From contig JAFLBE010000023.1 in the NCBI GenBank assembly GCA_017303995.1, forward strand, positions 1 to 64,000: a stretch of 64,000 nucleotides of DNA, read 5' to 3'. Source of the stretch: Bacteroidota bacterium (lineage in GTDB: Bacteria; Bacteroidota; JABWAT01). Positions 1 through 64,000 of this stretch are shown here, piece by piece (the stretch's first letter is position 1; every line of letters starts with the position of its first letter). The notes under the pieces are model-generated. The model was given only the letters and a program-made list of their open reading frames with translations, searched no databases and was not told where the DNA came from. Made by a program: the position numbers and the translations under genes.

Positions 1-250
1 GAGCCAGTGACTCGTAGTAAACACCGGTTGCTTCCATAACAAACCAAACCGAGGTGGCAGAATCCGGAGTCTGAGCGTTAGCCCAGGAGAGAAACTTAGC
101 AAATCCGGACAGATTATTATCAAAGGTCGGAACCTTCGGAAAAGTTTTCTGTTCAAAGTCACTGGACAAACTCATCAGGGCGGCATCGAATTTATCTTTG
201 GAGATGTCGATACCAAAGGAAGTTTTAATCAGGTTGTCTTTGGCTTTCAT
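1..250 (-). CDS. IS110-family transposase, N-terminal part (runs off the window)
   Basis: Reading the minus strand from the ATG at 250 gives 83 open codons to the window edge. The protein has GIDISKDKFDAAL near residues 13-25 and MEATGVYYES near the truncated end. Both are typical of the N-terminal DEDD (RuvC-like) domain of IS110-family transposases, where the first Asp of GIDISK is catalytic. Such enzymes move circular IS intermediates and are guided by an RNA encoded in the element's non-coding end, as shown for IS621 and other IS110 members. The C-terminal Tnp_20 domain with its serine would lie to the left, outside the window. Neither end of the element can be defined here. The region 251-450 could hold the non-coding end upstream of the transposase, but I see no boundary. 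Confidence 0.85.
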   Translation of the reverse strand, partial: MKAKDNLIKTSFGIDISKDKFDAALMSLSSDFEQKTFPKVPTFDNNLSGFAKFLSWANAQTPDSATSVWFVMEATGVYYESLA

Positions 251-514
251 TGGGTCCTTTTTGTTGGGTTAACAACCAATAGTTAAAGCTTCTTCTTCGT
301 TTTTTCTCATGGATTTATGCGATCTGGTATCTAAGAGTTCTGTACCGATCTAAGTACTGCTCAAATTCGAAAGAAGCTAAAAACAGGGTGCAATTTCTCT
401 ACAAGAATATCGTTGTCGTATTTAGACGGGCACGGTGCTATCCCGGTTTTTAACTAAGTGGCATTGTTAAGTTTAAGTCTTTTCTGGTTCATTTCCAGAT
501 TTATACAAACATAT

Positions 515-537
515 GAGACGGGTCTCAGACCCGTCTC
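515..537. repeat. perfect 11-bp palindrome around one central base
   Basis: The arms GAGACGGGTCT and AGACCCGTCTC flank a single C, so the 23 bases can form a hairpin or a cruciform. No T-run follows, so it is unlikely to be a terminator. The GAGAC ends match those of the next palindrome 30 bases downstream, which suggests that both belong to one dispersed family. Confidence 0.75.
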
Positions 538-566
538 TGTATTTTTTGGAATTCAGAATTTTAGTA

Positions 567-588
567 GAGACACGATTTATCGCGTCTC
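567..588. repeat. GAGACRCGAT palindrome (REP-like)
   Basis: The arms GAGACACGAT and ATCGCGTCTC pair with one mismatch around a 2-base centre. Very similar GAGACGCGAT...ATCGCGTCTC palindromes are common dispersed repeats in several bacterial phyla; that is general knowledge and was not checked here. It sits in gene-free DNA next to the related palindrome at 515-537. Confidence 0.65.
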
Positions 589-607
589 AGCATTTTATCA
601 AATTCAT

Positions 608-642
608 AAAAAAAAGGACGACCCGTGGTCGCCCTTTTTTTT
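608..642. terminator. bidirectional terminator-like hairpin
   Basis: Eight A residues precede GGACGACC, a CGT loop, then GGTCGCCC and eight T residues. The stem has one mismatch and the A/T runs make it usable from either strand. On the minus strand it could end a transcript from the thioredoxin-like gene whose stop is at 959, although 300 bases of repeats intervene. Its layout matches the hairpins at 21968, 27503, 42734, 45188 and 58578. Confidence 0.6.
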
Positions 643-660
643 ATTCAACAGCCGTTTTCC

Positions 661-937
661 ACCACACCCAAGTCATTTCATGACACGGGTTAAAAGAAGA
701 CGCAGAAAGCACGGAAAAAGAAGTAGAATTTCATCCCGAAAGCCCGTCAAAGGCCGCCCTTCGGCACTTCGATTCAGCTAAGTGACCACAGGCTCAGGAT
801 ATCAGGTTTAAAATGTACGGGATCTTCGCTTCGCTCAATTTAACATTCAACCTTAACAATTATACCTTAAACCTTTCCCCTTTCTGCGTGTTCCGTGATT
901 TTTTTTAACCCGTGTCATGAAATGACTTGGGCGTGGT
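661..937. repeat. 35-bp inverted repeat pair enclosing about 207 bp
   Basis: The left arm 661-695 (starting ACCACACCCAAGTCATTTCA) is matched in reverse complement by 903-937 with one mismatch. Inside the arms, related words (CGCAGAAAG and CACGGAA) recur in swapped order at about 701-716 and near 880-897. No coding frame lies between the arms, so this is not a complete IS. It could be a small non-autonomous element or two copies of one repeat in opposite orientation. Target duplications are not obvious. Confidence 0.75.
762..789. repeat. degraded ACTTCGACTCCGCTCAGTG-family repeat
   Basis: The sequence CGGCACTTCGATTCAGCTAA followed by GTGACCAC matches the better copies at 13332, 17115 and 42785 with several changes. 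The inverted structure is partly lost here. Confidence 0.55.
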
Positions 938-958
938 TAAAAATCCCCCCGTCCCCCA

Positions 959-1465
959 TCATCTGTCATTTAAAATGATTTCAACCAGATCCGTTTCCAG
1001 TTTTACTTTTGGGGTTTCGGTAATCCGGCCGGTTTCTTTTCCGTTTTTCATCAAAATAAACGTCGGCACTTTTTTAATTGAATCTGCTCCGGCCAGGGTT
1101 TTCCAGGCAGCACGATCCCGGTTGACCAAAATATATTCAATATCTTCCTTCGGGTAACCGGCTTCATCCAAAATATGAAAAAACCGGGGAACCTGATCTT
1201 TCGAATCACCGCACCAAACACCAGCATACATTTTAATTGTGTAAGGCCTCAGGTTCATTTTCAGAATGTCGAGATCACCCGGATTAATCTCATATCCGGT
1301 ATCAATCCATTGTTTCCAGCCGGAAGAATCGGCAAACTGCTGATAAGTAAAATGCCCGTGCGGATAGTGTTTGGGTGGTTCTGGTGTTTTGATTTCTTTG
1401 GATGATGAACATGCCAGAACGAAAAGGCTTGCTCCGAGAAGAGAAAGCAGTTGAATAGGTTTCAT
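959..1465 (-). CDS. thioredoxin-fold lipoprotein with WCGDS active site
   Basis: This is a 168-residue exported protein. The N-terminus has a lipoprotein signal with lipobox LFVLAC and Cys19 followed by SSSKE, so the protein should be lipid-anchored in the envelope. The thioredoxin-like domain contains AGVWCGDSKDQVP near residues 82-94, where the second Cys of the usual WCxxC is a Ser. It also has a KKVPTFIL segment carrying the cis-Pro expected opposite the active site. A single-Cys site argues against ordinary dithiol oxidation and would fit a reductase, isomerase-like or peroxidase-like role. It stands alone, 192 bases downstream of the nadK stop on the same strand. Family is clear; substrate is unknown. 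Confidence 0.85.
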   Translation of the reverse strand: MKPIQLLSLLGASLFVLACSSSKEIKTPEPPKHYPHGHFTYQQFADSSGWKQWIDTGYEINPGDLDILKMNLRPYTIKMYAGVWCGDSKDQVPRFFHILDEAGYPKEDIEYILVNRDRAAWKTLAGADSIKKVPTFILMKNGKETGRITETPKVKLETDLVEIILNDR

Positions 1466-1657
1466 TTGAAGTTTTTTGTGTTTTTATTTCGAAAGTTGAT
1501 TTTAAATTGAGTACTTATTTTTAGGACAGGATAAACATCCCCCGGCTTCGCCGTTCCCCTCCGTTGGGAGCCGGATTTCCAACTTCAAAGGGGGACTTAA
1601 AATTCGATTTTACAAACTGTAAGTATGATTTTTCACTTATAACTTATAACTTGCGTC

Positions 1658-2578
1658 TCAGTTTACTCTTCCGTCTGTCGTCCACATGAGTTTTGAACGA
1701 AGTACATCAAAATAGGTGCGGCTGGGGTGTTTGATGATTTTGATTTTTTCCTGTGCCTGCCGGATGGTAACATGAAGCGTTGAAAGCGAGAAATCGAACC
1801 CGTGACCGTCTCCCGAAACCAGAATTTTATGGAATTGGGTGCTGGCGGTAACGGTGATAATTTCCTTGGTAGGGACGACAAGTGGCCGAAGAGTGAGGGA
1901 ATGCGGACAAACCGGAGTAATCAAAATGGCGCTTAAAGCCGGGTGAAGAATCGGTCCGCCACAGGCAAGTGAATATCCGGTTGAACCGGCCGAAGTTGAA
2001 ATGATAACCCCATCAGCCCGGTAAGTGCCAACGTCTTCCTGTCCGACTTTTATGTTGAGGGTAATCAGACGTGAATACCCAGATTTATCAACCACAATGT
2101 CATTCATCGCCCAGAAATTGCCGTTGTCAGCAGGCTGACCATCATCATCAAATACTTCACCTTCAAGAACAATTCTTTCTGAAATCGTGTAAGTTCCGTC
2201 AAGTAAACTCGGGATAAGCAGTTCAAGTTCTTCCGGATTAATTTCCGTCAGAAATCCCAGTTTCCCGAAATTGACCCCGATAATGGGTTTTCCCCTGCCG
2301 GCATCTTGTCTTGCCGTACGCAAAAGGGTACCGTCACCACCCAATGAAAGCAGAAACTTACTGTCATCGAGCACTTTCTCTACCGGACAGATAGAAATAA
2401 ACGGCTGACTGCAGAATTCATCACGGATAAAAGGGAAATGAGCCTGGATGGCTTCTTCGGCAATGAGAAAATGAACCGGGTATTGGTTTGCAATTCTCAT
2501 CATCATGGACTGAATGGGTTCGCAAAGTTCGGGTTTCCAGATTCCCGCAACACCCAGAAGTAGTTTATTAGCCGGCAA
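1658..2578 (-). CDS. nadK: NAD kinase
   Basis: This 306-residue protein phosphorylates NAD to NADP in the cytoplasm. It carries the GGDGT motif at residues 80-84, FGKLGFLTE, a MNDIVVDK segment and the glycine-rich STSAGSTGYSLACGGP segment. All are diagnostic of PpnK/NadK, and the length is normal. The start is a TTG at 2578 that overlaps the 3' end of the degV-like gene by 11 bases. A GGAG sequence about nine bases upstream supports this start. The overlap implies co-translation with DegV, a pairing seen in other genomes as well. Confidence 0.95.
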   Translation of the reverse strand: MPANKLLLGVAGIWKPELCEPIQSMMMRIANQYPVHFLIAEEAIQAHFPFIRDEFCSQPFISICPVEKVLDDSKFLLSLGGDGTLLRTARQDAGRGKPIIGVNFGKLGFLTEINPEELELLIPSLLDGTYTISERIVLEGEVFDDDGQPADNGNFWAMNDIVVDKSGYSRLITLNIKVGQEDVGTYRADGVIISTSAGSTGYSLACGGPILHPALSAILITPVCPHSLTLRPLVVPTKEIITVTASTQFHKILVSGDGHGFDFSLSTLHVTIRQAQEKIKIIKHPSRTYFDVLRSKLMWTTDGRVN

Positions 2579-3458
2579 GGAATGCTGCTCCTACAGTTTC
2601 AGGACCACAATGTGCTCCGATGGTGGATCCGATAATGGATTCGAAATAACCAGGGCTTGATTTTATGCCTTCGCTTAATTTCATAGATAAAATATTTCCG
2701 CCCATTTCCGATTTCATACCGGCATACGCAACAGCAAGTTGAAAATCTGACGAATTTTTCATGCCGGCATAAATTTCAGCAACGATGGCATCGGCAGCAT
2801 GGTCAAAACCCCTGACGGTTGAAAATTTATCCATCGTTCCGTTGGTAACCTGAATCAAAGGTTTTAATCCGGCCAGATTTGCAATGAAATATTTGAAACC
2901 GGTAAGTCGTTTCGACCGGTTCAGGTAGGTAAGGTCTTTGGGTGTGAAAATCAGTCGCACTTTCGGCGCAGAATCCTCAATGATATCCGCCAAATTTGAA
3001 AAGGCAATTTCCTTTTTCATCATCATGGCTGCTTTATAAACCAGAAGACCAACCCCGACACTCACATTTTTGCTATCAATCACTCTGATTTTAAATGGGT
3101 TGTACTGTTTTGCCTTTAGTCGTTCCGCAAAAAATTGTTTTTGCCCCTGATGAACGGCCTCACTTGCATTTTGGACTGTTTTTGAAAAAGATGATCCCAC
3201 GTGGATGCTGATAATTTCATCGTATTTCAAGAGCAATTCAGTATATCTGGCAATAAATTCATCTACTGACGGGGGCTCAGTTTCTGGCTGACTGGTAGCA
3301 CTCGCTATCTGCCGGTAAAACAAATCACTTGTAAGGGTTACGCCATCAAGAAAATTTTCATTATTGATTTTAATTTTCATGGGCAGAACTGAAATATTGA
3401 ACTTGGATATCAGATCTGCAGGCAGGTCACAGGTGGAGTCAGTCAGGATGCCGGTCAT
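2568..3458 (-). CDS. DegV-family fatty-acid-binding protein
   Basis: This 296-residue protein begins MTGILTDSTCDLPADLI, the typical DegV opening, and has SIHVGSSFSKTVQNA near the middle, corresponding to the lipid-binding loop of the family. DegV/FakB proteins bind single fatty acids. In Firmicutes, FakB hands them to the kinase FakA, but no FakA gene is visible here, so the partner is unknown. An AAAGG Shine-Dalgarno lies just upstream of the ATG. It overlaps nadK by 11 bases, and the ABC permease gene ends 91 bases upstream on the same strand, so all may be in one transcript. Confidence 0.9.
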   Translation of the reverse strand: MTGILTDSTCDLPADLISKFNISVLPMKIKINNENFLDGVTLTSDLFYRQIASATSQPETEPPSVDEFIARYTELLLKYDEIISIHVGSSFSKTVQNASEAVHQGQKQFFAERLKAKQYNPFKIRVIDSKNVSVGVGLLVYKAAMMMKKEIAFSNLADIIEDSAPKVRLIFTPKDLTYLNRSKRLTGFKYFIANLAGLKPLIQVTNGTMDKFSTVRGFDHAADAIVAEIYAGMKNSSDFQLAVAYAGMKSEMGGNILSMKLSEGIKSSPGYFESIIGSTIGAHCGPETVGAAFLAG

Positions 3459-3549
3459 GGGAAGCCTTTCCGCTTTACGTTGTACGCTGTACGGTATTAT
3501 TTCTTTCAGAAAGATAAAAAAAAGAAACCGAGACTTGCAAACCCGTGGG

Positions 3550-4884
3550 TCAGTATTTCATCCATCTGATCAATTCAACAAAGGTAAGTCGCTTTCCGTA
3601 CATCAGAACGCCAACCCGATAAATTTTAGCCGATGCCCAAACCATTCCGATAAACGTAAGTGTCATTAAAATAACGGAAGCCGTGATTTCATACCAGGGC
3701 GGAACCTCAACTGCAATTCGTGCCGTCATGAGTATAGGCGAGAAAAAAGGAATTAGGCTTAAAATAACTGCAAGGGTTGAGTTAGGATCTCTGACTACCT
3801 GGGAAATCATGAGAATCGGAATGATTATCAGAAAAGCAATCGGGGTTACAATCTGCTGAGCATCATTCATATTGTCGACGGAAGCGCCAACAGCCGCATA
3901 AATCGTCGAAAAAATCAGATATCCGCCAATAAAATAAAAAATGAAAGCAACGATTGTGTAAAGTGGCACAGAAAATCCAATTCCGGCGCCAGGTCCGGCA
4001 AAAGCAGAAATCATAGCCGCCCCATACAGTCCGATCAAACCAGCTGTCAACCCCCAGATTAAATATTGGGTAAGACCCAGCAAACCGATTCCAAGGATTT
4101 TCCCCATGAGCAAATCAAACGGTCGTACTGATGAAATAATGACTTCTACAATCCGGCTTTGTTTTTCTTCCATGGCACTTTGCATGACGATTGAGCCATA
4201 AATAAACATTGACATATAAATGAAAAATCCCATTCCAAAAGCCAGCATCAATGATGACCCAGAATCTTCCTGATTTCCTGATTCGGTGACTTTGAAAACT
4301 TTCATGGAAACGGTGGCATTGATTTCTTTTGCAGTTTCAGGTGAAACCCCAAGCCGTGCCAGATTTTTTAATCTGAAAAGGGAATTAACCCGTCTTTCAA
4401 GTGTAGAAAGGATAAGATAATCTGAAGTTGACGTGCTGTAAAATGTAAGTTGTGGTTTTCCCAAACTGTCAGAAGAAATCAGCAGGTAACCGTAGATTGA
4501 TTTATTTGCGAGACTGTCATTCATCGCAGCGCTGAATTGTTCAGGTGTTTGTTCACCCTGCGAAATTTTAAGATTCAGTTTATCGCTCGTCTTTTCCTGG
4601 GCAATCTGTTCAGCCATTTCATTATTTTTGACATCTCTCAGATCAAGAGATTTTAAATCCGCTTTTTCCTGTTGAGTGCTAAGCAGATCATTTCCATAAA
4701 GACCTGTCTGGTCGTAAATGTAAACAGTTTTGGCATCACCGAGCGTCATCATGGCAAGAACGGCGGGCAAAAAGGTCATTCCAAGAATTAATACCGGACC
4801 TAAAATGGTTCCGATAATAAAGCCTTTCGACTTCAGGCGGGATAAATACTCCCTTTTCAGAATAATCCAGATTCTGCGGTTCAT
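3550..4884 (-). CDS. ABC-2 type exporter permease (NatB-like)
   Basis: This 444-residue membrane protein is the partner of the ATPase encoded immediately upstream. It begins MNRRIWIILKREYLSRLKSK and has one N-terminal transmembrane segment, then a soluble extracytoplasmic region of roughly 170 residues, then about five membrane segments. This is the layout of the ABC2_membrane_3/NatB group. The start overlaps the ATPase stop by 4 bases and has a strong AAGGAG site. NatAB exports Na+ in Bacillus, but the wider family has many substrates. Location beside GT9 genes could hint at an envelope-related substrate; that is inference. Confidence 0.88.
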   Translation of the reverse strand: MNRRIWIILKREYLSRLKSKGFIIGTILGPVLILGMTFLPAVLAMMTLGDAKTVYIYDQTGLYGNDLLSTQQEKADLKSLDLRDVKNNEMAEQIAQEKTSDKLNLKISQGEQTPEQFSAAMNDSLANKSIYGYLLISSDSLGKPQLTFYSTSTSDYLILSTLERRVNSLFRLKNLARLGVSPETAKEINATVSMKVFKVTESGNQEDSGSSLMLAFGMGFFIYMSMFIYGSIVMQSAMEEKQSRIVEVIISSVRPFDLLMGKILGIGLLGLTQYLIWGLTAGLIGLYGAAMISAFAGPGAGIGFSVPLYTIVAFIFYFIGGYLIFSTIYAAVGASVDNMNDAQQIVTPIAFLIIIPILMISQVVRDPNSTLAVILSLIPFFSPILMTARIAVEVPPWYEITASVILMTLTFIGMVWASAKIYRVGVLMYGKRLTFVELIRWMKY

Positions 4885-5798
4885 ACCAGATCTCCTTCTG
4901 ATGGGTCAAAGCCTTTTTCGGTTACAGTCTGGATAAAAATATCCTTCAGAGAGGGTTCAACACGTTCAATCCGCTGAATATCTAAATGTTCATTCAGGAA
5001 GGTGATTATCGGGCGGATGGGATTTCCGTTAAGTTTAAGTTCTACATGTTTGGGATGCCGGTCTGCAATTTCAACACCGGTAAGCTGGTCAAAAACAGAA
5101 ATGTCGCCATCAAATTCAATTACAACCGAGTCACGGCCGAATTGTTTTTTAATATCTCTCAGATTACCGTTTAAAACGCCGATTCCTTTATTTACAAGCA
5201 CAATTTCATCACAGATTTTTTCAACCTGTTCCATGCGGTGGGTTGAAAATAGAATAATTTTATTTTTCTTTTTCAGGTCTAAAATGAGATTGTTCACCAA
5301 TTCTGCATTGATCGGGTCAAGACCTGATAGGGGTTCATCAAGAATAATGAGGTCAGGATCGTGAAGGATGGTTGTGAGAATCTGCACTTTTTGCTGCATG
5401 CCTTTTGAAAGGGCTTCAATTTTATGATTCGCCCAATCGGTCAAACCAAATTCTTCAAGCAGCTCCATTCCGCGTTTTTTCGCATCGGGGGCCTTCATGT
5501 TTTTGAGTTCGCCCAAAAACTGAATTCCTTCAATTACCTTCATTCTTTTGTAAAGACCACGTTCTTCCGGCAGGTAACCCATCACTTCCTGAGTTTTAAT
5601 TCCGACGGGATTGCCATCAAAAACAATTGATCCGGAATCGGGGAAAGTGATATTGGCAATCATCCGTATCGTTGATGTTTTCCCGGCTCCGTTCGGACCC
5701 AGCAACCCCAGAATTTTTCCACGTGAAACTGAGAATGATAACTCACTCACAGCCGTGAAACTGCCATATTTTTTGGTAACAGAAGTCAGAACCAGCAT
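4881..5798 (-). CDS. ABC transporter ATP-binding protein (NatA-like)
   Basis: This 305-residue ATPase drives the permease encoded by the overlapping downstream gene. Visible motifs are Walker A GPNGAGKT at residues 34-41, the signature LSKGMQQKV, Walker B LIILDEPLSGLDP and the switch His in FSTHRMEQ. The C-terminal extension resembles the DUF4162 domain found on NatA-type subunits. A GAGAGG site precedes the ATG. The GT9 gene ends 14 bases upstream, so GT9-GT9-ATPase-permease reads as an operon. Confidence 0.93.
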   Translation of the reverse strand: MLVLTSVTKKYGSFTAVSELSFSVSRGKILGLLGPNGAGKTSTIRMIANITFPDSGSIVFDGNPVGIKTQEVMGYLPEERGLYKRMKVIEGIQFLGELKNMKAPDAKKRGMELLEEFGLTDWANHKIEALSKGMQQKVQILTTILHDPDLIILDEPLSGLDPINAELVNNLILDLKKKNKIILFSTHRMEQVEKICDEIVLVNKGIGVLNGNLRDIKKQFGRDSVVIEFDGDISVFDQLTGVEIADRHPKHVELKLNGNPIRPIITFLNEHLDIQRIERVEPSLKDIFIQTVTEKGFDPSEGDLV

Positions 5799-5812
5799 AA
5801 ACTGTTTTCCTC

Positions 5813-6967
5813 TCAGGCCGGTTGTGCCTGAATTTCCTTGATTCGTGCCTGAACAGCTTCGGTAATTGAATTCAGGTCAATTCCTGAAATACATTCGGTG
5901 TCATACGGGCATTCAGCTTTCCAGCAGGGAGAGCAGGCCAGATCTTTCGGGAAGATTTTAATTCCACGGTCAAAAAGATCAACTTCTTCCCAACAAGTGG
6001 GGCCAAACCAGGCGATAACATATTTCTTTAGTGCGATTCCGGCAAAGAGTCCCATTGCATCGCCAGAAATAACAATATCAGCGATATCAATTGTTAGAAT
6101 CCCGTTTCTGAGACCCAGATTGGTTGGTGTTGAGATTACTTTGTAGCCTAAAATATCAGCAATTCTTGCATTTCTTTCGGCATCTTCGGGCCCGCCAAAA
6201 AGCACAACTTTTACTTTTGGGATTTTACTGAGTTTATCAATTAATTTAAGGTACTGATCTTCTGATAACTTTTTATTTGGAAATAGGAGATTGCTCCCAG
6301 TATTGATTCCAACAACAATATCACCGTCTTTAATTCCAAACTCAGAACGCATTCTGGCAACTTTTTTCTTTTCTTCACTTGAAAAAAGAAGAATCATTTC
6401 ATCTCGTTTGTAGTCGAGCCTGAGCATCTCATGAATAATGTCTGGCATAGTGCGTTTGTTGGTTTTAAACTTCAACTCATCACTCAGCCCCAGCTGATAT
6501 AAATAGGTGGCTTCAGGGTTCAGCGGAATGAGTGCCCCGTTCCGGTTCAGTCCAAAACCAAGTTTTTCTTTTGACTTCATTTTCATGGCAATGGAGGCGG
6601 CACGGTCAGATTTATCAATGTTGATGAGAACATCAAATTCCTGAGCAAGCAGAAATAATCTTTCATCATAATCATAAAGTGACAGATGATCGATGTACGG
6701 GTTATTGTTTAAAAGAGCACGGTTTTTGGTTAAGGTAAGCCAGGTAATCTGGGATTCAGGAAATTTTCTTTTCAGGGCAGGAAGAAAACTGGTATTGACC
6801 AGAATATCACCCATTGACTCAAAATTGATAATGAGAATCCGGGTTCCGAGCGGAACTGGATCCTGACAGGTTCTGCATTCCTTGTAAGGTTCACAAGGTT
6901 TAAACCCGTTGAACAATTTACAGTCTGGCACCGGTGTGCCGTAAATTTCAGGAAATTTCTGTGACAT
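5813..6967 (-). CDS. glycosyltransferase family 9 protein with cysteine-rich N-terminus
   Basis: This 384-residue protein has the GT9 (heptosyltransferase-like) pattern: an N-terminal Rossmann segment ILIINFESMGDILVNTSFLP, then the C-terminal nucleotide-sugar half with GINTGSNLLFPNKKL, VVLFGGPEDAERNARI and SGDAMGLFAGIALKKYVIAWFG. GT9 enzymes add heptose or similar sugars to LPS core or other glycans at the inner membrane. Before the catalytic domain is a cluster of four Cys (residues about 17-37). A second cluster, CSPCWKAECPYDTEC, lies near the C-terminus. Together they could bind a metal. The donor sugar cannot be read from sequence. An AAAGG site lies upstream of the ATG. Confidence 0.85.
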   Translation of the reverse strand: MSQKFPEIYGTPVPDCKLFNGFKPCEPYKECRTCQDPVPLGTRILIINFESMGDILVNTSFLPALKRKFPESQITWLTLTKNRALLNNNPYIDHLSLYDYDERLFLLAQEFDVLINIDKSDRAASIAMKMKSKEKLGFGLNRNGALIPLNPEATYLYQLGLSDELKFKTNKRTMPDIIHEMLRLDYKRDEMILLFSSEEKKKVARMRSEFGIKDGDIVVGINTGSNLLFPNKKLSEDQYLKLIDKLSKIPKVKVVLFGGPEDAERNARIADILGYKVISTPTNLGLRNGILTIDIADIVISGDAMGLFAGIALKKYVIAWFGPTCWEEVDLFDRGIKIFPKDLACSPCWKAECPYDTECISGIDLNSITEAVQARIKEIQAQPA

Positions 6968-7001
6968 AATCTGCCTTTTTAAAAAGGTATAACAAGAAAA
7001 A

Positions 7002-8003
7002 TTAGTTTACAATCCGGCTGATTTCAGGGCGAATCCGGCAATAGGCTTTATAAACGGCTTCAATATTTATTTCTTTGACTGATTTTGAGCCCGAATAAAC
7101 ACCCTCAAACCGGGAATGATGCTGACTGTACGGATCAGAATTTCTTAGAACTTCTGGATATATTGCAACGGCTGGAATCCGGAATGATTCAGCGATATCA
7201 AGCACCCACGAATCGGCAGAAATCAACAGATCAGACTGAACCAGATAAGCTGCCAAATGCTGAATATCAGAATAAGCCGGGAAAATACAAGTTCCCGGTG
7301 CAAACGGGGTTGCAATATCCTTCGAAATATGCGCATCACTTGCTGCAGAAAGCAACAAAAACTTGACGTTTTTATCAGTTTTTTGAATGTTCAGCAAAAA
7401 TTTCCACCACAAATCAACCTTCCAGTACCGGTCGGGTGAAGAGGCACTGAGATTGACGGCAATAACCGGGTCATGGTTTGAGTTTGCCTGTAAAAGCTGG
7501 CGTTTTGCATTGTCAAATTCTCTGGGGCCAATAGTTACATGAGGCTTTAAGCCCGTAGAAGGAAGTTTTATTTCAGCAAGTTTCGCAAGCCGTTTTATTG
7601 CAACGGTGAACGATGGGTTGTCTGAAATATCAACATTCTGGGTGAAAAGCCCGGGTTTGTCAGGAAATTGAAATCCAATTGTTTGTTTTACACGACCCCA
7701 TTTTGCAAGGTAGTAAGTGTGTCGTGTACCGGGTTTCGATAAATCAATCAGGAGATCGGCCTGCATTTTTCTGACTGTTTTAAGCAGAGATATAAATTCA
7801 AAACCACTTTTTATAAACATCAATTCATTAAAATGAAGACAATATTTTAACAGGTTTTGGTTTTCTAAACGGGTGATCAGGGTGATGTTTGCAGCCGGAA
7901 ACTGTTCTCTGACAGATTTAAAAAAGAAGTCAGTTCGAATGGTTTCACCGGTGTGTCCCGGATGGAAAATGAGTATACATTTTGGAATATCCTGAAGTGC
8001 CAT
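7002..8003 (-). CDS. glycosyltransferase family 9 protein
   Basis: This protein of about 333 residues has a GT9-like architecture. It opens with CILIFHPGHTGETIRTDFFF and carries PVIAVNLSASSPDRYWKVD and later a segment DLLISADSWVLDIAESFRIP in the donor-binding half. It differs clearly from the neighbouring GT9 protein and lacks its Cys clusters. I chose the ATG at 8003, with AAGGTC upstream; a GTG at 8021 is also in frame. The gene ends 34 bases before the next GT9 gene, so the pair probably acts in the same glycan pathway, followed by the ABC exporter genes. Acceptor and donor are unknown. Confidence 0.78.
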   Translation of the reverse strand: MALQDIPKCILIFHPGHTGETIRTDFFFKSVREQFPAANITLITRLENQNLLKYCLHFNELMFIKSGFEFISLLKTVRKMQADLLIDLSKPGTRHTYYLAKWGRVKQTIGFQFPDKPGLFTQNVDISDNPSFTVAIKRLAKLAEIKLPSTGLKPHVTIGPREFDNAKRQLLQANSNHDPVIAVNLSASSPDRYWKVDLWWKFLLNIQKTDKNVKFLLLSAASDAHISKDIATPFAPGTCIFPAYSDIQHLAAYLVQSDLLISADSWVLDIAESFRIPAVAIYPEVLRNSDPYSQHHSRFEGVYSGSKSVKEINIEAVYKAYCRIRPEISRIVN

Positions 8004-8169
8004 CAGTGACTGACCTTGCACCCGGAAAACGGATTCGAATAGATAAAAAAATCGGATTGATGGAAACCCATTGAAACCTGTTTTTGCGAATGGAAATAAT
8101 TAACCGATAATTTCGGTATAAATCCCCTTAAAAACAAAGGGTTGGAACTCAGGTGTTTTTTCTTGGCGG

Positions 8170-11100
8170 CTAAACTGACTCGAGTACTATAGGAGATTGA
8201 ATAACCGGCAGATTAATTGTGAAAAGGGTTCCCTTGCCAGGTTCAGAGTCAACTTTGATCGATCCGTTGTGTTTGGTAATGACGTTATAAGAGATTGCCA
8301 ATCCAAGACCGGTTCCTTTTCCGACTGGTTTGGTTGTAAAAAAGGGTTCAAATATCCGGTTTTGTTCTTCTTTGCTAATTCCGCAACCACTGTCGTGGAA
8401 TTTAATTTCAACTGAATCTGCTTTTTTTGCAGTTTCAATGGTAATTTCTCCTTCGGCGGGGATGGATTCAATGGCATTGACCAGCAGATTCATAAAAACC
8501 TGGTTTACCTGTCCAGGGTAACATTCAATCTCGGGGATGTCACCATATTTTTTGTGAATCACGATTTTATTTTTCCATTTGGGAGTCAGAATCTGGATGG
8601 TACTGTCTAAACCATCATGAATATTAAATTGCTTCCAGGTGTTTTCGTCAAGACGGGTAAATGTTCTGAGACTTTTTACAATTTCAGCAGTACGGTTTGA
8701 TCCGGTTTCAATACCCTTAAGTAAGATTTCAATTTCAGTTTCGAGTTCAAGCACATGGTTTATGCGTTCTTCATCGCCAAGTTTGTCGATTACTTTTAGA
8801 ATCTCATCCTTTTTTCCGCCAGTTTTCAGGAAGGCCAGTTCATTGTGAAGATCCATAAATTCGCGCAGAGTTTTTTGCAATTCACTGAAATCACGGTGAA
8901 GCGGATGCACACTTGTATGAATAAAATTTACCGGATTGTTGATTTCATGTGCAACACCGGCAACCAACGTTCCGAGTGATGCCATTTTTTCCTGTTGGAA
9001 AAGTTGGGTTTGAGCAGCTTTAAGATCAGTAAGGGTTGTCTCAAGCACCATATTTTTTTCATAAAGCTCGTGAGTCCGCTGAAAAATATCAGCTTCAAGA
9101 TTCCGGTTATGATCTCTTACCAGTTTAATTCTCAAACCAAAAGCAAGCCAGATGGCAGCGCCAAGAAGAAGAAGTCCGGCAATTTTAAACCACCAGGTTT
9201 GCCAGAATGGGGGAATGACTAAAAGATTTACAGAAATTCCATCCAGATTCCAAATTCCATCATTATTCGCACCAATGACTCTGAGTGTATAACTGCCGCC
9301 ATCCAGATTGGTATAACTTGCATAATGACGGGTTCCGGCATCAACCCAGTCTTTATCAAATCCTTCAAGTTTGTATTTAAACCGGTTATTATCTGGGTTA
9401 ACAAAATCGAGGGCAGCAAATTCAAATGAGAAAAAATTATCCTGAAAGTCCAGAGTTATGCTTTTTTGGTAAGAGACTGAGGAATCAGATTGAATTTCTT
9501 TGTTGAAAACTTTAAAAGAGGTTAAAACAACTGCAGGGATGTAAGTGTTATCTCTGATCTGATCAGGGAAAAGTGAAGTAATTCCGTTTATCCCACCGAA
9601 AAAGAGTTCCCCGGTTGTAGATTTCAAACAGGAGTTTTGGTTAAACATCGAACTTTGAAGTCCGTCGCTGGCAGTGTAATTTCGGACTTCCCGGGTTTGA
9701 AGGTTAAGCTTCGAAAGTCCATTGAACGTTTGAATCCACAGGTTTTCTTTGTCATCACCCAGCAATCCGTAAATAATGTTTCCGAGTAGCCCGGCCTGCT
9801 TGGTAATGGCCTCAAATTGCTCGGTTTTTGGATCAAACCGACTTAACCCACCCCCATCTGTGCCAACCCATAGAAATCCATCTTTATCTTCCCAAAGACA
9901 GATAACATCGTCATTGGTTAAGCTGTTAGATTGGCCTGGATTGTTTTTCCAGAAAGTGAAACTTGAATCAGCCGGGTTGAAGCGGTTTAATCCGCCTCCA
10001 TCAGTTCCAATCCAAAGTGTGCCATTTTTGGATCTAAAAAGACATCTGATATCATTTCCGCTCAAACTATTTGGATTCATAGGATCATTCTGAACCGGTT
10101 TGAACGTTTCCTTTTTGATATCCATGAGATAAAGACCGGCAGATTTTGTCCCGATCCATAAAAAGCCGGGTTTGTCGGGAAGAATTGCTCGGATTGTGTT
10201 GTTGATAAAGGAATGCGGATGAGTTCTTTCAGCGGCAAAGACTTTTATTTTACCGGTTTTCCGATCAAGACGATTAAGTCCACCATTTCGTGTACCAATC
10301 CAAACAAACTCATTTCCGGCATAAATTGACTGAATATTTTTACTTCCCGGTAAACTTTCCTTATCTGAATAAACCCTGAACTGATTATTTTTCTGATCAT
10401 ATTCATTAAGTCCGAAACCATTTGTTCCAATCCAAAGATTTCCGTCAGGACTTTGCTGAATGGCAGTAACATCGTTGTCACTCAGCGAATTGGCCTTATT
10501 TGGGTTATTGCTGATGTAATTGAATTTTCTGGCGATGAGGTTGAATCGTGCGACGCTGCTTCCCCGGCCACCGGTCCAGATGGTTCCTGAGCGATCCTGA
10601 AAAAGAGTGCGAATGTCATTTCCACTTAGGGCGTTGGGGTTTTTAGGATCTGCCGTGTAAGCAATGAATTTTCCCTTTTCAGGGAGATACCGGTTAAGAC
10701 CCCGGTTATAGGTGGCAATCCAAATGTTGCCGGAAGCATCTTCAATAATGTCGTTAATTATATTGTCACTGATGGAATTGGGACCATCTTCCTTTAAAAA
10801 ACGTTTGATTACTTTGTTTGACGGATTGAAATGATATAGACCAAAATCGGTTCCAAGCCACAGTATTCCAGCTTTGTCGGGGTAAATCGATCTGATCTGA
10901 TGACCTTTAACGGGATCGGGTGAATTTTCTGATGTAAAAAAGCTTTCAAATTTTCCGGTTTCCGGGTCAAAACGGTTCAACCCGTTTTCAGTTCCGATCC
11001 AGAGTGTTCCATCGGGAGCTTCAGAAATTGACCAGATCCGGTTTGAGCTGATAGTTGTCGGTTGTCCCGGCACGTTAACGTAATGGTGAAACTTTTCACT

Positions 11101-11583
11101 TTCGGGAAAAAAACGATTTAATCCACCTCTGTAAGTTCCTGCCCAAATCCGGTTTTTTGAATCTACAAAAACAACCTGAGTCCGGTTATCGTTAAGGGAA
11201 TTTGGATTTGCGGGATCATTTCTGAACTGGGTAAATTTGTTTCTGACAGGATCAAAAATATTTAGCCCTTCACCCCATAAGCCGAGTATGAGCTGACCTT
11301 TTTCATCAATTTCAAGAGAGGAAATGTTTGAACCTGAAAGACCTTCTGGCTTGTCTGGGTCTGCCTGCCAGATTTTTAATTCCTGTCCGTCAAATCTGAC
11401 GAGACCGTTTTCAGTTGCAAACCACATAAACCCAGTTGCATCCTGGCGGATGGAATAAATAGTTGTGTGAGGAAGTCCGTCTTTTGCAGAAAGCCGATCA
11501 AAATTAAGGGAATACTCCTGAGCGGAACCTGAAAGGAAGACGAAAAGAAACGAGACAAGACTAAAAAGTTTCTTGTAAGTCAT
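8170..11583 (-). CDS. beta-propeller sensor histidine kinase (Reg_prop, Y_Y_Y, HisKA, HATPase)
   Basis: This 1137-residue envelope sensor has a signal peptide ending near FLSGSAQE. About 14 propeller blades follow, each with a W(I/L/V)GT-type motif such as WIGTENG or WVGTDGG, and they should fold into two seven-bladed periplasmic propellers. A Y_Y_Y Ig-like domain, one membrane helix near residues 803-825, a coiled coil and a kinase core complete it. The phosphoacceptor is His879 in GVAHEINNPVNF. ATP-binding boxes are NQVFMNLLVNAIE, DSGCGI and GTGLGLAIS. There is no fused receiver or DNA-binding domain, unlike the hybrid one-protein systems of Bacteroides, and no response regulator gene is nearby. 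The kinase subgroup (HEINNP) resembles those that work with diverse regulators. Confidence 0.93.
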   Translation of the reverse strand: MTYKKLFSLVSFLFVFLSGSAQEYSLNFDRLSAKDGLPHTTIYSIRQDATGFMWFATENGLVRFDGQELKIWQADPDKPEGLSGSNISSLEIDEKGQLILGLWGEGLNIFDPVRNKFTQFRNDPANPNSLNDNRTQVVFVDSKNRIWAGTYRGGLNRFFPESEKFHHYVNVPGQPTTISSNRIWSISEAPDGTLWIGTENGLNRFDPETGKFESFFTSENSPDPVKGHQIRSIYPDKAGILWLGTDFGLYHFNPSNKVIKRFLKEDGPNSISDNIINDIIEDASGNIWIATYNRGLNRYLPEKGKFIAYTADPKNPNALSGNDIRTLFQDRSGTIWTGGRGSSVARFNLIARKFNYISNNPNKANSLSDNDVTAIQQSPDGNLWIGTNGFGLNEYDQKNNQFRVYSDKESLPGSKNIQSIYAGNEFVWIGTRNGGLNRLDRKTGKIKVFAAERTHPHSFINNTIRAILPDKPGFLWIGTKSAGLYLMDIKKETFKPVQNDPMNPNSLSGNDIRCLFRSKNGTLWIGTDGGGLNRFNPADSSFTFWKNNPGQSNSLTNDDVICLWEDKDGFLWVGTDGGGLSRFDPKTEQFEAITKQAGLLGNIIYGLLGDDKENLWIQTFNGLSKLNLQTREVRNYTASDGLQSSMFNQNSCLKSTTGELFFGGINGITSLFPDQIRDNTYIPAVVLTSFKVFNKEIQSDSSVSYQKSITLDFQDNFFSFEFAALDFVNPDNNRFKYKLEGFDKDWVDAGTRHYASYTNLDGGSYTLRVIGANNDGIWNLDGISVNLLVIPPFWQTWWFKIAGLLLLGAAIWLAFGLRIKLVRDHNRNLEADIFQRTHELYEKNMVLETTLTDLKAAQTQLFQQEKMASLGTLVAGVAHEINNPVNFIHTSVHPLHRDFSELQKTLREFMDLHNELAFLKTGGKKDEILKVIDKLGDEERINHVLELETEIEILLKGIETGSNRTAEIVKSLRTFTRLDENTWKQFNIHDGLDSTIQILTPKWKNKIVIHKKYGDIPEIECYPGQVNQVFMNLLVNAIESIPAEGEITIETAKKADSVEIKFHDSGCGISKEEQNRIFEPFFTTKPVGKGTGLGLAISYNVITKHNGSIKVDSEPGKGTLFTINLPVIQSPIVLESV

Positions 11584-11728
11584 TGGGATAAAGAAATGAA
11601 TATGAAAAAATATTTAAGCCCATTATAAGTACGAAAATTTACAGGAAAAACAAGGCGGAAAAAAGTTTCTTTCCGTTTTGTCAGGAAAGTCGGGCAAATC
11701 TGTGATTTTTGTTGTGCAGCTGTTCAAG

Positions 11729-13015
11729 TTACGTCATGTCGTTCTCCTCCCGCCGAAACACTCGTTTCCCAACCACCACAATTCCACCCGCTGTTACCGT
11801 GAATCGTTTCTTATCTTCCTCAAGGTCATACCCGATCACTGTGTCATTCGGGATATAATTATGTTTGTCGATAATACACCGTTTGAGTTTGCAGTGACGG
11901 CCTATTTCAACATCAGAGAAAATGACACATTCTTCAACATAAGCCCAGCTGTTAACCCGTACGTTATAAGATAAAACAGAGTTGAGCACTGTTCCGCCGC
12001 TGATAATGCTTCCTGGTGAAACAATGGAATCAAGGATGGCACCAACCCGGTAATCTTTCCGGTTGTTAAAAACAGTTTTTACTGGTGGATATTGCTGCTG
12101 AAAAGTTCTCAGCGGCCACTTTTCACCATACAGGCTAAACCCGGGAATGACACCTGTTAAATCCATATTAGCCTGCCAGTATGAATCGAGATCTCCTACG
12201 TCACGCCAATAAAAGGCATCATTGGTGTTTTCTACGAGAAGCCGGCTTCTGCTGCCATCATCATTTGAGACCCAGGCATAATCTCTGATCCGGTTTCTTT
12301 TATCAAAACAATAGGCCATCACATGACCTTGCTCAACAGCAACCGGAATGACGTCGTGACCGAAATCATGACCTTCTACTTTTTTCAGGATTTTATTCAG
12401 ATAATCAAGCCTGAACAGGTAAACTCCCATTGAAATTACGGCATTCTCCGGGTTTTCTGGTGCAGGAATCGGCTTTTTTGGTTTTTCATGGAAACCGGTT
12501 ACTTTTCCGGTTCCGTCGACGGCCAAAACACCGAACCGTGTCGCTTCCTCAATGGGAATTTCTTTGACAGCTACGGTAAGGTCGGCGTTGTTATCAATAT
12601 GAAAATCTAAAAAAAGCTGATAATCCATTTTGTAAATATGATCACCCGAAAGCACAAGAACGTAATCAACACCGGCATGGTTGATCAGTTTCATGTTGTG
12701 TCTGACTGAATCAGCAGTTCCTTTGTAAGTATCAGATTGTTCAGAAAGCTGCGGGTGGACAATTTTAATAAAGTGACCCAGGTTCAAACTGAAGATATTC
12801 CACCCTGCTTCAACGTGATCGACAAGTGACTGACCCCGGTACTGGGGGAAAATCATAATTTTGTAGATCTCTGAATTGATGCAGTTACTCAGGGTAATAT
12901 CCACAATCCGGTAAATGCCGCCAAAAGGAACGGCGGGTTTTGACCGGTCTTTGGTCAGCGGTGAAAGGCGTTCACCTTTTCCGCCGGCAAGAATAACAGC
13001 TAAAACCTCTTTCAT
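11729..13015 (-). CDS. glgC: glucose-1-phosphate adenylyltransferase
   Basis: This 428-residue enzyme makes ADP-glucose from ATP and glucose-1-phosphate, the committed step of bacterial glycogen synthesis. It has the nucleotidyltransferase motif LAGGKGERLSPLTKDRSKP followed by AVPFGGIYRIVDITLSN, a VLVLSGDHIYKMDY segment, GFHEKPKKP and WRDVGDLDSYW. A C-terminal left-handed beta-helix carries the hexapeptide-like repeats. Length and motif order are normal. The ATG has a GGAGGG Shine-Dalgarno. No other glycogen gene is in the window, and the sensor-kinase gene starts 145 bases beyond its stop on the same strand. Confidence 0.95.
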   Translation of the reverse strand: MKEVLAVILAGGKGERLSPLTKDRSKPAVPFGGIYRIVDITLSNCINSEIYKIMIFPQYRGQSLVDHVEAGWNIFSLNLGHFIKIVHPQLSEQSDTYKGTADSVRHNMKLINHAGVDYVLVLSGDHIYKMDYQLFLDFHIDNNADLTVAVKEIPIEEATRFGVLAVDGTGKVTGFHEKPKKPIPAPENPENAVISMGVYLFRLDYLNKILKKVEGHDFGHDVIPVAVEQGHVMAYCFDKRNRIRDYAWVSNDDGSRSRLLVENTNDAFYWRDVGDLDSYWQANMDLTGVIPGFSLYGEKWPLRTFQQQYPPVKTVFNNRKDYRVGAILDSIVSPGSIISGGTVLNSVLSYNVRVNSWAYVEECVIFSDVEIGRHCKLKRCIIDKHNYIPNDTVIGYDLEEDKKRFTVTAGGIVVVGKRVFRREENDMT

Positions 13016-13518
13016 TGGAGCCCTCCGTTCCGGTTTTCAGTCACAAGAGTGCCTGTTCGGTAAGGTAGGTGTTCTGAAAGAAAAATACAATGGGGTCTGG
13101 AATAAATTCGATTAATTAGGGGATGATGAACGGGGTAGGAAAGTCCGAATCAGGATTTAGAGGATTCAAGGATAACAGAATAACATGTCATCTTTTTTTG
13201 CTGGAAAATGATTTCAGGATTTAAGAAAAAATTGAATTCATAATTCAAATCCTGAAAATCCCCAAATCCCGTAAATCCTGATTCAAACAATTTTCTTTTC
13301 ATTTTCTGGATTTTGACTTTTTTTAACCATTCAATCACCGGGCACTTCGACTCCGCTCAGTGTCCGGTGATTGTTTTCATCCTGTCCATCCTGATCATCC
13401 CTGTTACAATTGACTTTTCCTTCCGTGTAATCTTTTAACCCGGCATGTATTCTAACTTCCAACTTCTAACTTCTTCTTCTCCTTTTCCGTATTTTTACCT
13501 TTTTGCCCTGAAGGACCT
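13016..13518. other. intergenic region with word-type repeats
   Basis: This divergent spacer of 503 bases between glgC and the protoporphyrinogen oxidase gene contains no credible gene. From about 13150 to 13330 it consists of variations on AATCCTGAAAATCCCC-like words, and near 13378-13405 of CATCCTGTCCATCCTGATCA. A hairpin repeat sits at 13332-13373. Promoters for both flanking genes must lie here, but I cannot assign them with confidence. Confidence 0.65.
13332..13373. repeat. ACTTCGACTCCGCTCAGTG-family hairpin
   Basis: CAATCACCGG pairs perfectly with CCGGTGATTG at the outside, GCACT pairs with AGTGT with one mismatch inside, and TCGACTCCGCTC forms the loop. The copy lies in a divergent spacer and has no T-run, so here it is not an evident terminator. 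Related copies are at 762, 17115 and 42785. Confidence 0.75.
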
Positions 13519-14886
13519 ATGAAAACAATTGTCTTTATCGGTGCCGGCATCTCCGGACTTTCTGCCGCCACTTGTTACCAGAAAAAATTTCCCGGTGACA
13601 AAATCATCATTCTTGAAAAAAATCCCGTTGCCGGCGGAAGTTTTGTCTCTGAACAAAAGTCGGGTTTTACATTCGAGTACGGACCCCGTGGCGTACTGAA
13701 AACCAGCCACGCTTTTTTCCATCTGCTTAATGAAACCAACGGGTGGCATTTACTGAAACCCGGTAAAAAAACATCGTCAACCCGTTTTATCTGGTACAAA
13801 AACCAACTGAATCAGCTTGGTGGAAATCCGTTTAAAATGCTTTTTGCTCCGGCGATGAAAGGGGTCATCTGGTCAGCTTTGAAAGAACGAAACCTGAAAA
13901 ATTCCTGTACTGATGAAGATGAAAGTCTGGAATCCTTTTTTACCCGTCGGTTTGGATCTCATATAACCAAAGTACTTCTCGATGCCTTTATTTCTGGCGT
14001 TTGGGCCGGCGATATTTCAAAACTTTCGGTCCGTTCTGCTTTTCCTTCACTGTGGGAAGCAGAGAAAAAATACGGATCAGTCATTCGTGGACTTCGTGCC
14101 GGAAAAGAGGAATCGAAAAGGAAAAAAGAACTTGAACTGGCAGATTTTCCTCATCCGGAAACCGGAAAATCCCGTTTTTACTCAACAGAAGGCGGAATCC
14201 AGAATTTTGCAAAACATCTTGCCGAACGGTTTGGCGATAAACTCAAAACCGGAGGTTCAGTTGTTTCCCTTCTGAAAAATGAAAAATGGGAAGTGGAATT
14301 ATCTTCAGGAGAAGTGCTTCTTGCGGATGAAGTGGTTTTCTCGACCCCGGCTTCAGTGACCGCTTCACTGATTGAACCCGTTGACCAAGCTTTAGCTGCT
14401 GAACTTCAGAAAATTGATTATGCGCCTGTGGTTTCTGTGAATCTGGGCTTTGCTTCCACCGGAACTCATCAGCAGGGATTTGGTTTCCTGATTCCAAAAA
14501 TTGAAAATAAACCGATTCTGGGGATTATTTTTAACTCGGGAACGTTTGACGGGGTGTCACCTGCTGGCGGAGCAAATTATACGGTCATGATCGGCGGTGC
14601 CTGCAACCCGGATGCTGTGAAAAAGTCAGAAGCTGAACTGATCAGTCTTGCTCTGGAGTCGCTGGATTCGTTTTTGGGAATTAAAGAAAAACCAGTCGTA
14701 ACCGGGGTGAAACTCTGGCCGGCTGCCATTCCGCAATATAATGTGGGTCATTTTAAACATGTTGAAACCATTACCAGCCAGACCTCAAAACATCCCGGAC
14801 TTCATTTGCTTGGCAACTGGAAAAATGGAATTGGTGTGAATGATTGTATTAAAAGTGGATTTAACTGGGTGAAGTCGTTGAATTGA
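13519..14886 (+). CDS. hemY: protoporphyrinogen oxidase (HemY-type flavoprotein)
   Basis: This 455-residue FAD-dependent oxidase should convert protoporphyrinogen IX (or coproporphyrinogen III) to the porphyrin in heme synthesis. The N-terminus carries the dinucleotide-binding fold IVFIGAGISGLSAA followed by ILEKNPVAGG, and FTFEYGPRGVLKTS continues the PPOX signature. The C-terminal FAD contact is LHLLGNWKNGIGVNDCIKSG. Its length matches HemY-type oxidases and not the flavodoxin-like HemG. No other heme gene is adjacent, so whether it acts in the protoporphyrin or coproporphyrin branch is not decidable here. General amine-oxidase relatives are a weaker alternative. Confidence 0.85.
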   Translation: MKTIVFIGAGISGLSAATCYQKKFPGDKIIILEKNPVAGGSFVSEQKSGFTFEYGPRGVLKTSHAFFHLLNETNGWHLLKPGKKTSSTRFIWYKNQLNQLGGNPFKMLFAPAMKGVIWSALKERNLKNSCTDEDESLESFFTRRFGSHITKVLLDAFISGVWAGDISKLSVRSAFPSLWEAEKKYGSVIRGLRAGKEESKRKKELELADFPHPETGKSRFYSTEGGIQNFAKHLAERFGDKLKTGGSVVSLLKNEKWEVELSSGEVLLADEVVFSTPASVTASLIEPVDQALAAELQKIDYAPVVSVNLGFASTGTHQQGFGFLIPKIENKPILGIIFNSGTFDGVSPAGGANYTVMIGGACNPDAVKKSEAELISLALESLDSFLGIKEKPVVTGVKLWPAAIPQYNVGHFKHVETITSQTSKHPGLHLLGNWKNGIGVNDCIKSGFNWVKSLN

Positions 14887-14961
14887 AACAATCTTTGATT
14901 GTTGGTATCTTGGTTAAGTGCAAATTGCTATTTAACGGGTAAATATAAAACACAAGGTTGT

Positions 14962-15222
14962 ATGATGCCTGAAATATCCCGGTTTTATGGTCTGATCATT
15001 CTGATGAACTACAAAGATCATGACCCACCACATTTTCATGTCTGGTATGGTGATTTTAAAGCAATTGTAACCATTCATGATGGAATAGTAAAAGGTGAAA
15101 TGCCCCAACGTGCATTGAAAATGGTGTTTGACTGGCTTGAAATTCATCGTGAAGAACTACTCAACGACTGGAATCTGGCTAAACTTGGTAAGAATCTGAA
15201 TAAAATTGAGCCATTAAAATGA
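14962..15222 (+). CDS. DUF4160 domain protein
   Basis: This small protein (86 residues from the chosen start) has the family's conserved opening MPEISRFYGLIILMNYKDHD, followed at once by PPHFHV and then AIVTIHDGIVKGEMP and LEIHREELLNDW. An upstream in-frame start at 14899 would add 21 residues with no family similarity, so I prefer ATG 14962 (or the adjacent ATG 14965). DUF4160 genes are regularly paired with DUF2442 genes and have been proposed as toxin-antitoxin-like modules. The downstream gene overlaps by 4 bases, which fits. No biochemical activity is established that I can cite. Confidence 0.85.
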   Translation: MMPEISRFYGLIILMNYKDHDPPHFHVWYGDFKAIVTIHDGIVKGEMPQRALKMVFDWLEIHREELLNDWNLAKLGKNLNKIEPLK

Positions 15223-15467
15223 AAACAATTTTTCTTGAAGTCGAAGAAGCTAAATATATGGGCGATTTTAAGATTTTAATAAAATTCAATAATGGCGTAA
15301 ATAAGGTTGTGGATTTGGAACATGAATTAACTGGGGACGTTTTTGAACCACTTAAAAATCCTGAAGAGTTTAAAAATTTTAGAATTTCATTTAATACAAT
15401 TGAATGGCCAAATGGAGCTGACTTTGCTCCGGAATTTTTATACCAGATCGGCGTAATAAAACAATAA
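15219..15467 (+). CDS. DUF2442 domain protein
   Basis: This 82-residue protein contains LIKFNNGVNKVVDLEHEL and ends with NTIEWPNGADFAPEFLYQIG. The last element (W.NG.D..PE.LY) is the hallmark of DUF2442. It overlaps the DUF4160 gene by 4 bases, so the two are translationally coupled. The pair is compact, lies between two housekeeping genes, and looks like an accessory insertion of the toxin-antitoxin type. Function is inferred only from this frequent pairing. Confidence 0.85.
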   Translation: MKTIFLEVEEAKYMGDFKILIKFNNGVNKVVDLEHELTGDVFEPLKNPEEFKNFRISFNTIEWPNGADFAPEFLYQIGVIKQ

Positions 15468-15650
15468 TTTCGGAACCTCCATCAAAGGGTAAATGCAAAT
15501 ATTCAATCCACTTTAACATTCTCCTGGTTTAATTTTAAAATCACCAACCAAAATACCTTTTAAAAGATAAATTAGTTTATTCACCTTTGCGCCTTAGTGC
15601 CTTAGCGGTTTCCTTTGCGTTTAAGGAATTTATTAAGACTGGATATCGCT

Positions 15651-17069
15651 TTGAATTATAAAAATGAACTTGACAGTAATTCGGTTTTTCGTGTCGTCGC
15701 AGAAAAATCTGCCCAATTGGGTCTCGAAACCTATGTAGTTGGAGGATTTGTACGAGACATGATTCTCAACCGTGATCTGAAAGATATTGATTTCGTTACG
15801 CTTGGAAGCGGCATCGACCTGGCTCATGCTGTCGCTGAAGGTCTTGGCGTCCGCCGTGTGGTGACGTACGAAAATTTCGGAACGGCCATGATTCCCTGGC
15901 ATGAGCAGATTCTTGAATTTGTGGGCGCCAGAAAAGAAGCTTATTTTGACCGCGGAACCCGTCGCCCAACCGTTGCCAGCGGAACGCTTGAAGAAGATCT
16001 TGCCCGTCGTGATTTTACCATCAATGCCATGGCGATCTCTCTCAACGCCGATAATTATGGCGAACTTTTTGATCCGTATAACGGACTCGCCGATATCGAA
16101 ACCGGACTTATCCGCACACCACTTGAACCCGAAACTACGTTTGATGATGATCCGCTCAGGATTTTACGTGGAATTCGGTTTGCCACTCAACTCCAATACG
16201 TCATCCATCCCGAAGCTATTGAAGCCATCGGGAAAGTAAAAGACCGTCTTTCCATCATTTCACAGGAACGCATCACTGATGAATTTCTGAAAATTCTCAG
16301 ATCTGATAAACCTTCGGTCGGATTTGTTCTGATGCACGAAACCGGTGTTCTTCCGATCCTGCATCCTGAACTTTCAGTGATGGTCGGCATTGAACAGCTT
16401 GACGGATACGGACACAAAGACACCTTTTTTCATACGCTTCAGGTTCTCGATAATATTTGTACCACAACTGATGACGTCTGGCTCAGGTTGTCAGCTTTGT
16501 ATCATGATGTGGCAAAACCCAAAACGAAACGGTTTGTTCCCGGTCGTGGCTGGACGTTTCATGGGCATGATGACCTTGGCGCCCGGATGATTCCCGGCTT
16601 ATTCAAAAAGCTGCGACTTCCCGGCACTCACATGAAATTCGTGCAAAAAATGGTAAAACTTCACCTTCGTCCGATCGCGTTGATCAAAGATGAAATTACC
16701 GATTCTGCGATTCGCAGGGTTTTGTTTGAAGCGGGTGAAGATATTGAAAACCTGATGAAACTTTGCCGTGCTGATATAACAACCAAAAGTTATGCCCGGA
16801 AAGCCAGATATTGGCAGAATTATGAACGGGTCGTGGCAAAAATGAAGGAAGTTGAAGAAAAAGACCGGATGCGGGAGTGGGAACCACCGGTTTCGGGTGC
16901 TGATATTATGGAATTTTGCCAGTTGAAACCAGGTCCGCTCGTTGGAAAATTCAAGTCTGCGATTGAAGAAGCCATTCTGGAAGGTGAAATCCCCAATGAC
17001 CGGGATGCTGCATTGGTTTTTCTGAACGGATTAAAATCCCGCTGGGAAAAAGGAGAAATGTTTGCCTGA
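15651..17069 (+). CDS. cca: CCA tRNA nucleotidyltransferase with HD domain
   Basis: This protein of about 472 residues adds or repairs the 3' CCA of tRNAs. The class II nucleotidyltransferase head shows YVVGGFVRDMILNRDLKDID with the metal-binding Asp pair, then RRDFTINAMA and DPLRILRGIRFATQL. A C-terminal HD hydrolase domain is visible as HTLQVLD followed by LSALYHDVAKPKTK. A frame-open TTG at 15615 would place the first residues inside an intergenic word repeat (CTTAGCGGTTTCCTTTGCG). I therefore prefer the TTG at 15651, although no start is strongly supported. The gene is convergent with the TauE-like gene, and a hairpin terminator lies between them. Confidence 0.93.
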   Translation: MNYKNELDSNSVFRVVAEKSAQLGLETYVVGGFVRDMILNRDLKDIDFVTLGSGIDLAHAVAEGLGVRRVVTYENFGTAMIPWHEQILEFVGARKEAYFDRGTRRPTVASGTLEEDLARRDFTINAMAISLNADNYGELFDPYNGLADIETGLIRTPLEPETTFDDDPLRILRGIRFATQLQYVIHPEAIEAIGKVKDRLSIISQERITDEFLKILRSDKPSVGFVLMHETGVLPILHPELSVMVGIEQLDGYGHKDTFFHTLQVLDNICTTTDDVWLRLSALYHDVAKPKTKRFVPGRGWTFHGHDDLGARMIPGLFKKLRLPGTHMKFVQKMVKLHLRPIALIKDEITDSAIRRVLFEAGEDIENLMKLCRADITTKSYARKARYWQNYERVVAKMKEVEEKDRMREWEPPVSGADIMEFCQLKPGPLVGKFKSAIEEAILEGEIPNDRDAALVFLNGLKSRWEKGEMFA

Positions 17070-17104
17070 GGATGGTTACTTTTGCTTCGTTTCTGAGATA
17101 GTTT

Positions 17105-17157
17105 AAAAAAATGAGGTCACTGAGCGGAGTCGAAGTGCCGCTCAGTGACCGATTTTT
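17105..17157. terminator. repeat-derived bidirectional terminator between cca and the TauE-like gene
   Basis: GGTCACTGAGCGG (17115-17127) and CCGCTCAGTGACC (17138-17150) form a perfect 13-bp stem with a 10-base loop. An A-run flanks it on the left and GATTTTTT on the right. The stem and loop are the ACTTCGACTCCGCTCAGTG repeat read in the other orientation. It sits between two convergent genes, exactly where a bidirectional terminator is wanted. Confidence 0.75.
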
Positions 17158-17195
17158 TCATTATAACTTATAACTTGTAACTTAGCACTTTTCAC

Positions 17196-18008
17196 TCATT
17201 CCCCAAAGAAAAATAAATCAACTACAACGATCATTAAAACTACTGCAAAAAGGCGTTTCCAGAGATGTCCGGCGGTTTTGTGAAGTAGTTTTGCTCCAAA
17301 ATAGCCACCCAATCCGGCAAGAACCGCAACCGGAAGTCCCATCGAGAGAGAAACCAAACCCCAGTGTAATTGTCCTTCAGGAATTGAATAGCCGGGTGTC
17401 ATAAAGCCGTACTGAATCACACCGAATAACGTCGTCAGAACAATTACAAAACTACTCGTGATCGCTGCTTTTTTAGCTTCCTCACCGAAAAAGAAAGTCA
17501 ACATCGGAATCAGAATGATGCCTCCTCCCATGCCTGTCATTCCTGAAAAAACACCAACCAACAATCCCGATAAAATTAACCAGTAAGACGTTTCCTTAAC
17601 GCGCTGGTGAACAGGTTTTTCTGTTCCATTTGAAGAAATCAGATAATAAACTGCCGTGAGAAAAAGAACCGTACCAAGAAGATAGCTCAGAGTGGTCCCG
17701 GGTAAATAAACCGAAATCTGAGTCCCGATCCGGGTTCCTAAAAGGCTACCCAAACCCAGAAAAAGAATTCGTCTTTTTGTCGGATGCCAGGTTTTATAAT
17801 TTCGGATGCTTGCCGATATACTGGCAAAAAAGCCAATCAGAAGGGAAGTGGCAATTGCAGTTTTGATGGATCCTTCATGGGTGTAACCTGCAAATTTAAG
17901 CAACCAGGTCAGTATTGGGATGGAAATGGTTCCGCCACCAACGCCAAAAAAACCTGAGAATAAACCGATGACAGCGCCAGCCGGAATAAGAAACAACCAG
18001 GAGCTCAA
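17196..18008 (-). CDS. TauE/SafE-family membrane permease
   Basis: This 270-residue integral membrane protein has about eight predicted helices and two copies of the family's glycine-rich motif. They are GLFSGFFGVGGGTISIPILT near the N-terminus and GVFSGMTGMGGGIILIPMLT in the second half. TauE/SafE proteins export or import small anions such as sulfite and sulfoacetate, but the substrate varies and cannot be read here. The start overlaps the stop of the S41 protease gene by 4 bases (ATGA), so it is the last gene of a tmk-protease-permease operon. Confidence 0.9.
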   Translation of the reverse strand: MSSWLFLIPAGAVIGLFSGFFGVGGGTISIPILTWLLKFAGYTHEGSIKTAIATSLLIGFFASISASIRNYKTWHPTKRRILFLGLGSLLGTRIGTQISVYLPGTTLSYLLGTVLFLTAVYYLISSNGTEKPVHQRVKETSYWLILSGLLVGVFSGMTGMGGGIILIPMLTFFFGEEAKKAAITSSFVIVLTTLFGVIQYGFMTPGYSIPEGQLHWGLVSLSMGLPVAVLAGLGGYFGAKLLHKTAGHLWKRLFAVVLMIVVVDLFFFGE

Positions 18009-19609
18009 GGTTTTTGCGCTTTCAGGACTTCAGCACTTTTTACCAGGTAGGCGTCTTGTTTCCATGTTGCATTCAGCATTTCAGCCATCGTCAGGTTACG
18101 CGTAAGAATTTCTTTGCGGATAAGTGCAGAAACCAATTCCCGGTGTGAGGTAACATCTTCATTTAAATCTTCTGCGAACTGGTTTTGAGCTTCCTTTATT
18201 TTTTCTGCGAAACGTGAATAACTGGTTTCCCCCGCGAATGAAGTTGAAATCTCATCAAGGTAAGTACTGATTTCCATGTTTTCACTGACTTTTTGCTTTT
18301 TCAAATAGGTCAAAAAATCTGAAAAAAGTGCATCAGTTATTTGGAAAGTTGGGGTGATCGGCGCCTGGTTTCCTGTAAGCCAATCGGCTGCAAATTCAGA
18401 AATAATATTTTCATCAATCAATTCTGTTATCATTTCCGGCATCGGCACTTCTCTTACCTGAACATCTGGTGAAATTCCGTTGGCCTCCAGAACAATCTTA
18501 CCCGCATCTGTTTTGAATTCTCTGGGTTTTAAAGTGTCAGGGTGATCTGAAAGCTGATTGATCGGGCGGATCTGGATGCAACGGCCGGAAGGCGTAAAAT
18601 ATCTGGCAGTCGTAATTTTTATATTGGTATCGTACGCGACTGGTAAAATGGTTTGAACAAGTCCTTTTCCGTAAGATTGTTTTCCGACAATAGTTGCGCG
18701 GTCGTGATCCTGTAACGCACCCGCTACAATTTCAGACGCACTTGCCGACATCGAATCGATCAGCACAACCATGGGTCCTTTATAAATCGGAGTTTCGTCT
18801 GAGGTGATTGATTTGTTACTATCTTCGCTTCTGCCTCGTGTTGAAACAATCAGGGCTTTATTCGGGAGGAATTTTTTTGCAACACTGGCTGCTTCATCCA
18901 GTCTGCCGCCCGGGTTTCCGCGAAGGTCCAGAATTAATCCGCCAATGGATTGTTCCTGAAGTTTTTGAATTGCCTTTCTTACGTCATCTCCGGCATTTTT
19001 ATTGAACCTGTAAAGTTTTATGTAACCCAGATTCCCGGAAATCACTTCGGCTGCCAATACATTTTGAGTTTCAATTTTTTCACGGGTCAGGCTGAAGGTG
19101 AGTTCTTCGTTTGAATTGTCACGACGTATGGTTAAAGTCAGTTTTGAACCGGCGTTTCCGCGGGCTTTGGTGCTGAGTTCAGTTAAATTTGAAATTTTTA
19201 CTGAATCGATACTGAGTATGACATCCCCAACACGTACACCTTCACGATGAGCAGAATATCCTTCAATAATTTCTGAAACCCGTATTTCTTTTCCCCGCTT
19301 CACCACACTGATGCCAACACCCGCCGTGTTCCCGGTCATTAAAAGATCAATTTCTGTGCTGGAAGAATTCAGAAAAACGGTATAAGGATCAAGAGTTTCC
19401 AGCATGGCATCAATACCTTTATTGGTAAAGGTTGCCGGATCAATTTCATCAACATAATTGATAAGAACGAGGCGGTAAACTTTGCTGAAAATCTCGAGAT
19501 TTTTGGTAATCTGAAAAAAGAGATCACCATTTGCAGCCAGAAATCCCGATAGAAGCAGCACGAGAGAAAGTCCGGCGAAGGTGAATTTTAATTTCCGTGT
19601 AAGTTTCAA
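18005..19609 (-). CDS. C-terminal processing protease (S41 family, CtpA-like)
   Basis: This periplasmic serine protease has a signal or anchor segment, a PDZ domain (GVGISVVKRGKEIRVSEI, then HREGVRVGDVILSIDSV) and an S41 catalytic domain. The nucleophile Ser is in DSMSASASEIVAGALQDHD and the general-base Lys in IVGKQSYGKGLVQT. I prefer the TTG at 19609, giving MKLTRKLKFTFAGLSLVLLL, a textbook signal start with ACGGA upstream. A TTG at 19687 is also open but would add 26 residues and overlap tmk by 34 bases. The C-terminal region of about 180 residues is typical of longer CtpA homologues. It probably trims envelope proteins. Confidence 0.9.
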   Translation of the reverse strand: MKLTRKLKFTFAGLSLVLLLSGFLAANGDLFFQITKNLEIFSKVYRLVLINYVDEIDPATFTNKGIDAMLETLDPYTVFLNSSSTEIDLLMTGNTAGVGISVVKRGKEIRVSEIIEGYSAHREGVRVGDVILSIDSVKISNLTELSTKARGNAGSKLTLTIRRDNSNEELTFSLTREKIETQNVLAAEVISGNLGYIKLYRFNKNAGDDVRKAIQKLQEQSIGGLILDLRGNPGGRLDEAASVAKKFLPNKALIVSTRGRSEDSNKSITSDETPIYKGPMVVLIDSMSASASEIVAGALQDHDRATIVGKQSYGKGLVQTILPVAYDTNIKITTARYFTPSGRCIQIRPINQLSDHPDTLKPREFKTDAGKIVLEANGISPDVQVREVPMPEMITELIDENIISEFAADWLTGNQAPITPTFQITDALFSDFLTYLKKQKVSENMEISTYLDEISTSFAGETSYSRFAEKIKEAQNQFAEDLNEDVTSHRELVSALIRKEILTRNLTMAEMLNATWKQDAYLVKSAEVLKAQKP

Positions 19610-19653
19610 AGTTGAAATCCGTAAAAGTAATCTGAGGTTAAAGAATTCGTTTT

Positions 19654-20283
19654 TCAGACGGCGAGTCTTGATGCAAGTTTCGACCAAATGTGGGTCTGAA
19701 TCTGGCCAACTGTTTCAGAAGCATCAAGAACAACCCAACGATTGGGATCTTCGGCAATCATCTGATGATATCCGTTTCTGATCAGTTCCCAGGTTTCTCT
19801 GGGCATACTTTCAAGCCGGTCCCGGTTTCCTCGGTTATCCTGCCGCTGATGAGAAAGATCCCAATCAACATCAAGAAAAAAGGTGACATCCGGTTTCAGG
19901 TTGTGTGTAACCTGCTTTGCTAAAGTTTTGAGAAAATGCAGATCCATTCCTTTACCGAAACCCTGATATGCGAATGAAGATTCCACAAAACGGTCGGCAA
20001 TGACGATATCACCTTGTTTTAGTCTGGGAAGAATGACTTCTTCGACCAATTGTGCCCTTGCTGCAAAAAATAAAAGTACTTCGGCATTCAGACTTACCGA
20101 ACCCTTCCGGTGAGCAAGTAAAATCTGCCTTATTTCTTCAGAAATCGCTGTTCCACCCGGTTCTCTGATGGTTAAGGGTTCTCTGCCAAGTGTCGTTAGC
20201 TGGTCTGCAAGCAGCCTGATCTGGGTTGATTTTCCTGATCCGTCCATGCCTTCAAAGGTGATAAACAAAGGATGTGTCTCCAT
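19654..20283 (-). CDS. tmk: thymidylate kinase
   Basis: This 209-residue kinase phosphorylates dTMP to dTDP. It has the P-loop GMDGSGKST at residues 12-20, the TMP-binding REPGGTAISEEIR segment, ADRFVESSFAYQGFGKG with the DR-S motif, and VTFFLDVD. I chose ATG 20283 (METHPLFITFEG) because the further in-frame start at 20364 would run into the divergent sigma-factor gene and adds unrelated residues. The gene precedes the S41 protease gene on the same strand. Confidence 0.94.
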   Translation of the reverse strand: METHPLFITFEGMDGSGKSTQIRLLADQLTTLGREPLTIREPGGTAISEEIRQILLAHRKGSVSLNAEVLLFFAARAQLVEEVILPRLKQGDIVIADRFVESSFAYQGFGKGMDLHFLKTLAKQVTHNLKPDVTFFLDVDWDLSHQRQDNRGNRDRLESMPRETWELIRNGYHQMIAEDPNRWVVLDASETVGQIQTHIWSKLASRLAV

Positions 20284-20337
20284 GTAATTGAATAAATTTA
20301 CAAAAAACCTTAACTTAAAAAAATATTCCTTTTCAGG

Positions 20338-20952
20338 ATGGGTATGCCGCTTCCAGAACCACAAGTCTCATCAGAGTCAAAATTAGAAGATTTTCGCTAC
20401 GTTCGGCGTGCAGTCGAAGGTGATCAGTCTGCTTTTAAATTCCTGATGAAAAAATATCATGACGCCATTTATAATCTGATTTATAAAATGGTACTCGACA
20501 AATCAGACGTTGAAGATTTGACGCAAGAGGCTTTTATCAAAGCATTCAACTCGATCAAATCATTTAATTTTGAATTTGCCTTTTCTACGTGGCTGTATAA
20601 AATCGCCACGAATAACTGTATTGATTACCTCAGAAAGAAAAAGATTAAAACATTTTCCATTGATAAACCCATCGATACCAAAGATGGTGAAATGGAATAT
20701 GAAATTCCTGATCATACCTTCATTCCCGATAAAGAAGTGATTTTTGATCAGAAAAAAACGATCCTCGAAAATGCCGTTGCTCATCTTCCCGAAAAGTATC
20801 AGCGTGTGATTATCATGCGCCATCAGGAAGAAAAATCCTACGAAGAAATCTCCGAAGAGCTCGATATGCCACTCGGAACCGTGAAAGCCCATATCTTTCG
20901 GGCCCGTGAAATTCTGTATAAGGCGTTGAAAGATAAAATCAGACATTATTGA
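20338..20952 (+). CDS. ECF RNA polymerase sigma factor
   Basis: This 204-residue sigma-70 family protein of the extracytoplasmic-function type has region 2 visible as FKFLMKKYHDAIYNLIYKMV, then DVEDLTQEAFIKAF and FSTWLYKIATNNCIDYLRKK. Region 4 is LPEKYQRVIIMRHQEEKSYE followed by EISEELDMPLGTVKAHIFRARE, a helix-turn-helix that binds the -35 element. It lacks regions 1 and 3. No typical anti-sigma gene follows. Instead an exported protein gene starts 107 bases downstream on the same strand. It diverges from tmk with a 54-base gap. Confidence 0.93.
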   Translation: MGMPLPEPQVSSESKLEDFRYVRRAVEGDQSAFKFLMKKYHDAIYNLIYKMVLDKSDVEDLTQEAFIKAFNSIKSFNFEFAFSTWLYKIATNNCIDYLRKKKIKTFSIDKPIDTKDGEMEYEIPDHTFIPDKEVIFDQKKTILENAVAHLPEKYQRVIIMRHQEEKSYEEISEELDMPLGTVKAHIFRAREILYKALKDKIRHY

Positions 20953-21059
20953 AACTTGCCGGTCATCACATCTCAATGCTTATAAGATGATTAAAGCTGT
21001 AACCTTTAGGGAATGGAATCCGTAGACCTAAGCGGACACAACCCTGAATGGGCAACATT

Positions 21060-21941
21060 ATGAAACGGATATTTACAACCACATTGCTGTTCGGAAGCTT
21101 TCTCTCTGCCGGCCTGGTCTTCAGCCAAAGCCGAATGATGAAATCTGCCGATGTTGACGAAGAAACTCGTCTGAAATCTGACATCGAAATCGACTATGGC
21201 GTTTTTAAGCTGAATAGTGTGACGTCTGATGTCCTGTTTAATCTCGATGCAACTTATGATAAAGATAAAATGGATCCTGAGCTTGATTTCCGTCGCTCAG
21301 GTGATGTTGCAAAAATGAAGTTTTCTACGAATTCAGATGGTGTAAGTTTTGGAAATGATGACGGTGAAGATGATGCTTCAACCAAATTCCGTGGTAAACT
21401 TGAACTTGGTACCAAAGTTGAACATGACATAAGATTCAGCATTGGTGCAGGTGCTGCTGAACTTGATCTTTCAAATCTGAAGGTTTCAAACCTTGATTTA
21501 AGTTCTGGTGCAGGTTCCATCAGATTATTTATAAAAACGTTCAATCAGGCAGAAGTGAAAAGATGTAACATTCAGTCCGGAGTTGGTGAAATAAAAGCAA
21601 CCGGATTGAATAATCTGAATTTTAAAACTCTGTCAGTAGAAAATGGAGTTGGCTCAGTTTTTCTTGACTTTGCCGGACTTGCCACCGGAAACAAAAAAGT
21701 TGATGTTGAAACTGGTGTTGGTGAAGTAAAAATCATGATTCCCACCACTATTGGGGTCAGAATCAAAGATAACTCTGGCTTCTTCAGCAACCTGACTGTT
21801 CCTTCTCAATTTAATCACAGCGGTTACTATTATACGTCCTCGAACTACAAAACTGCAAAAACCACGATGGACTTTGATGTGAGCTCCGGAATCGGATCCA
21901 TCATTTTCATTTCAGGGTCGGATAAAAAAGGCCAGGAATAA
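21060..21941 (+). CDS. exported protein with repetitive GAG/GVG beta motifs (toast-rack/adhesin-like)
   Basis: This 293-residue protein has a signal peptide (MKRIFTTTLLFGSFLSAGLV, cleavage near FSQS). A mature region rich in regularly spaced short beta segments follows, with FSIGAGAAELDL, LSSGAGSIRLF, QSGVGEIKATG, ENGVGSVFLDF, ETGVGEVKIMI and DVSSGIGSIIF. The pattern of G-(A/V)-G-x-(I/V/L) rungs resembles the toast-rack and DUF4097-type folds, which build a beta-solenoid. I do not recognise a specific family member. It follows the ECF sigma gene and is followed by a terminator, so the two may form a sigma/target unit. An ATG at 21048 is also in frame; 21060 gives a proper signal peptide. Confidence 0.75.
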   Translation: MKRIFTTTLLFGSFLSAGLVFSQSRMMKSADVDEETRLKSDIEIDYGVFKLNSVTSDVLFNLDATYDKDKMDPELDFRRSGDVAKMKFSTNSDGVSFGNDDGEDDASTKFRGKLELGTKVEHDIRFSIGAGAAELDLSNLKVSNLDLSSGAGSIRLFIKTFNQAEVKRCNIQSGVGEIKATGLNNLNFKTLSVENGVGSVFLDFAGLATGNKKVDVETGVGEVKIMIPTTIGVRIKDNSGFFSNLTVPSQFNHSGYYYTSSNYKTAKTTMDFDVSSGIGSIIFISGSDKKGQE

Positions 21942-21967
21942 GGCATAAGGTTTAAGGCCTAAGGAAA

Positions 21968-22003
21968 ATAAAAAAAAGGGCGAATTGAATTCGCCCTTTT
22001 TTT
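21968..22003. terminator. rho-independent terminator after the solenoid-like gene
   Basis: GGGCGAATT and AATTCGCCC (21978-21996) pair perfectly around a single G, with nine or more A before and eight T after. It closes the sigma-factor/solenoid gene pair and could also act on the minus strand for the gene ending at 22155. Confidence 0.88.
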
Positions 22004-22154
22004 ATATGAAAAAATGAGAAGAAGTTTTTCAAAATAGTGAATGTTATTCCTTCAATTAAATTTTAAATAGCTTAAGAGATTTTGCCTTTAAACTAAAAAA
22101 CCGAATTTGTCTTTCTTCGCGTTTTCTTTGCGGCTTGGCGTCTTTGCGCGCAAA

Positions 22155-22607
22155 TTATCCCTCCCCAAACTCCTTCTTAAAATCTACTGTCAGGGCAATG
22201 TGTCCTTTGTAAAGTCCCATTTTCAATATATCAATATCAGCGACTGCCGGTTGAATGAGAACCTGAGCCAGGCTGGGGATTTTTAATAGGTCAAGCGTTA
22301 GTGAAGTGTCTTCTACCCGGATGAAATCAGGTAAAAACGGTTTGAGAAACGCTAATGTGGGTCTGATGTCAAGCGGACTGGTTTTAATCACCTCAAAGGT
22401 GATCGTTTTAATAAAATCAGACCAGTAAAACGAAACAATCCGGACGGCGATAGAGGGTTTTATTTTAATCCCTGCGAAGGAATAAACGACAGTTGCAATA
22501 ATGTGACTTTCTTCAAGGGTAAGCTGAACATCCGGGAGTTTTTCCGGCATATACTTGCTTAAACTGGTATTCAGAAAATCCTGGTCAAGAGTCAGGGTTG
22601 CAGCCAT
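22155..22607 (-). CDS. conserved hypothetical protein, possible lipid-binding fold
   Basis: I do not recognise this 150-residue protein. It has no signal peptide and no membrane segment. The pattern is alternating beta strands with a repeated amphipathic character: ATLTLDQDFLN, QLTLEESHIIATVVYSF, IKPSIAVRIVSFYW, and a C-terminal GHIALTVDF. This faintly recalls tubular lipid-binding proteins of the LmeA/DUF2993 type, but no motif confirms it. It is transcribed divergently from mutA across 293 bases. Codon use and composition look native. Confidence 0.7.
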   Translation of the reverse strand: MAATLTLDQDFLNTSLSKYMPEKLPDVQLTLEESHIIATVVYSFAGIKIKPSIAVRIVSFYWSDFIKTITFEVIKTSPLDIRPTLAFLKPFLPDFIRVEDTSLTLDLLKIPSLAQVLIQPAVADIDILKMGLYKGHIALTVDFKKEFGEG

Positions 22608-22900
22608 AGGGATTCCGTTTTAATTTTCATAAAGATAGAAAAAGACAGATTCATTTACTCAATTGTTTCCGTTTCATTATAAAATGGCTAAGAGTTGGCA
22701 ATCAAATCCGGATTTTTTACTCTTTTTCATTAGATGTCGCTTAAAACCTTTCAAAATGCCCGGTTGACGTGAATTTCAGGTCGTCATTCCCCAAAAAAAT
22801 TCTTAGATTGCCAACCTGAAAAATGATCAGGGTGGAATTTCTTTGAAAAACTTCCCGGTGAACGACTTACTTTTACTGAATAATTTAGGCAGGATAAAAC

Positions 22901-25033
22901 GTGAAATCCGATAACCAGCTGAATCTGAAAAAAGAGTTTTCCCTTCCCACTTTCGAAGAGTGGAAAAAGGTTGTTGAGGTCGATCTGAAGGGTGCACCTT
23001 ACGAGAAAAAACTCATCACAAAAACTTATGAGGGTATTGACCTTCAGCCTGTTTACAATGAAGCCGATATCCAGAATCTTCCTCATTTAAACAGTATTCC
23101 CGGCAAAGGGTCACAGGTTAGAGGATCCCAAACTGGCGGATATGTTGCAAAACCCTGGTTGATTTGCGAAGATATACCAGTTGGTCTGGCAGAAGACTTT
23201 AACGAAGCCCTTAAAAAAGATCTCAAAGGCGGACAGACCGCAATCTCAGTCGTACTTGACGAAGCAACCCGGCTTGGCGTTGATGCCGATTTTGCAAAAC
23301 CCGGTGAAGTTGGTGTTGGCGGACTTTCAGTTTCTGGAACCGGAAGTTTGAACCGGGCTTTTAGCGGAGTTGACCTTTCAAAATATCCGGTTTACATCCA
23401 ATCCGGATTTTCACCCCTTCCCATTCTGATTCTTCTTATTGCTTCCCTGAAAAAAGACGGACATTCAGTTTCCGGTTTAAAAGGTTCAGTTGAAGGTGAT
23501 CCGTTGGGTTATCTGGCTTCAACCGGTAAATTGCCTGTTGGCCTTGATCAGGCTTTCAATGAAATGAAAACCACAACCAATTGGGTTCGCATTCACAAAC
23601 TTGACTTGAAAACGATTGGCGTTGACGGTTCGGTTTATCAGAATGCAGGTGCTTCTGCAGTTCAGGAACTCGCTTTTTCAATGTCAACTGCTGTTGAATA
23701 CATTGAACAGCTGGCAGAGCGTGGTGTTTCGGTTTCTGATATTGCAGAAAGTACACGTTTTACCTTCGGAATCGGCACGCACTATTTCATGGAAATTGCC
23801 AAACTTCGTGCTGCCCGTATTCTCTGGTCACAAATTTTGAAAGCTTACGGTGCAAATCCGGATGATCATAAAATGGTCATTCATGCCCGCACGTCCAAAA
23901 TGCCGCAGACGAATTACGATCCGTATGTGAATCTGCTCAGAACAACGACTGAAGCTTTTTCTGCTGCAGTCGGTGGTGTTGACAGTATGCATACAAGTCC
24001 GTTTGATGAGTCATTTGCAGTGCCAGATGATTTCAGCAGACGGATTGCCCGAAACACACAAATTATTTTGGGTGAAGAATCCCATCTGAATGATCTGATT
24101 GATCCTGCTGGTGGATCCTATTTCATTGAATCTCTGACTGCTGAACTTGCTGCAGAAGCATGGAAGTTGTTCAAAACAGTTCAGGAAAAAGGCGGAATGG
24201 TCGAAGCGTTGAAAGCCGGTTTCCCTCAGGATGAAGTGAAGAAAGTTGCTGATGCTCGCCGGGCTGATGTGGCTAAGCGGAAATCGATCATTGTTGGTGT
24301 GAATATGTATGCCAATGTGAAAGAAGAACTTCCGAAACTGACTTATGCCGATGCTGAATCCATTTATAAAAAACGGTCTGAGTATCTGCAGAAATTCCGT
24401 GTCGCCGGTGCTCAGGAAAAAAACATCAGAGTGCTTGAAAATCTCGAAAAATTGGCTGGTAATCCGACTGAAAAACAAGTTGATCTGGGAATTGAAGCAG
24501 CACTTGAAGGCGCAACTTTGGGTGAATTAACCAAAGCCATCCGGTCAGGCAAACATCAGGATGTCACCGTTTCTGCAATTCCATCGTTCAGCATTGCTGT
24601 TGATTTTGCCGGAATCAGAACCAAATCGCTTGACTACAAAGCCAAAACCGGAAGTCTACCGAAAGTGTTTCTTGCCAATATGGGTCCGTTAGCACAATAT
24701 AAAGGACGCTCAGATTTCAGCCGTGCATTTTTTGAGCCGGGTGGATTTGATGTGATCGCCCCTGCCGGATTTGAAACTCCTGAACTTGCTGTAAAAGCAG
24801 CAGTTGACTCGAAGGCACCGGTTGTGGTGATTTGTTCAACCGATGAAACCTATCCGGAACTGGTTCCAGTGATCGTAAAGGGAATAAAATCCGCCAATCC
24901 AAAAACAGTTGTTGTTCTTGCCGGCTTCCCTAAAGAACAGATTGATGCTCATAAGTCCTCTGGTGTAGATGAGTTCATTTTCCTGGGTGCCGATGTTGTG
25001 AAGACGATTCAGGGCATTTGGGGGAAATTTTAA
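22901..25033 (+). CDS. mutA: methylmalonyl-CoA mutase small (beta) subunit
   Basis: This 710-residue non-catalytic subunit of the adenosylcobalamin-dependent mutase pairs with the large subunit encoded next. The TIM-barrel domain includes IHARTSKMPQTNYDPYVNLLR, here given in one piece of 21 as IHARTSKMPQ then TNYDPYVNLLR, and FSRRIARNTQIILGEES. The C-terminal Rossmann domain lacks the DxHxxG cobalamin ligand and reads FLANMGPLAQYKGRSDFS instead, as expected for the small subunit. The GTG start has AGGATAAAAC upstream. The complex interconverts succinyl-CoA and methylmalonyl-CoA, used in propionate production or degradation. Epimerase and chaperone (MeaB) genes are not in the window. Confidence 0.94.
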   Translation: MKSDNQLNLKKEFSLPTFEEWKKVVEVDLKGAPYEKKLITKTYEGIDLQPVYNEADIQNLPHLNSIPGKGSQVRGSQTGGYVAKPWLICEDIPVGLAEDFNEALKKDLKGGQTAISVVLDEATRLGVDADFAKPGEVGVGGLSVSGTGSLNRAFSGVDLSKYPVYIQSGFSPLPILILLIASLKKDGHSVSGLKGSVEGDPLGYLASTGKLPVGLDQAFNEMKTTTNWVRIHKLDLKTIGVDGSVYQNAGASAVQELAFSMSTAVEYIEQLAERGVSVSDIAESTRFTFGIGTHYFMEIAKLRAARILWSQILKAYGANPDDHKMVIHARTSKMPQTNYDPYVNLLRTTTEAFSAAVGGVDSMHTSPFDESFAVPDDFSRRIARNTQIILGEESHLNDLIDPAGGSYFIESLTAELAAEAWKLFKTVQEKGGMVEALKAGFPQDEVKKVADARRADVAKRKSIIVGVNMYANVKEELPKLTYADAESIYKKRSEYLQKFRVAGAQEKNIRVLENLEKLAGNPTEKQVDLGIEAALEGATLGELTKAIRSGKHQDVTVSAIPSFSIAVDFAGIRTKSLDYKAKTGSLPKVFLANMGPLAQYKGRSDFSRAFFEPGGFDVIAPAGFETPELAVKAAVDSKAPVVVICSTDETYPELVPVIVKGIKSANPKTVVVLAGFPKEQIDAHKSSGVDEFIFLGADVVKTIQGIWGKF

Positions 25034-25050
25034 GGTTAAAGGTTTCGGCT

Positions 25051-25186
25051 GTTATCCTGAACTTAGCCAGCCCGAATTATTTGAGGGAGTCAGGATCCAT
25101 CCGATGCTTTTCTGGATGAGCTACGCAGAACTTCGTTAACCGGATCCCCGAAAGTTTTCGGGGCAGGCCAAGTCCGGGATGACAAC
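25051..25186. repeat. inverted-repeat element between mutA and mutB
   Basis: The outer arms GTTATCCTGAACTTAGCC and the reverse complement of GGCCAAGTCCGGGATGACAA are clearly related, with a 3-base insertion and a few changes. An inner perfect hairpin CCCCGAAA-GT-TTTCGGGG lies at 25146-25163. The outer arms resemble the hairpin at 52099-52131, TCATCCCGGA...TCCGGGATGA. It reads as an eroded REP- or MITE-like unit inserted into the mutAB operon spacer. No T-run follows, so transcription need not stop. Confidence 0.65.
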
Positions 25187-25223
25187 AAAACAGACTTTGC
25201 AGATAATATAGAAGAGAAAATTG

Positions 25224-27404
25224 ATGAAAAAACCTGATTTTACCAAGCTTGACCTCAATCTGAAGTCAGAGCCGGAAAGTTACGAATCCTGGGCGATTCG
25301 GTTTAAGAATGAAACCGGTGAAAATCCCGCTGATTTTATCTGGGAAACCATGGAACAAATTCCGGTAAAACCTCTATACACACCCGAAGATATCAAGGAC
25401 TGTGATCACATCGGTTACATGTCGGGAATTCCGCCTTACCTGCGTGGACCTTATTCCACCATGTATGTGAATAAACCCTGGACAGTCAGGCAATATGCTG
25501 GGTTCTCAACTGCTGAAGAATCAAACGCCTTCTACCGCCGTAATTTGGCTGCCGGACAAATGGGACTTTCTGTTGCCTTCGATCTTGCCACTCACCGGGG
25601 TTATGACTCAGATCACCCTAGAGTTGTAGGTGATGTGGGTAAAGCTGGTGTTGCCATCGATTCTGTTGAAGACATGAAAATTCTTTTCGACAAGATCCCG
25701 CTGGATAAAATGTCGGTTTCGATGACGATGAACGGTGCCGTTCTTCCGATTTTATCATTCTACATTGTTGCCGCTGAAGAGCAGGGCGTGAAGCACGAGC
25801 TTCTCAGTGGAACTATCCAGAATGACATCCTGAAAGAATACATGGTGCGGAATACCTATATTTTCCCGCCGGAACCTTCCATGCGTGCCATTGCTGATAT
25901 TTTTAAATTTACGGCTGAAAATATGCCTAAATACAATTCCATTTCGATTTCCGGATATCACATGCAGGAAGCCGGTGCTACCGCCGATCTGGAAATGGCG
26001 TATACCCTGGCAGACGGACTTGAATACATCAGAACCGGTATCAAAGCCGGAATGAATGTAGATGCATTTGCGCCCCGTCTTTCGTTCTTCTGGGCTCAGG
26101 GCATGAATTATTTTATGGAAGTTGCCAAGATGCGGGCTGCCCGTGTGCTCTGGTCGAAGATAATCAAGGATTTCAATCCGAAAAATCCGAAATCCATGGC
26201 GTTGAGAACGCACTCCCAGACTTCAGGCTGGTCACTAACCGAACAGGATCCGTTTAACAACGTTGCCAGAACCTGTATTGAAGGAATGGCTGCAGCTCTT
26301 GGACACACGCAATCTCTTCACACAAATTCACTGGATGAAGCGATTGCTCTGCCAACTGATTTTTCAGCCCGGATCGCCAGAAATACTCAGCTTTATCTGC
26401 AGGATGAAACCAATATCTGTAAAGTGATTGATCCATGGGGCGGAAGTTATTATGTTGAAGCCCTGACCCATGCGCTTATCGAAAGAGGCTGGGCCCACAT
26501 TCAGGAAGTCGAGTCTTACGGCGGAATGACAAAAGCCATCGAAGCCGGCATTCCGAAAATGAGAATTGAAGAAGCTTCAGCCCGTCGTCAGGCAAGAATT
26601 GACTCTGGTCGTGAAACGATCGTGGGCGTGAATAAATATCGCCTCGACGTAGAAGCCGCCATCGAAATTCTTGAAGTTGACAATACGGCTGTGAGAATCA
26701 GTCAGATCAACCGGCTGAATGAATTGAAGAAAAACCGGAATGCCGCTGACGTTCAGATTGCACTTGATGCGCTGACGAAATGTGCAGAAACCGGAGAAGG
26801 AAATCTGCTTGATCTTTCAGTGAAAGCTGCCAGAGTCAGAGCAACCTTAGGTGAAATTTCAAGTGCACTTGAAAAAGTATGGGGAAGGTATCAAGCCGTT
26901 GTGAGAACCATATCAGGCGTTTACAGTTCAGAATACGAAAGTGAAGAAGACAACAACGTTGCCGAAGTGCGCAAGCAAACCGACGATTTCGCTGCGAAAG
27001 AAGGCCGTCGTCCAAGAATCATGATTGCCAAAATGGGTCAGGACGGACACGATCGCGGAGCCAAAGTGGTGGCTACCGCTTATGCCGATATGGGCTTTGA
27101 TGTTGACGTCGGTCCGCTTTTCCAAACTCCCGAAGAAACTGCCCGCCAGGCTGTGGAAAATGATGTCCACGTTGTCGGTATGAGTTCTTTGGCTGCCGGA
27201 CACAAAACTCTGTTGCCACAACTGGTTGAAGAACTGAAGAAACTGGGCCGTGAAGATATTATCGTCATCGTTGGCGGGGTCATTCCTGCACAGGATTATG
27301 AATTTCTGTATCAGCACGGGGCAACCGCCATCTTCGGACCTGGAACAAAAATTCCGTTTGCTGCCCTCAAAATCATGGATGAGGTAAACCGCAGGTTTGT
27401 TTGA
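25224..27404 (+). CDS. mutB: methylmalonyl-CoA mutase large (alpha) subunit
   Basis: This 726-residue catalytic subunit carries the substrate barrel with [20 protein letters not shown] and [20 protein letters not shown]. The C-terminal B12 domain has [18 protein letters not shown], with His609 as the lower cobalt ligand. [16 protein letters not shown] and [12 protein letters not shown] complete the cobalamin site. The ATG at 25224 follows GAAGAGA; a TTG immediately before it is less likely. It lies 190 bases after mutA with a repeat between, and a strong terminator follows. Together MutAB needs adenosylcobalamin, and no cobalamin riboswitch is visible upstream. Confidence 0.97.
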
Positions 27405-27502
27405 GGACGGGACGGGGGACAGGTGACTTGTGACCATATGAGCTAAAACTAGGTCACAAGAATCAGTAAAGTCGCTTAACATTAAATTTGTTCAGAAGAT
27501 TT

Positions 27503-27540
27503 AAACAAGAAAGTCCGCCATTTGGCGGACTTTCTTGTTT
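27503..27540. terminator. strong bidirectional terminator after mutB
   Basis: Perfect 18-base arms run from AAACAAGAAAGTCCGCCA to its complement with a 2-base centre, and they include the A- and T-rich flanks. It lies between mutB (plus) and the convergent PIN toxin gene (minus), so it can stop both transcripts. Confidence 0.9.
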
Positions 27541-27557
27541 AAGGCAATTCAGTGGGC

Positions 27558-27947
27558 TTACCAGGAAATTTTAAGCTGAGGGTAAAGGGCAAAATTTATA
27601 TCTTTTGAAATAATTTCAAAATTCTCGCAAAGGGCCTGAGATATTAAAATCCTGTCAAAAGGATCTTTGTGGTGATTTTCAAGTTTTGATAACTGCAAAA
27701 TATGGTCAATATTGATCGGAAGAATCTCAAAATTATTTTTAATAATTTCCTTTACCAATTCTTCCAGTGTTAAATCCAGACTCAGTTTTCCCAAGCTCAG
27801 TTTGATTGATATTTCCCAGATTGAGGCAATGCTAATGAAATTGAAGCTTTGAGGGTTCTCTATATTAACCCTTGCTTGTTCTGATAATTGACTATCTCCA
27901 TTTAAAAACCATAGAAAAGTATGTGTATCCAAAAGATATTGCATCAC
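27558..27947 (-). CDS. PIN-domain toxin (VapC-like ribonuclease)
   Basis: This 129-residue PIN-domain protein begins MMQYLLDTHTFLWFLNGD with the first catalytic Asp. It has SIASIWEISIKLSLGKL with the conserved Glu, and HHKDPFDRILISQAL with the third acidic site, followed by ISKD. The arrangement matches the Sll0205-type PIN branch. Such toxins cleave RNA, usually tRNA or rRNA, when freed from their antitoxin. The start overlaps the upstream small gene by 4 bases, forming a type II toxin-antitoxin pair. Confidence 0.9.
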   Translation of the reverse strand: MMQYLLDTHTFLWFLNGDSQLSEQARVNIENPQSFNFISIASIWEISIKLSLGKLSLDLTLEELVKEIIKNNFEILPINIDHILQLSKLENHHKDPFDRILISQALCENFEIISKDINFALYPQLKISW

Positions 27948-28153
27948 ATGTAGTCTTTAAATGTATCCAAGGGGGAATCAAAATCTTCTGAAAGTTTGAT
28001 TTTTCCTTTTACACTGCCAAAAAGTGGAATTGTGTTTTTGACAGGTTTCCTTTTTTTGTTTTTTAGAGATAGATAGTCAATAAAGTCAATGGCTTCTTGT
28101 TTCAATTCAGGTGGCAATGATTCAAGTTTTGAAAATACTGCATAAGATGTCAT
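27944..28153 (-). CDS. DUF2281-like antitoxin
   Basis: This 69-residue protein contains LESLPPELKQEAIDFIDYLS, a DUF2281-type segment, and a C-terminal disordered toxin-wrapping tail with PLFGSVKGKIKLSEDFDSPL. Those two elements are typical of antitoxins paired with PIN toxins. The ATG at 28153 has an excellent AAAGGA site; an in-frame start at 28198 would add 15 lysine-rich residues and is less likely. It is translationally coupled to the PIN toxin and probably autoregulates the operon. Confidence 0.87.
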   Translation of the reverse strand: MTSYAVFSKLESLPPELKQEAIDFIDYLSLKNKKRKPVKNTIPLFGSVKGKIKLSEDFDSPLDTFKDYM

Positions 28154-28372
28154 AGGTGTTCCTTTTTTTACTAATTTAACCTTTTTTTGGAAAAACAACC
28201 AATTGAAAGGGACACCCCGCTTTCTTGTTGGTCACTTCATGGTCAGGTCTTAAAATCAAAGAATCCAGTACTCCTTGTGTGGTTTTTCCCAAATCTTAGG
28301 CGAAAAATTACAAAGTTATCCAAGCTTACCTTTCAGAAATTGGTCAGAATTCCAACGGTTTTGCCACAACCC

Positions 28373-28924
28373 CTAAACCCGTAACAATCCCCTGAATCCT
28401 CTGGCAGCATAATAAGATTCTGCACCGTTGTGATACACAAAAACAGTATCGTAACGGCGGTCACAAAAAAGGGCACCACCGAGTTTTCTGATCTCATCAG
28501 GCGTTTTTACCCAACTTGAGGTTTTTAAATCGAAATTCCCAAGTTTCTGCAACTCCCGGTATTGTGCTTCAGATAAAAGTTCAACTCCTATTTCAGCTGC
28601 CAGATCAAGCACACTGTTTTGAGGTTTGTTTTCTTTCCTTGAATCCAGAGCTTTCCGGTCGAAGCAAAGGCTTCTACGACCTCCGGGACTTTCGGCAGAA
28701 CAATCAAAAAACAGGTATTCACCAGTTGTGTTATCCAATCCTACAACATCCGGTTCACCACCGGTTCGCTCCATTTCACTCAGCGACCATAATTTTTCAG
28801 GATTAGCATCCAGTTTTTCCTGTATTTTAGTCCAGTCAAGGTCCTGATGACGCTTTCTGTTTTTTTCAAACCGGTCTTTTAAGACGCTGATCAGTTTTTC
28901 ACTTTGTTCCGGTGTCAGTTTCAT
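28373..28924 (-). CDS. DUF4256 protein
   Basis: This 183-residue cytosolic protein is recognisable by WSLSEMERTGGEPDVVGLD, then YLFFDCSAESPGGRRSLCFD, and the tail GGALFCDRRYDTVFVYHNGA followed by ESYYAARGFRG. These are strongly conserved across the DUF4256 family. No activity is known for the family that I can state. It has no membrane or signal segment. The remnant of a GNAT acetyltransferase gene ends 37 bases upstream on the same strand, so the two were probably once co-transcribed. Confidence 0.85.
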   Translation of the reverse strand: MKLTPEQSEKLISVLKDRFEKNRKRHQDLDWTKIQEKLDANPEKLWSLSEMERTGGEPDVVGLDNTTGEYLFFDCSAESPGGRRSLCFDRKALDSRKENKPQNSVLDLAAEIGVELLSEAQYRELQKLGNFDLKTSSWVKTPDEIRKLGGALFCDRRYDTVFVYHNGAESYYAARGFRGLLRV

Positions 28925-28961
28925 TTTTCCCCTTTCTGCTTTTCCATCATAATCGTTCGGT

Positions 28962-29147
28962 TCAGGATAAATCTAATTCCATAAACAACAAATAGTGTCT
29001 GAATGCTTCCGGGATTTCAACCTCCGGGTAAACCTCAATATCCTTAAAGCCAAAACTCCGGTAAAGTGAATGTGCTGCTTCCATAAATTTCGGACTGTCG
29101 AGCCGAACCTTTTTATAACCACTTTCTTTTGCATCACGGATTTCAAC
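28962..29147 (-). pseudogene. GNAT N-acetyltransferase remnant (C-terminal third)
   Basis: The minus strand from 29147 reads about 61 open codons to a TGA ending at 28962. The translation includes RDAKESGYKKVRLDSPKFME, AAHSLYRSFGFKDIEVYPEV and HYLLFMELDLS. This is the acetyl-CoA-proximal C-terminal part of a GNAT acetyltransferase (A..GY..vrLD....M..A..LYrs.GF). A stop codon lies directly upstream in frame, and no N-terminal domain is seen in any frame between 29150 and 29249. It is a truncated remnant, probably left by a deletion between it and the pilus-type ATPase gene. Confidence 0.8.
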
Positions 29148-29248
29148 TCAGGAATTTGTAGTCATAAATAGGTGGTTGTCAGTTTTTTAAAGGCCCCATT
29201 GCTTTCGTTTCAGAGTTATTCGCCATTCGTTATTCGCAATTTCTATCC

Positions 29249-30442
29249 CTACATCGCTTCTCTTACGACTTCCTCAATAGTGGTTCGCCCTGAAACAATG
29301 GCCTTTAAGCCGGCAACAAATAAATTATGTTCACCGATTGAGTCCAGATAAATCCCGAATTCAGACGGATTCCCGCCTTTTATCATCAGATCCCTTACGG
29401 ATTCAGTTATTGGTAGCAATTGGGTAACCACAGTTCGGCCTTTGTAGCCCGTATGACGGCACGATTCACATCCAACAGGTTCATAAATCTGCCACGACTT
29501 TCTTTCCGGCAAAAATGACTGGTTTAGCGAAAGGAAATGTTCAGCCAGCGGTGACGGGTTTTCTGCTTTCTTTTTGCAGGCCGGACACAAAATCCTGACA
29601 AGCCGTTGGGCAACAATGAGTCTGAGTGTCGAAATCAGAAGGTAATTTTCAACACCCATATCGAGAAGCCGGGATAAAGTTGTCGGTGCATCGTTGGTGT
29701 GTAGTGTAGAAAGAACAAGATGCCCGGTTAGGGAGGCTCTGATTGCAATTTCTGCGGTTTCAAGGTCACGAATTTCGCCAACCATGATGATATTGGGATC
29801 CTGTCGCAGAAAAGAACGAAGTGCGCGAGCAAAAGTGTAGCCAATTTCTTCATTTGCTGCACTCTGATTGATTCCGGCAATGTGATATTCTACCGGATCT
29901 TCAATCGTGAGAATATTCCGGTCTGGTTTGTTCAGATACTGGAGGGCTGTATATAAAGTGGTTGATTTCCCGGAACCCGTCGGTCCCGTTACCAAAATTA
30001 GTCCGTTGGAAGCCGAAAGACTTTCCTGAATGGTTTTAATGTGGTGATCGGGAAAGCCAAGACTTGCAAAATCAAGATGCCTGCCGGATGGATCCAAAAT
30101 CCGGATGACGACTTTTTCTCCGAAATAAACAGGAATAACAGAAACCCGTAAATCAATTTCCTTTGCCTGTGTTTTATACCGGATCCGTCCATCCTGAGGT
30201 CGGCGTTTTTCAGCAATATCCAGATTGGAAAGAATTTTTATCCGGGCAACGATGGAATCTTTATGTTCGGGTTTGGTTTGAAAGGCGGGAATCAACTGTC
30301 CGTCAACCCTGAATCGGATGTGAAGTCCTGTTTCAAAAGGTTCAACATGTACGTCAGATGAGCCGGCCTCTAGTGCCGCCTGCATAATCTGGTCAAAGGC
30401 AGTAATTGCAGAAAACTTAGGATCGAGTTGTTTCATCAGCAT
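29249..30442 (-). CDS. GspE/PilB-type secretion ATPase, short form
   Basis: This 397-residue hexameric ATPase of the type II secretion/type IV pilus group has Walker A GPTGSGKST at residues 153-161. It also has the Asp box TIEDPVEYHIAGINQ, the Walker B region IIMVGEIRDLETAE and the His box LTGHLVLSTLHTNDAPT. A tetracysteine zinc site is formed by CPAC and CESC. It starts directly at the N2-like domain (SSDVHVEPFETGLHIRFRVD) and lacks the usual N-terminal GspE_N domain, so it is about 150 residues shorter than PilB. No pilin, PilC, PilM or secretin gene is in the window. The next gene downstream is far away; the prepilin-peptidase-like gene lies 64 bases upstream. Confidence 0.92.
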   Translation of the reverse strand: MLMKQLDPKFSAITAFDQIMQAALEAGSSDVHVEPFETGLHIRFRVDGQLIPAFQTKPEHKDSIVARIKILSNLDIAEKRRPQDGRIRYKTQAKEIDLRVSVIPVYFGEKVVIRILDPSGRHLDFASLGFPDHHIKTIQESLSASNGLILVTGPTGSGKSTTLYTALQYLNKPDRNILTIEDPVEYHIAGINQSAANEEIGYTFARALRSFLRQDPNIIMVGEIRDLETAEIAIRASLTGHLVLSTLHTNDAPTTLSRLLDMGVENYLLISTLRLIVAQRLVRILCPACKKKAENPSPLAEHFLSLNQSFLPERKSWQIYEPVGCESCRHTGYKGRTVVTQLLPITESVRDLMIKGGNPSEFGIYLDSIGEHNLFVAGLKAIVSGRTTIEEVVREAM

Positions 30443-30506
30443 TTATTTTTGTGGATCAGTTTGGCGTTGACTGACTCCCTGTTCTCAATACCAGAACTGA
30501 CGGGCT

Positions 30507-30944
30507 TCAGGTAAGTATAGCATCCAAAAATAAAACACCTTCAGCTGAAATCCACATCACCGACAGCCAGGCCCCGTAGGGAATTTTCGGATTCGGAGAT
30601 TTTGAAAGGAAGAAAACGATAAGTCCAGCAAGCCCCGAAACTATGAAAAGCAAAATACTTACGTCAAGTGACCATCGCATACAAAGCAGTGCCACAAGAA
30701 TGAAGTCAGCTGAACCCGTGGGGGTGATTTTTTTTCTAAAAAAAATGAAGGAAGAACTTAAAGCGAGAATGGCAAGAGGAATCAGGTCAGGAATCCAGAA
30801 TTTATCAGCAAAGCTCGACCATGAAAGAGTAATGACGACAATACCCAGAGCCAAAATCAACCAGATTGAAATAAAGCGATTATAGAAATCCTGAAGAATA
30901 ACCGCCAAAAGGCAAATGAATTCAATACCCAAAATCCAAATCAT
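30507..30944 (-). CDS. small prepilin-peptidase-like membrane protein (A24 family, degenerate)
   Basis: This 145-residue protein has about five or six membrane helices. It looks like the compact TadV/CpaA-type A24 peptidase: QDFYNRFISIWLIL matches the first motif (D..xR.I....) and GSADFILVALL occupies the place of the second GxGD motif. IPYGAWLSVMW resembles the IPfGp.L element. The second motif reads GSAD, so the middle Gly is replaced, but the Asp is present. It precedes the ATPase gene by 64 bases. It may process pilin-like proteins encoded elsewhere. Confidence in the family is moderate. Confidence 0.65.
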   Translation of the reverse strand: MIWILGIEFICLLAVILQDFYNRFISIWLILALGIVVITLSWSSFADKFWIPDLIPLAILALSSSFIFFRKKITPTGSADFILVALLCMRWSLDVSILLFIVSGLAGLIVFFLSKSPNPKIPYGAWLSVMWISAEGVLFLDAILT

Positions 30945-31091
30945 TTTCTTCCTTAGTGCGAACTAATGTGAAAATAAGTTATCTTAATCTGATTGTCATG
31001 TTTTGTGTGGAAAAAATTTAAAAATTTCAAACAAAATGCCTTCCAACAGAAAAAATTGCATTTTTGCAGGCAGACAAAAAAATAGGTTATC

Positions 31092-31745
31092 ATGCTGAAA
31101 TTACCCCTTCATTTTATTGAACATCCTGCAAGACAGGAATCCGAAAAAAAGAAAATTCTTGTGATGCTTCATGGATACGGAAGTCATGAGGAAGATCTCT
31201 TTGGCATGTACTCACAACTTGACCCCCAATTTCATATTATCAGTTTGAGAGCACCTATTCGTCTCGAATGGGGTGGCTTTGCGTGGTTTGATATTGAATT
31301 TCTTCCAAGCGGAATAACCATCAATGAAGAACAGGCTTTTCATCAGCTGGAGCATCTGAAAGCAACCCTCAGGCAGATCAAAGATCATTTTAATGGGGCT
31401 GATCTGGTTCTGTTCGGATTCAGTCAGGGAACCATCATGAGTTTTGGGACTGCTGTTACTGAACCCTCTCTGGTTTCAGCACTGGTTGGATTTAGTGGCC
31501 GAATTGTAGATACCATGGTGCCTAAACATCCCCCAATTCCACTTTACAGAGAAATCCCGATTATCCAGACTCATGGGACAATGGATCCCGTAATCCCAAT
31601 TGCGCAAGGTCGGCATGCGTCTGAAGTTTTAAAAAAACTGGAGTTTGATCACACGTTTAAAGAATATTCCTTTCAGCATGAAATCAGTATGAATTGTCTG
31701 AATGACGTAAACCGGTGGATTAAAGGAAATGTTTTTAAGGATTGA
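31092..31745 (+). CDS. phospholipase/carboxylesterase (alpha/beta hydrolase)
   Basis: This 217-residue cytosolic hydrolase of the acyl-protein-thioesterase/YpfH group has the oxyanion segment LVMLHGYGSHEEDLFGMY, the nucleophile elbow LFGFSQGTIMSF (Ser in GFSQG), the acid in THGTMDPVIPI and the catalytic His in FQHEIS. These proteins cleave short carboxylic esters or thioesters; the natural substrate is unknown. It has no signal peptide. It is the first of a plus-strand cluster and diverges from the prepilin-peptidase-like gene across 147 bases. Confidence 0.9.
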   Translation: MLKLPLHFIEHPARQESEKKKILVMLHGYGSHEEDLFGMYSQLDPQFHIISLRAPIRLEWGGFAWFDIEFLPSGITINEEQAFHQLEHLKATLRQIKDHFNGADLVLFGFSQGTIMSFGTAVTEPSLVSALVGFSGRIVDTMVPKHPPIPLYREIPIIQTHGTMDPVIPIAQGRHASEVLKKLEFDHTFKEYSFQHEISMNCLNDVNRWIKGNVFKD

Positions 31746-31782
31746 ATGACCTGTAGAAAGAAAGTGAAAATTTAAACGGTTG

Positions 31783-31846
31783 GTCTCCGAGTGCCGATAC
31801 CGGGAAACGGGATCGGTTTATCGAGGAGACTTGGACTGTCGGAGAC
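31783..31846. repeat. nested stem-loop element before proC
   Basis: GTCTCCGA (31783-31790) pairs perfectly with TCGGAGAC (31839-31846). Inside, CCGAT and ATCGG form a second stem around ACCGGGAAACGGG. TCGAGGAGAC offers a competing partner for the left arm. No T-run follows. It could be a dispersed repeat or an RNA structure in the leader of proC, which starts 115 bases later. Confidence 0.55.
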
Positions 31847-31961
31847 AAAAGAACAAATCAACCTACTTCCGTCGCAAATCTGACTTTATTCCGGTTTTTT
31901 CTTACTTTTCCCTTACTTATCAAAATAAATAATGTTTCCAGTAGATTTTCCGGGAGAAAAA

Positions 31962-32783
31962 ATGTTTGAAAATAAACGGATCGGAGTCATTGGCGCCGGT
32001 GTGATGGGTCAGGCCATGATCAACGGACTTCTTCATTCCGGACAAATTCAATTTACTCAGGTTTGGGCATCGGTTAAGTCGGAATCCAGTCAGCTCAAAC
32101 TATCTGAAGGCTCGGTTTATCCTGTTTATACTGATTTTTCTGATGAAATTGCAAAAACTGATATATTTCTGGTTTGTACAAAGCCCAGATATGTTTCCAG
32201 CGTACTTGATGTTCTGAAGGCATCTGGAAATCTGAAGCCGGGTTGTTTGATTATTTCAATTGCAGCTGGAATTACCATTGCCAGAATGAAAGAACATTTG
32301 GGTAGTGATGTTGCACTGATCAGAGCAATGCCCAACACTCCTTGTAAAATCAATGAAGGTATCACCGTTATTTCACCAGCTCCAGGTGTATCAGCTGAAC
32401 ATAAAGCCATTGCAAATTCTATTTTTTCAAGTGTTGGTAAAGCTCTTGAACTGGATGAAACCCATCTTGATGCCGTTACCGCTGTTAGTGGTTCTGGTCC
32501 TGCCTATATTTTCCTGATTATGGAAGCACTGGCTGATGGTGCAGTTCGGGTCGGACTTCCCCGTGATGTTGCCCTTCAGTTGGTTTCACAAACTGTATTG
32601 GGTTCTGCAAAAATGTTGCAGCTTGCGGGAAAGCATCCCGCCTCACTTAAAGATGATGTAACCACCCCTGCCGGCAGTACAATTGCTGCCTTGCTCACCA
32701 TGGAAGACGGAAAAATCCGTTCGGTTCTTGCCCGTGCGGTTGAAGAAGCAACCCGCACTGCCAGAGGATTGGGCAACTCTTGA
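31962..32783 (+). CDS. proC: pyrroline-5-carboxylate reductase
   Basis: This 273-residue enzyme performs the last step of proline synthesis, using NAD(P)H to reduce 1-pyrroline-5-carboxylate. The Rossmann motif is IGVIGAGVMGQAMINGL, and the C-terminal dimerisation domain has the signature TAVSGSGPAYIFLIMEALAD followed by LVSQTVLGSAKML and DDVTTPAGSTIAALLTMEDG. I chose ATG 31962, with GGGAGAAAAA directly upstream, over an in-frame ATG at 31932. The Omp85-like gene follows at once. Confidence 0.96.
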   Translation: MFENKRIGVIGAGVMGQAMINGLLHSGQIQFTQVWASVKSESSQLKLSEGSVYPVYTDFSDEIAKTDIFLVCTKPRYVSSVLDVLKASGNLKPGCLIISIAAGITIARMKEHLGSDVALIRAMPNTPCKINEGITVISPAPGVSAEHKAIANSIFSSVGKALELDETHLDAVTAVSGSGPAYIFLIMEALADGAVRVGLPRDVALQLVSQTVLGSAKMLQLAGKHPASLKDDVTTPAGSTIAALLTMEDGKIRSVLARAVEEATRTARGLGNS

Positions 32784-32845
32784 AACCAGTTGTCCTCCAG
32801 ATCCGTAACAAGACTCCTTTCAGTGAAACCTGTTCCGGAGTCATC

Positions 32846-34156
32846 GTGCGTTTTCGTTTGATCGTTTATATTTTCCTGTTCAGTTTACTGGTAACTGCTT
32901 ATAGCCGTGCCGCTGAGCCAGACAGTTCCCGAATCAAAGTTGGCAAAACCTGGGTTACAGGAAACAAAGTCACTGATTCGTGGGTGATTAATCGGGAATG
33001 TGATTTTGAATCTGGTGATTCCCTCACAACTGAAGCTTTGACCCTGGTGGTTAACCGGCTTGAAGCCACTTCATTATTTAACCGGGTTGAAGCAATCAGA
33101 CATTATCAGCCTGAAACGGGTTTAACTGACATTGAGTTCAAAATAACAGAATCTTTTTACCTGATCCCATATCCGGTGCTAAGTTTTAATGGTGGCAGGT
33201 TTGATGATGTTAATTATGGTGCAGGTGTTGTTAACCGAAATTTTAGAGGGATGGGTGAACTGGTTGCCCTTTCGGGCTGGCTGGGTTATGCACCGGGATT
33301 TTCGCTGTACTATGAAAATCCGTGGATTGGAGGAAAGAATTCACGGCATTATTTTTCTGCAGATATTTCACGCATCAATATTGCCAACCGGAGTATTTAC
33401 TATAACAACTTCACGGAAGAACATCTCAGTTTTAATTTCTTTGTTAAAAAGTACCTGACCCGGTTTTTTTATATCGGGGTGGGTAATGATCTCAGGCGGA
33501 TAAACCTGGTTTCTGATCTTGATGTAAATCCGGCCGGTGAAAAAAAATTCTGGTATACGGCGCCATTTGTTGAGTTTAGTTTTGACAGCAGAGATTATCA
33601 GAAATATGCCCACAGCGGGGTATTTCTAAAGTACCTGGTAGTAAAAAATGGGGTCGGGAGCAAGAACATCGACAATGTTTCGTTTAACCTGGACAACCGG
33701 GTTTATTATAAATTCACAGAAAGAACTGCACTAACTGCAAGATCAGTTCACCAGATCTACAGCAGTGATCCTGAGATTTTTCAGAAAAGCCATTTCGGTT
33801 ATGAATACCGGCTAAGAGGCTATTTTTACCGAATATTCGAATCCAACAATATCACAATGAATTCTCTCGAATTTCGTTTTCCGATTTCTGATATCCGGTT
33901 TTTTTCTTTTAAAAATGTGGATGCTTTTTTTGGTGATGCCGGCAAGAATTTAAAATACGGACTCAGCGGTACCGTTTTTATCAACAATGGAATTAGCTGG
34001 AATAAACTGAACGAGCTGGCGTTAAAAAAATCAAGATCAGGATTTGGCGTTGGTTTAAATCTGATTTTACCTGGGATTGAAGCGCTGAGGCTTGAAAGTG
34101 CCTGGGATGACCGGGGTCGTTATGAAGGAATTCTTGATGTGGGGGTTTCTTTTTAA
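32846..34156 (+). CDS. small Omp85/BamA-like outer-membrane protein with one POTRA
   Basis: This outer-membrane protein of about 436 residues begins, after the signal peptide (LIVYIFLFSLLVTAYSRA), with a single POTRA-like domain: IKVGKTWVTGNKVTDSWVIN then NRLEATSLFNRVEAIRHYQP. A beta-barrel of the surface-antigen type follows, rich in alternating strands, with LRGYFYRIFESNNITMNSLE, FRFPISDI and a terminal Phe in LDVGVSF, the usual barrel-insertion signal. A TTG at 32780 overlaps proC, but the GTG at 32846 has a CGGAG site and starts exactly at a signal sequence, so I prefer it. It is half the size of BamA and may be a TamA- or patatin-partner-like protein; its substrate is unknown. Confidence 0.78.
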   Translation: MRFRLIVYIFLFSLLVTAYSRAAEPDSSRIKVGKTWVTGNKVTDSWVINRECDFESGDSLTTEALTLVVNRLEATSLFNRVEAIRHYQPETGLTDIEFKITESFYLIPYPVLSFNGGRFDDVNYGAGVVNRNFRGMGELVALSGWLGYAPGFSLYYENPWIGGKNSRHYFSADISRINIANRSIYYNNFTEEHLSFNFFVKKYLTRFFYIGVGNDLRRINLVSDLDVNPAGEKKFWYTAPFVEFSFDSRDYQKYAHSGVFLKYLVVKNGVGSKNIDNVSFNLDNRVYYKFTERTALTARSVHQIYSSDPEIFQKSHFGYEYRLRGYFYRIFESNNITMNSLEFRFPISDIRFFSFKNVDAFFGDAGKNLKYGLSGTVFINNGISWNKLNELALKKSRSGFGVGLNLILPGIEALRLESAWDDRGRYEGILDVGVSF

Positions 34157-34173
34157 ATCCGGTTGATTTGATT

Positions 34174-34194
34174 CTCCCCTTTCAAAAAGGGGAG
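34174..34194. repeat. 9-bp hairpin after the Omp85-like gene
   Basis: CTCCCCTTT and AAAGGGGAG pair perfectly around CAA, 18 bases after the stop codon. It is followed by ATGCCGAAGGTAGAGGGG, not by a T-run. Similar CCCCC...GGGGG stretches at about 1540-1600 suggest a dispersed element; it may still help to end the proC transcript. Confidence 0.5.
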
Positions 34195-34363
34195 ATGCCG
34201 AAGGTAGAGGGGTTTGATCTACGCATCTTGCTAGAATTAAAATTCATTTTGAACAGGGATATCCAGGATGCAGGAGACAAAAACTCAAACCTGGGCACTT
34301 CGAGAGCCCTAGTGTCCGGGTTGTTTTCCCCTTATGCCTTAAACCTTATTCCCTACACCTTGC

Positions 34364-36340
34364 TTACCTCCCCCCAAGTCCATTCTTCTTCTGATAGTAA
34401 AACTCAAAACTTCCCTGTGTAATAGCTTTGTTCAGTGAATCCAGTCGAAGAGCTTGTGCTGGGTTTTTAGGAAGTTTTTGGTTTCCCGCGAGATCGGTTG
34501 AAAAGGTTTCCTCATTTTTCAAAGCCAAAAACCTGACTTCCTTCCCTGAAACTATTGCACTGTAATCGTTGGAATTGTACTGCACAAATCCTTCATCCTC
34601 CCGAAGTGATAAAATATCCCTTCCCCAGCTGTTGATCATAAACTGCCCTTCAAGTAAGCCCAAAACGGTCGGGACAAGATCTGCATGTCCGGCCGGAGTT
34701 TTAATCCGTTCGCCTTTTCTATGGGTTAACTGGGGAGAATAAATAAGTGCAGGGATATGGAACCGTTTTGAGGAAAGGGAAGGATCGTCAAATTTTTTGG
34801 TGTGGTCAGCACAAATGATAAAAATCGTATTTTTGTAAAAAGGTTCGCTTTTAATCTGGCGGAAAAAGGAACCTAATGCCTCATCAGAGTAACTCATGAG
34901 GTTATAAAAATTTCTCCTGGGCGAATCGTTTACTTTCGGATTCTCAACCAGATCGCCCGGGTAAGTAAACGGTTCATGGGTTGAAAGTGTAAAAATCAGC
35001 GAAATAAACGGTTCCTTCGTTTTGGAAAGTTCAGTGGCAGCTCTGCTGAACATGGCTCTGTCTGATGCACCCCAATGACTGCCATAATCTGATTTTGCGA
35101 AATCTTCAACACCTGTGAAAGAATCAAATCCGTTGTTTCTGAGAAAGGATTTCATATTGTCAAAAGTCTGATCGCCGCCATAAATAAACGATGCTGATTG
35201 CCAACCTTCAGGTTTAAGGATGGTTGCAACCGTGGGAAATTCGGTAAGTCCGCTGATTTTTTTCATAAGGCTTCCGCCACGATATCCCGGAAAGGATGCC
35301 ATTGCCGACAAAATCCCACGGTTTGACCGGATTCCTGAGGCATAAAACTGTTCAAATAAAATTCCGTTTGCAGCCAAACTGTCGAAGGCCGGTGTCATTC
35401 GGGTTGAATCGCCCAGGGAGCCGGTCATATCTGCCCGCCAGCTTTCCAGGATGATAAAAACCAGATTGGGTTTTCCCTGAACTTCACCTCTTCCGGTAAG
35501 GGTTCTGATCAGCGGATTTCCCTCCGAAAGACTCACTTCACCCGGTCTGGCGAAGTTTGATCTTAAAACCCGGTTCAGGTCTTCCGGATTTTTGAAATAG
35601 GTTTTCCATTCTTTTTCTTCCAGCATCGCATTGAAAAAAGTAAAAACTGGATTCAACCCAAGCTGATTCGAAAATTCATAATCAGTAACATAAGCATCAC
35701 CCCACTGAATGGGAATCGACGTTACTTTCCCGCGGATACCAATAAAAAGAACCAACACCGTCAGAAGAAAAACAGTAAATGAACCCAAATTGTAAACAGC
35801 CCTTGGTTTGACGGCAGGCTTCAGATTCAGCCAGCGGTGTCTTACAAAAAGGTACAAACCCGCAAGAACTGTGAACAAAGTAAAATAGGTGATGACCGGA
35901 AATTGCTGCCAAAGCATGGGGATGACTTCGCCAGGTTCATCCAGGTAATCAAAGGCAAAATGATCGAGATGATTCCCGAAAAATTCATAATACTTGATGT
36001 CTGCCAGACCCATCAGAAAGATCAGCAGGGACAAAACGGAAATGATTCCCCTGACGAAAAAAAGATAGGCATCAGTTAAACTTTTTCCGGGAAGAAACAA
36101 CAGCAAAGCCGGAATGGCAAGTGCGTAGCAGGAAACTACTGTATCGAACCAAAGTCCGACACCAAATGCTGTCAGGATGTCGCTGGCGGGGATTTCTATC
36201 CAGAATTCTGAATGAAAAAGGAAAAAAGCCAGGCGGATTCCCGACAGTATGAAAACTAAAATCAGAAATTCACTGAGCAGATAAACCGGAACAGACAGTT
36301 CCTTCCTGAAACCCGAAAAAGAAAAAAAACTCAGATTCAT
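34364..36340 (-). CDS. LtaS-like sulfatase-fold membrane enzyme (phosphoglycerol transferase family)
   Basis: This 658-residue protein has five N-terminal membrane helices (to about residue 210) and a large extracytoplasmic alkaline-phosphatase-fold domain. Metal and catalytic elements are visible: LVFIILESWRADMTGSLG (metal-binding Glu), YASGIRSNRGILSAMASFPG (nucleophile loop) and FIICADHTKKFDDP (Asp-His metal ligands). LtaS relatives transfer phosphoglycerol or phosphoethanolamine from phospholipids to envelope glycans. In the related proteins I know, the nucleophile loop has Thr (G.RT..G); here Ser occupies that position. It overlaps the RlmI gene by 4 bases. The acceptor is unknown. Confidence 0.88.
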   Translation of the reverse strand: MNLSFFSFSGFRKELSVPVYLLSEFLILVFILSGIRLAFFLFHSEFWIEIPASDILTAFGVGLWFDTVVSCYALAIPALLLFLPGKSLTDAYLFFVRGIISVLSLLIFLMGLADIKYYEFFGNHLDHFAFDYLDEPGEVIPMLWQQFPVITYFTLFTVLAGLYLFVRHRWLNLKPAVKPRAVYNLGSFTVFLLTVLVLFIGIRGKVTSIPIQWGDAYVTDYEFSNQLGLNPVFTFFNAMLEEKEWKTYFKNPEDLNRVLRSNFARPGEVSLSEGNPLIRTLTGRGEVQGKPNLVFIILESWRADMTGSLGDSTRMTPAFDSLAANGILFEQFYASGIRSNRGILSAMASFPGYRGGSLMKKISGLTEFPTVATILKPEGWQSASFIYGGDQTFDNMKSFLRNNGFDSFTGVEDFAKSDYGSHWGASDRAMFSRAATELSKTKEPFISLIFTLSTHEPFTYPGDLVENPKVNDSPRRNFYNLMSYSDEALGSFFRQIKSEPFYKNTIFIICADHTKKFDDPSLSSKRFHIPALIYSPQLTHRKGERIKTPAGHADLVPTVLGLLEGQFMINSWGRDILSLREDEGFVQYNSNDYSAIVSGKEVRFLALKNEETFSTDLAGNQKLPKNPAQALRLDSLNKAITQGSFEFYYQKKNGLGGR

Positions 36341-37524
36341 TGAGCACTTTCGAGCTGAAAGAAGAAGGTTTTTAGGTAAAGACTTTCGGGAATCTGAAGG
36401 ATCCAGGGATGATCTTCGGGCTGGAAGGTAATGTCGTGGATACTTAGGGTTTGAATGACGTCACCTGCGGCAAAACGGGCTGCTTCAAACAACTGAACCT
36501 GACTCAGGTGATAAGCACAACTGGAAACCACAATTTTTGCTCCGGGTGATGCAATTTGAAGGGCACCTTTGATCAGCCGCCAGAACATCCATTTTTCATT
36601 GTCAGCTTTTTCTTTTTTCTTGGCCATGGCCGGCGGATCAATGATGATCACGTCATATTTTTCTGGTTTGGTTACGGCATCTTCGAGCCAGGCAAAAACA
36701 TCTGCGGCCAGGAAAGTCGTGTTGGTATAGCCGTTGAGTTTGGCATTTTCGTCGGCAAATTTGATGGCTTCCGGGTCAAGATCAAGGCCAAGAACTGAAC
36801 TTGCTTTTTGAGCTGCGAACATTGAAAATCCGCCATTGTAGCAAAATAAGTCGAGCACTTTTGCACCTTCAGGCATCCAGTCGCTTAGTTTTTTCCGGTT
36901 ATCACGCTGATCGGCATAATAACCCGTTTTGTGCCCGCCAATCAGATCCGCCCAAAACTTCACACCGTTTTCATGGACTTCAATTCTGGCAGGCGGAAGT
37001 TCACCGGCAAGAAGTCCTTTCCAGGGTTTCAGTCCTTCATCTTCACGTGAGGGCATGTCAGACCGTTCATAAACACCTTTCAGCGGAAGCATATCCATCA
37101 AATAACCGGCAAGTTCTTTTTTTACCTTTTCCACCCCGGCTGACCGGCTCTGCAGAACGGCATAGTCACCAATCTGATCTACAATTAGTCCGGGTAGAAA
37201 ATCACCTTCTGCATGAATAAGTCTGCAGGCATTGGTGGTTGAAAAAAGATGTTTTCGCTTTGCAATGGCCTGTCTGATCCGCCGTTCCCAAAGATCTGCA
37301 GAAGGTTCAGAAACATTCAGTTCCATCATTCTGATGGCCAAACTGCATTTCGGATTTGCATACCCGACGCCGATCAGTTTCCCTTCAAAATCAAGGACTT
37401 CAACCCAATCACCTGGCTGAGGTCTGGGTTCCCAGCCACCGATTTCATCTTTGAAGACAAACGGATAAGTATTCCGGGCTTTTTTTTCTTTGCCCTTATG
37501 AAGGATAACACGGGGTAATGACAT
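36337..37524 (-). CDS. rlmI: 23S rRNA (cytosine) methyltransferase RlmI-like
   Basis: This 395-residue SAM-dependent methyltransferase has an N-terminal PUA domain (VILHKGKEKKARNTYPFVF, then GDWVEVLDFEGKLIGVGYAN), the QRDNR-type linker (GGHKTGYYADQRDNRKKLSD), the SAM motif VLDLFCYNGGFSMFAA and the catalytic DPPAMAKKK and SSCAYHLS elements. RlmI makes m5C1962 in 23S rRNA of E. coli; the DPPA/SSC pattern fits the whole COG1092 group, so exact specificity is inferred. It is translationally coupled to the downstream LtaS-like gene, an odd partnership. Confidence 0.9.
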   Translation of the reverse strand: MSLPRVILHKGKEKKARNTYPFVFKDEIGGWEPRPQPGDWVEVLDFEGKLIGVGYANPKCSLAIRMMELNVSEPSADLWERRIRQAIAKRKHLFSTTNACRLIHAEGDFLPGLIVDQIGDYAVLQSRSAGVEKVKKELAGYLMDMLPLKGVYERSDMPSREDEGLKPWKGLLAGELPPARIEVHENGVKFWADLIGGHKTGYYADQRDNRKKLSDWMPEGAKVLDLFCYNGGFSMFAAQKASSVLGLDLDPEAIKFADENAKLNGYTNTTFLAADVFAWLEDAVTKPEKYDVIIIDPPAMAKKKEKADNEKWMFWRLIKGALQIASPGAKIVVSSCAYHLSQVQLFEAARFAAGDVIQTLSIHDITFQPEDHPWILQIPESLYLKTFFFQLESAQ

Positions 37525-37791
37525 GACAACTCAATTTCTTTATTCATCCAGAACCAGAATCGGAACTGCGTTTACAAAGATCGTCATTTTTGGGAAGAAG
37601 GGGAATGGTTTTGACGGAAGATGGGGAAATCGCAAAAATTGAGGGGAGGATTATGGTGGTTTTTGATTTGAGCTGTAGCCTTCGATAATAAAAATTTGCC
37701 TTGCAAATTTTTCACTCAGGCTGACATTTGCTTGTTCTGTGCCCGTAAAACCTAAATCGTACCCCTTACCACGTACAGCGTAAAACGATCC

Positions 37792-38772
37792 TTAATAATA
37801 CTCATAAGAATAAGTCACCATTTCAGTCGGTTCGTTAAGAACGGGATCAAACTTAACCCATTGGGTTTTGTTGCCTTTGTTGTCATAGGTAAAGGTTTCT
37901 TTGTCATAGGCAGTGCCTCTGCCAAGCATATCTTTCCGGGTGACAAGTCCGTTTCCGTTATAAAAATTAACGGCTTGGGTCTCAACTTTTCCATCAGGGA
38001 GTTCACGGCTGGTGCTCATCAGGTTACCAGTTTTATCATAACGGAATCTGACCTGATAATTCAACTCACCATTCGGGTTGTAACATTCTTCAATGGTTTT
38101 CTTGCCCAGTTCATTATACTGCCAGGCAATAATTTGCCGGATGCTGCCGCCGGTGAAATACTCAAATTTTTCAGTTACTTTTCCGGCTTTATTGAACTTG
38201 AGAACTTCCCGTTCAGTTAACTGTCCGTCTGCTTCAATGGTTTTCTTTTCCATCCGCTGACCACCTTCTGTGTATTCATAAGTGGTTTTCCAGAGAACGA
38301 TTCCGTCACCTCCAAAGTAAACCGTTTCCCCGACTTTTCCATCAGCGTTATATCTGACCATCTCCGCATTTTTAACATTTCCGAGGGCATCGTACTCTGT
38401 ATCCTTGATGTGACGGCCTTTTTCGTCATACTTCAGAACGATCCGGCTTTCAAGTCTTTTTTCAGAGTTGTAAAAACGGGTTTCAAGCAATCTGTGCAGG
38501 TAATCATAAATAAACGACGTATGAGATTTCATATTGCCATAGTCATCAAAAATACGTTGTGAAACCAGATTGCCGTGAACATCAAATTCCTGCTTTTCGA
38601 GAATCTTTCCACCCGGATCAGGTTCACCAAAATTATATTTGTGCTGCGAGATGACCAGTGTTTTCAATGAACCACTGGAAGCGCTTTCTTGTTTGGTAAG
38701 AGGGATGGTTGAGCAGGAAGAAAGGGTGAAAAAAGTGGCCAGGAGGAACCCGGCGGAAAGTGAAGTGTTCAT
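37792..38772 (-). CDS. lipoprotein with YD/RHS-like repeats
   Basis: This 326-residue lipoprotein has a signal with lipobox LSSC (FFTLSSCSTIPLTK) and a strong GGAGG ribosome site. The mature part is built of about ten repeats of roughly 20-25 residues of the type Y(D/N)..G....., for example LKYDEKGRHIKDTEYDALGN, VRYNADGKVGETVYFGGDG and FRYDKTGNLMSTSRELPDGK. These resemble YD repeats of RHS proteins or MORN-like antitoxin repeats, but there is no RHS core or toxin domain. It stands alone. Its role is unknown; a surface or periplasmic binding scaffold is plausible. Confidence 0.75.
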   Translation of the reverse strand: MNTSLSAGFLLATFFTLSSCSTIPLTKQESASSGSLKTLVISQHKYNFGEPDPGGKILEKQEFDVHGNLVSQRIFDDYGNMKSHTSFIYDYLHRLLETRFYNSEKRLESRIVLKYDEKGRHIKDTEYDALGNVKNAEMVRYNADGKVGETVYFGGDGIVLWKTTYEYTEGGQRMEKKTIEADGQLTEREVLKFNKAGKVTEKFEYFTGGSIRQIIAWQYNELGKKTIEECYNPNGELNYQVRFRYDKTGNLMSTSRELPDGKVETQAVNFYNGNGLVTRKDMLGRGTAYDKETFTYDNKGNKTQWVKFDPVLNEPTEMVTYSYEYY

Positions 38773-38848
38773 AAAAACCTCCGAGGGGGCAATAGCAAAG
38801 CAAAATTACAACATTAAAAGGGAAGGAAAATTGACACAGATTACAAAA

Positions 38849-39355
38849 TCAGGTAAAAAACCAACCGTTTAACCAAATGATAACCAGATATCTGAAAATC
38901 CGGAGTCCAAATACAATCAGAATAAAGGTTTGGATTCTGATGTTGAAATAGCCGGCAGCCAGGGTAACCGGGTCACCGATAACCGGAAGAACAGAAAGCA
39001 CTAATGTCCACGTTCCATACCGGTCAAACCAGGGCTCAGATTTGTTTACAGCAGAACGAACGGCCTCTGAATGAGTTGTGAGGGTTCTCGCCCATTTTCC
39101 TATCAGATAATTAGCCGAAACCCCAAGACAATTACCAACAGATGCAGCAAAAAATCCGGCCCAAAGCGCCTGACCTGAATAGATCCAAAGCTGTAGCATC
39201 AACTCAGAAGAAAAGGGCAACATCGTCGCACTTAAAAAACTTCCGGTTAACAATCCGATCCAGCCGTAATTTGCTATTAATTCGGTAACCCAGGTCGGAT
39301 TAATGAGAATTAAAGGAAAAATCGCAATCAGAGCCATAACTTTTTCTGTAAACAT
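38849..39355 (-). CDS. YqaA/VTT-domain (DedA-like) membrane protein
   Basis: This 168-residue integral membrane protein has the DedA/VTT pattern: a re-entrant segment GSFLSATMLPFSSELMLQL with the acidic residue after the Pro, then AASVGNCLGVSANYLIGKWA, and the amphipathic stretch VLPVIGDPVTLAAGYFNI. It is closest to the short YqaA subgroup. DedA-family proteins act as lipid scramblases or flippases (for example undecaprenyl phosphate or phosphatidylethanolamine), but the substrate here is not known. It is divergent from the tricorn protease gene with 126 bases between. Confidence 0.87.
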   Translation of the reverse strand: MFTEKVMALIAIFPLILINPTWVTELIANYGWIGLLTGSFLSATMLPFSSELMLQLWIYSGQALWAGFFAASVGNCLGVSANYLIGKWARTLTTHSEAVRSAVNKSEPWFDRYGTWTLVLSVLPVIGDPVTLAAGYFNIRIQTFILIVFGLRIFRYLVIIWLNGWFFT

Positions 39356-39481
39356 CCGTAGAAAAAAAGTTTAATTCAATGCGTAAAGGTTTTTATGACA
39401 TCTTTTTGCATTTGTAAATAAAATTCGCAATCACACCAAAATAAGTTAACATAATCGTCAAAACTCAACCATGAGGATTTC

Positions 39482-42400
39482 ATGCTTCGTTATTTAGCTG
39501 TTTTTATATTGGCATTTCCTGTTTTGGCATCTGCCCAGGAAGAAACCCGCCTGCTTAGGTTTCCTGCAATTCACGGTAATCAGGTCGTTTTTACCTATGC
39601 CGGTGATCTCTATACGGTTTCATCGGAAGGTGGAACGGCCCGTAAACTCACTACTGATTCCGGTGTCGAACTGTTTGCCCGTTTTTCACCAGACGGAAAG
39701 CTGATTGCTTTTACCGGACAGTATGACGGCAACACTGAAGTTTATGTGATTCCTGCTGAAGGCGGAATTCCAAAAAGAATTACCATCACCGCAACCCTGG
39801 ATCGGGATGATCTGGGTGACCGCATGGGTCCCAATAACATCGTGATGGACTGGAAGTCAGACAACAAGTCTATTCTGTTCCGTTCACGGATGAGTGAACC
39901 GAATGATTTTAAAGGTCAACTTTTTCTTGCCAACCTTTCAGGTGATGTTGTTGAGCAACTCCCCTTACCCCGTGGCGGATTTGGTACCTTTTCTCCCGAT
40001 AATCAAAAGCTCGCCTATAACCGCATTTTCAGAGAATTCAGAACCTGGAAACGGTATCGGGGCGGCATGGCCGATGATGTCTGGATCTATGACTTTAAAA
40101 CCAAAGAAACTGTTAATATTACGGATAACCCCTCCCAGGATATTTTCCCGATGTGGAGAGGTGAAAAAATCTATTATATCTCTGACCGTGATGAAAACAA
40201 ACGGTACAATCTGTTTGCTTACGATGTAAAAACGAAAGAAACCCGCAAACTCACCAATTTCAAAGATTTCGATATCAAATTTCCTTCAGCCGGAAACCAA
40301 TCGGTTATTTTCGAAAACGGTGGATATCTCTATACAGTTGATTTTGCAACGGAATCGCTGAAAAAGCTAACCGTTAAAATTCAGGATGATCTTGATATTC
40401 AGCGGAATGGTATTGTTGATGTCAGCAAAAACGTAACAAATTTTGAAATTTCCCCGGATGGAAACCGTGCGCTTTTTGGTGCCCGTGGCGATATTTTCAC
40501 CGTCCCTGCAAAATATGGATCAACCCGTAATCTGACTCAAACTTCCGGCGTTCATGAGCGCAATTCAAAATGGTCACCTGACGGAAAGTGGATTGCATAT
40601 GTGTCTGATGCAACCGGCGAAGATGAAATCTATACGGTTCCGCAGGATGGAAAAGGTGCAGCTGTTCAGCTCACGAAGAACTCTGACAATTACAAATATG
40701 AACTTCGCTGGTCACCTGACAGTAAGAAAATTCTCTGGTCAGACAGAATGCAGCGTCTGCGGTTTTTTGATGTTGAATCGAAATCCATAAAAGAAGTTGC
40801 CAGTTCACCAGTTTGGGAAATAACTGAATTTGACTGGTCACCTGACAGTAAATGGATTGCCTTCGGTCAGCAGGAACAAACGAGCATGAGCCGTGTTTAC
40901 CTCTATTCGCTTGCCTCAGATCAGTCAACCCCGGTTACTGATGGCTGGTATTCTGCCGGTGCCCCTGTTTTCAGTGCAGATGGTAAATATCTGTACTTTA
41001 CTTCAAGCCGGGATTTTAATCCGATTTATTCTGAAACGGAATGGAATCATGCCTATCAGGATATGAGCAAAGTGTATTTGCTAACGCTCTCTGCCTCAAC
41101 TGATTCACCGTTTAAACCCAAAAGTGATGAAGTTGCAATTGCCCCTGCCGTGAAGCCGGAACCCAAAAAGGATGAACCGAAAAAAGACGCAAAAACTGTT
41201 GAAGTTATGGTTGACCTGGATGGCATTATGGATCGGGTTCTTGCTCTTCCGATTCAGGCTTCGAATTACCGCAATATACAAAGTGCCGGTGAAAAGATTT
41301 ATTACATCCGTCAGGGAAGTAAAGATGCAAAACCTGTTTTATTGATGTTTGATCTTGCCGGACAAAAAGAAACTCAGATTGCTGAAGTTGGCGGATTTGA
41401 AATTTCTGCCGACAAATCCAAAATTCTGGTTGGAAATAATGGCAATTATTACCTGGCTGCTCTTCCTTCCGGAAAAACAGAGTTTACCGAACCGCTTGAT
41501 CTTTCAAAAATGAAAGTTAATCTGGATCGCCGGGCAGAATGGAAACAGATTTTTGACGAAAACTGGCGTCAGATGCGTGATTTTCTCTTTGCACCCAATA
41601 TGCACGGTGTTGACTGGAAGGGCGTTCACGATAAATATGCTCAACTGCTTCCATATGTAAACAACAGACTCGATCTCACTTATATTCTGGGTGAAATGGT
41701 TGCTGAACTGAATATCGGACATGCTTATGTGGGTGGCGGTGACGCTCCAAAACCTAACCGTGTAAAAACCGGACAGTTAGGCGCTGAACTAAAACGTGAC
41801 GACTCTGGTTTCTATAAAATTGTAAGAGTTCTGGATGGTGAAAACTGGAATAAAACCCTTCGTTCACCACTCACTGAAATTGGTGTTAACGTGAAGGCTG
41901 GAGATTTTATTCTTGCTGTGAACGGAAAATCAACCAAAGACATGACCAATATTTATGAGTCTCTGATCGGCACTGTCGGAAGCCAGGTGAACCTGACCGT
42001 TAACAGTAAACCCGACCTCGCAGGCAGGCGTGAAGTTGTTGTGATTCCGATTGCTGACGAACAGGATCTGAATTATTACGCCATGGTTCAGACCAATATT
42101 GAAAAAGTTAACAAAGCCACAAATGGTAAAGTTGGCTATTTACACATTCCTGATATGGGTCCGGCCGGATTAAATGAATTCGTGAAGCATTTCTATCCGC
42201 AGCTCAGCAAAAAAGCTTTGATTATTGATGTTCGTGGAAATGGTGGCGGAAATGTGTCACCCATGCTGATTGAACGGCTGAGAAGAGAAATTGCCATGAT
42301 CAATGTCGCCAGAAACAGTATACCGGTTACAAACCCGGAAGAAATGATCTGGGGACCTAAGGTGGCGTTGTGTGACGAATTCTCTGCTTCCGATGGTGAT

Positions 42401-42727
42401 ATTTTTACCTACCGGTTCAAACATTACAAATTGGGTAAAGTAATTGGGAAAAGAACCTGGGGTGGTGTTGTGGGAATCAGGGGAACCTTACCCTTTACAG
42501 ATGGTGGCGTTTTGAATCGTCCTGAGTTTTCCCGTTATGATGTAGAAGGAAAAGAGTGGATCATGGAAGGCTACGGTGTTGACCCGGATATTATTGTCGA
42601 CAATGACCCTGCAAAGGAATTTGCCGGAATTGATGAACAGCTGAACAAAGCGATTGAAGTTATTCTTGAAGATCTGAAAACTCAGGAAAAGACCATTCCG
42701 CCTCTTCCTAAATACCCCGTGAAGTAA
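39482..42727 (+). CDS. tricorn protease homologue (S41 family, secreted)
   Basis: This 1081-residue protease has a signal peptide (cleavage after VLASAQ). Beta-propeller repeats of the PD40/TolB type follow, with many WSPDGKWIA, FSPDGKLIAF and WSPDSKKI motifs. Next come a tricorn core with GEMVAELNIGHAYVGGG (catalytic His), a PDZ domain (GVNVKAGDFILAVNGKS) and the S41 catalytic region with Ser970 in CDEFSASDGDIF. Tricorn enzymes degrade peptides cut by other proteases. In this clade they are exported, which points to a periplasmic role. An AEEP/KP-rich linker separates the propellers. A GAGGATTTC site precedes the ATG. Confidence 0.94.
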   Translation: MLRYLAVFILAFPVLASAQEETRLLRFPAIHGNQVVFTYAGDLYTVSSEGGTARKLTTDSGVELFARFSPDGKLIAFTGQYDGNTEVYVIPAEGGIPKRITITATLDRDDLGDRMGPNNIVMDWKSDNKSILFRSRMSEPNDFKGQLFLANLSGDVVEQLPLPRGGFGTFSPDNQKLAYNRIFREFRTWKRYRGGMADDVWIYDFKTKETVNITDNPSQDIFPMWRGEKIYYISDRDENKRYNLFAYDVKTKETRKLTNFKDFDIKFPSAGNQSVIFENGGYLYTVDFATESLKKLTVKIQDDLDIQRNGIVDVSKNVTNFEISPDGNRALFGARGDIFTVPAKYGSTRNLTQTSGVHERNSKWSPDGKWIAYVSDATGEDEIYTVPQDGKGAAVQLTKNSDNYKYELRWSPDSKKILWSDRMQRLRFFDVESKSIKEVASSPVWEITEFDWSPDSKWIAFGQQEQTSMSRVYLYSLASDQSTPVTDGWYSAGAPVFSADGKYLYFTSSRDFNPIYSETEWNHAYQDMSKVYLLTLSASTDSPFKPKSDEVAIAPAVKPEPKKDEPKKDAKTVEVMVDLDGIMDRVLALPIQASNYRNIQSAGEKIYYIRQGSKDAKPVLLMFDLAGQKETQIAEVGGFEISADKSKILVGNNGNYYLAALPSGKTEFTEPLDLSKMKVNLDRRAEWKQIFDENWRQMRDFLFAPNMHGVDWKGVHDKYAQLLPYVNNRLDLTYILGEMVAELNIGHAYVGGGDAPKPNRVKTGQLGAELKRDDSGFYKIVRVLDGENWNKTLRSPLTEIGVNVKAGDFILAVNGKSTKDMTNIYESLIGTVGSQVNLTVNSKPDLAGRREVVVIPIADEQDLNYYAMVQTNIEKVNKATNGKVGYLHIPDMGPAGLNEFVKHFYPQLSKKALIIDVRGNGGGNVSPMLIERLRREIAMINVARNSIPVTNPEEMIWGPKVALCDEFSASDGDIFTYRFKHYKLGKVIGKRTWGGVVGIRGTLPFTDGGVLNRPEFSRYDVEGKEWIMEGYGVDPDIIVDNDPAKEFAGIDEQLNKAIEVILEDLKTQEKTIPPLPKYPVK

Positions 42728-42733
42728 CGAAAT

Positions 42734-42768
42734 AAAAAAAGTCCGGCAATTGCCGGACTTTTTTGTTT
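42734..42768. terminator. terminator after the tricorn gene
   Basis: AAAAAAAGTCCGGCAA pairs with TTGCCGGACTTTTTT, giving a perfect stem with no unpaired loop bases beyond the turn. It lies 10 bases after the stop and is symmetric, so it can also stop the convergent RNase G transcript. Confidence 0.9.
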
Positions 42769-42784
42769 AATTCAAAAACTTATA

Positions 42785-42830
42785 ACTAAATCATGGGCAC
42801 TTCGGCTCCGCTCAGTGACCGTGATTTAGT
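42785..42830. repeat. ACTTCGACTCCGCTCAGTG-family hairpin between convergent genes
   Basis: ACTAAATCA at the left pairs with TGATTTAGT at the right. GGGCACT and AGTGACC pair with one mismatch inside, and TCGGCTCCGCTC forms the loop. This copy lies between the tricorn and RNase G genes, next to a true terminator, as at 17115. Confidence 0.72.
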
Positions 42831-42839
42831 AACTGTTCC

Positions 42840-44516
42840 TCACTCCGCCGGCTGATCATCACCAGATTCAGTCATAAATTCACCGGTCACTTCAATTCCT
42901 CTTGAAATCGAAAAAGCTTTAAAGTCATTCAGGTGAATGGTTGGATCAGGAGCAATAACAATTTTCATCCGGTAACGGAACATCCATTTGTAACGGGTTG
43001 AAAAGATAAAGCCTGCATTCAAAATGCCCGACATGGTTGGGTGAACTCTGATTTCGAGACTGCGTTCGCGGGTTGCACTGAGAAACCGCTGAATCCATCG
43101 TTCGATCGAGGTGATGGTGTTTGATTTCGCTTGTACCAATCCGGTACCGGCACACATCGGGCAGGCCTCAGAAATGGTTGCCAGTACAGACGGACGAATC
43201 CGCTGCCGGGTGATCTGAATTAAACCAAATTCAGTCATCGGAACGAGATTTGATTTTGCCCGGTCCTTTTTAAATTCTTTTTTCAGTTCGTCGTAGATTT
43301 TCTTTTTATTCTTCTCATCCTGAAGATCAATGAAATCCACAACAATAATTCCGCCGATATCCCGTAGTCTCAGCTGATGACAAAGTTCACGGGCAGCTTC
43401 AAGATTGGTTTTCAGGGAATTCATTTCCTGTTCTTTTTTCGCTGCATACCGGCCTGAGTTCACATCAATAACAACCATCGCTTCAGTTTGTTCGATGATG
43501 ATGTAACCACCAGATTTCAGCCAGACTTTTCTTGAGAATGCACTTTCAACATCCTTCTCAATTCCAACTGCATCAAAAATAGGCTCCCGACCTTTGTAAT
43601 AGTAAACACATTCTTCAAGATGAGGTGCTGCCCAGTTTACAAAAGTCTTGATTTGTTTGTAGGTTTTTTTATCGTCGATGACAATCCGGTCAACCTGATC
43701 GTTGAGCAAATCACGCATCACCGATGAAACCATGGTGGCATCTTTGTAAACCAATTGGGGAGCCGTAGCTTCCTTAAGCGCATCCTGGATGATTTTCCAT
43801 TTATCAAGCAGAATCATAATGTCTTTTTTGATGATTTCTTCATCAACATTTTCTGCATTGGTGCGGATGATAGCACCCAGATTAGCTGTGAGCAGGTCTG
43901 AAACGATCTTGCGAAGACGACGTTTTTCTTTGTAATTATAGATTTTCTTTGAGACGCCGATAGTTTTCGAAAATGGCATGAGAACCACAAACCGACCTGC
44001 AAGGGTAATATCGGTGGTAATTCTTGATCCTTTTTTAGCGATTGGTTCTTTTACAATCTGAACTAAAATTTCCTGATCACGTTCCAGGTTTGGCACAAAA
44101 TCGGGATTATCTCTCTGCCGACCTTCCTTTGATTTTTCTGGTCGGCTTGCCGGGGCATTTTCATCACCTTCTTCTGAATCTGAGGTGTCATAATCACCAT
44201 CTTCATCACCGATCAGGGCAGAAAATTCATCTGTGTTATTGGCGATGTCGGAGAAGTGAAGGAAGCCATCTATTGGCTGACCTATGTTAACGAAAGCAGC
44301 ACGGATTCCCGGCATGACTTTCTGAACTTTACCCAAATATATATCACCAACGGTTCTAACTTTATCGGGGGTTTCTACATAAAGCTCAGCCATCTGATCA
44401 TCTTCAGTGATGGCAATGCGCATTTCATTTTCATTAACGTTAATGAAAATCTCTTTTTTCACTTTAAATCGGTTTGGGTTTTGATTGGGATAGGGTTTGT
44501 TTTGATTCTGATACAC
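42840..44516 (-). CDS. rng: ribonuclease G/E
   Basis: This 558-residue endoribonuclease acts in rRNA maturation and mRNA turnover. It has an S1 domain (GDIYLGKVQKVMPGIRAAFV), the RNase E/G core with catalytic Asp residues in MVVIDVNSGRY and GGIIVVDFIDLQDE, and the zinc-link CPMCAGTG that joins dimers. It lacks the long C-terminal degradosome scaffold of RNase E, so RNase G is the better name. The S1 domain is interrupted by an acidic insertion (about residues 100-140: DEDGDYDTSDSEEGDENAPA). The first 18 residues are Asn/Pro/Gln-rich. A long non-coding region precedes the start. Confidence 0.94.
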   Translation of the reverse strand: MYQNQNKPYPNQNPNRFKVKKEIFINVNENEMRIAITEDDQMAELYVETPDKVRTVGDIYLGKVQKVMPGIRAAFVNIGQPIDGFLHFSDIANNTDEFSALIGDEDGDYDTSDSEEGDENAPASRPEKSKEGRQRDNPDFVPNLERDQEILVQIVKEPIAKKGSRITTDITLAGRFVVLMPFSKTIGVSKKIYNYKEKRRLRKIVSDLLTANLGAIIRTNAENVDEEIIKKDIMILLDKWKIIQDALKEATAPQLVYKDATMVSSVMRDLLNDQVDRIVIDDKKTYKQIKTFVNWAAPHLEECVYYYKGREPIFDAVGIEKDVESAFSRKVWLKSGGYIIIEQTEAMVVIDVNSGRYAAKKEQEMNSLKTNLEAARELCHQLRLRDIGGIIVVDFIDLQDEKNKKKIYDELKKEFKKDRAKSNLVPMTEFGLIQITRQRIRPSVLATISEACPMCAGTGLVQAKSNTITSIERWIQRFLSATRERSLEIRVHPTMSGILNAGFIFSTRYKWMFRYRMKIVIAPDPTIHLNDFKAFSISRGIEVTGEFMTESGDDQPAE

Positions 44517-45187
44517 GTGCTGAGCTCCTGCTAACGTTCGGGTCGGAAGACCGATCCCGGTTTAATGGTGTCATGATCCGGCAATGCCGGTTGGTTCGCG
44601 GCCGTTTGGAGAACTGGTTTCCGGAAATAAATTTCAGGATACCGGAAGGCTCAAAACATCTGGCGGTTCTGGCAGGATCACAATGCCGGATCACAGGCAG
44701 AAACCAGGCGAAATTCCGTCAAAAGATGAAAATCATCTTCATCAGGAGAGGAGTTGGCAGCAGGCAGGAGGGCAGATATGTTGTTTTGATGGTTGTATGC
44801 AAAATCAGTGCGAAATAAATAGTCATGGGCACCCGATTTTTAAAATCCGGATGAAAAATTCAAAAGTATCAAAGCATATCGCTGTTTAACATAACCTGTC
44901 AATCTGTTGCAGCCAGGGTTGAAAGCCCACAAGTGCAGGGGAACCAAACCGGCCATGGCATAGTGACCGTTTGTTGGGAAATTGATCTCATGTGTTCAGA
45001 CTTGAATCGGATTTGTCTGGAATTTTTGGATTCTGGCAGATAACTGCCTGATGGTTTACTGGAAGTCCGGGCCCGATGTCAATTTTCCCCTGATTGTTAC
45101 CTTCATAAAAAATCTGTATAAATATACGAAAGTTTTACTCAGAATGGCAAACTGAACCAGTTTTGGCGGGGGAAGGAAGTTGTCATA
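44517..45187. other. long non-coding region upstream of the RNase G gene
   Basis: No credible gene is seen in these 671 bases. The open frames here overlap antisense and lack family features. On the minus strand this could include the leader of the RNase G mRNA. It contains small inverted repeats, such as CCGGCA-A-TGCCGG near 44578 and TTCCGG...CCGGAA near 44618-44646. RNase E is known to control its own mRNA through a structured leader in enterobacteria, so a similar device is possible; that is inference. I could not match the region to RNase P RNA, tmRNA, 6S RNA or SRP RNA. Confidence 0.55.
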
Positions 45188-45228
45188 AAACAAAAAAGTC
45201 CGCCTTTCGGGGCGGACTTTTTTGTTTG
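45188..45228. terminator. terminator next to the porin remnant
   Basis: CAAAAAAGTCCGCC and GGCGGACTTTTTTG pair around TTTCGG or a shorter loop. It lies 25 bases beyond the stop of the porin fragment on the minus strand, as if it had served the intact porin gene. Confidence 0.88.
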
Positions 45229-45252
45229 GGTAAAACCAGGTGTCAAAGGAGG

Positions 45253-46083
45253 TTAGAACCCAACAACTGCTTCTAACATAATTCCACTAAATTCGCCACC
45301 ATCAAGAATGTTATTAGTAGGAAGATCAGAGTAAGTTTGTTGAACGTATTCAAGTTTAGCCATAATGGATTTTGTCATGAACCAACCACCTGAAACTGCA
45401 ATTCGATCTACGGTAATATCTTTTGTATATACCATTTTTGGAGTTGAAACAGGACGACCGGAAACTGTGTTGTATCTTCCGCCAACCCAGAAGTTTTCTG
45501 TATCACCAAAACGATAAATTACATCTGCAGCCATTTGGGTCCAGGTACGTTCTTCAAGTTGGCGAGCCCGTGATAGAGCATCTCTAACTGCTGTGTTAGA
45601 ACCAGGCGTTACAACCTGAGCAGATTCTTCGGATTTTGAAGTACCTTTTGCAACTTCGTAATTTCCAAAAATTTCCAATCCATGGAATTTAACAAACGGG
45701 TTGATTACCCAAGCTGTTAATTTACTGTCAAGATTTGGGTTAATCCGGCCGGAGGAAAATTGTTTGTCTGAAGAAGCAGAGGCATAAGCATTTGCATTTG
45801 GAGTTTGCGTGAGGATATTTTCTGCTTCCATAACATAATAATAATGAGAGCCACCGCGATCACCATCATAAAGTGTAGCGTTTGCAGATTTCGCGGTCGT
45901 ATAAAAAGATCCTGTAAGACGGACGCGAAGGTCATCCGCTACATTTGAGTCATAGCCACCCTTAAGAATAATGGAGGGAGATTTAAATTTAGGGGTTGTA
46001 ACATCACCCTTGATTTCACCGTTTGTGATACCTACTAAGCCTAAGAAACCTTCATTTCCCAGTCGTGCAGGGTTGAAGTTCCT
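45253..46083 (-). pseudogene. outer-membrane porin-like gene, 3' part only
   Basis: The minus strand from 46083 is open for about 276 codons and ends in SGIMLEAVVGF, the aromatic terminus of an outer-membrane barrel. Inside are barrel-like strands such as DDLRVRLTGSFYTTAKS, GLEIFGNYEVAKG, WVGGRYNTVSG and SIMAKLEYVQQTYSDLP. No start codon or signal peptide exists in this frame; upstream it meets a TAA at 46084-46086. An ATG at 45831 would begin in mid-barrel and is not credible. The missing 5' part has been replaced by the start of a YceI-like gene in another frame. It may be a porin of the kind common in Bacteroidota. Confidence 0.8.
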
Positions 46084-46184
46084 TTAATCATCATGAGGCT
46101 GGTTGGTTTTGCAACGAAATCCAGTTTGGATTCTACTGCGCTTCCGCTGCCGATAACGAATAAGAGTAAGAGGTTCAGTAACAT
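46041..46184 (-). pseudogene. YceI-like gene, 5' part only
   Basis: From ATG 46184, preceded by an excellent AAAGGAGA site, the minus strand encodes 47 residues: a signal peptide (MLLNLLLLFVIGSGSA), then ESKLDFVAKPTSLMMIKGTS and TLHDWEMKVS, ending at a TAG at 46041-46043. The GTSTLHDWEM segment is typical of the first strands of YceI-family lipocalin-like proteins. The rest of a YceI protein (about 150 residues) is absent. The reading overlaps the porin fragment by about 40 bases in another frame, so the promoter and start of one gene now precede the body of another. Confidence 0.72.
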
Positions 46185-46429
46185 GGGTGTCTCCTTTTTT
46201 TCCTTTGACAGTACAAAGATGAGGCAAAAATTGGTGCCCGTGGGTTAAGTGGTCATTAGATATATGTTGCAATATGTAATATGATAAAATATTCTTTTGT
46301 CTTATTATGGCTATTTTAGTCCATTGTCTAATCTGGCTCTAAGAAAGGGTAAAAATTGACTAAATGGATCTGTTATATTTGAGTAGACAAAAAGTTAAGC
46401 GAAACCTGAAACAGAAAAAGGAGGCTTGA

Positions 46430-46717
46430 TTGCAGCGGAAGAAATATAACAGAGAGTATAAATTGGAGACAGTAAAACTCAGTTATGAACGAGGAAGTAT
46501 AACCGAGTTGGCACAAGAACTAGGGTTGCGACCAGAATTGATATACCGTTGGCGGAGCGAATTTGAAGCGACAAGTGAAAACAGTTTTCCAGGGAATGGA
46601 AGGCGAACGGAACCAGAGGATGAACTGAGCCGGCTTCGAAAGGAAAACCAGGAGCTGAGACTGGAACGGGATATCCTAAAAAAAGCAGTGGTGATCTTCA
46701 GCAAACCTACACAGTAA
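46430..46717 (+). CDS. IS3-family transposase OrfA
   Basis: This 95-residue protein has an N-terminal helix-turn-helix (KKYNREYKLETVKLSYERGS, then ITELAQELGLRPELIYRWRS) and a leucine-zipper-like end, LSRLRKENQELRLERDILKK. It binds the inverted repeats and helps the transposase assemble. The start is a TTG with a strong AAAAGGAGG site. Its last codons contain the A-rich slippery run used to reach OrfB. Confidence 0.93.
   Translation: MQRKKYNREYKLETVKLSYERGSITELAQELGLRPELIYRWRSEFEATSENSFPGNGRRTEPEDELSRLRKENQELRLERDILKKAVVIFSKPTQ
46679..46685 (+). promoter_or_regulatory. probable -1 ribosomal frameshift site of the IS3 element
   Basis: The heptamer A-AAA-AAG lies within CTAAAAAAAGC near the end of OrfA. 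Slipping back one base leads from ..ILKK into SSGDLQQTYTVKYKFIEDHR, which continues in frame into OrfB. This is the standard IS3 arrangement for making the OrfAB fusion transposase. Confidence 0.8.
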
Positions 46718-46761
46718 AGTACAAATTTATCGAAGATCACCGGAAAACGTACTGTGTTGGG

Positions 46762-47583
46762 ATGCTGTGCCGGATACTCCGGGTTAACCGAAGCGGATAT
46801 TACCGGTGGAAAGCGGGCCTGAAGGTAAGAAAACAACGCTGGCCAGAAATAGATGAGAAAGTAAAAGTGATATGGAGCGGAAGTAAAAGCAGGTATGGTG
46901 CCCCAAAAATCCGTCAGGAGTTACTTCTATTAGGGATTCCGGTAAGCCGTCAACGTGTTCAGCGGCGGATGAAAGCACTAGAAATCCGAAGCAAATACAG
47001 AAAGAAATATCGTCCGGTGACCACCACTAGCAACCATAAGAAATCAATCAGCCCCAATCTGCTTAACCGGGAATTTGAATCAAACCGGTTAGGGGAAAAA
47101 TGGGTCAGCGATATCACCTATCTGAAATGCCAGACCCGATGGGTTTATTTAACCACGGTTATGGATCTGGCTGATCATCAGATTGTAGGTTGGTCGTTAT
47201 CCAGAGATATGCGGGATGACACTACGACCCTATTAGCCTTCAGTAATGCAGTTGAACGCCGGAACCCTTTGGATCAAATGATTTTCCACTCAGATCGGGG
47301 AAGTCAGTATGCCTCAGATGATTTCCGGAAATTACTGGAAAGTAAAAATGTCAGGCAAAGTATGAGCAGAAAAGGAAACTGCTGGGATAATGCAGTTGCT
47401 GAGGCGTTCTTCAGAATTCTGAAAGCGGAATTGCCGGAAAATTATACCACACTTTCGTTTGAAAATCTGAAATCATTACTGTTTGATTTTATTGAAATAT
47501 GGTACAACAGAAAAAGAATTCATTCAACGCTCGGCTATTTTACTCCAGCACAAATGGAATTGATTTTAAATAGAGTCGCTTAA
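46762..47583 (+). CDS. IS3-family transposase OrfB (DDE catalytic domain)
   Basis: This catalytic part of the transposase has 273 residues from the first ATG, but it is open upstream to the frameshift site and probably made mainly as an OrfAB fusion. It opens with the HTH_21-like MLCRILRVNRSGYYRWKAGL, and the integrase core has Asp in KWVSDITYLKC, Asp in IFHSDRGSQYASD and Glu in WDNAVAEAFFRILKAEL. The end, RIHSTLGYFTPAQME, is typical of the IS3 family. No damage is seen. Confidence 0.95.
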   Translation: MLCRILRVNRSGYYRWKAGLKVRKQRWPEIDEKVKVIWSGSKSRYGAPKIRQELLLLGIPVSRQRVQRRMKALEIRSKYRKKYRPVTTTSNHKKSISPNLLNREFESNRLGEKWVSDITYLKCQTRWVYLTTVMDLADHQIVGWSLSRDMRDDTTTLLAFSNAVERRNPLDQMIFHSDRGSQYASDDFRKLLESKNVRQSMSRKGNCWDNAVAEAFFRILKAELPENYTTLSFENLKSLLFDFIEIWYNRKRIHSTLGYFTPAQMELILNRVA

Positions 47584-47630
47584 CTTTTTGTCTACTTTTA
47601 TGTTGCATATCCAAAAAAGATCCCTAATAA

Positions 47631-47643
47631 CCCCCCCCCCCCC
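47631..47643. repeat. 13-base poly-C tract upstream of ubiD
   Basis: Thirteen consecutive C residues lie 203 bases before the ubiD start and 35 bases beyond the IS3 end. Such runs slip easily during replication. The tract is not inside a reading frame, so if it matters it would be through promoter spacing. No promoter can be assigned firmly. Confidence 0.8.
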
Positions 47644-47845
47644 AATGCGGATAGGGGAGTATTTTGTCTCTAATTAAATATTAATCTATGTGAACTGGGA
47701 ATATTTCATATCCGAAATTGGGGTTTAATTGTACAATCCAAGTGGTTGTTTTTTCTGACCTTTCCCGAACTTGAATTTTAGTTTTCCTGTTGGAATCAGT
47801 TGCTTGTATTTCCGTATTTTTATTTCACTATTCAGGATGTTAACT

Positions 47846-49741
47846 ATGCCGTTTCAAGATCTTCGTGATTATTTGTCTGCTTTGAAAACAAGAAATGAAC
47901 TTGTTGAAATTAATCAGCCGTTCAGCCCGGACCTGGAAATTACAGAAATTGCAGACCGTAGTTTTAAAAAATCGGAAACATCGCCAACCTTACTTTTTAA
48001 AAACATGCAGGGGCATTCGATTCCGGTGGCAATCAATCTGTTTGGAACTGAGAAGCGAACTGCCTTTGCACTTGGTGTAGATAAGCTGGATGATATTGCA
48101 GACCGGATCAGAACGTTTACCAGCATGGTTCCGCCAAAAACACTCGGTGATAAAATTAAAAAGGCACTTCAGTTTGCAGGAATCAGAAAATTTGTTCCCC
48201 GGTTGGTAAAAAAAGCACCGGTTCACAACATCGTTTTAACCGGTGATCAGGTTGATCTCTCAATACTACCGGTTCTTAACTGCTGGCCTGATGATGGCGG
48301 AAAATTTATTACACTGACAGCTGTGGTTTCGAAAGACCCCGATACCAACTCAAGAAACATCGGGATGTACCGGGTTCAGGTGTTTGATAAAAACACAGCC
48401 GGACTACACTGGCAGCGGCACAAAGGCGGTGCCGCTCATCACGAAAAATTTAAAAAGACTGGTGGCCGGATGGAAGTTGCTGTTGTCCTGGGTGGTGATC
48501 CGGCAACTATTTACTCTGCTTCTGCACCCTTGCCACCAAATATTGATGAATGGTTTTTTTCAGGATTTCTTCGTGGGAAATCAGTAGAAATTGTAAAGTG
48601 TAAAACAGTCGATCTGGAAGTTCCTGCTCATGCCGAAATTGTTCTTGAAGGCTATGTTGATCTGAATGAACCGCTTCGGGTTGAAGGTCCGTTTGGCGAT
48701 CACACTGGTTTTTATTCCCTCGCTGATTTATACCCGGCATTTCATGTTACCGCAATAACCATGAGAAAGGATGCCATTTATCCCACCACAATTGTAGGAA
48801 TTCCGCCCGTTGAAGATGTTTGGTTAGGAAAAATAACAGAAAGAGCATTTCTGCCGCTGATGCAGGTAGTCCTTCCTGAAGTTGTAGATTATCACCTTCC
48901 ACCTGAAGGTGTCTTTCATAATCTTGTTTTTATATCCGCAAAAAAATCGTATCCTGGGCACGGCTGGAAAATCCTTCACGGATCACTGGGGCTCGGGCTC
49001 ATGATGCTTTCCAAAGTTATTGTGGTTTTGGATGAAGACGCCGAAGTTGAAAATATTCCCGAATGCTGGCGGCGGTTAATGAAGAACGCAGATTTTCATC
49101 TGGATGTCGCAGAAACGAGAGGCCCCATTGATGCACTTGATCATGCATCGCAATTTTTTACCTATGCTGGAAAAATTGCTATTGATGCTTCAACAAAATG
49201 GAATGGTGAAGGCCGTGTTACCGGAAAACCGATTTCAATTCCGGCAGAAGTAATTAAAGGGGGTCTTGAAAAAGTTAAGAATCAGCTTCTTGGCTTCCCT
49301 GAAATCAAATCATGGTCAGTTCCCTACTATAAAGATGGCGATGAAGGTGTTTTTTCACCCTTATTTGTGAATATTGCCAAGTCTGAACCCGGTCAGGGAA
49401 GAACGCTTGCCGCCAAATTGCTTGAACTTGATCTTGGTGGATGGAATAAATTGGTTATTGTGGTTGATGACGTTGATGATGTAAATAACCCTTTTGAATG
49501 CTGGTGGATTTCACTGAATCATCTTGATCCAATCCGGGATGTCATCCGGTTTTCAATTCCATCCAGTGAAAAGGGATATCAGGTTCCGGGATATTCAGCA
49601 AGTGAAACCCGAATGGGATGGGATTCAACTTCAAAACGAAAAGACGAGCAATTTGCCCGTGAATGGCCATGGAAGGTCATTATGCCTGCTGAAGTAAAAT
49701 CCAAAATTGATAAAATCTGGCCTCAACTTGGCATCAGATAA
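47846..49741 (+). CDS. UbiD-family decarboxylase (menaquinone-type, long form)
   Basis: This protein of about 631 residues belongs to the UbiD family of prenylated-FMN-dependent decarboxylases. It starts MPFQDLRDYLSALKTRNELV, with a CAGGAT site before ATG 47846; an in-frame ATG at 47771 adds unrelated residues. Typical elements are LNCWPDDGGKFITLTAVVSK, HKGGAAHH, VEGPFGDHTGFYSLADLYPA and the C-terminal GKAIPIDA-like segment GKIAIDASTKW. The C-terminal extension and length fit the branch often annotated as menaquinone biosynthesis decarboxylase. No mqn or men gene is nearby, so the pathway is inferred. It probably needs a UbiX flavin prenyltransferase, not seen here. Confidence 0.88.
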   Translation: MPFQDLRDYLSALKTRNELVEINQPFSPDLEITEIADRSFKKSETSPTLLFKNMQGHSIPVAINLFGTEKRTAFALGVDKLDDIADRIRTFTSMVPPKTLGDKIKKALQFAGIRKFVPRLVKKAPVHNIVLTGDQVDLSILPVLNCWPDDGGKFITLTAVVSKDPDTNSRNIGMYRVQVFDKNTAGLHWQRHKGGAAHHEKFKKTGGRMEVAVVLGGDPATIYSASAPLPPNIDEWFFSGFLRGKSVEIVKCKTVDLEVPAHAEIVLEGYVDLNEPLRVEGPFGDHTGFYSLADLYPAFHVTAITMRKDAIYPTTIVGIPPVEDVWLGKITERAFLPLMQVVLPEVVDYHLPPEGVFHNLVFISAKKSYPGHGWKILHGSLGLGLMMLSKVIVVLDEDAEVENIPECWRRLMKNADFHLDVAETRGPIDALDHASQFFTYAGKIAIDASTKWNGEGRVTGKPISIPAEVIKGGLEKVKNQLLGFPEIKSWSVPYYKDGDEGVFSPLFVNIAKSEPGQGRTLAAKLLELDLGGWNKLVIVVDDVDDVNNPFECWWISLNHLDPIRDVIRFSIPSSEKGYQVPGYSASETRMGWDSTSKRKDEQFAREWPWKVIMPAEVKSKIDKIWPQLGIR

Positions 49742-49806
49742 TACCATTCTACCTTTATTTATATCCGAATAAAGAAAATCAGTTCATTTATCATTATTTT
49801 TGAGAG

Positions 49807-50313
49807 ATGAAAACAAAGTCATTTACCCTTTTTTTTATTGGTATCCTTTTTCTGGCCATTAATGGCTGTGGAATTTACTCGTTTACAGGCGCTTCAATCC
49901 CGCCGCATTTGAAACGGATTCATATTCCTAATTTTCAGGATAAGAGTTCTTCGGGGATTTTAACTCTGAAAGAGGACTTAACTGAAGAACTGACAACGAA
50001 AATCATCACCCAATCTTCATTTGAGCTTGGAACCCAGCAACAGGCCGATTGCCGCCTGGAAGGTTCAGTGGTAATGTATACCAATCAGCCCTACATTATT
50101 TCTCAGGGGCAGGCAACCGGTTCGAACCGGATTACCATCCGGGTGAGTGTGGTTTATCGGGATTTGATAAAAAAAGAAACAATATGGGAACAGAATTTTG
50201 AGAACTGGGCTGAATATTCAATTGGTGACCGAACTGCTGAGCAAGAGTCACTCAAAGAAGCGGTAACCAAACTTTCAGATGATATTTTCTCAAAAATTGT
50301 TTCAAACTGGTAA
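49807..50313 (+). CDS. lptE: LptE-like outer-membrane lipoprotein
   Basis: This 168-residue lipoprotein has lipobox AINGC and then GIYSFTGASIPPHLKRIHIP, the usual opening of LptE-family proteins in this part of the tree. IWEQNFENWAEY and the final TKLSDDIFSKIVSNW are also typical. LptE plugs the LptD barrel and helps insert LPS into the outer leaflet. LptD is not in the window. It lies 65 bases after ubiD and 106 bases before the acidic TPR-like gene, and it may be co-transcribed with both. Confidence 0.85.
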   Translation: MKTKSFTLFFIGILFLAINGCGIYSFTGASIPPHLKRIHIPNFQDKSSSGILTLKEDLTEELTTKIITQSSFELGTQQQADCRLEGSVVMYTNQPYIISQGQATGSNRITIRVSVVYRDLIKKETIWEQNFENWAEYSIGDRTAEQESLKEAVTKLSDDIFSKIVSNW

Positions 50314-50419
50314 GTTTACAGTTTTTGTTTCCACATTTATAAGAATAGTAGTTTTGTAATTGTTTTGCCGGAAGAACCGGAAATCCAAAGCCGAATCACC
50401 TAACTGAACAGGTCGAACC

Positions 50420-51553
50420 ATGAACGTTTCACAGGTCCATTCAAAAGTAAATGAACTTCAGACATGTTTCAATGATCAGCAATACGATGATGCTCAACTC
50501 ATTATGCAGGATTTTTTAGATTCCTTTCCTGATTATCAGACCCCAATGTTTATGTACATTCGACTGATGCCGGTGGTTGATTCTGAAAATCCGCTTTACC
50601 TTAAAATTCTGGAACTTACCAGGCATTACCATCAACTCTCCTACTTTCCCGGTGATCTTGTTCCTGATTGGTACGAAAAAATCGGAACACGCAACCTTGA
50701 AATTGTACTTCCTGTTGCACCCGAAGCTGTTTCTGTTCAACAGGTTTCTGCTCCGGTTTCAGTCAACGAAATCCCGGCTTTTGCTGATGAGTCTGATGTT
50801 GGTGAAAGTATTGACCACATGTTTCCTGATCAGGTTCCCTATGAAGAAGAGCCAGAAACCCCTTCAACCATGTTTGATCCGCATTCACTGGCAGATGATG
50901 AACCGATTCTATCACCCAACATGTCAAATGCCCAGTCTTTTGTTGCCGAGCCAGAACTTCCAGCCGTGTCGATTCTAGAAACAGAACCTGACCAGTTAAC
51001 TGAAATTGATTTTGCTGCTGAGTCAGGTTCTGTTGCAACTTCAGATTTAGTTGAAACAGAAGTTGAACTTCCTGCTGATCCTCAGCCATTTTCTTTGGAA
51101 GATGAAATGAGTTCTCAACAATTGGAAACTGAGACAAACCAGCCTGAAAATCAGTTTTCTGAACCTGGTATAAATGAAGAAATCGTAAGTGAATCTGCGT
51201 CATTTGAAGAAACAGAAATGCAGACTGAAAGTGAACCCTTTTCAACAGACGGTTTTTTAACAGATGATGACAATGTTCCTTCCTCACTTCTTGAATCAGA
51301 TTTTCTGCAAGACCAGAATGAGTTAACAGGTTTTGAAGATGATGGAACCGTAGAATTTGAACCTGATCAGGAACAGGATGACGAAATCCTGATTGCCAGC
51401 GAAACAATGGCCAAGATTTTTGCCCAGCAGGGAAAATTTGATAAAGCCATCAAGGTGTACAGGATGTTGATGGAAGAAGAACCAGACATGATGGATCATT
51501 TCCTGCAGAAAGTACAGGAACTTCAAAAGATGAGTTCTGAAAACAATTCCTGA
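50420..51553 (+). CDS. acidic protein with TPR-like C-terminus, unknown function
   Basis: I do not recognise this 377-residue protein. It has three parts: an N-terminal helical region (about 1-95) beginning MNVSQVHSKVNELQTCFNDQ with repeat-like character; a long, low-complexity middle (about 100-320) rich in Glu, Asp, Ser, Pro and Phe; and a C-terminal TPR-like hairpin, SETMAKIFAQQGKFDKAIKV then YRMLMEEEPDMMDHFLQK. There is no signal peptide. The acidic linker is probably disordered. It lies between the lptE-like gene and the phosphatase gene, 17 bases before the latter, so a link to envelope assembly or phosphotyrosine signalling is possible but only inference. Confidence 0.75.
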   Translation: MNVSQVHSKVNELQTCFNDQQYDDAQLIMQDFLDSFPDYQTPMFMYIRLMPVVDSENPLYLKILELTRHYHQLSYFPGDLVPDWYEKIGTRNLEIVLPVAPEAVSVQQVSAPVSVNEIPAFADESDVGESIDHMFPDQVPYEEEPETPSTMFDPHSLADDEPILSPNMSNAQSFVAEPELPAVSILETEPDQLTEIDFAAESGSVATSDLVETEVELPADPQPFSLEDEMSSQQLETETNQPENQFSEPGINEEIVSESASFEETEMQTESEPFSTDGFLTDDDNVPSSLLESDFLQDQNELTGFEDDGTVEFEPDQEQDDEILIASETMAKIFAQQGKFDKAIKVYRMLMEEEPDMMDHFLQKVQELQKMSSENNS

Positions 51554-51570
51554 TCCGGCTTGAAGGTTAA

Positions 51571-52062
51571 ATGAAAAAAGTCCTGTTTGTTTGCCTCGGA
51601 AATATTTGCCGGTCACCCGTTGCTGAAGGTATTTTCTGGCATCAGGTTCGTAACTCTTTTCTTGACCAATCCTTTTCTGCCGACAGTGCTGGAACGGCTG
51701 GTTACCACATCGGGGAACGCCCGCATACCACCTCAACCTCTGTTGCCCATTCTTACGGGGTTAAACTGGAGCATCGTTCCCGCCAATTCAGCCGTGAAGA
51801 CTTTAACAAATTTGACGTGATTATCTGTATGGATCACAGTAATCTGGCCAATGTTCTTCGTGAAGCCGTCACCCCTGAAGAGAAATCAAAAGTCTATCTG
51901 ATGTGTCAGTGGGAAAATGGCATTACCCCAAGTGATGTCAAACTGGCTGGTGAAGTTCCTGATCCGTATTATGGTGGAATAGACGGATTTCACCATGTCC
52001 ATAACCTGCTTGAAACCTGCAATAAAAATCTGATCTCCTGGCTAACGTCCTCAAAGCCATAA
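51571..52062 (+). CDS. low-molecular-weight protein tyrosine phosphatase
   Basis: This 163-residue phosphatase has the P-loop VCLGNICRSP (Cys8 nucleophile, Arg14) at the N-terminus and the general acid Asp near residue 131 in EVPDPYYGG. Length and fold elements are normal. In other bacteria such enzymes pair with tyrosine kinases that control exopolysaccharide export, or act as arsenate-reductase relatives; no kinase gene is visible here. It begins 17 bases after the acidic protein gene, and the operon then ends in a strong terminator. Confidence 0.93.
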   Translation: MKKVLFVCLGNICRSPVAEGIFWHQVRNSFLDQSFSADSAGTAGYHIGERPHTTSTSVAHSYGVKLEHRSRQFSREDFNKFDVIICMDHSNLANVLREAVTPEEKSKVYLMCQWENGITPSDVKLAGEVPDPYYGGIDGFHHVHNLLETCNKNLISWLTSSKP

Positions 52063-52098
52063 TTTAAAAAATAAATATCCTCGTCACTAAGCTGGTTT

Positions 52099-52144
52099 GA
52101 TGTCATCCCGGATAAAGTCCGGGATGACATCTTTTTTTTTTTTT
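52099..52144 (+). terminator. strong terminator after the phosphatase gene
   Basis: GATGTCATCCCGGA (52099-52112) and TCCGGGATGACATC (52118-52131) form a perfect 14-bp stem with loop TAAAG, followed by 13 T residues. The stem is also a repeat-family sequence seen in eroded form at 25051-25186, so it is another repeat serving as a terminator. Confidence 0.92.
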
Positions 52145-52375
52145 GAATCAGATACCCCGCTGCTTGTATTCCTTTCCCTTGTTTTTAGAGAACTTTCGAC
52201 CGCATGCGTATTATATTCGACCAGTAATGTTTTAAAAAGAAAACACAAAGTGACAAAAAGTGGGAATTAATTGCGTATACTGGAATGTTATGCACAAATA
52301 CGAGTCGTAGCTTTGCAACCTAATTGAAAGTATGACGTAAAAAGTTCGAATATTTTATGAGATCAGTCGAAGAAA
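52145..52375 (+). promoter_or_regulatory. leader and possible promoter of the tetR efflux operon
   Basis: No gene is seen between the terminator and tetR. Near 52307-52314, TAGCTTTG fits the TAnnTTTG -7 element used by Bacteroidota primary sigma factors, but no clear TTG -33 element stands at the right distance, so the call is weak. The region is AT-rich. A TetR operator would be expected here, but I see no convincing palindrome. Confidence 0.35.
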
Positions 52376-52981
52376 ATGGATGATAAAAAGAAACAGATAG
52401 TCCTTGCAGCAAGAAACGTTTTCCTTTCTCAGGGATTCGCATCAACATCTATGGAAGATGTTGCACGGGTTGCCGGTATGGGCAAAGCTTCAATTTACCA
52501 CTACTTTTCAAGTAAGGAAGAGTTGTTCAACGAGATAATTACCGTTGAGATCGAGGAAATGGAAACGGAGATGCTGGCAGAGCTGAAAAAACATAAAACT
52601 GCCGAAGAAAAAATCCACGCTTTTTTAACGACCAAATTTTTTAGAATCCGCAACCGGTATCACCAAATGGAAAGTAAGCTGAACCTTTGGAAAGAACTGG
52701 GAGAACAGTATCACCATGTGATGATGCGTTTCGGGCAAAAAGAAGCTGAAATTATAGCCTCCATTTTCGTTAGCGGAATGACAACCGGCGAATTTCGCCA
52801 AGTTGATCCGTTAAAACTTTCTGCCATGATGATGACCTATTTCTGGGGAATGCAATATTCTGTTTACCGCCAAAGTTGCATTGACGGTTTTACCAAGCCA
52901 GATCTTGATGTTGCAGAAGCAAACAGTCAATTTTTTGCCACAATTATGTTAACCGGTATTATTCAAAACAAAAAACAATAG
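52376..52981 (+). CDS. TetR-family transcriptional regulator
   Basis: This 201-residue regulator has an N-terminal TetR helix-turn-helix: ILAARNVFLSQGFASTSMED-like opening (here IVLAARNVFLSQGFASTSME), then VARVAGMGKASIYHYFSSKE followed by ELFNEI. The C-terminal ligand-binding half is helical with no family match I can name. It is the first gene of an efflux operon and ends 12 bases before the TolC-like gene, so it probably represses its own operon and responds to a pump substrate. Confidence 0.93.
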   Translation: MDDKKKQIVLAARNVFLSQGFASTSMEDVARVAGMGKASIYHYFSSKEELFNEIITVEIEEMETEMLAELKKHKTAEEKIHAFLTTKFFRIRNRYHQMESKLNLWKELGEQYHHVMMRFGQKEAEIIASIFVSGMTTGEFRQVDPLKLSAMMMTYFWGMQYSVYRQSCIDGFTKPDLDVAEANSQFFATIMLTGIIQNKKQ

Positions 52982-52993
52982 GAGTTTTAACCT

Positions 52994-54313
52994 ATGACTT
53001 ACCTAAAAATCCTGGCCGGCGGACTTTTGTCCGTTTTGATGACTGCCGGGGTTGTTACTGCCCAGGTTTCGGAAAAACAAGAGTTTACGCTGGCAGCAGC
53101 AATAGAAACTGCATTAAAAAATAACCGGATTTACAAGGTTGCTGAGCAGGATCTTGAGAAGTCAGATCTTCAGATCAATGAAGCGTACGGACTTGCAATG
53201 CCAGTAATTAGTGGATCGGCACAATATACCCGGAACCTAAAGCCCTCAGTATTTTTTATCACAACCGATGCAGGTGTTCAAAAACTTCAGATCGGTGCCG
53301 ACAATGCCTATCAGCTTGGGTTTACCCTTCAGCAACCTCTTTTCTCAAAAACGGTAGGAACTGCCCTTGAGGTTGCTGAAATATATAAAGACTACAGTCA
53401 AGCAGGTGTAAACTCATCCCGTTTAAAAACCATTCTGGATGTAAAAAAGGCCTATTATGGTGTACTTCTGGCAAAACGGTACAAAGATGTATCACAGAAA
53501 ATGCTTGAGCTTACTGAGTCGAACTATAAAAACGTTCAGGCTATGTACAAAGAAGGTGTGGCAAGTGAATATGACGAACTCAGAATGAGTGTCCAGCTTG
53601 CAAACGTCAGACCTCAAGTACTTCAGACACAAAACACCTACCAGATTGCAGTATTGAATCTGAAAAATCAACTTGGCATCGATAAAGAGCCAATTGTAGT
53701 TGATGAGTTTAAACTGGAACTGTTGCCTGAAGACCAGATCACCCTGGCTTCTCAGAGAGTTACTGATCAGAACTCAAACCTACGGCAGCTAACCATCCAG
53801 AAAAATTTACTTGAAAAAAATGTGCAAATTAAGGAATCCGGATTATGGCCCAGTTTGTACGCATTTGGTAATCTGGCGTGGCAGGCTCAGGCAGATAATT
53901 TTAAATTTCAGAATTACGACTGGATCAGATCAACAAGTGTTGGTCTAAACCTATCTATTCCAATTTTCAGCGGATTTCAAACTGTTTCACAGATTCAGCA
54001 GGCCGAGCTGGAAGTGAAAAAATTGGATTACATGATCAATGATCTTCAAAGCAACCTGCAACTTGCCGTTCAAAGTGCAACTTATAAATTAAAAGAAGCC
54101 AAAGAGCGTGTTGAAGCTCAAGGCAAAGCAGTTGGTCAGGCTGAAAAAGCTTTGTCAATTGCTGAAATCCGTTTTAAAAACGGAGTAGGTATGCAGCTTG
54201 AAATTTTGGATGCTCAGCTAGCCCTGAATCAGGCGTTAAATAATCAGGCACAGGCAACTTACGACTATCTGGTTGCCAAAGCCGACTGGCAGCAACTCAC
54301 CGGTATGGAATAA
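52994..54313 (+). CDS. TolC-family outer-membrane efflux protein (RND operon)
   Basis: This 439-residue outer-membrane channel subunit has a signal peptide (LLSVLMTAGVVTAQ). Two OEP repeats of long helices and short strands follow: LEVAEIYKDYSQAGVNSSRL and VKKAYYGVLLAKRYKDVSQK in the first half, then LSIPIFSGFQTVSQIQQAEL and RFKNGVGMQLEILDAQLALN in the second. It forms the trimeric exit duct for the pump encoded next. The GGAGTTTTAACCT site precedes the ATG. Confidence 0.93.
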   Translation: MTYLKILAGGLLSVLMTAGVVTAQVSEKQEFTLAAAIETALKNNRIYKVAEQDLEKSDLQINEAYGLAMPVISGSAQYTRNLKPSVFFITTDAGVQKLQIGADNAYQLGFTLQQPLFSKTVGTALEVAEIYKDYSQAGVNSSRLKTILDVKKAYYGVLLAKRYKDVSQKMLELTESNYKNVQAMYKEGVASEYDELRMSVQLANVRPQVLQTQNTYQIAVLNLKNQLGIDKEPIVVDEFKLELLPEDQITLASQRVTDQNSNLRQLTIQKNLLEKNVQIKESGLWPSLYAFGNLAWQAQADNFKFQNYDWIRSTSVGLNLSIPIFSGFQTVSQIQQAELEVKKLDYMINDLQSNLQLAVQSATYKLKEAKERVEAQGKAVGQAEKALSIAEIRFKNGVGMQLEILDAQLALNQALNNQAQATYDYLVAKADWQQLTGME

Positions 54314-54341
54314 TCAATTTATAGACTAGAAAGAGAAAATT

Positions 54342-55385
54342 ATGAAACATGTATCGCTGTTAAGTATCGCAATTATTTTAGCCGGAGTCGTACTATTTTC
54401 CGGTTGCGGAAAAGGAAGCAGTTCTGAAACTGTTGTTCCACAAAAAAACACTGAACTTTCTGTTGATGTTCAAAAACCTGAATCAGGTTCACTTACCGAA
54501 GTTCTGTCTTATTCCGGTTCACTTTCGGGAGAGGAAGAATCAATCCTTCGTTCAAAAGTTTCAGAAACGGTGAGTGATGTTACTGTTGCTATTGGTCAGC
54601 AGGTAAAAAAGGGAACCGTTCTGGTTAAATTTGATCTTACCACGTCTTCTGTTCAATATGATCAAGCCAGATCAAATTATGAACTGGCTCAGAAAACTTT
54701 TGAAAGAAATGCCAACCTGTTGAAAGTTGGTGCAATTTCCCAACAACTGTTTGACCAGACCAAAACCCAGATGGATGTTGCCCTTGCAAATTTCGATAAT
54801 GTGCGAAACATGGTACAGATTGAATCTCCAATTGATGGAACGGTAACCAGTTTAAATGTAAGCGCAGGTGATTTTGTGCCTGCCGGAACACCGGTTGTGA
54901 CGGTTTCCAGAATCTCATCTCTGAAAACATCAATTTCCCTGAACTCAACCGATGCTTCAAAAGTAAAGGTTGGAAGTCCGGTTTTGATTTCACTAACTGA
55001 TAATCCTGCCATTAAAACTGAAGGCAGAATCACTGAAATTGCCAGATCGGCAGATCCTGCAACCCGTACTTTTGAGGCAAAAATCAGACTTTCAAGCACC
55101 ACGAATTTTAGCAGCGGATTGTATGTAAATGTTGAAATTCTTAATAACACCAATGAAAAAGCTCTTTTGGTTCCAGTAACAGCACTTGCAGTAAAGTTAG
55201 GCAAAACTGCCTTGTTTGTTATGCAGCCAGACTCCATTGTGTCTTCTGTTTTTGTTACAACCGGTTACAGGAACAACGATAAAGTAACCATTCTTTCTGG
55301 TGTAACTGACAAGGACGTGGTTGTCACTTCAGGAACTTTATTACTGAAGGATGGCGACAAAGTTAATCCGGTAGTAAAAAATTGA
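54342..55385 (+). CDS. RND efflux periplasmic adaptor lipoprotein
   Basis: This 347-residue membrane-fusion protein has a lipobox (VVLFSGCGKGSS), a lipoyl half-motif TVAIGQQVKKGTVLVKFD, a helical hairpin (YDQARSNYELAQKTFERNAN, then VGAISQQLFDQTKTQMDVAL) and the second lipoyl half IDGTVTSLNVSAGDFVPAGT. The beta-barrel and membrane-proximal domains follow. It links the RND pump to the TolC-like channel. It starts 28 bases after the TolC-like gene. Confidence 0.94.
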   Translation: MKHVSLLSIAIILAGVVLFSGCGKGSSSETVVPQKNTELSVDVQKPESGSLTEVLSYSGSLSGEEESILRSKVSETVSDVTVAIGQQVKKGTVLVKFDLTTSSVQYDQARSNYELAQKTFERNANLLKVGAISQQLFDQTKTQMDVALANFDNVRNMVQIESPIDGTVTSLNVSAGDFVPAGTPVVTVSRISSLKTSISLNSTDASKVKVGSPVLISLTDNPAIKTEGRITEIARSADPATRTFEAKIRLSSTTNFSSGLYVNVEILNNTNEKALLVPVTALAVKLGKTALFVMQPDSIVSSVFVTTGYRNNDKVTILSGVTDKDVVVTSGTLLLKDGDKVNPVVKN

Positions 55386-55413
55386 ACCTCATATTTAAAA
55401 AATTGGATTCACT

Positions 55414-58400
55414 ATGAATTTAGCAGAATTATCAATAAAACGCCCCGTTTTTATTACCATGGTAACTGTTGCCCTGGTGGTGGTTGGGCTTCTGGGACTC
55501 TCCCGGATGAAAATGGAATTATTTCCGAAAGTTGACTTTCCGATAGTTGTTATCAATACCGTTTACCCCGGAGCCGGACCTGAACAGGTTGAAACTCAAG
55601 TTACAGCGATTATTGAAGAATCTGTCAATTCAATTTCTGGGATCCGGCATATTACTTCCACCTCTCAGGAAGGGTTTTCTCAGATCGTCGTTCAGTTTGA
55701 ACTTGAGGTTCAGTCGGTTACGGCTTCTCAGGATGTTCGTGAAAAGGTGGCACTGATCAAGAACAAGCTTCCGAAAGATGTTGAAGATCCGATTGTTCTA
55801 CGGGTTGATCAGGGTGCAGCGCCGATTATGAGCATGGTGGTTTCATCCGAAAAAATGGATCAGCAGAACCTCACTGAATATGTAAAACGGCAGGTTAAAC
55901 CCCGTTTTGAAACCGCAAATGGAGTGGGTCAGGTTGATCTTCTTGGCGGAAGTGCCCGTCAGTTCAATGTGAAAGTTGATCTTTCCAAATTGAACAGCTT
56001 TAATATGTCGATGGCTGATCTTGCCATGAAAATCCAAAGTGGAAATCTTGAATTTCCCGGTGGACGGATAAATGAAGGTAAACGTGAATTATTGGTGAGA
56101 ACGGCAGGAAGATTTAAATCAGCTGAAGAAATGGGTAAGCTGGTTATTAAAAATGTCGGGACGAAACTTGTTCGGCTAAGTGATGTAGCAATTGTTGAAG
56201 ATGGCGTTGTTGAACAGAGAACTTTTTCATCCTATAACGGTCAGCCGGCTATCGGGATTAACGTTATCAAGCAATCTGATGCCAATACGGTTGAAGCTGC
56301 AACAGAAGTAAATAAAATCCTAACCGAAATCAGACCTGCACTCGAAAGAGATGGCGTAAAAATTGATCTCGTTGATGATTCATCTGTTTACATCAAAAAC
56401 TCAGTTCATGCAGTTGAAGAAGATATCGTCGTTGGTGGATTATTGGCAGTTATTATTATCTTTTTCTTCCTGGCCAATGGTGCTTCAACCCTTATCTCTG
56501 CTTTGGCTATCCCGACCTCAATTGTAGCAACTTTTGGTTTTATGCACATGTTCGGGTTTACCCTGAACTTTATGACTTTGCTCGCACTTTCGCTGGCGGT
56601 TGGTATTCTGATTGATGATGCAATCGTGGTCATTGAAAATATTTACCGCCACCTTGATCATGGTGAAGGTCGTGTAAAAGCTGCGATCAGTGCCTCAAAA
56701 GAAATTGCACTTGCTGTCATGGCAACAACCTTCTCTCTTGTCGCCGTGTTTTTCCCCGTAGCAACTATGCAGGGAATTGTTGGCCGGTTTTTCTTTCCGT
56801 TCGGAATAACCGTTTCCGTTGCCGTTCTGGTTTCCCTTTTTGTGGCCTTTACCCTGACCCCAATGTTGTCATCTCGGTTACTTGGTAAAGAGGTCCACCT
56901 TACCAGAGAATCAGCGTGGTACTGGATGCCATTCTATTATTTTAATTCTGTTTTTGACTGGATCAACCAGAAATACCACGGAACACTTAAATGGGCCCTG
57001 AAGCACAAAATTATAACAGTTGGAATTGCAACACTGGCATTTGTTGGTGGTATTGCCTCTGCCGGATTGCTGGGTGTTGAATTTATGCCGAATCAGGATC
57101 AGGGGAAATTTACAGTCACAGTGAAAGCCCCTCCGGGAACCAGCATTGAAGAGACGATTGCGCGGGTTAAACTTGTTGAGGAAAAACTAAAGAATTATCC
57201 TGAAGTTGTGAACGTCTTTACAACCATTGGGTCACAAAGTCAGCCGGTAAATGTTGCATCGATTCTGGTTCTTCTTAAACCGAAGGCAGAACGTAATATT
57301 GATGTGTTCAACATGATTTTTAAACTCAGAAATGAAATTAAAGATGTAACCGGTGTTGCTTTGTGGTACGGATTGCCTTCAAACGTTGGTCCACCACAAA
57401 AAATGATGCAGATTTCAATTCAGGGTCCAGATATTGAAGTTTCAAAAAAACTGGCCGATAAAGTCATGGAAATGTTTAAAGATGCCCCTGGATTGGTGGA
57501 TCTTGAAACCTCATATGAGGAGAATAAACCAGAAGTTCAGATCAGACTTAAACGTGATGCTGCATCCAATGCCGGTATAGATGTTGGAACTGTTGCTCAA
57601 ACAGTTCAGCAAATGATTGATGGTGTTAAAGTGTCTGATTTTCAGGAAGGCGATCAGCAATATGAAGTTCGTCTGCAGCTCCGTCCTGAAGACCGAAAGA
57701 AATATACCGAACTTTCTCAGGTGATGATCAAATCAAAGAATAAGGATGCCAACGGAAAAGATCTCTACATTCCTTTGTCAACTGTTGCAGATATTACTGA
57801 AGGGTACGGACCCTCAAAAATTACCAGATACGACCGTCAGCGCCAGATTCTGATTTCAGGAAATCTTGCCGGTACCTTGCTTGGAACGGCAGATGGATTT
57901 CTTAAAACAAAAATTGATAGTATGAAAGCCGCAGGCGATGTTCCTCCCGGCTATTTTGTAGGATCAATCGGGATGGCAGAAATGATGAAGGAAAGTTTTG
58001 GTTATATGTTTATTTCCCTAATTCTGGCAATTGTCTTTGTATACCTGATTCTTGCCTCTCAGTTTGAAAGTTTTATTCAGCCAATTTCAATTATGATTTC
58101 GCTTCCTCTTTCTCTGATTGGAGCGTTTCTTGGATTGCTGGCGTTTAACAGTACCATTTCAATCATGTCGATGATTGGTATTATCATGTTATTTGGTCTG
58201 GTAACCAAAAATGCAATTCTGCTGATTGACTTCACCAATCAACTTCGTCTGGAAGGATATTCAAGATATGAGGCGCTTCTAAAAGCAGGTCCGATCAGGT
58301 TAAGACCGATCCTGATGACCACTCTGGCGATGATTTTTGGTATGCTTCCGGTTGCACTGGCTGTGAGTGAAGGTTCTGAAGGACGGGCACCACTTGGTCA

Positions 58401-58572
58401 GGCCATTATTGGTGGATTGATTACTTCCACACTCCTAACACTACTGGTTGTTCCGGTTGTTTATTCCATGTTGGATGATTTCGGAACTTGGTTTGGGCGC
58501 TTGGTTGGGAAGGAAAAGTATAAGATTGAAGAGGAACCGCTTAAAGGAATCCTTGAAAACAATCAGGAATAA
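55414..58572 (+). CDS. RND efflux transporter (AcrB/HAE1-like)
   Basis: This 1052-residue inner-membrane pump driven by proton or cation flow opens with SIKRPVFITMVTVALVVVGL and has the twelve-helix RND layout with two large periplasmic loops. The proton-relay acidic pair is in LAVGILIDDAIVVIENIYRH, and the matching second-half segment is GLVTKNAILLIDFTNQLRLE. Length is normal for the HAE1 group. It completes a tetR-tolC-adaptor-pump operon that ends in a terminator. Substrates cannot be predicted. Confidence 0.95.
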   Translation: MNLAELSIKRPVFITMVTVALVVVGLLGLSRMKMELFPKVDFPIVVINTVYPGAGPEQVETQVTAIIEESVNSISGIRHITSTSQEGFSQIVVQFELEVQSVTASQDVREKVALIKNKLPKDVEDPIVLRVDQGAAPIMSMVVSSEKMDQQNLTEYVKRQVKPRFETANGVGQVDLLGGSARQFNVKVDLSKLNSFNMSMADLAMKIQSGNLEFPGGRINEGKRELLVRTAGRFKSAEEMGKLVIKNVGTKLVRLSDVAIVEDGVVEQRTFSSYNGQPAIGINVIKQSDANTVEAATEVNKILTEIRPALERDGVKIDLVDDSSVYIKNSVHAVEEDIVVGGLLAVIIIFFFLANGASTLISALAIPTSIVATFGFMHMFGFTLNFMTLLALSLAVGILIDDAIVVIENIYRHLDHGEGRVKAAISASKEIALAVMATTFSLVAVFFPVATMQGIVGRFFFPFGITVSVAVLVSLFVAFTLTPMLSSRLLGKEVHLTRESAWYWMPFYYFNSVFDWINQKYHGTLKWALKHKIITVGIATLAFVGGIASAGLLGVEFMPNQDQGKFTVTVKAPPGTSIEETIARVKLVEEKLKNYPEVVNVFTTIGSQSQPVNVASILVLLKPKAERNIDVFNMIFKLRNEIKDVTGVALWYGLPSNVGPPQKMMQISIQGPDIEVSKKLADKVMEMFKDAPGLVDLETSYEENKPEVQIRLKRDAASNAGIDVGTVAQTVQQMIDGVKVSDFQEGDQQYEVRLQLRPEDRKKYTELSQVMIKSKNKDANGKDLYIPLSTVADITEGYGPSKITRYDRQRQILISGNLAGTLLGTADGFLKTKIDSMKAAGDVPPGYFVGSIGMAEMMKESFGYMFISLILAIVFVYLILASQFESFIQPISIMISLPLSLIGAFLGLLAFNSTISIMSMIGIIMLFGLVTKNAILLIDFTNQLRLEGYSRYEALLKAGPIRLRPILMTTLAMIFGMLPVALAVSEGSEGRAPLGQAIIGGLITSTLLTLLVVPVVYSMLDDFGTWFGRLVGKEKYKIEEEPLKGILENNQE

Positions 58573-58577
58573 GCACC

Positions 58578-58613
58578 AACAAAAAAGTCAGCCGTTGAGC
58601 TGACTTTTTTGTT
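58578..58613. terminator. bidirectional terminator between the RND and DUF3857 genes
   Basis: AACAAAAAAGTCAGC and GCTGACTTTTTTGTT form a perfect 15-bp stem around CGTTGA. It lies between convergent genes and can stop both. Confidence 0.92.
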
Positions 58614-58634
58614 TATATAAAAACCAGAATGTTT

Positions 58635-60641
58635 TTAGTTTCTTGTAAAAATAACCCGTTCATTCAGTTTGGCTTTAACCTTATCAAAAAATTGCTTTGT
58701 TGCAGCATAATGGCCAGGCAAAACCCATTGTGATTTAACTTCATATACTTCTGATACTAAAATTTCATTCTTGGGTCCACTTTGGAAAGATTTTTTAAAA
58801 GAGAAATTTTGATTTTCCAAAGAAATCGGTTCCGGAAGGTTCCGAGTTGAAAAATTAGTTAAAGGTAGAATTTGGGTTGTCTTCTCAATACGGTACGGCT
58901 GGGAAAATTCAATGGGATATTTTCTTGTGTCTTTTTTTAGCCAGTTTAATTTACTCATTAGCTGAAGAGGATCAGCGTAGAGTAATAATAAATCGCCTTG
59001 TCTGACAGCGGCACCTGATGTGGAAAAAGTAAAGTTAAAACGGAATGGGACATTAATAGAGTCAAGGTTTGAATGTGACCATGATTTCACCCGTATATTT
59101 CCCATATCTCCGATTACCATTGATTTGATGTAGTCATCAATTTCTTTTGGTGTTTTATCTTTAAAAAATGAACGATATTCATAATTTTCATCACCCTTAA
59201 ATGTTATCGCCACATTAAATTGTGTAGAATCTCCTCCGACAAGACTAACAATCTGATCAATCTTAACCAGATTATCCTGTGCTACGGAACTTGGAATTCG
59301 CTCAATTTTTCCACTTTTCTCAGAGTAAACTACTAATACATTCATTCCTTCCAAAGAAGAGGGTATTTCATTGAGTGGTGCAAACTGTAGTGTAGGATCC
59401 AGCCAGTAAATTTTTCCTGAAGGTGCCTTTACCTTCAGAATCATGTGGTTAAAGCTGTAACTGGGAAAGCTTGGGTCAATACGACCATCATCCCTTGTTA
59501 AAGCAAGAACAGGGAAAGATTCAATATCAATAGCTTTTAACAGAACCAAAAGAAGTGTTGCTTTATCCTTGCAATCACCCCATGAATTTGAAATAACCGT
59601 TTTGGGTTCATGCGGGCGTAATCCTCCATTTCCGAGATACAGGGAAACATATCTTATTCCCTGTGCAAAGTTGTAAAGTGCTTGAATTTTTTCTTCTTCG
59701 CTCTTGAGGCCTGTCGTTAACTCAGTTGCTTTTTTCCGGATTTCATCACTAACGACATTCATCCCGATATAGTAGTTACTCCAGTACCAATCAGCAACAT
59801 CGTCCCAGCTTTTAAACTCACCTTTTGTAAATTTCATGTATCCCTTATAAAGGTCATGATCTGGCATCTGGGGTTCAGGTTCAAAAGCAGGGACATCTTC
59901 AAGAACCCAGGAATTAACAAATTTGGCATCAAGTGTTGATCCAGATGGGTTGATCAGGTTTTTCTGAACCACATCTGGCATATCAATGAAATTGTATGGC
60001 TTATATCGCCAAGTCCAGCCAAAGCCTCCTTTTACTTCATCTATTACAAGGATTCTGGGTGCCATTAATTCAAAGATATTTTTTTTGATTGGAAGGTAGG
60101 ATTGCATCATCCACTCGTCATGAACAAACGGGTTATTCTTTGTAACGGTATAATTAAACTCAATGATACAATTCTTCGCTACTTGAGGGAAGGTGAATGT
60201 AACGGCTCTCTCATCAGTAAAAACCGTTGAACCACCTGAAGATCCGGTCGTGTGATAAAAATCTTTACTTTCCAAAACTACTTCAGTACCATCCTCTTTT
60301 ACGGTTCTGGCACTGATTTCCTTTAAGTGATCACCCTCATGCAAATAAATTTTGTATGAAGCATAATCTTCAATATTTCTGAATAATTTGGTAACCGAAT
60401 GAAGGGACTCTTCTGTGGTGATCTCGTAATACAAAGACCCGCTATGAACTGAAACGTCCACTTTCTGTTTCCTGTAAACAATGACGGCATCGTCTTCGGG
60501 ATAGTTTTCAGGAATAAGCTTTTCAGAATTCTGGTATTGATTTTCCAGTTCCGTAATGTTTGCAAAGTTTGATGATCCGCATCCATTCAGAAATAAAAAA
60601 TACAGCAACAGTAGGGCTAAGAGGTTATTATGTAGTTTCAT
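58635..60641 (-). CDS. DUF3857/transglutaminase-like lipoprotein
   Basis: This lipoprotein of about 668 residues has a signal with lipobox LFLNGC after MKLHNNLLALLLLYFLF. A DUF3857 domain follows (to about residue 290). Next is a transglutaminase core with Cys in SNSWGDCKDKATLLLVLLKA, His in SFNHMILKVKAP and Asp in YWLDPTLQF, so the triad is complete. An in-frame start at 60854 would add 71 residues without a signal, so ATG 60641 is preferred, with GAGAAAG upstream. The pairing DUF3857-transglutaminase is common in Bacteroidota envelopes; substrates are unknown. It may cross-link or cleave cell-surface proteins. Confidence 0.88.
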   Translation of the reverse strand: MKLHNNLLALLLLYFLFLNGCGSSNFANITELENQYQNSEKLIPENYPEDDAVIVYRKQKVDVSVHSGSLYYEITTEESLHSVTKLFRNIEDYASYKIYLHEGDHLKEISARTVKEDGTEVVLESKDFYHTTGSSGGSTVFTDERAVTFTFPQVAKNCIIEFNYTVTKNNPFVHDEWMMQSYLPIKKNIFELMAPRILVIDEVKGGFGWTWRYKPYNFIDMPDVVQKNLINPSGSTLDAKFVNSWVLEDVPAFEPEPQMPDHDLYKGYMKFTKGEFKSWDDVADWYWSNYYIGMNVVSDEIRKKATELTTGLKSEEEKIQALYNFAQGIRYVSLYLGNGGLRPHEPKTVISNSWGDCKDKATLLLVLLKAIDIESFPVLALTRDDGRIDPSFPSYSFNHMILKVKAPSGKIYWLDPTLQFAPLNEIPSSLEGMNVLVVYSEKSGKIERIPSSVAQDNLVKIDQIVSLVGGDSTQFNVAITFKGDENYEYRSFFKDKTPKEIDDYIKSMVIGDMGNIRVKSWSHSNLDSINVPFRFNFTFSTSGAAVRQGDLLLLYADPLQLMSKLNWLKKDTRKYPIEFSQPYRIEKTTQILPLTNFSTRNLPEPISLENQNFSFKKSFQSGPKNEILVSEVYEVKSQWVLPGHYAATKQFFDKVKAKLNERVIFTRN

Positions 60642-60895
60642 TTTTTTGACTTTCTCGGGGAGGTGAAAGTACAAAAATATTAATTTAGTAAATAAAAAAA
60701 AAGATAATGGTGTTTTTTTCATTAAATCCTGATAAATAGTGAGGATTTGCAACCATTTGGGCGAGTTATTTTGTTGAACTTGGTTGAAATGAGACTCATT
60801 TTCATTTTTATAATGCCATTTTGAAACTTTGATGGCCAACAGCCGTTTAACCAACCTGTGATTTTAGTCAAAACCATGTAACGGGATCAGAATCA

Positions 60896-62236
60896 ATGAA
60901 ATCAACTGCTCTTCTTTCCATTTTAATTCTTAGTGCCGGCACTGTCTGGGCACAATCTGCACCAACCAAACTCAATTTGCAGCAAGCAGTCCAGCTTGCC
61001 GTCGATAAAAATCCTGATCTTCAGAAAATTCGCCTGAATTTAGATCTGGCAAAAGCTGACTACCTCCGGTCAGTCGGGGTTTTTCTTCCAACCCTTAATG
61101 GTAACCTTTCCTATAATTACCGAAACGGAGATAATTACAATCCGTATACGGGCGCTATTTTAAACAGCAAGTCTGAAAGTTATAGCTGGGGATTGTCATC
61201 CAATCTGAATTTATTCAACGGTCTGAGTGATTTTAAGGGTTTTGAAACTTCAGAATACAATCTAGAAACTTCCAAATTGCAATTCGGGAGATCTGTTCAA
61301 ACCACTATTTTAGATGTAACAAGTAACTTTCTTTTAGTTTTGCAAAGACAGGAACTTTTAAAAATTTCAAAAGAGGATCTGTCTTATCAGGAAGAGCAGT
61401 TAAAAAAAATACAGGAAATGACCCGGTTGGGTTCCCGCCCAATGGTTGATCTGTACAATCAGCAGTATACCCGTGCCAATGCAGAGCTGAACGTAATAAA
61501 TGCCCAGAAAAATTTTGAAATCGCAAAAAGTGATCTTGTTGCCCTTCTTGCACTTGATCCGACTTCTGAGTATGAAATTGATATGCCAGTTCTAGATGGA
61601 ATTAAGGCTGACGAGCAATTTAATTCTCTATCCCAACTGTTAAGTACCGCACTTAGTCAACGTCCCGATTATCAGGCAGCAAAAGTTTCAATCAAGTCCA
61701 GAGAAAATGCTGTATGGCAAGCTTACTCAAACTATGCGCCATCGTTAAATGCAAGTTGGAATTGGGGTGGGAGTGGTAATCCTGACCTTACAAAAGGGGT
61801 TGGTGATCAATTACTAAATCAACGTTCTTACTCGGTTGGTTTAACTCTTTCCGTTCCCATCTTTAACGGGTTCCAAACGAATTATATAGTTGAACAGGCC
61901 TCTGTAAGTTTGAAAAGTTCCCAATATGATCTCGAAAAACTTGAAAGAACTATTCAAATCGGTGTAAAACAAGCCTGGCTGGATTATAAGTCTTACAGGA
62001 AAGCTTACGAAGCTTCTGAGGCCCAGTTTAAGGCTGCAAGCCTGTTGAAAGAAACCGCTCAGGAAAGATACAACGTTGGTGCCGGAAGTTACCTTGAACT
62101 GGCAAATGCGACAAAAGATTTTATTTCTGCGGCCAGTAACCTTACGACCAGCAAGTATCAGTTTGAATTTCAGAAAAAGGTTCTCGAGTTCTACATCGGA
62201 AGCCTGAACCCAGAAGATTATGTTACCATCCGCTAA
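60896..62236 (+). CDS. TolC-family outer-membrane protein (MacAB operon)
   Basis: This 446-residue channel subunit has a signal peptide (ILILSAGTVWAQ) and two OEP repeats. Segments include LNLQQAVQLAVDKNPDLQKI at the start, LSSNLNLFNGLSDFKGFETS in the first barrel strand pair, and LTLSVPIFNGFQTNYIVEQA in the second. It is clearly a different protein from the TolC-like gene at 52994. The next gene starts 24 bases later, so it belongs to the MacA-MacB operon. Confidence 0.93.
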   Translation: MKSTALLSILILSAGTVWAQSAPTKLNLQQAVQLAVDKNPDLQKIRLNLDLAKADYLRSVGVFLPTLNGNLSYNYRNGDNYNPYTGAILNSKSESYSWGLSSNLNLFNGLSDFKGFETSEYNLETSKLQFGRSVQTTILDVTSNFLLVLQRQELLKISKEDLSYQEEQLKKIQEMTRLGSRPMVDLYNQQYTRANAELNVINAQKNFEIAKSDLVALLALDPTSEYEIDMPVLDGIKADEQFNSLSQLLSTALSQRPDYQAAKVSIKSRENAVWQAYSNYAPSLNASWNWGGSGNPDLTKGVGDQLLNQRSYSVGLTLSVPIFNGFQTNYIVEQASVSLKSSQYDLEKLERTIQIGVKQAWLDYKSYRKAYEASEAQFKAASLLKETAQERYNVGAGSYLELANATKDFISAASNLTTSKYQFEFQKKVLEFYIGSLNPEDYVTIR

Positions 62237-62260
62237 TAGAGAAAAAGGAAAATTCTGATT

Positions 62261-63559
62261 ATGGCTCAGCCGACCGGATCCAAAAAGAAAAAAATTATCA
62301 TCATCAGTATTATTTCGGTGGTAGTTATTGCCATTATCCTGTTTGCAGTCTTTGGTAAAAAAGACAAAGGCATTATGGTTAATGCTGAACAGGTTTCAAA
62401 AAGGGATATCACCCAAATCGTAACTGCTTCCGGTAAAATTTACCCAGAAGTTGAAGTTAAAATTTCTCCCGATGTTTCTGGTGAAGTTATTGAACTTGCC
62501 GTTACGGAGGGTCAGGAAGTAAAGAAAGGGCAGTTTCTAGCCCGTATCAAACCTGATTTCTACAAATTCCAAATGGCGCAAAGTGAAGCTGGTCTGACAT
62601 CAGCCCAATCACAATCAAACTCTGCCAAGTCACAATTTGAAAAGGCAAAACAGGAATTCAACCGGGTTAAGGAAATGGCAGATAAGAAATTGGTTTCTGC
62701 ATCAGAACTTGAAGCAGCAAAAACCAGTTATGAAGTTGCAGAACAGGCCTTCAATTCATCCCGGGCAGATATCCAACGGTCACAGGCAACTGTTGATCAA
62801 GCTCAGGAAAGTCTCAACAAAACCAGTATCTATTCACCAATAGATGGCATTGTTTCCAGTTTACTGATCGAAAAAGGTGAACGGGTTGTTGGGACTTCTC
62901 AATTTGCAGGAACAGAAATCATGCGCATTGCCGATTTCAGTAAAATGGAAGTTCGGGTTGATGTGAATGAGAACGATGTGGTAAATGTTACGCTGGGAGA
63001 TACCACCCGGATTGCTGTTGATGCCATGAAGGGAAAAACTTTCATTGGCCTTGTTACTGAAATTGCACATACGCCAGTTACCAAAGGGTTGGGAACTCAG
63101 GAAGAAGTAACCAACTTTCCGGTGAAGATTAAGATTTTGAATCCTGACAAGGAATTCCGTTCAGGTCTTTCTGCTACAGCAGATATCGAAACTGAAATGG
63201 TAAAAAGTGTTCTGAGTGTTCCTATCCAATCAGTCACCATCCGCCGTGAAGTTAAAAAGCCTGAAGCAGATGGTGAAAACAAAGACGGTGAACAGGAAAA
63301 AACAGATAAGAAACCAGAAAAAGCCCTCAAAGAACCTGCAAAAATCATTTTCATCGCAGAAAATGGAATTGCAAAATCAGTTGAAGTAACAACAGGGATC
63401 AGTGATGATCGTTTTATTGAAATTAAATCAGGACTAACCGGAACTGAGCAAGTTATTACCGGATCTTACCGGGCAATTTCGAGAGAGCTAAGTGATCAAA
63501 GCAAGATTCAGGTTGAAGACCCGAATAAAAAGAAACCTGGCACAGAAGAAAAAGAATAA
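62261..63559 (+). CDS. MacA-like periplasmic adaptor
   Basis: This 432-residue membrane-fusion protein has an N-terminal membrane anchor (IIIISIISVVVIAIILFAVF), lipoyl half VTEGQEVKKGQFLARIKPD, a coiled-coil hairpin (residues about 105-180) and second half IDGIVSSLLIEKGERVVGTS. Near residue 325 it has a low-complexity Lys/Glu insertion (KKPEADGENKDGEQEKTDKK). It should couple the ABC exporter encoded next to the TolC-like channel. Type I exporters of this kind pump macrolides, peptides or virulence factors; the substrate is unknown. Confidence 0.93.
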   Translation: MAQPTGSKKKKIIIISIISVVVIAIILFAVFGKKDKGIMVNAEQVSKRDITQIVTASGKIYPEVEVKISPDVSGEVIELAVTEGQEVKKGQFLARIKPDFYKFQMAQSEAGLTSAQSQSNSAKSQFEKAKQEFNRVKEMADKKLVSASELEAAKTSYEVAEQAFNSSRADIQRSQATVDQAQESLNKTSIYSPIDGIVSSLLIEKGERVVGTSQFAGTEIMRIADFSKMEVRVDVNENDVVNVTLGDTTRIAVDAMKGKTFIGLVTEIAHTPVTKGLGTQEEVTNFPVKIKILNPDKEFRSGLSATADIETEMVKSVLSVPIQSVTIRREVKKPEADGENKDGEQEKTDKKPEKALKEPAKIIFIAENGIAKSVEVTTGISDDRFIEIKSGLTGTEQVITGSYRAISRELSDQSKIQVEDPNKKKPGTEEKE

Positions 63560-63577
63560 CCAGCAGGGTAACTTAAA

Positions 63578-64000
63578 ATGAAACAGAATCTGATTCACAT
63601 AGAAAATATGACCAAGGTTTATATCATGGGTACCCAGGAAGTTCATGCACTTCGTGGGGTCAGCCTTGATATTTCAGAGAACGAATATGTTGCAGTAATG
63701 GGTCCGTCGGGTTCAGGAAAATCAACCCTGATGAATATGTTCGGATGTTTGGATACGCCAACTTCGGGTGTTTATCAATTTAAGGGAAATGATGTTTCTG
63801 TCATGACAGATAATGAACTTGCCCGTATCAGGAACAAGGAAATCGGATTTGTATTTCAGTCATTTAACCTGCTTCCCCGCTCAAATGCACTTCATAATGT
63901 TGAGCTTCCGTTGATTTATGCGGGAATTTCTGCACATGACCGTCGTGAAAGAGCAATGGATGCGCTTACCAACGTTGGTCTGGGTGACCGGGTTCATCAT
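63578..64000 (+). CDS. MacB-like ABC transporter ATP-binding domain (cut by window end)
   Basis: The first 141 codons of a LolD/MacB-type ATPase are visible, starting [20 protein letters not shown]. Walker A is [14 protein letters not shown], the Q-loop is [13 protein letters not shown], and the domain follows the usual LolD-like pattern to the window edge. The signature, Walker B and any fused permease lie beyond it, so a split ATPase-plus-permease or a full MacB cannot be told apart. It starts 18 bases after the adaptor gene. Confidence 0.93.

Follow-up and report, generated by a model that had tools for sequence, protein, structure and literature searches.

A YceI-type gene start joined to the end of a porin-like gene in a Bacteroidota genome: a very probable deletion across two neighbouring envelope genes

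How does the beginning of one envelope gene come to run into the end of another in a different reading frame? The question is raised by a minus-strand locus in a 64,000-nucleotide stretch of DNA (the window), which belongs to contig 44 of a draft genome of 4.31 Mb (G000; 127 contigs, 98.3% complete) whose nearest named kin are Bacteroidota MAGs. The locus joins the start of a YceI-type gene to the tail of a porin-like gene close to an IS3 element. Members of the YceI family (PF04264) are lipocalin-like periplasmic isoprenoid-binding proteins. The comparison loci include two from the same genus, L026 (MAG.504; genome G001) and L027 (isolate BAC1; genome G002), and L048 (genome G003) from another genus of the same family.

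The yceI 5' remnant (46051..46184, minus strand) keeps a signal-peptide-like N-terminus and the first residues that follow it. The minus-strand open reading frame from the ATG at 46184, preceded by an AAAGGAG-type ribosome site, reads MLLNLLLLFVIGSGSAVESKLDFVAKPTSLMMIKGTSTLHDWEMKVS and includes the motif GTSTLHDWEM; past the join it is out of frame and soon ends at a stop codon (46041-46043), giving 47 codons in all. This 47-residue stretch matches the L027 YceI protein with an E value of 9e-20, at 83% identity over residues 1-48 of the latter. The L027 homologue scores 39.1 bits against PF04264 (cut-off 23.7), whereas what is left in the window, codons 1 to 45 of about 188, ends ahead of most of the domain, and this stump alone has no Pfam match.

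The porin 3' remnant (45253..46055, minus strand), the end of an outer-membrane barrel gene, is read in another frame, which stays open from position 46083 until the stop codon (45253-45255). It matches intact relatives with E values of 1e-95 to 1e-116 and is 74%, 72% and 66% identical to the full-length homologues of G001, G002 and G003, respectively. Chance resemblance is excluded by the E values of the two remnants, and the YceI-type start followed by a porin-like tail in a different frame, as the initial annotation had it, is borne out by both reading frames and their homologues. The two readings overlap by 40 nt (46083-46044), in agreement with the first estimate, and the join maps inside this overlap, at 46051-46055, where the break had been placed. 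The share of the porin that remains had been put too high at three-quarters, as about 248 of 451-462 codons (54-55%) are kept. Directly 3' of the porin stop, a hairpin followed by a T-run resembles an intrinsic terminator (45188..45227, minus strand; z -5.97), and its counterpart in L027 is nearly identical. Along much of the intergenic DNA at 44800-45250 the identity to L027 is 97-99%, higher than in the adjoining coding DNA.

What the locus looked like before the join can be read from relatives. L026, L027 and L048 each carry an intact yceI followed by an intact porin (462 aa in L026, 451 aa in L027) between the same two conserved neighbours as in the window, the divergent ubiD (47771..49741, plus strand) past the yceI end and the RNase E/G gene (42840..44516, minus strand) past the porin end. 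These relatives are free of the IS3 element, and they hold the DNA between the two gene ends that had been predicted to be missing from the window. By blastn, window 39267-46050 corresponds to L027 12756-6013 and window 46051-46355 to L027 4899-4594, so that 1113 bp present in L027 (4900-6012) are absent at a single sharp break, 46050/46051. Against L026, 1139 bp are missing, and 5 bp (46051-46055, ATGAA) belong to both alignments.

The arrangement in the window is also unique within the phylum sample. The porin family has 62 matches in 58 of 198 phylum genomes, of which 61 begin no later than position 9 of the model and run to its end; the G000 copy alone is truncated, covering only 204-429. 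A single conserved fused gene, which would have spoken against a deletion, is thus not what the relatives carry. The absent DNA was not found elsewhere in the draft. With the L027 YceI protein as query, only the stump was found in G000 and the rest of the gene was not; four other YceI-domain matches there are paralogues beyond the reach of this query. The 5' half of the L027 porin had no match in G000, while the control genomes G001, G003 and G048 were all matched in the same run, and no second copy of the porin tail occurs in the own genome. The missing DNA is therefore absent from the draft assembly, not moved within it.

Flanks that are colinear on either side of a single sharp breakpoint, the intact gene pairs of relatives and the absence of the missing DNA from the rest of the assembly together support the reading that a deletion of about 1.1 kb fused two neighbouring envelope genes and left a deletion pseudogene, which on these sequence comparisons is very probable and agrees with the fusion by deletion first proposed. 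Leftwards from ubiD, the ancestor would have carried an intact yceI and at once an intact porin. One deletion would then have run from a quarter of the way into yceI, across the gap, to 45% of the way into the porin, bringing the two stumps together out of frame; the IS3 element would have entered the upstream intergenic region in a separate event. The functions of both yceI and the porin would have been lost, since the product is a 47-residue peptide and no exportable porin can be made. The deletion is probably recent, as the porin stump shows no decay: all 35 tail columns that are invariant among 16 homologues are kept, and in the tail tree it sits on a branch of no great length (0.12; L026 has 0.22).

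As to how the deletion came about, the sequence ATGAA at the junction (46051..46055, minus strand) is common to both parental ends when L026 is the comparator, while L027 gives 0 bp in common; both values are read from proxies for the parental sequence, L026 being the better one at the porin end, given that L027 carries a different porin allele. The deletion may have arisen at this short microhomology (~5 bp) by replication slippage or illegitimate recombination, and we lean slightly towards slippage there as the cause.

The different allele in L027 bears on a second route, in which the deletion arose during a porin allele exchange, as a failed homologous replacement, instead of by spontaneous slippage. 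Between the window and L027, the RNase E/G protein is 99.8% identical and the peptidase beyond it 96.9%, with UbiD at 87.0% and LptE at 85.7% on the other side. The porin tail of the window is 72.1% identical to L027, less than the 74.2% to L026. In an alignment with L027, whose porin lies at 5404-6756, the identity per 50 columns rises sharply from 36-78% before the porin stop codon to 90-100% after it, making the porin a divergent island, as an exchange would. The L027 porin groups with that of G003, from another genus, in the tail tree (support 100/97) and in the tree of the 5' halves (99/98); the L027 yceI beyond codon 45 is 83.9% identical to L026 and 58.6% to G003. The trees, however, mark L027 and not the window as the swapped copy, and the 5' edge of any exchange would fall in the deleted DNA, so a deletion born of an exchange in the window lineage is unlikely. 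The simplest reading of these trees and identities is that the L027 lineage probably acquired a porin like that of G003; an older pair of alleles or paralogues, one lost in each lineage, would be a less simple account. The porin locus seems to be readily exchanged and lost, and the change, swapping and loss of the porin fit a surface protein under selection by a putative agent.

An assembly artefact would place both genes intact in the real cell, with the draft having skipped about 1.1 kb within one locus. The assembly is indeed a draft of 127 contigs, but both sides of the join lie in the same syntenic locus, which also means that the join is not a chimera of organisms, and the missing halves are nowhere in an assembly that is 98.3% complete. 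In addition, the joined pieces have only about 5 bp in common, which is too short for an assembler overlap, and we consider such an error very improbable.

The IS3-family element (46383..47595, plus strand) lies between ubiD and the yceI remnant, its near end 198 bp from the yceI start codon, in keeping with the distance of about 200 bases noted at the outset. It has 20-bp perfect terminal inverted repeats (46383-46402 and 47576-47595) and encodes OrfA (HTH_Tnp_1; 46430..46717, plus strand) and OrfB (rve/DDE; 46687..47583, plus strand), the latter probably made by a -1 frameshift at an A7G site (46678-46685). The two frames jointly cover the NCBIfam IS3 model, and the element, present as a single copy in the assembly, looks intact, as the initial annotation stated. 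No target-site duplication was discerned when its flanks were read against the empty site of L027, the exact ends of this single copy not being fixable. Its presence in the same locus would suit a deletion made directly by the element, adjacent to one of its ends; adjacent deletions begin at the IS end, however, whereas the near end at 46383 is about 330 bp off the join and the DNA between is colinear with L027 up to 46355. An IS-adjacent deletion was rejected on this distance and is very unlikely, and the part in the event hinted at for the element gains no support from its position. With colinear sequence over the roughly 330 bp that separate it from the break, its insertion was probably an event separate from the deletion.

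A run of 13 C at window 47631-47643, between the element and ubiD, is absent from L026 and L027 and may reflect either a tract of variable length or a weak point of the assembly; together with a run of 13 T at 52132-52144 it makes up the long homopolymers listed by the homopolymer scan.

A working fusion, in which the ribosome shifts frame within the 40-nt overlap to make a chimeric exported barrel, could draw on the retained signal-peptide-like start, the strong ribosome site and the undamaged porin frame, but it was rejected and is extremely improbable, since the yceI reading holds a single XXXYYYZ heptamer (GGGAAAT), which does not sit in the right register, the product would lack about 45% of the predicted barrel, and none of the relatives among 198 phylum genomes carries the fusion, in line with the doubt cast on it from the start.

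If the deletion reading holds, what kind of genes were lost? The intact L027 porin matched no Pfam or NCBIfam model, and a sequence search of the PDB returned three weak matches (best E 0.023) with no porin among them. As the sequence scans gave no family, the identification as a porin rests on a fold search with a predicted structure of the intact L027 protein. The prediction, made from a 16-sequence alignment with moderate confidence (pLDDT 70.9, pTM 0.73), is a beta-barrel whose best solved matches are the porins OprP, OmpT, OprO, PorB and MOMP; the first ten fold matches have TM-scores of 0.42-0.67 and identities of 8-11%.

The link between the two genes extends far beyond the close relatives. 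A search with the porin tail as the sole query yielded 20 loci (L026-L045); in 17 of these, a gene matching a single YceI query sequence strongly lies immediately upstream in the same orientation. Adding 30 loci (L056-L085) from the 62 porin-family matches in the 198 genomes gave 50, and with a YceI profile a YceI gene was found close by in all 50, although 17 of them went into building the profile, which makes the result circular for these loci and their duplicates but leaves the rest unaffected. In 41 loci the YceI gene is directly upstream on the same strand, and in the remaining nine it is downstream or divergent, or the contig ends upstream; many have a second YceI-like gene just downstream. 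These loci are related rather than independent, with at least two duplicates (L058 of L026 and L059 of L027). YceI and the porin are an apparent two-gene unit. That the orientation changes while the linkage stays constant argues for, or at least hints at, a joint function.

The form of that function can be sketched tentatively. Ubiquinone-8 is reported to occupy the tunnel of most YceI structures in PMC9113575, where the function of bacterial lipocalins is called unclear. We infer, as a possible but doubtful model, a carrier-and-barrel function, in which the periplasmic lipocalin-like YceI protein would either deliver a hydrophobic ligand to an outer-membrane barrel of its own or receive one from it. 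The pair would form a dedicated Bacteroidota module, its surface-exposed barrel under changing pressure, for example from phages, swapped between lineages, as in L027, and now and then lost together with YceI in a single step, as in the window. No paper on a YceI-porin pair was found in the searched open-access literature; the main text of PMC9113575 contains neither 'porin' nor 'Bacteroid', and in PMC5429918 a YceI gene and a porin are merely listed together in one expression table. A second YceI neighbourhood in the own genome (L004, 1073-3346 on contig 50 of G000), with two tandem YceI genes, a DUF5777 membrane barrel and what may be a small cytochrome c, its Pfam score falling slightly short of the cut-off, is a parallel to the YceI-porin pairing.

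The event itself would be ordinary gene loss. Its value is that it points to a porin family that has no Pfam or NCBIfam name and has YceI beside it in every one of the 50 loci. YceI is widespread, and a constant outer-membrane partner would give experimenters a way in, using cultured species such as Cecembia (L028, L029).

Set beside known systems, the pair resembles BcnA-LcoA, where, according to PMC9113575, a YceI gene likewise sits in a conserved neighbourhood with an envelope partner; that partner, LcoA, is a membrane cytochrome b561, whereas the partner here is an outer-membrane barrel. The predicted L027 barrel is like the trimeric general and specific porins (OprP/OprO, PorB, OmpT, OmpF), with TM-scores of 0.54/0.59 to OprP, and differs from them in having only about 9% identity to OprP and no Pfam or NCBIfam family. 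As in other deletion-fusion pseudogenes, an internal deletion appears to have cut two adjacent genes short and brought their remains together in different frames, with a short stretch of homology where they meet. Nothing here would be different in kind, except that the genes look like a conserved pair, both members of which would have gone in one event.
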